A stretch of 36,028 bases of DNA from Ramlibacter sp. (lineage in GTDB: Bacteria; Pseudomonadota; Gammaproteobacteria; Burkholderiales; Burkholderiaceae_C), in assembly GCA_022844525.1 (NCBI GenBank), contig JALHLO010000007.1, forward strand, positions 1 through 36,028, given 5' to 3'. The notes below the pieces were generated by a model, which was not told where the DNA came from, ran no database searches, and saw only the letters and a program-made list of their open reading frames with translations. The position numbers were made by a program, and so were the translations under genes. Below, in pieces: positions 1 through 36,028 of the stretch; positions within the stretch are counted from its first letter, which is position 1; every line of letters starts with the position of its first letter.

Positions 1-52
1 GGCGCGCTGAGGGCCCGCGTTACCATCGGGCGGATTCGAACGGAGCCGCCCC

Positions 53-1531
53 ATGGACATGAAGACCTCCCCCCTGTCGCTGCTGAAAGATCCCACCCTG
101 CTCAAGACCGACGCCCTGATCGCCGGGCAGTGGGTGAAGGGCGAATCGCGCTTCGCCGTGTACGACCCGGCCAACGGCGCCAAGCTGGCCGAAGTGCCCA
201 ACCTGGGCGTGACCGAAGCCGAGCAGGCGATCGCCGCGGCCAACGCGGCCTGGCCGGCGTGGCGCGGCAAGACCGCCAAGGAGCGCAGCATCGTCCTGCG
301 CAAGTGGTACGACCTGCTGATGGCCAACCAGGAAGACCTGGGCCGCATCATGACCGCCGAACAGGGCAAGCCCTTCCCGGAGGCCAAGGGGGAAGTGGCC
401 TACGGCGCCAGCTTCGTCGAGTGGTTCGCCGAGGAAGCCAAGCGCGTGAACGGCGAGACCCTGCCGCAATTCGACAACAACCGCCGCCTGCTGGTGATCC
501 GCCAGCCGATCGGCGTGTGCGCGGCGATCACCCCCTGGAACTTCCCGCTGGCGATGATCACGCGCAAGGTGGCGCCCGCGCTGGCCGCCGGCTGCCCCGT
601 GGTGATCAAGCCGGCCGAACTGACCCCGCTGACCGCGCTGGCCGCGGCCGAACTGGCGATGCGCGCGGGCATCCCGGCCGGCGTGCTGAACATGCTCACC
701 GCCGACGGCCCCAACAGCGTTGCCATCGGCAAGGTGTTCTGCGCCAGCGACGTGGTGCGCCACATCAGCTTCACCGGCTCCACCGAAGTGGGCCGCATCC
801 TGATGGCGCAGAGCGCGCCCACGGTGAAGAAGCTGTCGCTGGAACTCGGGGGCAATGCGCCCTTCATCGTGTTCGACGACGCCGACATCGATTCCGCGGT
901 GGAAGGCGCCATCGCCAGCAAGTACCGCAACGCGGGCCAGACCTGCGTGTGCGCCAACCGCATCTACGTGCAGAACGGCGTGTACGACCAGTTCGTGCAG
1001 AAGTTCGCCGCCAAGGTGAAGACGATGAAGGTCGGCAATGGCTTCGAGGAAGGCGTGGTGCAGGGCCCGCTGATCGAGGACGCCGCCGTGGAGAAGGTGC
1101 AGCGCCACGTGCAGGACGCGCTGAGCAAGGGCGCGAAGATCGTGACCGGCGGCCAGAAGCTGCAGGGCCAGTTCTTCCAGCCGACGGTGCTGTCCGACGC
1201 CACCGCCGACATGCTGTGCGCGCGCGAGGAAACCTTCGGCCCGCTGGCGCCGGTCTTCCGCTTCAGGACGGAGCAGGAAGCGGTGGACGCTGCCAACAAC
1301 ACCGAGTTCGGCCTGGCCAGCTACTTCTACAGCCGCGACATCGGCCGCATCTTCCGCGTGAGCGAAGCGCTGGAGTACGGCATGGTCGGCATCAACGTGG
1401 GCATCATCGCCACCGAGCACGTGCCCTTCGGCGGCGTGAAGCAGTCCGGGCTCGGCCGCGAAGGCTCGCACCACGGCATGGACGAGTACGTGGAGATCAA
1501 GTACCTCTGCCTGGGCGACGTGCTCAAGTAG
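53..1531 (+). CDS. gabD: NAD(P)-dependent succinate-semialdehyde dehydrogenase (GabD-type aldehyde dehydrogenase)
   Basis: This 492-residue enzyme has the normal length of the GabD group of the aldehyde dehydrogenase superfamily. The group oxidises succinate semialdehyde to succinate in the cytoplasm, for example in GABA or 4-hydroxybutyrate breakdown. Visible motifs are the substrate-channel/cofactor motif PWNFPLAMITRK, the Rossmann motif FTGSTEVGR, the general base Glu at about residue 264 in LELGGNAPF, and the catalytic Cys at about 298 in NAGQTCVCANR. The CVC arrangement at the nucleophile is usual in GabD proteins. The ATG at 53 is chosen because GGAG lies about 8 bases upstream; an ATG two codons later is possible. 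No GABA transaminase is in view, so the physiological semialdehyde could be another short dicarboxylic semialdehyde. Confidence 0.88.
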   Translation: MDMKTSPLSLLKDPTLLKTDALIAGQWVKGESRFAVYDPANGAKLAEVPNLGVTEAEQAIAAANAAWPAWRGKTAKERSIVLRKWYDLLMANQEDLGRIMTAEQGKPFPEAKGEVAYGASFVEWFAEEAKRVNGETLPQFDNNRRLLVIRQPIGVCAAITPWNFPLAMITRKVAPALAAGCPVVIKPAELTPLTALAAAELAMRAGIPAGVLNMLTADGPNSVAIGKVFCASDVVRHISFTGSTEVGRILMAQSAPTVKKLSLELGGNAPFIVFDDADIDSAVEGAIASKYRNAGQTCVCANRIYVQNGVYDQFVQKFAAKVKTMKVGNGFEEGVVQGPLIEDAAVEKVQRHVQDALSKGAKIVTGGQKLQGQFFQPTVLSDATADMLCAREETFGPLAPVFRFRTEQEAVDAANNTEFGLASYFYSRDIGRIFRVSEALEYGMVGINVGIIATEHVPFGGVKQSGLGREGSHHGMDEYVEIKYLCLGDVLK

Positions 1532-1649
1532 GGCGGGGCCGGCACCGGCGGCCTCCTACACGCGGCGCAGGACAGGGACGACCCGGGGGTGAATGCAAAG
1601 CATCGACAGTGTGGAGGAGTTGACGACATCCACTGCTGGAGATCCTGTA

Positions 1650-2525
1650 ATGCCCACCCAAGTCACCGAATGGAGCGATGCGATGTTCACCTCGCTCGCC
1701 GCCGCGATGGCGCTGCTGTTCTCGGCCCTCCCCAAGATCCTCGGCTTCGTGCTGATCATCGTCGCCGGCTGGTTCATCGCCTCGCTGATCGAGCGCGGCC
1801 TGGCCGCCTTGCTGCGGACCATCAAGTTCAACGAGCTGTCCGAGCGCGCGGGCCTGAGCGACTTCATCCGCAAGATGGGCGTCAACACCGATGCGGCCGG
1901 CATGATCGGGCTGGTGGTGAAATGGTTCGTGCGCCTGATCGCGCTGGTGGTGGCCTTCGACGCGCTGGGACTGCCGGCGGTGTCGGAAGTGCTGCGGCAG
2001 CTGCTCCTGTGGCTGCCCAACGTGGTGGTCGCGCTGGTGGTGCTGGTGATCGGCGGCCTGGCAGCCCGCGCCCTGGGCAACGTGGTGCGCGGCGCCGCCA
2101 CCGAGGCGGGCCTGAGCAACTCCAACTTCCTGTCCAAGGCGGCATCCGTGGTGGTGTGGGCCTTCGCGATCGTGGTGGCGGTGAACCAGCTGGGCATCGC
2201 GACCGAGCTGGTCAACACGCTGTTCATGGCGATCGTGGGTGCGGTGGCCCTCAGCCTGGGCCTGGCCTTTGGCCTGGGCGGCCGCGAGACGGCGGCGGAG
2301 ATCGTGCGCAAGGCCTACGCCAAGGCGCAGGACCGCTCCGGCGAGATGAAGCAGATGGCCGAGAAGGTGGGCGACCGCATGGAAGAAGGCGGCGCGCGCC
2401 GCGAGGATCCCTCGCACGGTCCCGGCCAGTGGCCTACCGGCGGCTATCCGCAAGGCGGCGGCGTCCAGGGTGGCGGGGGCGGCCCGGTGCCGGCCGACAA
2501 GCGCCACGACACCGAAGGCGGCTGA
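1650..2525 (+). CDS. Small MscS-like conserved TM-helix membrane protein
   Basis: The protein (291 residues from the ATG at 1650) is an inner-membrane protein with about five hydrophobic segments near residues 14-46, 84-106, 120-144, 163-183 and 186-211. The last segment ends in LAFGLGGRETAAEIV, which resembles the pore-helix end of MscS-family mechanosensitive channels. The usual MscS beta domain is absent; instead there is a short charged stretch and a Gly-rich tail (residues about 245-275). This matches the 'conserved TM helix' proteins related to MscS, whose channel activity is not established. I chose the ATG at 1650 because GGAG stands 8-9 bases before it. An in-frame ATG at 1593 would add 19 residues that are not hydrophobic. 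It stands alone between gabD and the Fic gene. Confidence 0.75.
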   Translation: MPTQVTEWSDAMFTSLAAAMALLFSALPKILGFVLIIVAGWFIASLIERGLAALLRTIKFNELSERAGLSDFIRKMGVNTDAAGMIGLVVKWFVRLIALVVAFDALGLPAVSEVLRQLLLWLPNVVVALVVLVIGGLAARALGNVVRGAATEAGLSNSNFLSKAASVVVWAFAIVVAVNQLGIATELVNTLFMAIVGAVALSLGLAFGLGGRETAAEIVRKAYAKAQDRSGEMKQMAEKVGDRMEEGGARREDPSHGPGQWPTGGYPQGGGVQGGGGGPVPADKRHDTEGG

Positions 2526-2534
2526 GCCCCCCGA

Positions 2535-2597
2535 GGCGAAAATTCGCCCTATCGACTCATCTTTTGAGTCGATCAGAGGCCTTATTCGACTCATGAG
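2535..2597. repeat. Cluster of palindromes and GACTCA repeats before the Fic gene
   Basis: GGCGAA-AA-TTCGCC occupies 2535-2548. A perfect 9-bp inverted repeat follows, ATCGACTCA at 2551-2559 and TGAGTCGAT at 2565-2573. The string TCGACTCAT then recurs at 2586-2594 and forms part of the palindrome CTCATGAG at 2590-2597. Three copies of GACTCA/TGAGTC in 40 bases just before the Fic start suggest an operator. The first palindromes could instead terminate the upstream gene, although no T-run follows. Confidence 0.55.
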
Positions 2598-2620
2598 GCG
2601 ATTGCTGGGCCCAGGAAGCG

Positions 2621-3565
2621 GTGGCAACCTCGGCGATCGAGGGAGAGAAGCTGGACCTGCTGGCTGTGCGGTCCTCCGTTGCCCAGCGGTTCGGGGCGGC
2701 CTTCAAGGGACCGGCGGCGCCGCGGCACGTCGACGGCCTGCTGAGCATCATGGACGACGCCGTCGTCGAGGCCGGAAAGCCCCTGACGCACGAGCGGCTC
2801 CAGTCCTGGCAGGTGGCACTCTTCCCGACGGGCTTCTCGGGAATGAGGCCGGTGAAGACGGCCGCCTATCGCACGGGGGCCATGCAGATCGTCAGTGGCC
2901 CGGCCGGCCGGGAAACGGTGCACTACGAGGCCCCGGGAGCAGACGATGTGCCTGCCCAGATGCAGCGATTCCTGGACTGGTTCAACGCCAGCGAACAGGA
3001 CAGCCTGGTGAAGGCGGCGCTCTCCCATCTCTGGTTCGAGACCATCCACCCGTTCGACGACGGCAACGGGCGGGTCGGCCGCAACATCGTGGACCTGTGC
3101 CTGGCCCGCGACGCCGGCGAGGCTTCCCGGCTCGTCCGGATCTCGCAGCGCCTGCTTGAACAACGGGAGGCGTACTACAACGAGCTGGGCCGGGCCCAGC
3201 ACGGCGGGCTGGATGTCACCCCGTGGATGGCCTGGTTCGTCACGCAGGTGCGCGCTGCCTGGGAGGCTGCCGGCAAGGTGGTGGACACCTCGCTGGAGAA
3301 AGCCAGGTTCTGGGCCGGCCATGCCGGCCTGCACCTGAACGCACGCCAGAAGAAGGCGGTCAATGCGCTGCTGGATGCGGGCCCGGGCGGCTTCGAAGGC
3401 GGCATGAGTACCCGCAAGTACGTGAGCCTGAACGACACGTCGCGTCCCACCGCGTCACGGGAGCTGATCGAGCTCGCTGCACTGGGTGTGCTGAAACAGG
3501 CGGGGGGCGGCCGTTCCACCCGCTACTACGTGAACCTGCCGGGGTGGTTCCCGCGCGAGGCATGA
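2621..3565 (+). CDS. Fic-domain AMP-transferase-like protein, class II, shortened at the N terminus
   Basis: Fic proteins transfer AMP (or a related group) from a nucleotide to a target protein hydroxyl. The active-site loop HPFDDGNGRVGR starts at residue 143 and has every canonical residue, including the catalytic His. The C-terminal ~75 residues resemble a winged-helix domain, as is common in this subgroup. TSAIEG at residues 3-8 fits the autoinhibitory pattern [S/T]xxxE[G/N] found N-terminal to the Fic fold in class II members. Relatives normally carry a further ~60-80 residues (DUF4172) before it. Here an in-frame TGA at 2594 and a lack of in-frame ATG leave GTG at 2621 as the only evident start, with AGGA about 5 bases upstream. 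Family-like sequence (AQEAVATSAIEGEK) already begins around 2609, before that start, so the gene looks 5'-truncated. It may still be active. Confidence 0.8.
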   Translation: MATSAIEGEKLDLLAVRSSVAQRFGAAFKGPAAPRHVDGLLSIMDDAVVEAGKPLTHERLQSWQVALFPTGFSGMRPVKTAAYRTGAMQIVSGPAGRETVHYEAPGADDVPAQMQRFLDWFNASEQDSLVKAALSHLWFETIHPFDDGNGRVGRNIVDLCLARDAGEASRLVRISQRLLEQREAYYNELGRAQHGGLDVTPWMAWFVTQVRAAWEAAGKVVDTSLEKARFWAGHAGLHLNARQKKAVNALLDAGPGGFEGGMSTRKYVSLNDTSRPTASRELIELAALGVLKQAGGGRSTRYYVNLPGWFPREA

Positions 3566-3598
3566 CTCCCGCCTCCGTGGCTTGCCTGCGGCAGGTCT

Positions 3599-4477
3599 TC
3601 AGTGCCGCGCCGCCAGCGGCTCGCACGTGACGACGTGCTCTCCTTCGAGCACCGCGCCGGAAGACCCGGGTTCGGACAGGTCCTGCACGAGCTCCCGCAT
3701 GCGGAAGCCGCGCACCTCCAGGAAATCGCGCACCTGCTGCGGGCTGATGCTCCAGCGCAGCGGCTCGCCGCGCAGCGCCAGCCAGCGGTCCACCAGCCAG
3801 CTGTGGGGACGGAAGCCGCTGGAGCCGTCCGGCCAGGTGGCCAGCGTGGTGAACAGGATGCGCAGCGGGCGGGTGCGACAGGTGCGCAGCGTCTGGAACA
3901 CGCGGTCGACGTCCAGCGCGTCCAGGTACATCAGCACGGCCTCCATCACCACCAGCGTGGGGCGCTCCGTGGCGAAGGGCTGCAAAGGCAGCGACTCGGC
4001 GGCCAGGTCGCAGGCCAGGAAGCGCAGGTTGGCGGGTGGGCCGCCGGCACCCTTGGCCAGCGCCTGCCGCTTGCCCCGCTGCGTCGCCGGGTGGTCGATC
4101 TCGACCACCTCGATGCCGCCGAACTCCTGCGCCAGGCGGTAGCCCAGGGTGTCGAGACCGGCGCCGACCACCACGATGCGGGTGAAGCCTTCGGCGATGC
4201 CGCGGCGGCACCACTGCTCGATCCAGCGCTTGCGATGCCAGTAGTGCGCCATGATCCCGGGCAGCACCATGCGCTCGAGCCCCTGCCACAGCGAGCGCAT
4301 GACGGGCTGGCGGGCGCTGCGCGCCAGCGCGCGGTCGACCCGGCTGGAGGACAGGAAGACGTCGCACAGCTCCGCCGCCTGCAGCGGCACCAGGTCGCTG
4401 GTGCGCTCGTCGCTGGCCAGCAGGATGGTGCTGGCGGCGATCACCTTGGCCGTGGAACTGGCGTTGCCTTCCCTCAT
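3599..4477 (-). CDS. Class I SAM-dependent methyltransferase (leucine carboxyl methyltransferase-like family)
   Basis: This is a 292-residue cytosolic methyltransferase. The SAM-binding motif I is VVVGAGLDTLGYRLA at residues 102-116, followed by the acidic motif VEIDHPATQ at 125-133 and MEAVLMYLD at 178-186. This is the pattern of the PF04072-type family, which in bacteria includes many O-methyltransferases of unknown substrate. The frame stays open upstream to 4654, but the added sequence is Arg/Ser-rich and unlike the family. The ATG at 4477 has AGGGAG at a suitable distance, so I start there. It converges on the Fic gene with about 33 bases between them. Substrate and role cannot be inferred from context. 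Confidence 0.82.
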   Translation of the reverse strand: MREGNASSTAKVIAASTILLASDERTSDLVPLQAAELCDVFLSSSRVDRALARSARQPVMRSLWQGLERMVLPGIMAHYWHRKRWIEQWCRRGIAEGFTRIVVVGAGLDTLGYRLAQEFGGIEVVEIDHPATQRGKRQALAKGAGGPPANLRFLACDLAAESLPLQPFATERPTLVVMEAVLMYLDALDVDRVFQTLRTCRTRPLRILFTTLATWPDGSSGFRPHSWLVDRWLALRGEPLRWSISPQQVRDFLEVRGFRMRELVQDLSEPGSSGAVLEGEHVVTCEPLAARH

Positions 4478-4620
4478 GCGATGGCTCCCTGCGGACGCGG
4501 ATTGGATGGGCGGGTCGGCATGATGGCTCGCGCAGCGGGAAGCCACCATAGGGGAATATCTGCCGCGCGAGCTGCGCGGCCTCCTTCGATGCGAGGATGT
4601 CCTGCGTGACGAAGCATGGC

Positions 4621-4641
4621 ATCCCGGCCTGGCCCCGGGAT
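4621..4641 (-). terminator. Hairpin downstream of the DUF3606 gene
   Basis: ATCCCGG at 4621-4627 and CCGGGAT at 4635-4641 form a 7-bp stem with a 7-base loop, directly downstream of the minus-strand DUF3606 stop codon. There is no strong T-run, so an intrinsic terminator is only a suggestion. The rest of 4478-4650 presumably holds the methyltransferase promoter, which I could not place. Confidence 0.3.
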
Positions 4642-4650
4642 CCGTGAACC

Positions 4651-4863
4651 TCAATGGCTGGACGGCCTCTCCGAGGACCGCGCGTGCTGCAGGTGCTCCC
4701 GCACCCGGTCCGCGTCATCGCCCACCGCGGCCACCGCCTCCTTGACCTTCTTCTCGCTCACGTTGAAATGGCGGGCCCAGGCGCAAACGGCGTAGTCGTA
4801 GCTGAGGTCGATCCGCTCCTTGCGGCCGGCTTTCGGTTTCGTCGTCATCTGGATACTGCGCAT
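4651..4863 (-). CDS. DUF3606 domain protein
   Basis: This 70-residue protein matches the small DUF3606 family: a basic N terminus (KPKAGRKERIDL), then a helical core AVCAWARHFNVSEKKVKEAVAAVGDDADRV split over two predicted helices. It is soluble with no signal peptide. The function of the family is unknown; the fold resembles small helix-turn-helix-like units, which is inference. The ATG at 4863 has GGGAG about 7 bases upstream; an internal ATG at 4848 is a weaker choice. It is divergent from queC, with 132 bases between them. Confidence 0.72.
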   Translation of the reverse strand: MRSIQMTTKPKAGRKERIDLSYDYAVCAWARHFNVSEKKVKEAVAAVGDDADRVREHLQHARSSERPSSH

Positions 4864-4995
4864 TCATTGGCTCCCGAAAACGACGATCCTAGGCAGCCGC
4901 CGCGAACGGCGGTGTAGGACGCAGCGCAGGACAGTTGCCGGTGCCAGCACGGCCGCGCCCGCCCTCGATAATGGCGACCCGTCCCGCACACGACC

Positions 4996-5700
4996 ATGTC
5001 ACGCCAGGCCCTCGTCCTCTTTTCCGGTGGCCAGGATTCCACCACCTGCCTCGCGTGGGCCCTGGACCGCTGCGAGCACGTGGAGACGGTGGGCTTCGAC
5101 TACGGCCAGCGCCACCGCATCGAGCTGGACTGCCGCGGCCAGGTGCGCGACCGCCTCGCCCGCGAATTTCCCGCGTGGGCCGAGCGCCTGGGCCCGGACC
5201 ACCTGCTGCCGATCGAGGTGCTGGGCCGCATCAGCGACACGGCGCTCACGAGCGATGCCGAGATCGCGCTGCGGGCCGACGGCCTGCCCAACACCTTCGT
5301 CCCCGGCCGCAACCTGCTGTTCCTGACGCTGGCGGCCGCCCTCGCCTACCGGCGCGGCATCACCGTGGTGGTGGGCGGCATGTGCGAGACCGACTACTCC
5401 GGCTACCCGGACTGCCGCGACAGCACGATGAAGGCGATGCAGCTGGCGCTGACGCTGGGGACGGACCGGCCGTTCGAGGTGGCGACGCCGCTGATGTGGC
5501 TGGACAAGGCGGCGACGTGGGAGCTGGCGCATCGGCTCGGGGGCGATGCGCTGGTGGAGATCGTGCGGGAGGACACGCATACGTGCTACCGCGGGGAGCG
5601 CGGGCAGATGCATGCGTGGGGGCATGGGTGCGGGGCCTGTCCCGCGTGCGAGTTGCGGGCGAACGGGTACGCAAAGTGGAGCGCGACGGGACGAGCGTAG
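4996..5700 (+). CDS. queC: 7-cyano-7-deazaguanine synthase QueC
   Basis: QueC converts 7-carboxy-7-deazaguanine to preQ0 using ammonia and ATP, in the queuosine tRNA-modification pathway. The 234-residue protein has the N-type ATP pyrophosphatase loop SGGQDS at residues 10-15, the motif [11 protein letters not shown], the central [15 protein letters not shown] and [16 protein letters not shown], and the C-terminal zinc-binding cysteines in THTCYRG and [10 protein letters not shown]. All hallmark residues are present. No other queuosine gene is adjacent. The upstream 4864-4995 region contains a CCGCCG-CGAA-CGGCGG hairpin, but I see no preQ1 riboswitch consensus. Confidence 0.95.
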
Positions 5701-5749
5701 TCTGCGTGCACCACCGCTTCGTTCGTCCTGCGTGAGTCGCCGTTCGCCG

Positions 5750-6292
5750 TCAGTTGCACTGCAGGCTGTTGCCCCTGCGGATGCAGTTGCCCGGCACCGG
5801 CGCGGAGCGAATGTTGATGGTGGTCTCGTTCGGGGGCGCCATGCCGCAGGCGCTGTACATCGATGCCTTGGCGGCCGGCACGGTGCGCTGGCTGGTGACC
5901 GAACTCAGGGCGACCTCGTAGTTGCGCTTCGCCTGCTCGCACTCGTAGGTGTTGGCCCGTTCGGCCTGCAGGTCGGCCGCGGTCCTGCCGGGGGCGCGCG
6001 TGTCGGCAGGCGGTGACACCACCGGGGCGGCGGCTTCCCGGGCCGCCGCATTCTCCGAGCGCAGGCGCCTGTTCTGCTCTTCCAGCAACTGCATGCGCAG
6101 CCGCTCGTTTTCCTGCTGGAGGGCGCGCTCGCCCGTGGGCGCCTGCGGCACGACCACGCGCGAATCCTTGCTGGAAGTCGCGCAGGGCGCATCGGAAAAC
6201 TCGACCTTTCCGTTGGGCGCGGTGCAGCGGTAGACCTGGGCGTGGGCCGCTGCCGAACCGGCCAGGGCGGCGATCAGAAAGAGATGACGCAT
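5750..6292 (-). CDS. Periplasmic DUF4124 protein with coiled coil
   Basis: The 180-residue protein begins with a signal peptide (cleavage expected after AHA, about residue 18). The typical DUF4124 start follows, QVYRCTAPNGKVEFSDAPC, with two cysteines that may form a disulfide. Next come a Gln/Glu/Arg-rich helix likely to form a coiled coil (ALQQENERLRMQLLEEQNRR) and a C-terminal domain with four further cysteines. The family is common in Beta- and Gammaproteobacteria and its function is unknown. The frame remains open upstream across the tRNA gene, but that part reads tRNA sequence. The ATG at 6292 has GGAGG just upstream and opens the signal peptide. Confidence 0.78.
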   Translation of the reverse strand: MRHLFLIAALAGSAAAHAQVYRCTAPNGKVEFSDAPCATSSKDSRVVVPQAPTGERALQQENERLRMQLLEEQNRRLRSENAAAREAAAPVVSPPADTRAPGRTAADLQAERANTYECEQAKRNYEVALSSVTSQRTVPAAKASMYSACGMAPPNETTINIRSAPVPGNCIRRGNSLQCN

Positions 6293-6373
6293 AGACCCTC
6301 CTCTTGGCGCAAGTGTATGGCGGGCGCTCGGGGGCATCGATGGTGCCAGGCAGTCGCCGAAGAGGCGAAAGCG

Positions 6374-6447
6374 TGGAGCGGGCGATGGGAATCGAACCCA
6401 CGTCTTGAGCTTGGGAAGCTCAGGTCCTGCCATTGAACGACGCCCGC
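6374..6447 (-). tRNA. tRNA-Gly (anticodon CCC)
   Basis: On the minus strand a complete cloverleaf can be drawn. The acceptor GCGGGCG pairs with CGCCCGC, a short D arm contains AATGGCAGGAC, and the anticodon stem TGAGC/GCTCA encloses the loop TTCCCAA. The T arm holds TTCGATT. Discriminator T and the encoded CCA complete 74 bases. The loop puts CCC at positions 34-36, so it decodes GGG glycine codons. Confidence 0.93.
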
Positions 6448-6572
6448 GGTTCAGCGGGGAATTCTACGCGGGATTGAAGGACGGCTCGCAACCCCGGGGC
6501 GGCAGTCCCGGGATGGCCAGGCACCCATTCGGCGACCGGAAGCCGGAGCCGTCCACCCGCGGGCAAGCTCTG

Positions 6573-6602
6573 TTGACATCTGGGGATATGGTGGTCTATC
6601 CT
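6573..6602 (+). promoter_or_regulatory. Sigma70-type promoter of the rpiB-gntR-kinase-ABC operon
   Basis: A perfect TTGACA at 6573-6578 is followed after 18 bases by TATCCT (6597-6602), which matches the -10 consensus at four of six positions. It lies about 60 bases upstream of the first gene and directly abuts a palindromic operator, as expected for a repressed catabolic promoter. Confidence 0.5.
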
Positions 6603-6614
6603 TGGTAAGACCAC
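6591..6614. promoter_or_regulatory. Candidate operator for the FadR/PdhR-type regulator
   Basis: TGGT-AAG-ACCA at 6603-6613 fits the TGGTnnnACCA pattern described for several FadR-subfamily GntR regulators (PdhR-like). It sits inside a larger perfect inverted repeat, GTGGTCT at 6591-6597 and AGACCAC at 6608-6614. The sites overlap or follow the -10 box, so binding would block transcription. The obvious ligand is the regulator encoded at 7208; this assignment is inference. Confidence 0.5.
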
Positions 6615-6663
6615 GGTAAGGCAGCACTTGAACGGGCTGCCACGTGTCGCAAGGGGGCCCCGA

Positions 6664-7194
6664 ATGTCCAGAGACGAAGCACGCTCACCGCACGCGATTG
6701 CGGTGCCACGATGGCCGGCGATCGGCCTCGCGAACGACCATGCCGGGTTCCTCCTGAAGGGGTTCGTCGCCGGCGTCCTCGCGCAACACTGCGACCGGGT
6801 CATCGACGTCGGCGCGAACTCGGAATCGCCCGTCGACTTCCCGGATGTCACACGCCAGGCGATCTCCCTCATCCAGGAGGGAAAGGTCAAGCGGGTCATC
6901 CTCGTCTGCGGCACCGGCGCGGGCGCCTGCATCGCGGCCAACAAGATTCCAGGCATTCGCGCCGCGGTGTGCCACGACACGTTCGTGGCGCGCCAGGCCG
7001 TCGAGCACGACGATGTCAATGTGCTGTGCATCGGCGCGTGGATCATCGGCCCCCAGGTGGCCCGTTCCGTCATCGAGACCTTCCTGGCAGCCGAATTCAG
7101 CACGGAAGAACATTTCCGCCGTCGCGTCGAAAAGCTCGGCGAGCTGGAGCGGGAAGCCGCGCGGTCCCTCCTCCAGGGATCGAAACCGGACTGA
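6664..7194 (+). CDS. RpiB/LacA/LacB-family sugar-phosphate isomerase
   Basis: The 176-residue protein is an aldose-ketose phosphate isomerase of the RpiB fold, cytosolic. The motif NDHAGFLLK appears at residues 24-32, the catalytic Cys at 82 (CGTGAGACIAANK), His at 104 (AVCHD), and EHDDVNVLCIG with GAWIIG follows. The family includes ribose-5-phosphate isomerase B, galactose-6-phosphate isomerase subunits and tetrulose-phosphate isomerases, so the substrate is open. The EHND of E. coli-type RpiB reads EHDD here, which argues for a specialised rather than housekeeping enzyme. The ATG at 6664 has AGGGGG upstream; a TTG at 6628 has no evident ribosome site. It is the first gene of a catabolic operon. 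Confidence 0.82.
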   Translation: MSRDEARSPHAIAVPRWPAIGLANDHAGFLLKGFVAGVLAQHCDRVIDVGANSESPVDFPDVTRQAISLIQEGKVKRVILVCGTGAGACIAANKIPGIRAAVCHDTFVARQAVEHDDVNVLCIGAWIIGPQVARSVIETFLAAEFSTEEHFRRRVEKLGELEREAARSLLQGSKPD

Positions 7195-7207
7195 GCCGGC
7201 TGCCGCG

Positions 7208-7972
7208 ATGAACAAGCCGATCCGGATCACCCAGCGGGCCGACGCCAACGAGGACGGCTACGACCGCGTCCTCTCGTTCCTGCGCGACCAGCTGGTGTCG
7301 GGTCGCCTGAAGACCGGCGACCGGCTGCTGCCGGAACGTGACCTCGCCAGCGCGCTCGGCGTCAGCCGCCCGGTCATCCGGGAGGCATTGAGGGCGTTGT
7401 CCACGCTGGGGGCGGTCGAGATCCGGCGCGGCTACGGGACGGTGGTGAGGGAGCCGAACTTCACGGCCCTTGCGGACTACTTCAGCCTGGTGCTCGCCCA
7501 GCAGGCCGGCGCGGTGGACGACGTGATGCAGGCGCGCATCGCCATCGAGCGGCAGGCGATCCGCCTGGCGTGCACGCGTGCCCTGGCGCCGGACCTGGAA
7601 AGGCTGTCGCAGGCGCTGCGGGCCATCCAGGAAACCATCGACGATCCGGTGCAAGGCGGTGCGGCGGACTTTCACTTCCACTCGATGATCGTCGAGGCCG
7701 CCCACTCCCCGGCGCTCTCCAGCGTCTATGCGGCAGTCGCCAAGCTGCTGCAGGCGTCCCACCTCGAACGAAGGCAGGTGATCGCGAGCGTCCCCCAGGT
7801 CGACGCCTACCTCATCGACCATCACGAGGCCATCATGCTGGCCATCCAGCGCAGGAATCCCGCCGAGGCGGATGCGCTGCTCGCCGAGCACTTCGAGATC
7901 GGTGCCAACCTGCGCGAGGATGCCGCGGCCGCGCGGCGGCGCGACGCCAAGCGCGGCACCCAACGGGCATGA
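7208..7972 (+). CDS. FadR-subfamily GntR transcriptional regulator (FCD domain)
   Basis: This 254-residue DNA-binding protein has an N-terminal winged helix-turn-helix (about residues 18-80, with LPERDLASALGVSRPVIREALRAL and RRGYGTVV). A C-terminal all-helical FCD ligand domain follows, with metal/ligand His in ADFHFHSMI, DHHEAIML and EHFEIG. FCD domains usually bind an organic acid that releases the protein from DNA. It lies 13 bases after the isomerase gene and overlaps the kinase start by ATGA, so it is part of the operon it probably represses. The likely operator is TGGTnnnACCA at 6603-6613. Confidence 0.88.
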   Translation: MNKPIRITQRADANEDGYDRVLSFLRDQLVSGRLKTGDRLLPERDLASALGVSRPVIREALRALSTLGAVEIRRGYGTVVREPNFTALADYFSLVLAQQAGAVDDVMQARIAIERQAIRLACTRALAPDLERLSQALRAIQETIDDPVQGGAADFHFHSMIVEAAHSPALSSVYAAVAKLLQASHLERRQVIASVPQVDAYLIDHHEAIMLAIQRRNPAEADALLAEHFEIGANLREDAAAARRRDAKRGTQRA

Positions 7973-8856
7973 CTCCCGAGATCGTCGTCTTCGGCAGCAT
8001 GAACATGGACCTGATGGTCCGTGTGGCGCGCGCCCCGCGAGGCGGCGAGACGCTTCAAGGGCTTTCGTTCTTCACCAATCCCGGCGGCAAGGGCGCGAAC
8101 CAGGCAGTCGCCTGCGCTCGCCAGGGCGCTCGCGTTGCCATGGTGGGATGCGTGGGCGAGGACGACTTCGGCAAGACCTTGCGCAACGCACTGGCCGCGG
8201 ACGGCATCGACGTCGCCCATGTCCGCACGGCCGGCGAAAGCACCGGAGTCGCCGTCGTGATGGTCGACGACGAAGGCGAGAACCGCATCACCATCGTTCC
8301 CGGCGCCAACGACTTCGTGAAAGCGGACCCCGAGGCTCTCGCCGGGCACTACCTGCTCCTGCAGTGCGAGGTGCCGATGGCCGAGGTCGTCTCGGCCGCG
8401 AAGATCATGCGCGCGAATGATGCGACGGTGGTCATGAACCCCGCCCCCGTCTGCCAGCTGCCCGACGAACTCTGGCCCCTCGTCGACATCCTCGTCATGA
8501 ACGAGATCGAGGCCTCGGAACTGTCGGGCCTGCCCGTCTCCGATCCCGCCACCGCGGCGGCGGCTGCGACCTCGCTGCGCCGGCGCGGGCCCTTCACGGC
8601 GATCGTGACACTGGGCAGCCAGGGCGTACTCGTCGCGGACGACGCAGGGTGCCGTCACTTTCCCGCCCCCGAGGTGCCGGTGGTCGATACGACCGCAGCC
8701 GGCGACACGTTCATCGGTGCGATGTGCGCGGCGCGGGCCGCGGGGCAATCCATGGACGCCGCCGTGACGAGGGGCATCCAGGCGGCCACGATCTGCGTCA
8801 CGCGCGCCGGCGCCCAGGCATCGATCCCGCACCTGCACGAACTGGCGGCACCATGA
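7969..8856 (+). CDS. Ribokinase-like (PfkB family) sugar kinase
   Basis: The 295-residue kinase phosphorylates a sugar or polyol with ATP in the cytoplasm. It has the PfkB N-terminal motif NPGGKGANQAVACARQG and the C-terminal ATP/anion-hole motif DTTAAGDTFIGA, with the catalytic base Asp at about residue 246. Overall it most resembles ribokinase (GSMNMDLMVRV start, NPAPVCQLP, NEIEASEL). Ribokinase beside an RpiB-like isomerase suggests an isomerase-kinase pair for a pentose, tetrose or related compound. The importer that follows is of the amino-acid type rather than the Rbs type, so I do not assign ribose. It overlaps the genes on both sides by four bases (ATGA), indicating translational coupling. 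Confidence 0.82.
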   Translation: MTPEIVVFGSMNMDLMVRVARAPRGGETLQGLSFFTNPGGKGANQAVACARQGARVAMVGCVGEDDFGKTLRNALAADGIDVAHVRTAGESTGVAVVMVDDEGENRITIVPGANDFVKADPEALAGHYLLLQCEVPMAEVVSAAKIMRANDATVVMNPAPVCQLPDELWPLVDILVMNEIEASELSGLPVSDPATAAAAATSLRRRGPFTAIVTLGSQGVLVADDAGCRHFPAPEVPVVDTTAAGDTFIGAMCAARAAGQSMDAAVTRGIQAATICVTRAGAQASIPHLHELAAP

Positions 8857-9536
8857 CCTACAAGTTCGACTTCACCAGCGTGCTGGCGCAATGGCCGCTG
8901 TTCATGCACGGTGCCTGGCTCACCATCAAGCTGTCGCTTGCCGCCACCCTGCTCGGGCTGCTCATCGGAACCCTGTGCGCCATCGGCCGGGGCAGCCGCA
9001 ACCCCTTCGTGGCGCGCTCCTGCGCCATCTATGTCGAGGCCATCCGCAACACGCCCCTGCTGGTGCAGATCTTCCTGGTGTACTTCGGGCTGGCCAGCAT
9101 CGGGCTGAAGGTGCCGGCCTTCACTGCCGCCGTGCTGGCGATGGTCATCAACGTGGGGGCCTACACCACCGAGATCATGCGCGCGGGCATCGAGTCGATC
9201 CACAAGAGCCAGATCGAGGCGGCGGAGTGCCTGGCGCTGTCGCGCGCCCAGATCTACTGGCACGTGATCCTCCGCCCGGCGATGGAGCGTGTGTATCCCG
9301 CGCTCACCAGCCAGTTCGTGCTGCTCATGCTGGCCACGTCCATCACCTCGCAGATCTCGGCCGAGGAGCTGACGGCCATCGCGAACCGGGTGCAGTCGGA
9401 CACCTTCCGCTCCTTCGAAACCTATGCCGTGGTGGCGGTGTTCTACCTGCTGCTGTCGCTGCTGATGCGGGGCGCCTTCTGGGCCGCCGGACAGGTGCTG
9501 TTCACGCGCCGCCGCAAGCTGGGGACGCCGCTGTGA
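8853..9536 (+). CDS. Amino-acid-type (HisMQ) ABC transporter permease 1
   Basis: This 227-residue inner-membrane permease belongs to the polar amino-acid uptake family (HisM/GlnP). It has about five membrane helices, the family segment VEAIRNTPLLVQIFLVYFGL, and the ATPase-contacting EAA loop IEAAECLALSRAQIYWHVILRPA. It overlaps the kinase stop codon by ATGA and the next permease by GTGA. Family members import amino acids, opines and some other small polar acids, so the presence of sugar-type enzymes upstream is notable. Confidence 0.9.
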   Translation: MTYKFDFTSVLAQWPLFMHGAWLTIKLSLAATLLGLLIGTLCAIGRGSRNPFVARSCAIYVEAIRNTPLLVQIFLVYFGLASIGLKVPAFTAAVLAMVINVGAYTTEIMRAGIESIHKSQIEAAECLALSRAQIYWHVILRPAMERVYPALTSQFVLLMLATSITSQISAEELTAIANRVQSDTFRSFETYAVVAVFYLLLSLLMRGAFWAAGQVLFTRRRKLGTPL

Positions 9537-10204
9537 ACTTCGCCTTCAACGCGAACCACCTCGTGTTCCTGCTGCAGGGAGCGGGCTGGACGCTGGTGCT
9601 CTCGCTCATCGCGTTCCTCGGCGGCGGGCTGCTCGGATTCATCGTCGCCCTGTGCCGCATCTCGCCCCTGCGGCCGCTGCGCTGGCTGTCCACCGGCTAC
9701 GTGCAACTGGTGCAAGGCACGCCGCTGCTGATCCTCATGTTCCTGGCGTACTTCGGCCTCAGCATCGTCGGCCTCAGCCTGCCGGCGCTGGTGGCCGCGG
9801 GCCTCTCGATGACGATCTACGTCAGCGCGTACATCGGGGAAATCTGGCGCGGCTGCATCCAGGCCGTGCCGCGCACGCAGTGGGAAGCGGCCGAGTGCCT
9901 GGCGCTGTCGAAGGTGCAGCGCATGGGGCTGGTGGTGCTGCCGCAGGCGCTGCGCATCGCGACGCCGCCCACGGTGGGCTTCATGGTGCAGATCGTCAAG
10001 AACACGTCGCTGGCTTCGGTGGTCGGCTTCGTCGAACTGGCCCGCGCCGGCCAGGTGGTGAACAACTCTCTCTTCGAACCCTTCCTCGTCTACATGCTCG
10101 TCGCCGGTCTCTACTTCCTGCTCTGCTTCCCCCTGTCGTGGTGGAGCCGCCAACTCGAACGCCGCCTGCTGGTGGCCCATCGCGTGGAGGTGGCGGCCGC
10201 ATGA
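9533..10204 (+). CDS. Amino-acid-type (HisMQ) ABC transporter permease 2
   Basis: The second, 223-residue permease is expected to form a heterodimer with the one encoded just upstream. It shows LVQGTPLLILMFLAYFGL and the EAA loop WEAAECLALSKVQRMGLVVLP, with about five membrane helices. Translation starts at a GTG (9533) that overlaps the preceding stop, so expression is probably coupled. The coding sequence ends 94 bases before the ATPase gene; that gap holds two hairpins. Confidence 0.9.
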   Translation: MNFAFNANHLVFLLQGAGWTLVLSLIAFLGGGLLGFIVALCRISPLRPLRWLSTGYVQLVQGTPLLILMFLAYFGLSIVGLSLPALVAAGLSMTIYVSAYIGEIWRGCIQAVPRTQWEAAECLALSKVQRMGLVVLPQALRIATPPTVGFMVQIVKNTSLASVVGFVELARAGQVVNNSLFEPFLVYMLVAGLYFLLCFPLSWWSRQLERRLLVAHRVEVAAA

Positions 10205-10232
10205 GCGCCGCCCGGCCGCCCGAAGGCGCTCG

Positions 10233-10277
10233 CCCCCTCCGCTTGCGGAGGGGGGAGGAGCAGCCCGCGAAGCGGGC
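10233..10277. repeat. Pair of GC-rich hairpins between permease and ATPase genes
   Basis: CCCCCTCCGC at 10233-10242 and GCGGAGGGGG at 10245-10254 form a perfect 10-bp stem, and GCCCGC-GAA-GCGGGC at 10263-10277 forms a second. Both sit inside the operon with no T-run after them. They look like an intergenic palindromic repeat unit and could stabilise the upstream message or attenuate downstream expression. The ATPase has its own strong ribosome site (GGGGGAGGA) just after them. Confidence 0.55.
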
Positions 10278-10298
10278 AATCCTGGGGGAGGATATCTA

Positions 10299-11024
<726 letters not shown>

Positions 11025-11055
11025 GAGTTCCCTTCCCACAACCACTGGAGACACC

Positions 11056-11856
11056 ATGAACCCCAAGACCCTGTTCCGCCGCGCGCTGCTGCTGGCCGCC
11101 CTGTCCACCGCCTTCCTCGGCGCCCACGCCGACACGCTGGACAACATCCGCGCGGCCAAGAAGATCCGCGTGTCGATCGACCTGGCGGTTCCGCCCTCGG
11201 GGATGACCGACGCGAACATGAAGCCGACGGGGTCCGACTACGACGTGGCCGTGCTGCTGGCCAAGGATCTCGGGGTCGCGCTCGAAGTGGTGCCGACCGT
11301 CGGCGCCACCCGCATCCCGAACCTGCAGACCGGCAAGGCGGACCTCATCATTTCCACGCTGGCTTACACGCCGGAGCGCGCCAAGGTGGTCGACTACTCG
11401 GTGCCGTACGCGCCGCAGATCTCGCTGGTGGGCGGCGTGAAGGGCATCAACGTGAAGAGCATGGCCGACCTGGCCGGCAAGAGCGTCGCGGTCAACCGCA
11501 GCACCACGCAGGACACCGACCTCACCCAGAACGCCAAGGGCGCGACCGTGGTGCGCTACGACGACGATGCCGGCGTGATCACCGCCGTGGTGACGGGACA
11601 GGCCGACCTGGTGGGCACGTCCAACGCGCTGTTCCAGACCATGCAGCAGAAGGCGCCGCACCGCAACCTGGAGATGAAGTTCGTGCTGCGCGTCAACGAC
11701 CTCGGCATCGGCGTGCGCAAGGACGACCCGCGCCTGCTGGCCTGGGTGAACGACTGGGTGAAAGCCAACCACAAGAACGGCAAGCTCAACGAGATCTTCA
11801 AGAAGTACCACGGCACCGAGATTCCGAAGGACGTCGTGGAGAGGTGGGTGAAGTAA
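11056..11856 (+). CDS. Periplasmic solute-binding protein (amino-acid type, SBP family 3)
   Basis: The 266-residue protein delivers the substrate to the ABC importer encoded upstream. It starts with a signal peptide (cleavage about residue 25, after AHA). The mature part reads like family 3 binding proteins: KKIRVSIDLAVPPSGM, GSDYDVAVLLAKDLGV, NLQTGKADLIISTLAYTPERAKVVDYSVPYA. These domains bind amino acids or other small acids between two lobes. The DLIISTLAYTPERAKVVDYS segment is characteristic. The ligand cannot be read from sequence. GGAG precedes the ATG, and the amidohydrolase gene follows after five bases. Confidence 0.9.
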   Translation: MNPKTLFRRALLLAALSTAFLGAHADTLDNIRAAKKIRVSIDLAVPPSGMTDANMKPTGSDYDVAVLLAKDLGVALEVVPTVGATRIPNLQTGKADLIISTLAYTPERAKVVDYSVPYAPQISLVGGVKGINVKSMADLAGKSVAVNRSTTQDTDLTQNAKGATVVRYDDDAGVITAVVTGQADLVGTSNALFQTMQQKAPHRNLEMKFVLRVNDLGIGVRKDDPRLLAWVNDWVKANHKNGKLNEIFKKYHGTEIPKDVVERWVK

Positions 11857-11861
11857 GGGCC

Positions 11862-12749
11862 ATGCTGGCCCTGATCGACACCCACCACCACTTCTACGAT
11901 CCGCAGGCGCACTACTACCCGTGGCTGAACGATGCGGGGCATCCCCCGCATCGCTACGGCGACCACGCCGCGCTGAAGCGGCCCTACCTGCCGGCGGATT
12001 ACCGGCGCGACACGGCGGGCGTCGACCTGCTCGGCAGCGTGCACGTGGAGGCCGAGTGGGACCCGAAGGACCCGGTGGGCGAGATGCGCTTCATCGCTTC
12101 CCTGCGTGAACAGTCCGGCCTGCCCTCGGTCGCGGTGGGGCAGGCCTGGCTGCACCAGCCGGACGCGGCGAGCACGCTGGAACAGCTGGCCGATTTCGAC
12201 TTCGTGCGCGGCGTGCGCCAGAAGCCCCGATCGAATCCCGCGCCCGGCGGTCCACCCGGCGGCATGACGGACGCCGCCTGGCTGCAGGGCTACGCGCGGC
12301 TGGAGCCGCTCGGCCTGCACTATGAACTGCAGACGCCCTGGTGGCACCTGCACGAAGCGGTGCGCGTGGCCGCCGGCTTTCCGGGCACGCGCATCGTCAT
12401 CAACCATGCGGGCATGCCGTCGGACCGCAGCGAGGACGGCTTGCGTGCCTGGCGGACCGCGCTGGCCGCAATGGCCGCGCAGCCCAACGTCGCCATCAAG
12501 ATCAGCGGCATCGGCGAGGCCGGCTACCGATGGCGCCTGGATGCCAACCGGCGCGTCGTGCTGGAGGTGATAGACCTGTTCGGGGTGGATCGCTGCATGT
12601 TCGGCAGCAACTACCCCGTGGACAGCCTGTGCGCGTCCTACCAGGACATCTTCGAAGGCTTCGCCGCGTGCGTGGCCGACTTCAGCGCGCGGGAGCGGGC
12701 AAAGCTGTTCGTGGAGAATGCGCGGCGGATCTATCGCATCGCCGTGTAG
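11862..12749 (+). CDS. Amidohydrolase-family lactonase-like hydrolase
   Basis: This 295-residue TIM-barrel enzyme belongs to the amidohydrolase_2 family, which includes 2-pyrone-4,6-dicarboxylate lactonase and the L-rhamnono/L-fucono-lactonases. Metal and catalytic motifs are DTHHHFYDP near the N terminus (HxH), the strand HVEAEWD, VINHAGMP, and FGSNYPVD with the catalytic Asp near residue 250. It is cytosolic. Its place directly after a transporter and before a PQQ-type sugar dehydrogenase fits hydrolysis of a sugar lactone, but this is inference. The ATG at 11862 follows TAAGGG; a GTG at 11844 lies inside the preceding gene and is less likely. Confidence 0.82.
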   Translation: MLALIDTHHHFYDPQAHYYPWLNDAGHPPHRYGDHAALKRPYLPADYRRDTAGVDLLGSVHVEAEWDPKDPVGEMRFIASLREQSGLPSVAVGQAWLHQPDAASTLEQLADFDFVRGVRQKPRSNPAPGGPPGGMTDAAWLQGYARLEPLGLHYELQTPWWHLHEAVRVAAGFPGTRIVINHAGMPSDRSEDGLRAWRTALAAMAAQPNVAIKISGIGEAGYRWRLDANRRVVLEVIDLFGVDRCMFGSNYPVDSLCASYQDIFEGFAACVADFSARERAKLFVENARRIYRIAV

Positions 12750-12762
12750 CAAGGACAAGAAG

Positions 12763-14082
12763 ATGAGTGGACGAACGAGCCTCCTCGCTCGCGGTGTGGC
12801 GCTGGCGGGCGGAGCGGCGCTGGTGTGGCGGCGCTGGACCCAGGGACCCCTGCCCCCTGCCGCCGTGGGCGGCGCTCCCCACATTCCTGCGGGCCGGCCG
12901 CAAGGCGCCGTGCCCACGCTGAAGATGCCCACGGCGCGCGGCTGGGCCGCGGGGCACCTGCCGACCCCGGCGCCTGGGCTGGCGGTGAACGCGTTCGCCG
13001 CGGGTCTGAAGCATCCACGCTGGATCCACGTGCTGCCCAATGGCGACGTCACCGTGGCCGAGGCGATGCAGGCGCTCCGGACACCGAAGAACGTGTTCGA
13101 CCACGCGATGGTGGCCACCCTGCAGCGCGCGGCCGCCATCGGCGACAGCCCGAATCGCATCACGCTGCTGCGCGACGCGGACGGCGACGGCGTCGCGGAG
13201 ATGCGCGACACGTTCTTGCAAGGCCTGAGCCAGCCCTTCGGAATGGCGCTGGTCGACGGAACGTTCTACGTCGGCAACACGGACGGCGTGGTCGCGTTCC
13301 CGTACACCACGGGCACGACACGCATCGAAGCGGCCGGGCGCCCGCTCGCGAGCTTCCAGCCGGGCGGGCACTGGACACGCAGCCTGCTGGCCAGTCCCGA
13401 CGGGCGTCGGCTGTATGTCGGGGTGGGATCACTCACCAACATCGGGGAGCTCGGCGTCGAGGTCGAACAAGGGCGCGCCTGCATCGTCGAACTGGACCTG
13501 GCGACCGGCCGCCACCGCACCTTTGCCGACGGCCTGCGCAACCCGGTGGGCTTGGCGTGGCATCCGGAGACCGGCGAACTGTGGACGGTGGTGAACGAAC
13601 GCGACGGCCTCGGGGACGAAACGCCTCCCGACTACCTGACCTCCGTGCGCGAGGGCGGCTTCTACGGCTGGCCGTACTGCTACTGGGGCCGCACGGTGGA
13701 CGACCGAGTGCAGCCGCAGGACGCCGCCCGGGTGGCGCAGGCGATCACGCCCGACTATGCGCTCGGAGGGCATACCGCCTCGCTCGGCCTGTGCTGGATG
13801 CCGCGCGGCACCCTGCCCGGCTTCGACGAGGACGGGATGGTGATCGGCCAGCACGGCTCCTGGAACCGCAGCGTCCTCAGTGGCTACGCGGTCGTGTTCG
13901 TTCCCTTCGCGAACGGCCGCCCGACGGGGCAGGCTCCACGCGACATCCTGACGGGCTTCCTGGCCCCGGACGAAAGCGAATCGTACGGGCGACCCGTGGG
14001 CGTGGCGATCGGGCCGGACGGGCAGTCGCTGCTGGTCGCGGACGATGTGGGGGATGTGATCTGGCGAGTCGGGGGGCGGTAG
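12763..14082 (+). CDS. PQQ-dependent sugar dehydrogenase-like (sorbosone dehydrogenase family) protein
   Basis: This 439-residue protein belongs to the soluble glucose/sorbosone dehydrogenase family, a six-bladed beta propeller that oxidises aldoses to lactones in the periplasm with PQQ. Recognisable stretches are AAGLKHPRWIHVLPNGDVTVAE, FLQGLSQPFGMALV, GLRNPVGLAWHPETGELWTVVNERDGLGDETPPDYL and GFYGWPYCYWG. Near the N terminus a single hydrophobic segment (about residues 8-22) preceded by Arg serves as membrane anchor or export signal. It lies 13 bases after the amidohydrolase gene and ends the operon. If it makes a lactone outside and the hydrolase opens it inside, the two could act in sequence. 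Confidence 0.82.
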   Translation: MSGRTSLLARGVALAGGAALVWRRWTQGPLPPAAVGGAPHIPAGRPQGAVPTLKMPTARGWAAGHLPTPAPGLAVNAFAAGLKHPRWIHVLPNGDVTVAEAMQALRTPKNVFDHAMVATLQRAAAIGDSPNRITLLRDADGDGVAEMRDTFLQGLSQPFGMALVDGTFYVGNTDGVVAFPYTTGTTRIEAAGRPLASFQPGGHWTRSLLASPDGRRLYVGVGSLTNIGELGVEVEQGRACIVELDLATGRHRTFADGLRNPVGLAWHPETGELWTVVNERDGLGDETPPDYLTSVREGGFYGWPYCYWGRTVDDRVQPQDAARVAQAITPDYALGGHTASLGLCWMPRGTLPGFDEDGMVIGQHGSWNRSVLSGYAVVFVPFANGRPTGQAPRDILTGFLAPDESESYGRPVGVAIGPDGQSLLVADDVGDVIWRVGGR

Positions 14083-14124
14083 GGGACGCGCCGAGGCGGC
14101 CGACACGCGGCGCGCACCACCCCA

Positions 14125-14613
14125 TTACCGCACGTACTGATCAACGAACCCGGAGCCCAGGCCCGCCTCGTCATAGTGCTTGCGGCACATCTCGATCTTG
14201 GTGAACACGTCCTCGTAGCCGGTCACCTTGCCGGCCTCGTCGACGTACACCATCGCGCCGTGGATGTTGAAGAAGGTGATCATCTCCTGCGCGCCGACCT
14301 GCTCGTCGACGACGAGCGTGTGGATCTCGCCGGGCGGCTCGTAGACGAAGGAGCCTTCCTGCGCGATCCAGTCGTGCTCCAGGTAACGCCAGCTGCCCTT
14401 GAGCACCATGCCCGTCACCCACGACGGGTGGATGTGGCGCGAGAGCACGCCGGACTTGCGCACGCGCAGCAGGTTGCACCAGCTGCCGGTGACGGTGTTG
14501 AGCAGCAGCGGGCGGAACCACACGTCCCTGGCCTGCGGAACCCACACGCGCTCGTCGTCGGGAATGGCCTTCTGCGCGATCTCCGGCCGGATGCCGGGCA
14601 GCTGCGTGATCAT
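14125..14613 (-). CDS. Cupin, 2,4'-dihydroxyacetophenone dioxygenase-like
   Basis: The 162-residue cupin resembles the 2,4'-dihydroxyacetophenone dioxygenase family, small non-haem iron enzymes that cleave a C-C bond in hydroxylated aryl ketones. Candidate metal ligands are H60 and H62 in HIHPSWVTGMVLKGSW and H98 in EPPGEIHTL, with E92 or E96 nearby. The segment WRYLEHDWIAQEGSFVYEP is typical of the group. It is the last gene of the minus-strand NitT/TauT-type operon, 11 bases after the SDR gene, with AAGGA before the ATG. Many relatives are annotated by similarity only, so the reaction is uncertain. Confidence 0.75.
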   Translation of the reverse strand: MITQLPGIRPEIAQKAIPDDERVWVPQARDVWFRPLLLNTVTGSWCNLLRVRKSGVLSRHIHPSWVTGMVLKGSWRYLEHDWIAQEGSFVYEPPGEIHTLVVDEQVGAQEMITFFNIHGAMVYVDEAGKVTGYEDVFTKIEMCRKHYDEAGLGSGFVDQYVR

Positions 14614-14624
14614 GGACTGGTCCT

Positions 14625-15329
14625 TCAGGTGATGAGATAGCCGCCGTCCACGGGCACGACGGCGCCCGTGACGAACGCGGCGTCGGCGCTGGCGAGAAAG
14701 AAGACCGGTCCCGCGACGTCGGCCGGCGTTCCCCAGCGCTTCATCGGCGTGCGCGCGAGGATGGGCCCGCTGCGTGCCGCGTCGTCCTGCAGCGCCTGCG
14801 TCAGGGGCGTCGCGATCCAGCCGGGCGCAATGGCGTTCACGCGGATGCCGTCGTCGGCGTATGCGATGGCCAGCGACTTCGTGAGTTGCGCGACGCCGCC
14901 CTTGCTGGCGGAGTAGCCCGGCACCAGGCCGCCGCCGAAGAAGCTGAGCATCGACGCCGTGTTCACGATGCAACCGCGCCGCGCCGCCAGGCGTGTGCGG
15001 GCAGCCGCGCAGACGCGCATCGTCCCGTTCAGGTTGATGTCGATCACCTCCGCGAAGACGGCCGGGTCGTGCTCCATGCCGCGGCGGATGACACCCGCGC
15101 AGTTCACGACCACGTCCAGCGTCGCAAAGCGACCGACCAACGCGTCGACGGCGCGCTGGTCCCGCACGTCCAGCACCTCGAAGGAGACACCTTCGGCCGG
15201 CCGCGCCGCCTCGACCTCGCGGCCGGACGCGCCGGTCGCGAGCACCCGGTCGCCGTCGGCGCCGAAGCGCTGCGCGATCCCCCAGCCGATGCCGCCGGTG
15301 CCGCCGACGACGAGAACGTCCCGGTTCAT
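14625..15329 (-). CDS. SDR-family NAD(P)-dependent oxidoreductase
   Basis: This 234-residue classical short-chain dehydrogenase has the cofactor motif GGTGGIGWG (9-17), NCAG (76-79), catalytic Ser at about 126 (NTASMLS) and Y139-x3-K143 (YSASK). Asp in LDVRD is compatible with a bound cofactor adenine. It should oxidise an alcohol or reduce a ketone in the cytoplasm. It sits between the binding protein gene (10 bases away) and the cupin gene, so the pair could process the imported compound, for example alcohol to ketone followed by ketone cleavage. That sequence of steps is inference. Confidence 0.88.
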   Translation of the reverse strand: MNRDVLVVGGTGGIGWGIAQRFGADGDRVLATGASGREVEAARPAEGVSFEVLDVRDQRAVDALVGRFATLDVVVNCAGVIRRGMEHDPAVFAEVIDINLNGTMRVCAAARTRLAARRGCIVNTASMLSFFGGGLVPGYSASKGGVAQLTKSLAIAYADDGIRVNAIAPGWIATPLTQALQDDAARSGPILARTPMKRWGTPADVAGPVFFLASADAAFVTGAVVPVDGGYLIT

Positions 15330-15339
15330 GCGGGGCGCC

Positions 15340-16389
15340 TTACGGCTTGAATGTGTAGCCGGCCCCGATGGCGGCCGCCGCAGGGATGGCCGGCATGTCG
15401 GAGAACAGCTGCGGGCGCGTCTTCATCAGGTTGACGATGTACTTCGGCTCCAGGTGCTTGTTGACGTCGAAGGTCGACTTGATGAAGCCGCCGCGGTTCA
15501 GGCGCTCCTGCGCGGAATGCAGCGCGCGGTAGCTGTTGGCGGACAGCCGCCGGTCGGATTGCTGGATGTTGAACTGCATCGCGGCTTCGGCCACTTCCGG
15601 CTTCAGGCCGGGGATCCAGCGCGTGGCGACCTGTGCCGCCTGCTTCGGATTGGCGCGCATCCACTGGTCCGCGGCGGAGAGCCCGGCCAGGAATTTCTCG
15701 ACGGTCGCGCCGTTCCGCTCGACCCACGGCCGCAGGCCGACGTTGTAGCCGAGGGAGGCGATGATGTCGCCGCCGCGGCTCACCTCGACGGCGCCGGGCA
15801 CGTCCTTGAGCGCGGTGATCGGCACGGGGTCCCAGCACACGATGGCATCGACGCCCTTGGACAGCAGCGCCACCGCCATGTCGGGAGGCGGCGTGTTCAC
15901 CAGGGTCACGTCCTGCAGCGTCAGGCCGGCCTTCTCCAGCAGCGCGAGCGTGTACAGGTGGTTGATCGTGCCGAACGACGCCGCGATCTTCTTGCCCTTG
16001 AGCGTCTTCAGGTCCTTGGTGATGCCCGCGTCGCCGCGGGCGATCATCGCCAGGGTCCCGTCCGAGCCGAACTTCGCCGCGTTGCCGGTGTAGTTGCCGA
16101 CGGCCACGAGGTCCATGCCGCGCAGCACGGCGCCGATCATCGGCACGCCCACCTGCACCAGGTCCACCTCGCCGGCCTGCAGGGCATTGAGCGCGTCCAC
16201 GCCGGTCGCGAACGGCCGGGCGATCTGCACGTCCAGGCCCTCCTTCTCGAAGAACCCGCGCTCCACCGCGATGGGCAGCGCCATCTGGTCGATGGCCGCG
16301 ACCATGCCGGCCCTCACCTTGATCGGTGCCTGTGCGAATGCCGCGGCGGACAGGCCCAGCGCCAGTGCGGCGATCCATGCTCTCTTCAT
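15340..16389 (-). CDS. NitT/TauT-type ABC transporter substrate-binding protein
   Basis: The 349-residue periplasmic protein has a signal peptide (cleavage near residue 19, AFA/QA) and the family pattern MVAAIDQMALPIAVERGFFEKEGLDVQ, ALNALQAGEVDLVQVG and LKTLKGKKIAASFGT. Related receptors bind taurine, alkanesulfonates, nitrate or aromatic and pyrimidine precursors; nothing here fixes the ligand. AAGGAG lies 8 bases before the ATG at 16389. It follows the 112-residue membrane protein with only two bases between them and precedes the SDR and cupin genes, so it is encoded mid-operon rather than first. Confidence 0.9.
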   Translation of the reverse strand: MKRAWIAALALGLSAAAFAQAPIKVRAGMVAAIDQMALPIAVERGFFEKEGLDVQIARPFATGVDALNALQAGEVDLVQVGVPMIGAVLRGMDLVAVGNYTGNAAKFGSDGTLAMIARGDAGITKDLKTLKGKKIAASFGTINHLYTLALLEKAGLTLQDVTLVNTPPPDMAVALLSKGVDAIVCWDPVPITALKDVPGAVEVSRGGDIIASLGYNVGLRPWVERNGATVEKFLAGLSAADQWMRANPKQAAQVATRWIPGLKPEVAEAAMQFNIQQSDRRLSANSYRALHSAQERLNRGGFIKSTFDVNKHLEPKYIVNLMKTRPQLFSDMPAIPAAAAIGAGYTFKP

Positions 16390-16391
16390 CG

Positions 16392-16730
16392 CTATGCTCC
16401 TTCGTTTGGCAGCGGATCCACCTTGACCACCCAGTACGGGCGGGCGACCGAGGGCAGGTCCGCCTTGTTGACACCGCGGAGTTCCACGGTGTTGTTCTCG
16501 GTACCGGTCACCCGGCCGAATTTCTGGAAGGCGAGCACGTGGAAGCGCTCCGGCGGGAACGGCAGCGTCACGAGCACGTTCACCTTCTGTCCTTGCGCCT
16601 GCCGCACCGCGGGCGCGACCTTGCCCGGCGCCGCGAGACTGAGCCACGCCTGCCATGCGATCCCCGCCACCAGGGCCGCCAGCAGGATGCGGCCGCGGGT
16701 GTCGTTCGCGATCGCGCGCAGGAGCTTCAT
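16392..16730 (-). CDS. Unrecognised 112-residue membrane-anchored protein in the ABC operon
   Basis: I do not recognise a family. The protein has a basic N terminus (MKLLRAIANDTRGR), one hydrophobic helix at about residues 15-33, and then about 78 residues likely to face the periplasm. These contain a beta-rich stretch VNVLVTLPFPPERFHV, then FGRVTGTENNTVELRGV and YWVVKVDPLPNE. There is no lipobox and no cysteine in the mature part. Its ATG (16730) overlaps the ATPase stop codon by ATGA, and its stop is two bases from the binding-protein start. Codon use is like that of its neighbours and the frame is intact, so I regard it as a real gene. An accessory role with the binding protein or permeases is a guess from position. 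Confidence 0.72.
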   Translation of the reverse strand: MKLLRAIANDTRGRILLAALVAGIAWQAWLSLAAPGKVAPAVRQAQGQKVNVLVTLPFPPERFHVLAFQKFGRVTGTENNTVELRGVNKADLPSVARPYWVVKVDPLPNEGA

Positions 16731-17485
16731 GCGGAGCGCACCAGCTGCAGCACTTCGGCCGACAAGGCCTTGAAGGCACTGTCTTCCATCAAGGTGTCCC
16801 AGTGGCGCGGCCGCGGCAGGTCTATGGCGACCTCCTTCAGCACCGTGCCCTTGGACAGCACGATCACGCGATCCGCCAGGAACACGGCCTCGCCGACGTC
16901 GTGCGTGATGAACAGGATCGTCGGCCGGCGCTCTTCCCAGATGCGGGTGAGCTCCTCCTGCAGGGTCATGCGCGTCTGCGCGTCGACGCTGGCGAAGGGC
17001 TCGTCCATCAGCAGGATCTCGGGGTTGTTCGCGAGCGCCCGCACGACGCCGACGCGCTGCTGCATGCCGCCCGAGAGTTCGTTCGGGTAGCGCTCCGCGG
17101 CATGGCCGAGGCCGGCGAGCTCGAGGTACTCGCGCGCGATGCGGTCGCACTCGGCCTTGGGCAGGCCGCGCATCTTCGGCCCGAAGCCCACGTTGTCCAG
17201 CACCGTCTTCCAGGGGAAGAGCGCGAACGACTGGAACACCACGCCGCGCTCGGGGCCGGGGCCCTGCACCGGCTTGCCATCCAGCAGGATGTCGCCGCCG
17301 GTGTGCCCCAGGAAACCGGCGATCATGTTGAGGATGGTCGTCTTGCCGCAGCCGGAGGGACCCACCACGGCGACGAACTCGCCGGGCTCCACGCGGAAGG
17401 ACACGTCGCGGACGGCGGCCACTTCCCTGCCGGAGTAAGGGTCGAAGTAGGTCTTGGCCAGGTGATTCAGGGTCAGGTTCTTCAT
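16727..17485 (-). CDS. NitT/TauT-type ABC transporter ATP-binding protein
   Basis: This 252-residue ATPase of the SsuB/TauB/NrtD group has Walker A GPSGCGKTT (42-50), Q loop VFQSFALFPW, signature LSGGMQQ (137-143), Walker B ILLMDEP (157-163) and switch His in ITHDV. The VFQSFALFPWKTVLDNV segment is typical of nitrate/sulfonate/taurine systems. Its start overlaps the stop of the second permease and its own stop overlaps the next gene, so translation of the whole operon seems coupled. One ATPase gene serves two permease genes, so it presumably acts as a homodimer under a permease heterodimer. Confidence 0.92.
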   Translation of the reverse strand: MKNLTLNHLAKTYFDPYSGREVAAVRDVSFRVEPGEFVAVVGPSGCGKTTILNMIAGFLGHTGGDILLDGKPVQGPGPERGVVFQSFALFPWKTVLDNVGFGPKMRGLPKAECDRIAREYLELAGLGHAAERYPNELSGGMQQRVGVVRALANNPEILLMDEPFASVDAQTRMTLQEELTRIWEERRPTILFITHDVGEAVFLADRVIVLSKGTVLKEVAIDLPRPRHWDTLMEDSAFKALSAEVLQLVRSA

Positions 17486-18297
17486 CGCTGCACGTTCACC
17501 AGTCCCCAGCGCTCGCCGGTAGCCTTTTCGATCGGCGCCAGCACCCAGCCGTCGACCACCCACCACAACAGGCCGAGCACGACCATGCCGACCAGGATCT
17601 CCACGACGGAGCCCGCGCGCCGGGCGTCGAACATCATGAAGCCGATGCCGCTCGTGCCGACCACGATCTCGGTGGCGATCAACGCGCGCCAGCCGAAGCC
17701 GAGCCCGTTGCGCAAGCCGGTCATGATGTTCGGCAGCGCGCCGGGCAGCACCACGTGCCAGATGACACCGGCACGGGACGCCCCCAGGCTGAGCGCCGCG
17801 CGCGAGAGGACCTCCGGCACGGACCGCACGCCGAGCGCGGTGTTGAGGACGACCGGGAACAGCACGGTGTAGACGATGACGACCGTCATCGTCGTCAGGC
17901 TGAACCCGAACCAGACCAGCAGGATGGGCAGCCAGGCGATGTCGCCGATCGCCTGGAAGAACAGGAGCAGCGGCCAGGCGAGCTTGCGTGCCCGCTCGCT
18001 CAGGCCCACCAGCAGGCCGAGCGGAATGCCCAGCGCCATGCCGACGCCGGCGCCCCACAGCAGGCGCACGATGCTGTCCTGCAGGTACTCGGGCAGGATG
18101 CCCTTGTGGATCAGCGAGCCGAATGCGCGGACGACGTCCACGGGGCCCGGCAGGAAAGCGCGCGGGAACGTGCCCGCCTCGACGACGGCGGCCCACAGCA
18201 GCACCACGGGGATGAAGGGGACGACGGATGCGATGGCCGGAAAGCGCGAGGTCGTGCGCACGTACCAGCCCCAGGCGGATTGCGCGGCGCGGATCAT
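17482..18297 (-). CDS. NitT/TauT-type ABC transporter permease 2
   Basis: The 271-residue permease has about six membrane helices and the characteristic ALSLGASRAGVIWHVVLPGALPNIM-type EAA loop, followed by GLRNGLGFGWRALIATEIV. It is a paralogue of the permease encoded just upstream: both end in nearly the same way (APIEKATGERWGLV here, APLERATIERWGLV there) and share the central helices. Start and stop overlap the flanking genes by four bases. A heterodimeric pore with its paralogue is the simplest reading. Confidence 0.9.
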   Translation of the reverse strand: MIRAAQSAWGWYVRTTSRFPAIASVVPFIPVVLLWAAVVEAGTFPRAFLPGPVDVVRAFGSLIHKGILPEYLQDSIVRLLWGAGVGMALGIPLGLLVGLSERARKLAWPLLLFFQAIGDIAWLPILLVWFGFSLTTMTVVIVYTVLFPVVLNTALGVRSVPEVLSRAALSLGASRAGVIWHVVLPGALPNIMTGLRNGLGFGWRALIATEIVVGTSGIGFMMFDARRAGSVVEILVGMVVLGLLWWVVDGWVLAPIEKATGERWGLVNVQR

Positions 18298-19112
18298 GAG
18301 CGCACCACCAGTCCCCAGCGCTCGATCGTGGCGCGTTCGAGCGGCGCGAGCAGCAGCCGGTCCAGCATCAGCCAGAGCAGCCCGATCACGATCATCCCGA
18401 ACACGATGACTTCGGTGCGGTAGAAGTCGCGCGCGACGAACAGCATGTAGCCCAGCCCGACGTTGGTGGCGATCATCTCGGCGGCGATCAGGCCGCGCCA
18501 CGCGAAGCCCAGGCCCGTGCGGATGCCGGTGACGATATTGGGCAGGGCGCCGGGGAGGATCACCTCGTACAGCATCGCCCAGGGGCCCGCGCCCAGCGAT
18601 GCGGCCGCGCGCCGCAGCTGGAGCGGGATGCTGCTCACGCCGAGGAGGGTGTTGTAGGCCACCACGAAGAACACGGCGTTGAAGATCACGAACGTGATGG
18701 CGCCGAAACCGTAGCCGAACCACAGCGTCGCGATCGGGATCCACGCGATGCCCGCGAGCACCGAGAAGAAGCGCAGCAGCGGCGTGAAGAAGGTCGATAC
18801 CGCGCGACTCAGGCCCATGGCAATGCCGAGCGGGATGCTCAGGACGAGCGCGAGCACCGTTCCCACGGCGACGCGTCCGAGGCTGGCGCCTATGTGCCGC
18901 ACCAGCGACCCGTCCAGCAGCGCCTCCCAGCCGGCGCGCGCCACGGCCCCGACGCTCGGGAAGATGCGGGGATTGACGTCGAACGCGCGCACGAGGACTT
19001 CCCACAGCACGACGAGGGCGACCAGCGGTGCAATGAACATGGCCGCGGCCGACACGCGCGAAGCCCTGGCCGGCCGCACGCCGGGGCTGGGAACCAGGAC
19101 CGCGCTAGGCAT
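18294..19112 (-). CDS. NitT/TauT-type ABC transporter permease 1
   Basis: This 272-residue permease is the first gene of the minus-strand operon. It has an N-terminal helix at about 22-42 (AAAMFIAPLVALVVLWEVLV), five further helices, and the EAA-type loop AASLGAGPWAMLYEVILPGALPN. Resemblance to the next permease is clear along the length, which points to an old tandem duplication with divergence. The promoter should lie in 19113-19228, shared with the divergent GntR gene, where a palindromic operator candidate is found. Confidence 0.9.
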   Translation of the reverse strand: MPSAVLVPSPGVRPARASRVSAAAMFIAPLVALVVLWEVLVRAFDVNPRIFPSVGAVARAGWEALLDGSLVRHIGASLGRVAVGTVLALVLSIPLGIAMGLSRAVSTFFTPLLRFFSVLAGIAWIPIATLWFGYGFGAITFVIFNAVFFVVAYNTLLGVSSIPLQLRRAAASLGAGPWAMLYEVILPGALPNIVTGIRTGLGFAWRGLIAAEMIATNVGLGYMLFVARDFYRTEVIVFGMIVIGLLWLMLDRLLLAPLERATIERWGLVVRS

Positions 19113-19175
19113 GGCACACCTGCGCCCGCGAAGGGGAAATCATGTTCTCGATGGGGGTCTCGATTTGCGAGGCAA

Positions 19176-19197
19176 GATATCAGATACCAGACACTGG
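19176..19197. promoter_or_regulatory. Candidate operator between the ABC operon and its GntR regulator
   Basis: GATATC-A-GATACC at 19176-19188 reads GGTATCTGATATC on the other strand, an imperfect palindrome of G(A/T)TATC-like half-sites. It is joined to CCAG-ACA-CTGG at 19187-19197. It lies about 65 bases before the ABC operon start and 31 before the GntR start, so one protein could control both directions. No convincing -35/-10 pair could be fixed. Confidence 0.4.
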
Positions 19198-19228
19198 CGG
19201 CACGCGGGTTTGTGCGTAAGATGGATCC

Positions 19229-19912
19229 ATGCACGCCGACGACTCGCAACTCGAACGCCCGCGCTCGCTCACGGAGCTGGCCGAGGAGCGCATCCGCAGC
19301 CTGATCGTCACCGGCGCGTTCGCGCTGGGCGAGCAGCTGTCGGAGGTGCAGCTGGCCAGCCGGCTCGGCATCAGCAAGACGCCGGTGCGTGAAGCACTGC
19401 TGCGGCTGCGGCACGGCGGGCTGGTCGAGATCCACGCGCAGCGCGGCACGTTCGTCTTCACGCTGGACGAGGCGGGCGTCGACCAGGTGTGCCAGTTCCG
19501 CACGGTCATCGAATGCGAGGCGCTGGCGGAGGCGATGAAGCGCCGGCGGGCGCAACTGCTGCAGGCGCTGGACCGCTGCATGGCCGACCTGGAGCGAGCG
19601 GCGGCGAAGGGCCAGCTGCGCGAGTTCCCGCGCCTGGACACGGAGTTCCACAACGCGCTGGTGCGCAGCTGCGACAACGCGTACCTGAAGACCGCGCACG
19701 AACTCGTGGCGTCGCAAGTCGCTGCGCTGCGGTACCGGCTGGCCACCCACAGCGCCGACGTCCTTCATTGCCAGGGGGAGCACGCCAAACTGGTGGCGGC
19801 CGTGCGGGAGGGCGATGCCCGCAAGGCGCGCGCGCTCCTCAAGGCGCACATCCAGAGCACGCGCGAAAGCTACCTGCTCGCCTGCCGCGAACCGGTGGCT
19901 GCCGCGGCGTAG
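19229..19912 (+). CDS. GntR-family transcriptional regulator (FCD domain)
   Basis: The 227-residue regulator has a winged helix-turn-helix at about residues 12-78 (EQLSEVQLASRLGISKTPVREALLRL, then AQRGTFVFTL). A shorter FCD ligand domain of the VanR type follows, with His/Asp ligands in DTEFHNALV, QGEHAKLV and LKAHIQ. It is transcribed away from the NitT/TauT-type operon with 116 bases between them, the standard arrangement for a local repressor that responds to the transported compound or a product of the SDR/cupin pair. It is not closely similar to the FadR-type regulator at 7208. Confidence 0.9.
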   Translation: MHADDSQLERPRSLTELAEERIRSLIVTGAFALGEQLSEVQLASRLGISKTPVREALLRLRHGGLVEIHAQRGTFVFTLDEAGVDQVCQFRTVIECEALAEAMKRRRAQLLQALDRCMADLERAAAKGQLREFPRLDTEFHNALVRSCDNAYLKTAHELVASQVAALRYRLATHSADVLHCQGEHAKLVAAVREGDARKARALLKAHIQSTRESYLLACREPVAAAA

Positions 19913-20002
19913 GCGCTCGAAAAGCGCATCCTGCTCCGGCGGGCGCCTCACCGCTCCCGCAGCGGCCGCGCCAGTTCGCCCGGGTCCGCCGGCTTCACCA
20001 AG

Positions 20003-20031
20003 CGGTGGCAGCTAGCGCGCCTGCGCCACCG
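20003..20031. terminator. Hairpin between convergent GntR and LysR genes
   Basis: CGGTGGC at 20003-20009 pairs with GCCACCG at 20025-20031 in the 149-base gap between the two convergent genes. The loop of 15 bases can close further through GCGC. With no T-run on either side this is a weak candidate for a two-way terminator. Nothing else is evident in 19913-20061. Confidence 0.3.
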
Positions 20032-20061
20032 TCCCCTCCCGGTTCCCCGCGCCCGTGGATC

Positions 20062-21000
20062 TCACGCCTTTTTGCCCTGCACCCACCGCGCCCCCGCCCA
20101 CCGCCGCTCCTTCACGGCCTTCCGCATGCACTCCACCAGCACTTCGATCACGCACTGAAGCGCCTCGGTCGGCTGACGGTTGCCCGAGTTGGCCAGGACG
20201 ATGCGCCTCCTGAACGTCCGGTCCGACAGCGGCGCGGCCGACAGCACTCCCCGCTCGACTTCCGCCGACACCGCGACCGCAGGCAGGATCGTCCACCCCA
20301 GCCCCGCCGCGACCAGCCCTTTCTGGACGTCCAGGGAGTTGGTTTCGGCGACCACCTGGAAGGCCAGCCCGCGCCGGGCCGCCGCCTGCTCGGTCAGGGT
20401 GCGCACGCGGTGCGGTGCACTGGGGAAGATGAAGGGATGTGCGGCGACGGTCTCGACGCGCAGCGAAGGTTGGCGCGTGAGCCCCGCGGCGGCCGGCGCG
20501 ACGGCCCACAGCTCCGCCTCGAGGAGGGGGCGGACCGTGGTCGAGGCCGGCGTCTGTTCGTAGAGCAGGGTCGCATCGACGATCCCGTTCTCGAGCCATT
20601 CCAGCAGCTGGCCGTCGTAGCCGACCAGGAGCCGCAGCCGGATGCCCGGATAGCGTTCCCGCACCGCGGCCACCAGCGCGCCGGACAGCACGGTTGCGGT
20701 GCTGGCCAGCAGGCCCAGCACCACGATGCCGCCCACCGAGCCCGCCGAGGGCGTGACCTCCGCGCGGGCCTTCTCGACCTGGTCGAGGATCTGGCGCGCG
20801 TGATCGAGCATCCGCCGCCCCGCGGGCGTGAGCTCCATGCCGCGACGCCCGCGCTCGAACAAGGTGACGCCCAGGTCCTCCTCCAGCAGCCGCAGCTGGC
20901 GGGACAGCGCGGGCTGCACGATGTTCAGGAGCGTCGCCGCCCGGGTCACGTTGCCGGTCTCCGCCACCGTCGTGAGGGCGCGCAGTTGCTTCAGGTCCAT
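20062..21000 (-). CDS. LysR-family transcriptional regulator
   Basis: The 312-residue protein has the LysR helix-turn-helix at residues 1-60 (MDLKQLRALTTVAETGNVTRAA, then QPALSRQLRLLEEDLGVTLFERGRRGMELTPAG) and a two-lobe periplasmic-binding-like effector domain from about residue 90. It diverges from the NTF2-like/Bug genes with 101 bases between the starts. LysR proteins often activate the divergent operon in response to its substrate; the effector here is unknown. Nothing in the sequence suggests inactivation. Confidence 0.92.
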   Translation of the reverse strand: MDLKQLRALTTVAETGNVTRAATLLNIVQPALSRQLRLLEEDLGVTLFERGRRGMELTPAGRRMLDHARQILDQVEKARAEVTPSAGSVGGIVVLGLLASTATVLSGALVAAVRERYPGIRLRLLVGYDGQLLEWLENGIVDATLLYEQTPASTTVRPLLEAELWAVAPAAAGLTRQPSLRVETVAAHPFIFPSAPHRVRTLTEQAAARRGLAFQVVAETNSLDVQKGLVAAGLGWTILPAVAVSAEVERGVLSAAPLSDRTFRRRIVLANSGNRQPTEALQCVIEVLVECMRKAVKERRWAGARWVQGKKA

Positions 21001-21016
21001 CGTGGCATGCCAAGGG

Positions 21017-21045
21017 TTGATTCGACGATCAGGAAATTGTATGAG
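21017..21045 (+). promoter_or_regulatory. Possible promoter of the NTF2-like/Bug operon
   Basis: TTGATT (21017-21022) and TATGAG (21040-21045) are separated by 17 bases and each match the sigma70 hexamers at four of six positions. The pair lies in the LysR-NTF2 intergenic gap, where an activator-dependent weak promoter would be expected. Confidence 0.3.
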
Positions 21046-21101
21046 ACTGGTCCAGCCATCAAAGATAGGATTGCCTCACCGTCATCCACAGGACTCCCCG
21101 T

Positions 21102-21656
21102 TTGAACTTCCAAGCCGTCCTATCGCGCGCCGAGGCGTCCACGACGTCGCTGATCGAGCAGGCGCGCCAATCCACCGATCCGCTGCGCGCCGAGCGCCTG
21201 CTGCGGCACCACCTCCACCAGCTGCTGCTGCAGGCCGGCGCCATCGGCGACGCGCTGGGCCACGAGTTCTGCACCGAGGACGTCGCGATCCACACGTTCG
21301 ATGCGCCCGCCGTGATCCGCGGGCGCTCCGCGGTCGCCGCGTACTGGGCGGAGCAATGCGGTCCGGGCGGCGTGCTGCTTTTCGACGAGCTCCGGGTCGC
21401 CGCCGATGACTGGGGCGTGCTGACCGAGCAGGTGCATCGCAATTACCGCACGGACGCGGGCGGTGCCAGCCTGGTCAGCCGCCCGGTGGCCACGGTCAAC
21501 GTGTTCGGCCCCCGGCAGCGCATCGAGGAGATCCGCATCTACCCGGCCAAGCGCGCCGACGACACCGCACTGCCGCCGGCAGAGGCGCCGGCTCCCGCGG
21601 CCGCCGCCGCCTCGCTGGCGCCGCTCATCGCGCGCACCCGGGCACTTCTTCGCTGA
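21102..21656 (+). CDS. NTF2/SnoaL-like protein 1
   Basis: This 184-residue protein has the shape of a SnoaL/NTF2-like alpha+beta cone: an N-terminal helical part, then the strand and loop pattern of DALGHEFCTEDVAIHTFDAPAVIRGRSAVAAYWAEQ. Strands with WGVLTEQVHRNYRT and IEEIRIYPAKR follow, and the tail is Ala/Pro-rich. Such folds serve as isomerases, hydratases, small oxygenase subunits or plain binding proteins, so no reaction is assigned. Translation appears to start at TTG (21102), with AGGA about 8 bases before it; no ATG or GTG is better placed. It is followed after 20 bases by a second NTF2-like gene. Confidence 0.65.
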   Translation: MNFQAVLSRAEASTTSLIEQARQSTDPLRAERLLRHHLHQLLLQAGAIGDALGHEFCTEDVAIHTFDAPAVIRGRSAVAAYWAEQCGPGGVLLFDELRVAADDWGVLTEQVHRNYRTDAGGASLVSRPVATVNVFGPRQRIEEIRIYPAKRADDTALPPAEAPAPAAAAASLAPLIARTRALLR

Positions 21657-21676
21657 GCTCACCCACCTCCCATCCC

Positions 21677-22303
21677 ATGCCCCGCATCGACACCGACTTC
21701 CGACCGCACACCTACGACGACCTGTGCGCGAGCTACGAACGCCGCCGCGCGCTGATCTCCTCGATGGCCGATCCGCGGCATCGCAGGATCGCCCGGAATT
21801 ACCTGCTGCACTCCATGCTGGAGGTGGCCGGGCGCTACGAGGAGATCCTGGCGCCCGAGCTGTCCATCCCCGAGCCGGTCTACGTGTTCCACCACAACGA
21901 GCTGGAATGCCACGGGCACGACCAGGTGCGCTCTTTCTACAAGAGCCTCACCGACACCGGTGCGAACGTGATCGTGACCACCGGCCACCGCATGGCGGTC
22001 GCCGACTGGGGCTTCGGGCTGGAGCAGGTCAGCCACTTCAACCGCGCCGGCGAGGCGATCGGGAAGCTCGGCCTGCCGCCGCTGCCGGAGGGTGACATCT
22101 ACGTGGAGCACCGGCAGACGATGCGCATCTGGCCCTACACGGCCGACGGCATCATGGCGGGCGAGACGCTCTACTACGCGCACGAGGCAAGCTATTCGCC
22201 GGTCCCGAAGGCGCTCGCGCTGACGCCCGAGGGCGCGGCCCGCGCGCTCGCTCCCCTGATCGAGGTGGCCCGGCGCGAGTACCTCGCCGAGCGGCTCGGC
22301 TGA
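21677..22303 (+). CDS. NTF2/SnoaL-like protein 2
   Basis: This 208-residue protein shows the same general architecture as its neighbour but is not a close copy. It has helices around RHRRIARNYLLHSMLEVAGRYEEIL, then YVFHHNELECHGHDQVRSFYKSL, strands in VIVTTGHRMAVADWGFGLEQVSHF and IYVEHRQTMRIWPYTADGIM, and ends in a helix. Several His residues (FHHN, CHGHD) lie where NTF2-like enzymes keep their pocket residues. It is soluble, without signal peptide. It sits between the first NTF2-like gene and a Bug receptor, so both proteins may act on the compound that receptor binds. I do not recognise a characterised family. Confidence 0.68.
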   Translation: MPRIDTDFRPHTYDDLCASYERRRALISSMADPRHRRIARNYLLHSMLEVAGRYEEILAPELSIPEPVYVFHHNELECHGHDQVRSFYKSLTDTGANVIVTTGHRMAVADWGFGLEQVSHFNRAGEAIGKLGLPPLPEGDIYVEHRQTMRIWPYTADGIMAGETLYYAHEASYSPVPKALALTPEGAARALAPLIEVARREYLAERLG

Positions 22304-22336
22304 ATGTTCGAACACAAGATTCTGGAGACAAGAAAG

Positions 22337-23317
22337 ATGAATGATTCCCAGCTGCTGTCGGGAGCCGCGATCGCGCTGTCGGCCCTCCTTTGCACCGCCG
22401 GCCCGAAGGCCGCCCATGCCCAGGGCTATCCCAGCCGCCCGATCACCGTGGTCGTGGCCCAGGCGGCCGGCGGAGGGTCCGACACCGTGACCCGCCTCTG
22501 GGCCGACTTCGCTTCGAAGAAGCTCAACCAGCCGGTGGTGGTCGAGAACAAGCCGGGCGCGGGCGGCATCCTGGCGGCGCAGCAGGTCCTGGCCAAGCCG
22601 GCCGACGGCTACACGATCTACTCGGCGGGGACGTCGTCGATGGTCATCAGCCGCTTTACCTACAAGTCGCTGCCCTTCAACGCCGAAAAGGACTTCCGCG
22701 GTATCGCGATGATGGTCCGCATCCCCTACATGCTGGTGGTCAACAAGGACAGCGGCATCAAGTCCCTGGACGACCTGAAGCGCGCGGCCCAGGCCGGCCC
22801 CGTGAACTTCGGTTCCGCCGGCGCCGGCAACGCCACCCACATCATCCCGGAGATGCTGCAGGCGCAGCTGGGCTTCAAGATGACGCACATCCCCTACAAG
22901 GGCGAGACCGCGGCGCTGTCGGCGCTGATGGCGGGCGATATCCAGGCGGTGGTCGCCGTGGTCGGAACCGCCTTGCCCTTCGCGACCTCGGGCCGCGTGA
23001 CGCCGCTGCTCGTGCTCGGCAACGAGAACGTCGCCGAGCTGCCGCAGCTGCGCACGGCCGACCAGGTCGGGCTGAAGGGATTCTCCGACCTGGTGTGGGC
23101 GACGCTGATCGGCCGCGCCGGCATCCCCGAGGAGAGCGTCCGCAAGCTGAACGAGGTCACGCAGCAGTTCCTCGCCGATCCGGACGTCCGCCAGCGCCTG
23201 CAGAAGATGAAGTTCGAGCCGATGCCCGGCCCCGCGGACGCCTATGAGACCCTGCTGGCCCGGGACACGAAGCGGATCGCCGAGGCGACCAAGGGCCTGG
23301 ACCTGGCTTCGCAGTGA
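22337..23317 (+). CDS. Bug-family (tripartite tricarboxylate transporter) substrate-binding protein
   Basis: The 326-residue periplasmic protein has a signal peptide (cleavage near residue 28, AHA/QG). The Bug hallmarks follow: YPSRPITVVVAQAAGGGSDTVTR, VVVENKPGAGGILAAQQV, ADGYTIYSAG and GSAGAGNATHIIPEML. Bug receptors bind carboxylated aromatic or aliphatic compounds and are very numerous in Burkholderiales; most lack a membrane partner next door, as here. The ATG at 22337 opens the signal peptide and follows GGAG-rich sequence; an upstream ATG at 22304 overlaps the previous stop and would add 11 residues. It lies in the LysR-linked operon. Confidence 0.9.
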   Translation: MNDSQLLSGAAIALSALLCTAGPKAAHAQGYPSRPITVVVAQAAGGGSDTVTRLWADFASKKLNQPVVVENKPGAGGILAAQQVLAKPADGYTIYSAGTSSMVISRFTYKSLPFNAEKDFRGIAMMVRIPYMLVVNKDSGIKSLDDLKRAAQAGPVNFGSAGAGNATHIIPEMLQAQLGFKMTHIPYKGETAALSALMAGDIQAVVAVVGTALPFATSGRVTPLLVLGNENVAELPQLRTADQVGLKGFSDLVWATLIGRAGIPEESVRKLNEVTQQFLADPDVRQRLQKMKFEPMPGPADAYETLLARDTKRIAEATKGLDLASQ

Positions 23318-23422
23318 GGGGCCTCGGGCCTTCCTTCAGCAGGGCCACCCCGTGGCGAGCGAGGTAGGTTTCTTCCAGGGCGCTGTCAATATCGCATGCC
23401 CCTACCCCGCCGCCCCAATTCC

Positions 23423-23452
23423 CTGACACCTCCGCTACTGCCTTCCTAGAAT
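23423..23452 (+). promoter_or_regulatory. Putative sigma70 promoter of the TRAP transporter operon
   Basis: CTGACA at 23423-23428 (five of six) and TAGAAT at 23447-23452 (five of six) are 18 bases apart, 41 bases upstream of the DctP-type gene. The rest of 23318-23492 shows no gene. Confidence 0.45.
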
Positions 23453-23492
23453 GACCCGGCGCGCCCCCCGCGCCCATTCAGGAGACAGCCGC

Positions 23493-24512
23493 ATGACCCC
23501 GCCCCCCACCCCCGGTGTCCGTCGTTCCCTCCTGGCCGCCTCCGCGCTGGTCCTCGCCTTGGGCACCCTCGCCCTGCCCGCCCGAGCGCAGCAGCAAGCC
23601 ATCACCCTCCACGGCGCCTCCCAGTTCAACGACGACCACGCCTTCACCAAGACCATGGTGAAGTTCGAGGAGCTGGTGAAGAAGTACTACGGCAAGCCCG
23701 TCAACTTCGTCCTGCACAAGAACAGCGAGCTGGGGCTGGAGAAGCAGTACTTCGAATACATGTCGCAGGGCAAGGCCGTCGACTACGCGGTGGTGTCGCC
23801 GGCGCACATGTCCACCTTCTCCAAGGCGGCACCCTTCATCGACGCGCCCTTCCTGTTCCGCGACCTCGCGCACTGGAACCAGGTGCTGGACGCCGACACC
23901 TTCAAGCCCATCGCCGACGAGATCGCGCAGCGGGCCGACGTGATGCTGATCGGCTATGCCGGCGGCGGCGTGCGCAACATCTTCTCCAACAAGCCGGCGT
24001 CCAACCTGAACGACATCAAGGCGCTCAAGGTGCGCGTGCAGGGCGCGCCGATCTGGAGCCGCGCCTTCACCGCCGTGGGCATGGCGCCCACCGTCATCGC
24101 CTACAACGAGGTCTACAACGCCATCCAGAACGGCGTGATCGCCGCCGGCGAGAACGAGGCCGCGGGCGTGGAGCAGATGAAGTTCAACGAGGTGGCACCC
24201 AACCTGCTCATGACGCAGCACGCCATCACGATCCGCCCCCTGTGCTTCTCGGGCAAGACCTTCAAGACGCTGCCGCCCGACCTGCAGCGCGCCATCGTGC
24301 GCGCGGGCAAGGAAGCCGGCGCCTACGGCCGCCAGATCGAGTCGTCCGAGGACGGCGCCAAGCTCGACGCGATGGAGAAGGCCGGCAAGTTGAAGCGCAT
24401 CGCCTTCACCGACCGCGCGAAGATGAAGGCGCTGGTGGACCCGGTGATCGCGGCCTACGCCAAGGAGATCGGGGCCGAGGCGATCTACACCAAGATCAAC
24501 GCGACCAAGTGA
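23493..24512 (+). CDS. TRAP transporter solute-binding protein (DctP type)
   Basis: The 339-residue periplasmic receptor captures an organic acid for the TRAP permease encoded next. Its signal peptide ends near residue 32 (ARA/QQ). Family features include NDDHAFTKTMVKFEELVKKYY, LGLEKQYFEYMSQGKAVDYAVVS, the substrate-carboxylate Arg region LKVRVQGAPIWSRAFTAVGMAPT and AYNEVYNAIQNGVIAAGENE. The Arg in KVRVQ corresponds to the conserved carboxylate-binding Arg of DctP proteins. GGAG lies well placed before ATG 23493, in preference to an ATG at 23451. The stop overlaps the GTG of the small permease. Confidence 0.92.
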   Translation: MTPPPTPGVRRSLLAASALVLALGTLALPARAQQQAITLHGASQFNDDHAFTKTMVKFEELVKKYYGKPVNFVLHKNSELGLEKQYFEYMSQGKAVDYAVVSPAHMSTFSKAAPFIDAPFLFRDLAHWNQVLDADTFKPIADEIAQRADVMLIGYAGGGVRNIFSNKPASNLNDIKALKVRVQGAPIWSRAFTAVGMAPTVIAYNEVYNAIQNGVIAAGENEAAGVEQMKFNEVAPNLLMTQHAITIRPLCFSGKTFKTLPPDLQRAIVRAGKEAGAYGRQIESSEDGAKLDAMEKAGKLKRIAFTDRAKMKALVDPVIAAYAKEIGAEAIYTKINATK

Positions 24513-25012
24513 GCGCCGCGGGCGGCGCCTGGCGCCGCTTCACCGCCGGCTTCGCCCGGCTGCTGGACTGGCTGCTGATCGCCACCGTCATGGTGCTGAT
24601 CGTGCCGGTGACGATGCAGATCGTCTCGCGCTACACCAACCTGATCCCCCCGTACATCTGGACCGAGGAGCTCGCGCGCTTCCTCTTCATCTGGATGATC
24701 ATGATCGGCGCCATGGTGGGCGTGCGCGAGATGTCGCACTTCAACGTGGACATCTGGCGCCAGCCCTCGCCGCGCGTGCACGCGGCGCTGAATCTGGTCA
24801 CGCACTTGTGCACGCTGGTGTTCGCGCTGGTGTTCGTGGTGTCGGGCATCGAGTTCACGCGCTTCGCCCTCTACCGCATCTCCGAGCTGGCCGAACTGCC
24901 CCTGTGGATGATCCACGTGGCCTGGCCGCTCACCGGCCTGGCCTGGATCGTCTTCCTGGGCGAGCAGGTGGTCGACGAGATCGGCGTGCTCACCGGCAGG
25001 CTGCCCGCATGA
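24509..25012 (+). CDS. TRAP transporter small permease (DctQ type)
   Basis: This 167-residue inner-membrane protein has four hydrophobic helices (near residues 17-38, 54-75, 92-115 and 130-150) with the DctQ motif WTEELARFLFIWMIMIGAMVGVREMSHFNVDIW between the second and third. It starts at a GTG overlapping the preceding stop (GTGA) and overlaps the large permease by ATGA. DctQ supports assembly and function of DctM in sodium-driven uptake. The length is normal for the family. Confidence 0.9.
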   Translation: MSAAGGAWRRFTAGFARLLDWLLIATVMVLIVPVTMQIVSRYTNLIPPYIWTEELARFLFIWMIMIGAMVGVREMSHFNVDIWRQPSPRVHAALNLVTHLCTLVFALVFVVSGIEFTRFALYRISELAELPLWMIHVAWPLTGLAWIVFLGEQVVDEIGVLTGRLPA

Positions 25013-26328
25013 ACGGCGCCGTCCTGTCGCCCGCCGTCGCCAGCGCCATCCTCTTCGTCGTGTTCTTCGCGCTCATGGCGCTGCGCGTGCCGGTGGCCTT
25101 CGCGCTCGGGCTGGCCTGCCTGCCCATCCTGCTGATCGAGCCGCGCCTGTCGGCCATGGCGCTCATGAGCGAGACCTTCAACGCCTACAACTCCTTCATC
25201 CTGCTGGCGGTGCCCTTCTTCCTGCTCACCGCCAACCTGATGAACGTGGGCGGCATCACGGACCGGCTGCTCAAGCTGTCGCGCACGATGGTGGGCCACT
25301 TTCCCGGCGGCCTGGCGCAGATCAACGTGGTGCTGTCGCTGTTCTTCGCGGGCATCTCGGGCTCGTCCACGGCGGACGCCGCCAGCCAGTCGAAGATCTT
25401 CATCGAGGCGCAGCGCCGGGAAGGCTACGACGACAGCTTCTCGGTGGCGATCACGGCCGTGTCCTCGGTGCTGGCGGTGATCATCCCGCCCTCGATCCTG
25501 ATGATCGTGTGGGGCGGCGTGCTCTCGGTGTCGATCGGCGCCCTGTTCCTCGCGGGCATCGTGCCCGGGCTGCTGCTGGTGGCGGTGCAGATGGCCACCG
25601 TGCACGCGTACGCCACGCGGCGCGGCTACCCGACCTACCCGCGGGCGACCTTCGTCGAGTTCCTGAAATCGGCGGCGGTGTCGGTGCCGGCGCTGATGAC
25701 GCCGGTGATCATCATCGGCGGCAAGATCTTCGGCTGGTTCACCGCCACCGAGTCGGCGGCGGTGGCGGTGCTCTACGCGGGGGCGCTGTCGATCTTCGTC
25801 TACCGCGAGATCGACCTCAAGGGCGTGCTGCACGCCTTCGCCGACACCGGCAAGTTCGCCTCCATCACCCTGTTCTGCGTGGGCACCGCCAGCGCCTTCG
25901 GCTGGCTGATGGCGTACTACAAGATCCCGCAGGCCCTGCTTTCGGGCGTGTCGGCCTGGGGCATGGGCTGGGTGACGACGGGCCTGTTCATCGCCTTCGT
26001 GTTCCTGGTCGTCGGCTGCTTCCTGGACGCGATCCCGGCCATCATCATCGTCGGCACCATCCTGCAGCCCATCGCCGCCGCCGCGAACATCGACCCCGTG
26101 CACTTCGCCATGATCGGCATCGTGTCGCTGGCCTTCGGGCTGGTGACGCCGCCCTACGGCCTGTGCCTGCTGATCTGCTGCAAGATCGCCGAGATGCGGC
26201 TGGCCGACGCGCTGAAGGACGTGATGCTGATGCTGCTGCCGATGATCGGCGTGCTGGTGCTGGTGATCGTCTGGCCGCAGCTGGTGCTGTTCCTGCCGGG
26301 ACTGGTTTCCCCCGAATTCCTGAAGTGA
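25009..26328 (+). CDS. TRAP transporter large permease (DctM type)
   Basis: The 439-residue membrane protein is the transport channel of the TRAP system, with about 12 helices. Diagnostic segments are YNSFILLAVPFFLLTANLMN, LFFAGISGSSTADAASQSKIF, VITAVSS-like AITAVSSVLAVIIPPSILMIVWG and GLVTPPYGLCLLICC. Both helical hairpin loops that carry the sodium and substrate sites are intact. It ends the DctPQM operon; no enzyme gene or regulator is attached, so the transported acid is unknown. Confidence 0.94.
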   Translation: MNGAVLSPAVASAILFVVFFALMALRVPVAFALGLACLPILLIEPRLSAMALMSETFNAYNSFILLAVPFFLLTANLMNVGGITDRLLKLSRTMVGHFPGGLAQINVVLSLFFAGISGSSTADAASQSKIFIEAQRREGYDDSFSVAITAVSSVLAVIIPPSILMIVWGGVLSVSIGALFLAGIVPGLLLVAVQMATVHAYATRRGYPTYPRATFVEFLKSAAVSVPALMTPVIIIGGKIFGWFTATESAAVAVLYAGALSIFVYREIDLKGVLHAFADTGKFASITLFCVGTASAFGWLMAYYKIPQALLSGVSAWGMGWVTTGLFIAFVFLVVGCFLDAIPAIIIVGTILQPIAAAANIDPVHFAMIGIVSLAFGLVTPPYGLCLLICCKIAEMRLADALKDVMLMLLPMIGVLVLVIVWPQLVLFLPGLVSPEFLK

Positions 26329-26385
26329 GCCGGCGCGGCCCAGGCCCCGACCCCGGCGAGGGCCGCGGCAGGCATTGTTTCGCGT

Positions 26386-26604
26386 TCAATCGTCGCGATC
26401 CTCCACTTCCACCGCCGGCGCCGCCAGCTCCCGCCCCACCATCGCCCGCGCGTACAGGTAGTTGTTGCGGGCGGTTTCGCTCAGCCGGTCCAGGTCCACG
26501 CGGCCCGCGCCGTCGCACGGGAATGCATAGCCTCGTCCGCTCGCGAAGAGGGAGCGGAAGCACAACCGGAAGGGCCCGGTGCCTGCACGCTGCGAGTCCA
26601 TCAT
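26386..26604 (-). CDS. Small conserved-looking soluble protein of unknown function
   Basis: I know no function for this 72-residue protein. It has a compact pattern: PFRLCFRSLFASGRGYAFPCD, then GRVDLDRLSETARNNYLYAR, then MVGRELAAPAVEVED. I recall similar short proteins in Burkholderiales with the FPCD and ARNNYLYAR motifs, which I cannot confirm here. A very good ribosome site, GGAGGT, stands 5 bases before the ATG at 26604. The frame stays open upstream to 26667, but those codons read the leader. It lies about 100 bases downstream of dnaE2 on the same strand and is convergent with the TRAP operon. Confidence 0.65.
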   Translation of the reverse strand: MMDSQRAGTGPFRLCFRSLFASGRGYAFPCDGAGRVDLDRLSETARNNYLYARAMVGRELAAPAVEVEDRDD

Positions 26605-26707
26605 GTGCACCTCCATCGCTTTCTTCTTCAACGCAGGCGGCCGGCAGGGGAGGACGCGCCCCTGCAAAGCCCGGGTGAAGAATGTGATGGAGGGCTACGG
26701 GGAGCGC

Positions 26708-29700
26708 TCAGTGGAAATCGCGGGAGCCGCCCAGGCCTCCGAGCCGTCCCAGCAGCGGCGTCAGGTCCTCCAGCGTCTCCGCGACCAGGTGGCGCACCTG
26801 GCCACCGCTGTCCGTGTCCCTTTGCCAGACCCCGCGCACCGCCAGCAGCCTGGACTGCAGCAAGGCATCGCGCTGCTGCTCGCGCACGTGCTTCCATACG
26901 ATCACGTTCACCGGGCCGGTCTCGTCCTCGATGGTGACGAAGATCGTGCCCTTGGCCGTCTGCGGCTGCTGGCGCACGGTGACGATGCCGCAGGCGCCCA
27001 CGCGGCGGTTGTTCGGCAGGTCGTGCAGTTCCTGCGCGCTCGACAGCTTCATGCGCGCGAGCCGGGGGCGCAGCAAGGCCACCGGATGCCGGCGCAGGGT
27101 GAGCCCCATGGAGGCGTAGTCGAAGAAGATCTCCTCGCCTTCCCGGGCGGCCGGCAAGGCGAGCGGCAGTTCGTCGATCGGCGCGTCGCGCAGCATGCCG
27201 GGCGCCTTCTGCTGCCCGGAGGCTTCCCACACCTGCTGGCGGCGGTGGCCGGCGAGGGACCGCAGGGCGTCGGCGGCGGCGAGCGCGTTGAGGTCCTTCA
27301 GTTCCAGTTGCGCGCGCAAGGCCAGGTCCTCGACGTTGGCGAACGGCCGTTGCGCGCGAGCGGATTCGATGCGGCGCCCGCCCGCTTCGCTGAGGGAGCC
27401 GACCAGGCGCAGGCCGAGGCGGACTTCCGGCCGCAAACTGGGGCGCAAATTGGGGTCAGATTCCAATTTCGTTCCGAAATTGGAATCTGACCCCAATTTG
27501 CTGTCCCAGTCGGAGAAGCAAACGTCCGGCGGCAGCACCTGCACGCCATGGCGCTGCGCGTCCTGGATCAGCTGCGAAGGCGCATAGAAGCCCATGGGCT
27601 GCGAGTTGAGCATCGCGGCCAGGAAGCATTCGGGCTCGTGGCATTTGAGCCAGCTCGAGTCGTACGCGAGCAGCGCGAAGCTGTAGGCGTGGCTTTCCGG
27701 GAAGCCGTATTCGCCGAAGCCCAGGATCTGCTGGAAGATGCTCTCGGCGAACTCCTTGCGGTAGCCGTTGGCGATCATTCCGTCGATCAGGCGGTCCTGG
27801 AACTTGTGCACGCCGCCGCTGCGCTTCCACGCTGCCATGGAGCGGCGCAGCTGGTCGGCCTCGTCCGGGGAGAAGCCGGCGGCGATCATCGAGATCTGCA
27901 TCACCTGCTCCTGGAAGATCGGGATGCCCAGCGTGCGCTCCAGCGCGGGCCGCAGGGCCTCGCTTTCATAGCGCACCTCCTGCCCCGCGCGCACCCGCTC
28001 GCGCGCCTTCAGGTAGGGATGGATCATCCCGCCCTGGATGGGCCCGGGCCGCACGATCGCCACTTCGATCACCAGGTCGTAGAACACCCGCGGCTTCAGC
28101 CGCGGCAGCATCGACATCTGCGCGCGGCTCTCGATCTGGAACACGCCCACGGTGTCGGCGCGGCAGATCATGTCGAAGGTCGCCGGGTCCTTGTCGGGAA
28201 TGTCCGTGAGCGTAAAAGGCACACCGCGCCGCTGGCTCACGAAGTCCAGGCAGCGCCGGATCGCGGTCAGCATGCCCAGCGCCAGCACGTCCACCTTGAG
28301 CAGCCCCATCTCGTCGAGGTCGTCCTTGTCCCACTGGATCACGGAGCGGTCCTTCATCGCCGCGTTCTCCACCGGCACCAGGCGCGTGAGCTTGCCCTGC
28401 GTCAGCACGAAGCCGCCCACGTGCTGGCTCAGGTGCCGGGGGAATCCCATCAGCTCCTCCGACAGTTCCATCCAGAGCGCGAGCGACTTGTCCGGCACTT
28501 GCAGCTGCAGCGAAGCCGCGAGCTCCCCGAGCTTCTGCACGCGCAAGCCGCGTTCGTCGAACCAGAAGTGGTCCTTGGCGAAGGCGTCCACCAGCGGATC
28601 GGGAATCCCCAGCGCCTTGCCGGAGTCGCGGATCGCGCTGCGCGCACGGTAGGTCGCCACCACCGCCGCGATGGCGGAGCGGTCGCGTCCGTACTTGCCG
28701 TAGATGTACTGGATCACCTCCTCGCGCCGCTCGTGCTCGAAGTCGACGTCGATGTCGGGCGGCTCCTTGCGCTCGCGGCTGATGAAGCGCTCGAACAGCA
28801 GGTCCGACCGCGCCGGGTCCACGGCGGTGATGCCCAGGCAATAGCAGACCGCGGAATTGGCCGCGGAGCCGCGTCCCTGGCACAGGATCTTCTGCGAGCG
28901 CGCGAAGCGCACGATGTCGTGCACCGTCAGGAAGTACATCTCGTAGGCGCACTCGGAGATCAGGTCCAGCTCGCGCACGAGCTGCTTGCGCACCCTCCAC
29001 GGCACGCCCTGCGGATAGCGGTCGCGCGCGCCTTCGATGGTGAAGCGGCGCAGCGCCTGGCGCGGCGTCAGCCCCGCCGGCACGGTTTCCAGCGGGTACT
29101 GGTAGCGGATCTCCTCCAGGCTGAAGCTGCAGCGGTCGGAGACTTCCAGCGTGCGCTCCAGCAGCTCCGCGGGATAGAGCGACGCAAGCCGCATGCGGTG
29201 GCGCAGGTGGCGTTCGGCATTGGGCTGCAGCGCGAACCCGCATTCGGATACGGGCTTGCCCAGGCGCACCGCCGTCATCACGTCCTGCATCGGCTTGCGC
29301 GAGCGCGCATGCATGTGCACGTCGCCGGCGGCCACCAGCGGCACGCCGGAGAGCTCGCCCGCATCCTGCAGCTTCTTCAGCCACAGGTCGTCGTCGCCCT
29401 CCAGCAGCAGCTCGGCGGCCAGCCACAGGTGCCGGCCGAAGCGCGCCTGCGCCCAATCCAGGCGATCGCAAATTTCCTCCACCGAGAGCTCGTGCTGCGG
29501 CGCCAGCAGGACCTCGCATTCCCGCAGCAGCGTGAAATCGCTTCCTTCGCGATCGCACGCGTACTCGCCCTTCTCCGCCTGCCGGCGCGCCAGCGTGATG
29601 AACTCGCACAGGTTGCCCCAGCCCGTCACGTTGCGCGCCAGTACCACCAGGCGGAAGCCGTCGAGCGCGAACTCCGCGCCCAGCAGCAGCTTCAGCCCGA

Positions 29701-29881
29701 GCTTCTTCGCCTCCGCGTGCGCGCGGACCACCCCCGCGACCGAGCATTCGTCGGTGATCGCCAGCGCCGTGTAACCCAGTTCGTGGGCGCGCTGCACCAG
29801 TTCCTGCGGGTGCGAGGCACCGCGCTGGAAACTGAAGTTGGACAGGCAGTGCAGCTCCGCGTAATCGGGCAACCAGGACAT
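26708..29881 (-). CDS. dnaE2: Error-prone DNA polymerase DnaE2 (ImuC)
   Basis: This 1057-residue family C polymerase acts with ImuA and ImuB in SOS mutagenesis past damaged DNA. An N-terminal PHP domain (HCLSNFSFQRGASHP, ALAITDECSVAGV) is followed by the polymerase core. The core has GRGSAANSAVCYCLGI, the catalytic aspartates in PPDIDVDFEHERREE (D376, D378, D380), HVGGFVLTQG and the finger region GFSPDEADQLRRSM. An HhH-type segment and a C-terminal OB fold (GIVTVRQQPQTAKGTIFVTIEDE) complete it. Residues about 794-813 are encoded by a perfect palindrome not expected in the family; the frame stays open through it. The start is nine bases after the imuB stop. Length is close to the family norm of about 1040. 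Confidence 0.95.
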   Translation of the reverse strand: MSWLPDYAELHCLSNFSFQRGASHPQELVQRAHELGYTALAITDECSVAGVVRAHAEAKKLGLKLLLGAEFALDGFRLVVLARNVTGWGNLCEFITLARRQAEKGEYACDREGSDFTLLRECEVLLAPQHELSVEEICDRLDWAQARFGRHLWLAAELLLEGDDDLWLKKLQDAGELSGVPLVAAGDVHMHARSRKPMQDVMTAVRLGKPVSECGFALQPNAERHLRHRMRLASLYPAELLERTLEVSDRCSFSLEEIRYQYPLETVPAGLTPRQALRRFTIEGARDRYPQGVPWRVRKQLVRELDLISECAYEMYFLTVHDIVRFARSQKILCQGRGSAANSAVCYCLGITAVDPARSDLLFERFISRERKEPPDIDVDFEHERREEVIQYIYGKYGRDRSAIAAVVATYRARSAIRDSGKALGIPDPLVDAFAKDHFWFDERGLRVQKLGELAASLQLQVPDKSLALWMELSEELMGFPRHLSQHVGGFVLTQGKLTRLVPVENAAMKDRSVIQWDKDDLDEMGLLKVDVLALGMLTAIRRCLDFVSQRRGVPFTLTDIPDKDPATFDMICRADTVGVFQIESRAQMSMLPRLKPRVFYDLVIEVAIVRPGPIQGGMIHPYLKARERVRAGQEVRYESEALRPALERTLGIPIFQEQVMQISMIAAGFSPDEADQLRRSMAAWKRSGGVHKFQDRLIDGMIANGYRKEFAESIFQQILGFGEYGFPESHAYSFALLAYDSSWLKCHEPECFLAAMLNSQPMGFYAPSQLIQDAQRHGVQVLPPDVCFSDWDSKLGSDSNFGTKLESDPNLRPSLRPEVRLGLRLVGSLSEAGGRRIESARAQRPFANVEDLALRAQLELKDLNALAAADALRSLAGHRRQQVWEASGQQKAPGMLRDAPIDELPLALPAAREGEEIFFDYASMGLTLRRHPVALLRPRLARMKLSSAQELHDLPNNRRVGACGIVTVRQQPQTAKGTIFVTIEDETGPVNVIVWKHVREQQRDALLQSRLLAVRGVWQRDTDSGGQVRHLVAETLEDLTPLLGRLGGLGGSRDFH
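27445..27501. repeat. Perfect 57-bp palindrome inserted in frame in dnaE2
   Basis: The arms are 27 bases each (27445-27471 and 27475-27501) with a 3-base centre (27472-27474), and every position pairs. The core GGGGTCAGATTCCAATTT resembles REP-type palindromes associated with single-strand (Y1/RAYT) transposases. The total of 57 bases equals 19 codons, so dnaE2 stays in frame. The adjacent 27432-27443 (CGCAAACTGGGG) is a one-mismatch copy of 27444-27455 (CGCAAATTGGGG), a possible short duplication at the border. Confidence 0.88.
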
Positions 29882-29890
29882 GGCGGACCT

Positions 29891-31174
29891 TCAGGCGTAG
29901 AGGCCGTGCAGGAACCACAGGGCCTGGTCCTGCCCCGCGGCGAGGCGTTCCCGGTAGATCCACAGCAGCCCGGCCGATGCGCTGCGGGCGATGAAGTAAT
30001 CGCGCAGGGCGGGCTCCCTGGCCTGCGTGTCCCACCAGGCCGCTTCCACCCGGCGCGCGCGCGTGAGCAGCTGCAGCGGCCCCTGGTAGGACGGCTTGTC
30101 GCCCTGCACCTGCAGGCGCAGCGGTTGGCGCAGCAGCCAGGGCGGGAACAGCGCGTCGCCACCGGCCTGCTGGATCGCGGCGGCGGCCCCGGCGGTGCGC
30201 GCGGGCACCCAGCGTTGCATGCATTCGGGCCGGTGGTCCTGCAGTTGCCGCGGCACCGTCACGTTCGATTCCCCGAGCCGCACGCTCAGGCGCTCCACCA
30301 GCTGGTGCAGCTTCTCGCCCGGCCTGTTGTCCTCCGGCAGCAGGCTGGTGGTCGCGCCGCCCCAGGGCACCGTCTCCAGCGTGCGCAGGCGCAGCTGGTT
30401 GGCGGGCGCGGAGAGCGCGCTGAGGGCCAGCTGCTCGGAAGCCAGGCGCCGCAGGTGCTTCATGTCCTGCGTGGGTTGCGCGGTGCGCAGCTCGATCTTC
30501 TCCGTGGGCGGCAAGGGCTTGCCATCGAGCTTGCGCAGGTCGAGCGTCCATTCCAGTTCCAGCGCGAGCGCGCCGAGGTTGCGCGCCTGCAGCCACATCT
30601 GCAGCCGCGTCAGCAGGTGCTGCCCGGTGAAGAGCAGGTCGGTCGCGGTGGTCGCCAGCGACTGCAGTTCCAGCTTCTCGTCGAACGCGGACGGCAGCAC
30701 GACCCACTCGTAGCGTTCCGGCCGCTGGCCGAGCGCGGCGTCGAGCGCCTGCAGCAAGCCGGCACCGAAGCGGCGGCCCAGGCCCGCGCGCGGCAGGCCG
30801 CGCAGCTGCCCCAGGGTCGTGCAGCCGATGCGCTCCAGCGTCGCCAGGTGCGCGCGCGCGGCGGTGAAGAGGTCCAGCGGCAACCCGTCCGGCAGGCCCT
30901 GCGGAATCGCTTCGCCGCGCCGCTTCAGCCGCAGCAGCGCCAGCGCCAGCAGGGACGTGGGGGCGCTCGCCCAGGCATCGCAGGCCAGCGCCTCCTCGCC
31001 CTTGAGCAGCGCGCGCAAGAGGTTCCGGCGCCCGCCGAACAGGCGTTCCGAGGCGCCCGCCTCCAGCAGGATCGCCTCCTCGACGAAGGCCACCCGGGGC
31101 GTGAACTGCAAGGCCCGCCATGCCCAGGCGGTCGCGTCCTCATTGCGCGAGGGATGCAGTGCGATCCAGTACAT
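29891..31174 (-). CDS. imuB: ImuB, inactive Y-family polymerase-like mutasome protein
   Basis: ImuB is a Y-family polymerase relative without catalytic carboxylates that links DnaE2 to the beta clamp. This 427-residue version begins with MYWIALHPSRN, has the palm-like RALQFTPRVAFVEEAILLEAGASERLFGG, the HhH-like LGQLRGLPRAGLGRRFG, and the little-finger region with KLHQLVERLSVRLGESNV. A QxxLF-type clamp motif is not obvious; the place where one is expected reads TTSLLPED. The start at 31174 lies inside the 3' end of imuA (35-base overlap), consistent with coupled translation. It is slightly shorter than many relatives. Confidence 0.9.
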   Translation of the reverse strand: MYWIALHPSRNEDATAWAWRALQFTPRVAFVEEAILLEAGASERLFGGRRNLLRALLKGEEALACDAWASAPTSLLALALLRLKRRGEAIPQGLPDGLPLDLFTAARAHLATLERIGCTTLGQLRGLPRAGLGRRFGAGLLQALDAALGQRPERYEWVVLPSAFDEKLELQSLATTATDLLFTGQHLLTRLQMWLQARNLGALALELEWTLDLRKLDGKPLPPTEKIELRTAQPTQDMKHLRRLASEQLALSALSAPANQLRLRTLETVPWGGATTSLLPEDNRPGEKLHQLVERLSVRLGESNVTVPRQLQDHRPECMQRWVPARTAGAAAAIQQAGGDALFPPWLLRQPLRLQVQGDKPSYQGPLQLLTRARRVEAAWWDTQAREPALRDYFIARSASAGLLWIYRERLAAGQDQALWFLHGLYA

Positions 31175-31883
31175 GCGTCGCGTCGGTCGGCAAGGTGGCG
31201 GGAAGGACGATGCCGCCGCGGCGCGTCTTGCGCGCGGCCAGCAGGGCGGACAACTTCTGCGGATGCGAGCGCAACTGCAAGGGCTGCAGCAGCGGCGGCC
31301 CCCTGCGCTTGAGGATCAGCACCTCCAGCTGCTCGGTGCCCTGCAGCAGCAGCCGCAGCCTGGCGGGCGAGGACTGCGCAGCGGCCTCGACGCCGCGGAA
31401 GACGAACAGCAGCTTTTCGCCCGCCTGCGCGCACAGGTGCAGCCGCCGCAGGTCCTCCGAGCGGGCGCGCGGCAGCCAGGCCAGCACCGCGCCCACGTCC
31501 GCGCAACGCAGCGCCTGTTCCGCCGCCCACAGGCGGGCGGCCGGCTGCTCCGCCTGCACGCACAACAGGTGCTCGGGGTGGATGCCCTGCTCGCGCAGCG
31601 ACGGCCCGAAAGGCTGGTAAGGTGGATGCACCAGCACCGCGGGGTGCTGCGTGCGTCGCATGGCTTCCCCCACGGCCGGCCCGGCGAGCTGCCACACATG
31701 CTGCTGCGCTTGCCGCTGCAGCACCTCGACGAGGTTGCCCAGCGGCCAGCCCCCTCCCGGAAGCTGCGCGTCCAGGGCCGCATGGCCGGTGGAAAGCGTC
31801 GTTTCCTGCGCCCGCGCGAGCTCGCTGCCGAGCCAGACCTGGGGCGGCAAAGTGAGTTCTCGGGTGGGCGATGGGGCGGTCAT
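31140..31883 (-). CDS. imuA: ImuA, translesion synthesis-associated RecA-like protein
   Basis: The 247-residue protein is the first gene of the SOS cassette. ImuA proteins have a RecA-like fold and interact with ImuB and RecA. Typical features are TLSTGHAALDAQLPGGGWPLGNLVEVL (cf. the RecA/SulA-like start), AVLVHPPYQPFGPSL, HLLCVQAEQPAARLWAAEQALRC, VLAWLPRA and a basic C-terminal part with RGPPLLQPLQLRSHPQ. Arg/Lys-rich end KTRRGGIVLP precedes the overlap with imuB. A perfect LexA box lies 15 bases before its ATG (31883). The frame is intact. Confidence 0.9.
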   Translation of the reverse strand: MTAPSPTRELTLPPQVWLGSELARAQETTLSTGHAALDAQLPGGGWPLGNLVEVLQRQAQQHVWQLAGPAVGEAMRRTQHPAVLVHPPYQPFGPSLREQGIHPEHLLCVQAEQPAARLWAAEQALRCADVGAVLAWLPRARSEDLRRLHLCAQAGEKLLFVFRGVEAAAQSSPARLRLLLQGTEQLEVLILKRRGPPLLQPLQLRSHPQKLSALLAARKTRRGGIVLPATLPTDATHVLDRTASLAQ

Positions 31884-31897
31884 GGCAAGCTACACTA

Positions 31898-31913
31898 CTG
31901 TCTGTTTATACAG
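31898..31913 (-). promoter_or_regulatory. LexA (SOS) box in front of imuA
   Basis: CTGTCTGTTTATACAG fits the gamma/betaproteobacterial LexA consensus CTGT-N8-ACAG exactly. On the minus strand it contains TATAAA (31905-31910), a plausible -10 element, 15-20 bases before the imuA ATG. LexA binding would therefore cover the promoter and hold imuA-imuB-dnaE2 off until DNA damage. Confidence 0.88.
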
Positions 31914-31979
31914 TCTTTTGCCGGCAGCCGATAGCCATCAGGACCCGCCTACGCAGCGATCCCGCGATTCCGTTCAATA

Positions 31980-32001
31980 CTCCCGCTCCATCCCGCGGGA
32001 G
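31980..32001 (+). other. Hairpin in the leader of the ABC exporter gene
   Basis: CTCCCGC at 31980-31986 pairs with GCGGGAG at 31995-32001, leaving an 8-base loop. It ends about 11 bases before the GGAG ribosome site of the exporter. It might affect translation or just be chance in GC-rich DNA. The surrounding 31884-32024 region must also hold the exporter promoter, which I could not fix. Confidence 0.3.
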
Positions 32002-32024
32002 CGCCTGCCCCTGGAGTGTTCCGT

Positions 32025-33867
<1,843 letters not shown>

Positions 33868-33875
<8 letters not shown>

Positions 33876-34443
33876 GCGCCTGCGCCCGGCGGACTTCGCC
33901 GGCGATGCGCCGGAGGTGGCGCGCGCGCTGATCGGCGCCGTGCTGCTGGTCGACGGCGTGGGCGGCCGCATCGTCGAGACCGAGGCCTACGACCGCGAGG
34001 ATCCCGCGTCGCACAGCCACTCCGGCCCCACGCCGCGCAACCGTGCGATGTTCGGCCCCCCCGGGCGCGCCTACGTCTACCGTTCCTACGGCATCCACTG
34101 GTGCCTGAATTTCGTGTGCCGCGAGGAAGGCCATGGCGCCGGCGTGCTGATCCGCGCGCTGGAGCCGCTGCACGGCATCGCCACGATGTGCGAGCGGCGC
34201 GGGATGCACGAGCCGCGGCTGCTGTGCGCGGGGCCGGGCCGCGTGGGCCAGGCGCTGGCGATCGTGCACGACTACAACGGGCACCGCCTGGACCAGAAGC
34301 CCTTCGAGGTGATTGCGCCGGAGCGGGCGCACGAGGTGGTGGTCGGGCCGCGCATCGGCATCAGCAAGGCGGCGGACGTGCCCTGGCGCTTCGGGCTGGC
34401 CGGCTCGCCCTTCGTGAGCCGGCGATTTCCGAAGCGCGATTGA
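33868..34443 (+). CDS. DNA-3-methyladenine glycosylase (AAG/MPG family)
   Basis: The 191-residue enzyme removes alkylated purines from DNA as the first step of base-excision repair. AAG-family hallmarks are the catalytic Glu within [15 protein letters not shown] (residues 36-50), [41 protein letters not shown], and the C-terminal GPRIGISKA with [13 protein letters not shown]. The start overlaps the exporter's last codons, so the two are co-transcribed. It stands about 2 kb from the SOS mutasome genes, on the opposite strand, making a local DNA-repair group. Confidence 0.93.
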
Positions 34444-34446
34444 AGC

Positions 34447-35034
34447 TCAGTCCCGTTGGACCGAGTAGCTGTTGCCCCGCTGGATGACCGTCATCGGCGG
34501 GTCGCGCATCTCGGTGATCACGGTCCCACGGGCGGGGCCCGCGCCCATGGCGGCCGTGTTCGGCACCGCGGCGCGCGCCACGGCGGTATCGGCCGGGACC
34601 ACGTTGAAGGTGGGCAGCTGGGCCCGCGCGGCGGCCGCGGCCGGGACCATCACGATGTCGCCGGCCACCACCGTGTACGGCAGCTGCTGGCGCAGCGCGG
34701 TGTCGCGGTCGGTCAGCAGCGGCGCGGTGCTCGACGGCGACAGCTGCCGGCCCGTGCGCTCCATGCGGATCGTGTTCGGCGGCACCATCGGGCCCGTGGG
34801 CCGCGCCACCTGGGCGATGCTCACCGGCGTGCAGGTCGCGGTCTGGTCGAACACCATGCTGGACCCGGCGGGAAAGCGCCCGGCCAGCGCCTCGTGCAGC
34901 GGCAGGCTCATGTCCACCGGCGCGTCGGGGCCGCGGTAGACCACGCGGTTGTTGGTGTCGTAGACCGTGTAGCAGGCCATGGCATTGGCACCGGCCAGCA
35001 GCAGCCCGAACAGGACTCCCAATTTTGCTTTCAT
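34447..35034 (-). CDS. Small exported protein of unknown function
   Basis: The 195-residue protein starts with a signal peptide ([20 protein letters not shown], cleavage after ANA or AMA) before [31 protein letters not shown] true lipobox is not clear, since Met and Ala precede the Cys. A low-complexity Pro/Ala/Thr region and a basic-acidic C terminus (GNSYSVQRD) follow. I do not recognise a characterised family; the CYTVYD...[11 protein letters not shown] block looks like a conserved domain. GGAAGG precedes the ATG. It lies 128 bases downstream of the CoA-transferase on the same strand and ends three bases from the glycosylase stop. Confidence 0.72.
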
Positions 35035-35162
35035 CACTTGCCCTTCCGCCGCACATGGCGACGCGATTCTGGATGCCGGGATGATGGGTGCCCGGCCGTG
35101 CATAGTACGCAGGTGAAGCCAGTCAGCGGTTGTCAGCAACCATCCCGAGGCTCTACCGGACG

Positions 35163-36028
35163 TTACCAGCGGGGTGGCGAATCCCCCGGGCGCTCCGACG
35201 GGCGGCGCCACCTTGCTGGCGTGCGGCCGAGCACCGCGGCGTGCCGCACGGCCCGCAGCCCGCCCCAGCGCGAAGCGCTCGTTTCGAGGAAGGGCTCCAG
35301 GTCCGGCGGCGTCACCGCGAAGCCGTTGGGCACGCGCCCCAGCCCGCGCAGCCAGTGGCCGGTCTGCGCCAGCGAGACCTGCACGTGCCAGCTGCCGCCT
35401 TCGCGCTGCTGCCGCAACAGCGCGGCGCAAGCCCCGAAGGCGATCAGGTAGCCGGTGGCCTCGTCCAGGATCTGCATGGGCAAGGCGCGCGGCCGGTCGG
35501 CGTCGCCCGCCGCTTCGGCTTCGGCCAGGTTGAAGCCGGTGGCCGTCTGCACCAGCGAGTCGAAGCCGCGCCTGTCCTTCCAGGGGCCCTGGCTGCCGTA
35601 GGCGCTCAGCGAAACGTAGACGATGCCGGGCCGGCGCGCGGCCACCTCATCGGGTCCGTAGCCGAGCTGGCCCAGCGCGCCGGGGCGGTAGCCCTGCACG
35701 AAGACGTGCGCGCGCTCCAGCAGCGTGTCCATGTGGGCCCGCCCTTCCGCCGTGCGCAGGTCCAGCAGGGCCGAGCGCTTGCCGCGGCTGGTATCCGCGA
35801 TGGCATCGATGTTGGGCAGGTGCGGCGCGTTGACCAGCATGACGTCGGCGCCGTAGGCCGCCAGGGCGCGGCCGCCCACCGGGCCGGCCAGGATGCGCGT
35901 GAGGTCCAGCACGCGCACGCCCTCCAGCGGCGGCTGCTGCGCGGACAAGGCGGCAAGCGGCAGCGCTTCGGCCTGGCCGATGCGCGTGATCGTGAACGGC
36001 GGCTGCGCGGCGATCGCGCGGCCGGCCT
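35163..36028 (-). CDS. Class III (CaiB/BaiF) CoA-transferase, 5' end outside the window
   Basis: The reading frame runs from the right edge to a stop at 35163. Class III CoA-transferases move CoA between carboxylic acids through an aspartyl-CoA intermediate. Seen here are LEGVRVLDLTRILAGPVGGRALAAYGADV, TSRGKRSALLDLRTAEGR, VFVQGYRPGALGQLGYGPDEV, YVSLSAYG and DSLVQTATG. The frame continues upstream of the TTG at 35948 with the sequence QAEALPLAALSAQQPP, so that codon is internal. The preceding part, off the window, probably carries an additional N-terminal half seen in longer members. Substrates unknown. Confidence 0.85.
   Translation of the reverse strand, partial: AGRAIAAQPPFTITRIGQAEALPLAALSAQQPPLEGVRVLDLTRILAGPVGGRALAAYGADVMLVNAPHLPNIDAIADTSRGKRSALLDLRTAEGRAHMDTLLERAHVFVQGYRPGALGQLGYGPDEVAARRPGIVYVSLSAYGSQGPWKDRRGFDSLVQTATGFNLAEAEAAGDADRPRALPMQILDEATGYLIAFGACAALLRQQREGGSWHVQVSLAQTGHWLRGLGRVPNGFAVTPPDLEPFLETSASRWGGLRAVRHAAVLGRTPARWRRPSERPGDSPPRW

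Follow-up and report, generated by a model that had tools for sequence, protein, structure and literature searches.

How does a perfect palindrome come to be read as codons of an error-prone DNA polymerase, and what has kept it there? The question is raised by the dnaE2 gene in a 36,028-nt stretch of a Ramlibacter sp. draft genome (contig JALHLO010000007.1; the window, that is, the whole stretch of DNA that was analysed). One gene here unites coding palindromes, a resident tyrosine transposase flanked by terminal inverted repeats (TIRs) and an error-prone polymerase.

The palindrome inside dnaE2

The dnaE2 gene (26708..29881, minus strand) encodes an error-prone DNA polymerase of 1057 aa, without an internal stop, that scores 1442 bits against the corresponding NCBIfam model (cut-off 939). 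On the same strand lie an ORF at 29891..31174, which has no Pfam and no NCBIfam match up to E = 1, and imuA at 31140..31883 (NCBIfam ImuA_translesion, 202.7 bits, cut-off 150). From its position and the usual gene order, we take the ORF to be the probable imuB of an imuA-imuB-dnaE2 cassette.

A preliminary description of the window, made from its letters, had reported 27-base perfect arms around a 3-base centre, with a length that is an in-frame multiple of three, and this holds exactly: the arms at 27445-27471 and 27475-27501 are 27 nt each, 100% complementary and spaced by 3 nt, and the 57 nt amount to 19 codons in frame with dnaE2. Read on the minus strand, this REPIN-like palindrome (27445..27501) occupies DnaE2 codons 794-813, two of them partial, with the peptide SKLGSDSNFGTKLESDPNLR. 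Within the perfect arms it consists of two inverted copies of a 21-base repeat, AATTGGGGTCAGATTCCAATT. The first unit in the reading direction of dnaE2 (27480..27496, minus strand; TTGGGGTCAGATTCCAA) encodes LGSDSN, and the second, inverted unit (27450..27466, plus strand) encodes LESDPN. The dnaE2 frame can run through the insert because five of the six frames of the 21-base unit are open; dnaE2 uses the two hydrophilic ones among them.

The region has a predicted RNA fold of -59.6 kcal/mol, compared with -23.6 +/- 3.6 in 200 shuffles (z -10). Could such a structure be a product of chance or of assembly? The draft bin that contains the window has 384 contigs and an estimated contamination of 5.41%, which leaves some room for an artefact, but about 2e-9 inverted repeats of this quality are expected in the window (given its composition and loops of 0-20 nt), and the structure recurs in two named isolates (L087, L088), so this reading is refuted. 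The runner-up among the perfect inverted repeats of the window has 11-nt arms.

Two further points of the preliminary description have to be revised. It had placed the insert in a loop between the polymerase core and the HhH/OB region; the loop instead falls in the N-terminal part of the Pfam HHH_6 match (779-882) and is thus not cleanly interdomain. It had also read the near-duplicate 12-mer at the left edge as a hint of insertion. This tandem near-duplication (27433..27456, plus strand; 27433-27444, GCAAACTGGGGC, against 27445-27456, GCAAATTGGGGT) repeats the outer end of the arm itself, so that a target-site duplication is not evident, and no clean empty site in a close relative was found among the loops of 48 loci. 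In the nearest empty and filled pair (G003 and G036), replacement as well as insertion separates the two. Tandem copies similar to the 12-mer flank the palindrome also in genomes G023 and G026.

A repeat shared with the ends of a resident transposase

The exact 17-base core of the unit occurs five times in the genome: twice in dnaE2, twice bracketing a Y1_Tnp gene and once directly past the stop codon of another gene; a search of the genome allowing up to three mismatches returned no further copies. The genome search for the arm and for a Y1 transposase that the preliminary description had proposed thus yields three further exact unit copies, two of which bracket the sole Y1 (REP-type) transposase gene found. 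The 21-base repeat matches at 21/21 positions on both sides of this gene, 11 bases ahead of the start and 26 bases past the stop, and the palindrome shares with these ends both the repeat and its inverted order. The transposase matches Pfam Y1_Tnp with 43.8 bits (cut-off 23) and passes NCBIfam REP_Tyr_transpos narrowly, with 80.6 bits (cut-off 80); it is 235 aa long and its Y1_Tnp match ends at residue 111, leaving a C-terminal extension, and no Pfam helix-turn-helix match was found up to E = 1.

To which kind of element does the repeat belong? The GGGGWSAS motif known from TIRYT elements is matched by GGGGTCAG within the unit. The tetranucleotide GTAG that marks classical GTAG REPs is absent from the palindrome and the unit, and is found a few bases outside the unit in only 2 of 30 transposase loci (G002, G005). 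The dnaE2 copy has the structure of a REPIN or MITE, with two inverted terminal units and no transposase gene between them. What survives of the designation as a REP-like palindrome is therefore that a dispersed, transposase-linked palindromic family has been turned into dnaE2 codons; the element itself is of the TIR/TIRYT kind and not a classical GTAG REP.

The association of repeat and transposase extends through the genus. The transposase is present in 36 of 37 same-genus genomes, the exception being G019, which is 75% complete, and it is single-copy in each apart from two copies in G032; those of G001 and G025 carry an internal stop. Among 30 loci inspected in a subset of the genomes, 28 have an inverted near-copy of the repeat (at least 18/21) on either side of the transposase; G012 has no downstream near-copy and the flanks of G018 are more diverged. 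In G030, both transposase ends read AGAACCC, and all 13 matches, the ends included, have that variant; in G001 and G022, the two transposase ends differ in variant. A match was found in 36 of 41 genomes, with 1-24 near-copies per genome, and a good part of the exact copies lie inside genes. In a family-wide sample, the exact 17-mer occurs in 49 of 299 genomes and 32 of 141 genera. The repeat also touches the ends of genes: beside the transposase at L003 and L007 lies a methyltransferase whose C-terminus, LGSDSNL, is read from the transposase inverted repeat, and at G030:C12:483194-483214 (L034) a unit overlaps the dnaE2 stop codon TAA.

The repeat has entered other proteins as well. The exact 17-mer forms 92 clusters in the set that we classified; one of them is in dnaE2, and ten more dnaE2 clusters were known separately. 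Of the 92, 19 were flagged as lying within a coding frame; setting aside L059 (a 30-residue frame), L003 (C-terminal read-through) and L046 (dnaE2) and adding L056 by hand left 17 coding clusters outside dnaE2, which fall in UvrA (8), carboxyl transferase (4), Rieske oxygenase (2), OCD-family reductase (2) and AtuA (1), as assigned by domain searches with one or two representatives each and by reading for the remainder. The LGSDSN/LESDPN reading is used by the dnaE2 copies and by 16 of the 17 other internal coding insertions. Units in UvrA sit at different sites at L192, L061 and L212, some of them in another frame (NWGQIPI). Together, dnaE2 and uvrA make up 19 of 28 internal coding clusters (11 dnaE2, by position, and 8 uvrA), though owing to shared ancestry they represent far fewer than 19 events.

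One DnaE2 loop across species

DnaE2 loci covering the loop were available for 36 of the 37 same-genus genomes (G019 left out), those of G003, G006, G022 and G029 being partial. The repeat, intact or decayed, is present in the loop of 19 of these 36 genes, which rules out a private recent insertion, and its motif is missing from the other 17. The carriers comprise five head-to-head pairs, two pairs in reversed order (G007, G016), eight single units and four decayed copies. Six DnaE2 of a separate clade containing Rhodoferax also have the repeat in this loop, as two pairs and four decayed copies, the latter resting on short similarity. In total, 25 of 126 DnaE2 rows carry it, the others being negative by the same peptide-plus-DNA pattern. 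The repeat is absent from distant DnaE2, and within the genus it is not confined to this genome. Lineages between Ramlibacter and the Rhodoferax-containing clade are also without the repeat.

On a tree built without the loop, at least 10 state changes are needed overall and 6 in the 30-row Ramlibacter clade alone, counts that do not separate gain from loss. Species of both Ramlibacter subclades have the same left junction. The window's own genome (G000), R. cellulosilyticus (G011), G023 and R. alkalitolerans (G026) have common spacers and flanking tandem copies, which points to one inherited insertion there, so that independent insertions may be few. Partial losses are seen as well, for example in G014 and G017.

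What makes this site receptive? No other stretch of DnaE2 varies as much in length as the loop, which has 6-79 residues in 125 rows, and residues 800-815 form the longest segment under pLDDT 50 in the structure model of the protein, so that the loop is probably disordered. Insertions would survive here because the loop is permissive. Other palindromes are found in it, too: the loop of G003 holds a different one, ATGCCGGACTCGATCCGGCAT, whose family has 137 matches (up to three mismatches) in that genome, and G036 has a truncated copy of the same type adjoining the unit. In a second dnaE2 of the window's own bin (G000:C365:2631-2680, L082), this loop is occupied by a perfect 21-base palindrome of unrelated sequence, with exact copies on contigs C180 (two) and C225; C365 may be a contaminant. 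The loops of G002 and L114 look similar when judged by eye. In the DnaE2 loop of L108, both arms deviate from the consensus at the same one base, as arm-to-arm correction would give.

Codon by codon, the repeat is far better conserved than the remainder of dnaE2. Among the 15 Ramlibacter rows in which GSDSN is still encoded, TTG, GGG, TCA, GAT, TCC and AAT are nearly invariant, and several of these codons are rare. TCA is used in 14 of these 15 rows, compared with 4 of 94 comparisons elsewhere in the same genes; a choice of rows by peptide could favour young copies, which is covered by the count over all 19 motif rows, four decayed ones included, where TCA is found in 18. TCT is used in 7/7 LESDP rows as opposed to 0/48 elsewhere, and TTG and GGG are shared elsewhere in the same genes in 396/2050 and 352/1429 comparisons. 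When identical rare codons are scored in four species picked for their intact pair (G022, with a decayed pair, was left out), the two arms reach 15.0 and 14.2 and the next best run of the gene 5.5. With conservation of this kind, the repeat is no private recent insertion, and it is probably not a fossil left to drift freely.

Are the copies instead renewed within each genome? For eight non-consensus dnaE2 copies, deviations recur in the own genome at a frequency of 0.171 against 0.062 in random genomes (p ~0.001, 24 genomes), in a test that ignores relatedness and in which three of the eight copies (G012, G022, G035) have no excess; with G000, G007, G009 and G018 added, the values are 0.171 and 0.069 (p 0.028, 28 genomes). 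These figures weakly support the idea that copies elsewhere in the genome renew those in dnaE2. If an inherited copy were renewed, through gene conversion or re-insertion, the codon, own-genome and shared-spacer data would all be accounted for.

Competing readings and known systems

Our best explanation, to which we give a probability of about six in ten, is that a non-autonomous doublet of a TIRYT/RAYT transposase terminal repeat was placed in a permissive loop, where it has been tolerated and renewed. The palindrome would be a REPIN- or MITE-like doublet of the TIR that flanks the only TIRYT/RAYT-class HUH tyrosine transposase found in the genome. The transposase would have placed units in the DnaE2 loop, probably in more than one event over both clades, and the DnaE2 protein would tolerate them, the insert being most likely near-neutral for it. 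The copies would not drift freely: re-insertion or gene conversion, with the transposase ends and sister copies as sources, would renew them.

Three other readings deserve to be set against this one. A single old insertion per clade, or a common one predating the two, could have been inherited under neutral decay, leaving a pattern made mostly by loss. The left junction common to both Ramlibacter subclades, the spacers and tandem copies shared in the window's subclade, the partial losses and tree changes compatible with either gain or loss all agree with it, but rare-codon conservation far above that of the rest of the gene, the existence of both unit orders and the presence of the repeat in a separate clade, across intervening lineages that lack it, speak against it; we regard it as unlikely. 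The hairpin might instead be kept by selection since it tunes dnaE2, as an mRNA hairpin, as a brake on transcription or translation, or as a DNA cruciform or single-stranded DNA site. Its very strong predicted fold, arms that still pair perfectly in four species and the matching one-base deviation in both arms of L108 would suit such a role. However, the eight single-unit Ramlibacter genes can form no long hairpin, nearly half of the same-genus genes (17/36) do without the motif, and uvrA and metabolic genes hold the same repeat, which makes selection for the hairpin unlikely too.

Selection could also act on the encoded peptide, for example as a flexible polar loop contacting a partner. The bias to the hydrophilic reading and the low model confidence of the loop are in line with this idea, but selection on the protein leaves the conservation of synonymous codons unexplained and the loop ranges from 6 to 79 residues in length, so that we hold it to be highly improbable. 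A further reading, which we consider decidedly doubtful, is that palindromes borne by a transposase settle preferentially in DnaE2 and UvrA genes, with the family renewing its copy in an error-prone polymerase gene and thereby tying a mobile repeat to mutagenesis. Such a preference could arise because transcription of these repair genes coincides with DNA damage, when the single-stranded DNA on which HUH transposases act is exposed; this link to damage is an idea and not a result.

REPs inside DnaE2, UvrA and other genes were described by Di Nocera et al. in 2013, who doubted a fortuitous origin, and the parts of that work consulted here also introduce the class of TIRYT transposases and their TIR repeats, many of which, though not all, contain GGGGWSAS (PMC3733652). 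The system described here resembles these TIRYT/TIRtron elements in its RAYT-like Y1 transposase with flanking inverted repeats that carry the motif, and in TIR copies that are moderately abundant and partly dimeric (PMC3733652). TIRYT elements probably correspond to subclass 2.1 of PMC6006769, whose members have a C-terminal helix-turn-helix extension according to the portion of that source used. In contrast to our TIR-type units, the intragenic elements named in the consulted parts of PMC3733652 are GTAG and CGTC REPs and none is of the TIR type; there, recB is hit at about the same site in two Xanthomonas while the other genes differ, whereas here one DnaE2 loop recurs. The 15-base core had no match in the literature searched, and literature searches with little subscription content and without bioRxiv returned no description of one DnaE2 loop repeatedly occupied by TIRYT-type repeats. 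In the literature examined, partly in excerpts, we met no experiment demonstrating TIRYT transposition.

REPINs are mainly extragenic and present in high copy number, compared with 1-24 near-copies per genome and a good part of the exact copies in genes here. Those of Pseudomonas RAYTs are, like the palindrome in dnaE2, inverted doublets of a transposase-linked REP, as far as the consulted part of PMC3116915 describes them. Rickettsia palindromic elements (RPEs), the classic example of palindromes in coding sequence, offer a parallel of another kind, since they are palindromic repeats lying in frame in unrelated proteins (PMC2229807, PMC10969869, both used in part), just as the present repeat is inserted in frame in dnaE2, UvrA, carboxyl transferase, Rieske oxygenase, OCD-family reductase and AtuA. 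RPEs measure about 105-150 bp and no dedicated transposase is named for them in those parts of the two sources (PMC2229807, PMC10969869), while here 21-bp units match the ends of a resident transposase.

Against this background, the recurrent loop provides a defined site at which insertion, renewal and loss of a repeat can be counted across species, and codon data provide a way to tell drifting fossils from copies kept at the DNA level. The locus also offers a testable case for the view, put forward in 2013 in the part of PMC3733652 consulted, that the presence of REPs in repair genes is no accident. Intragenic REPs and TIRYT elements were both known already; what is new here is the combination of TIRYT-type units, one recurrent DnaE2 loop and conservation at the level of codons.
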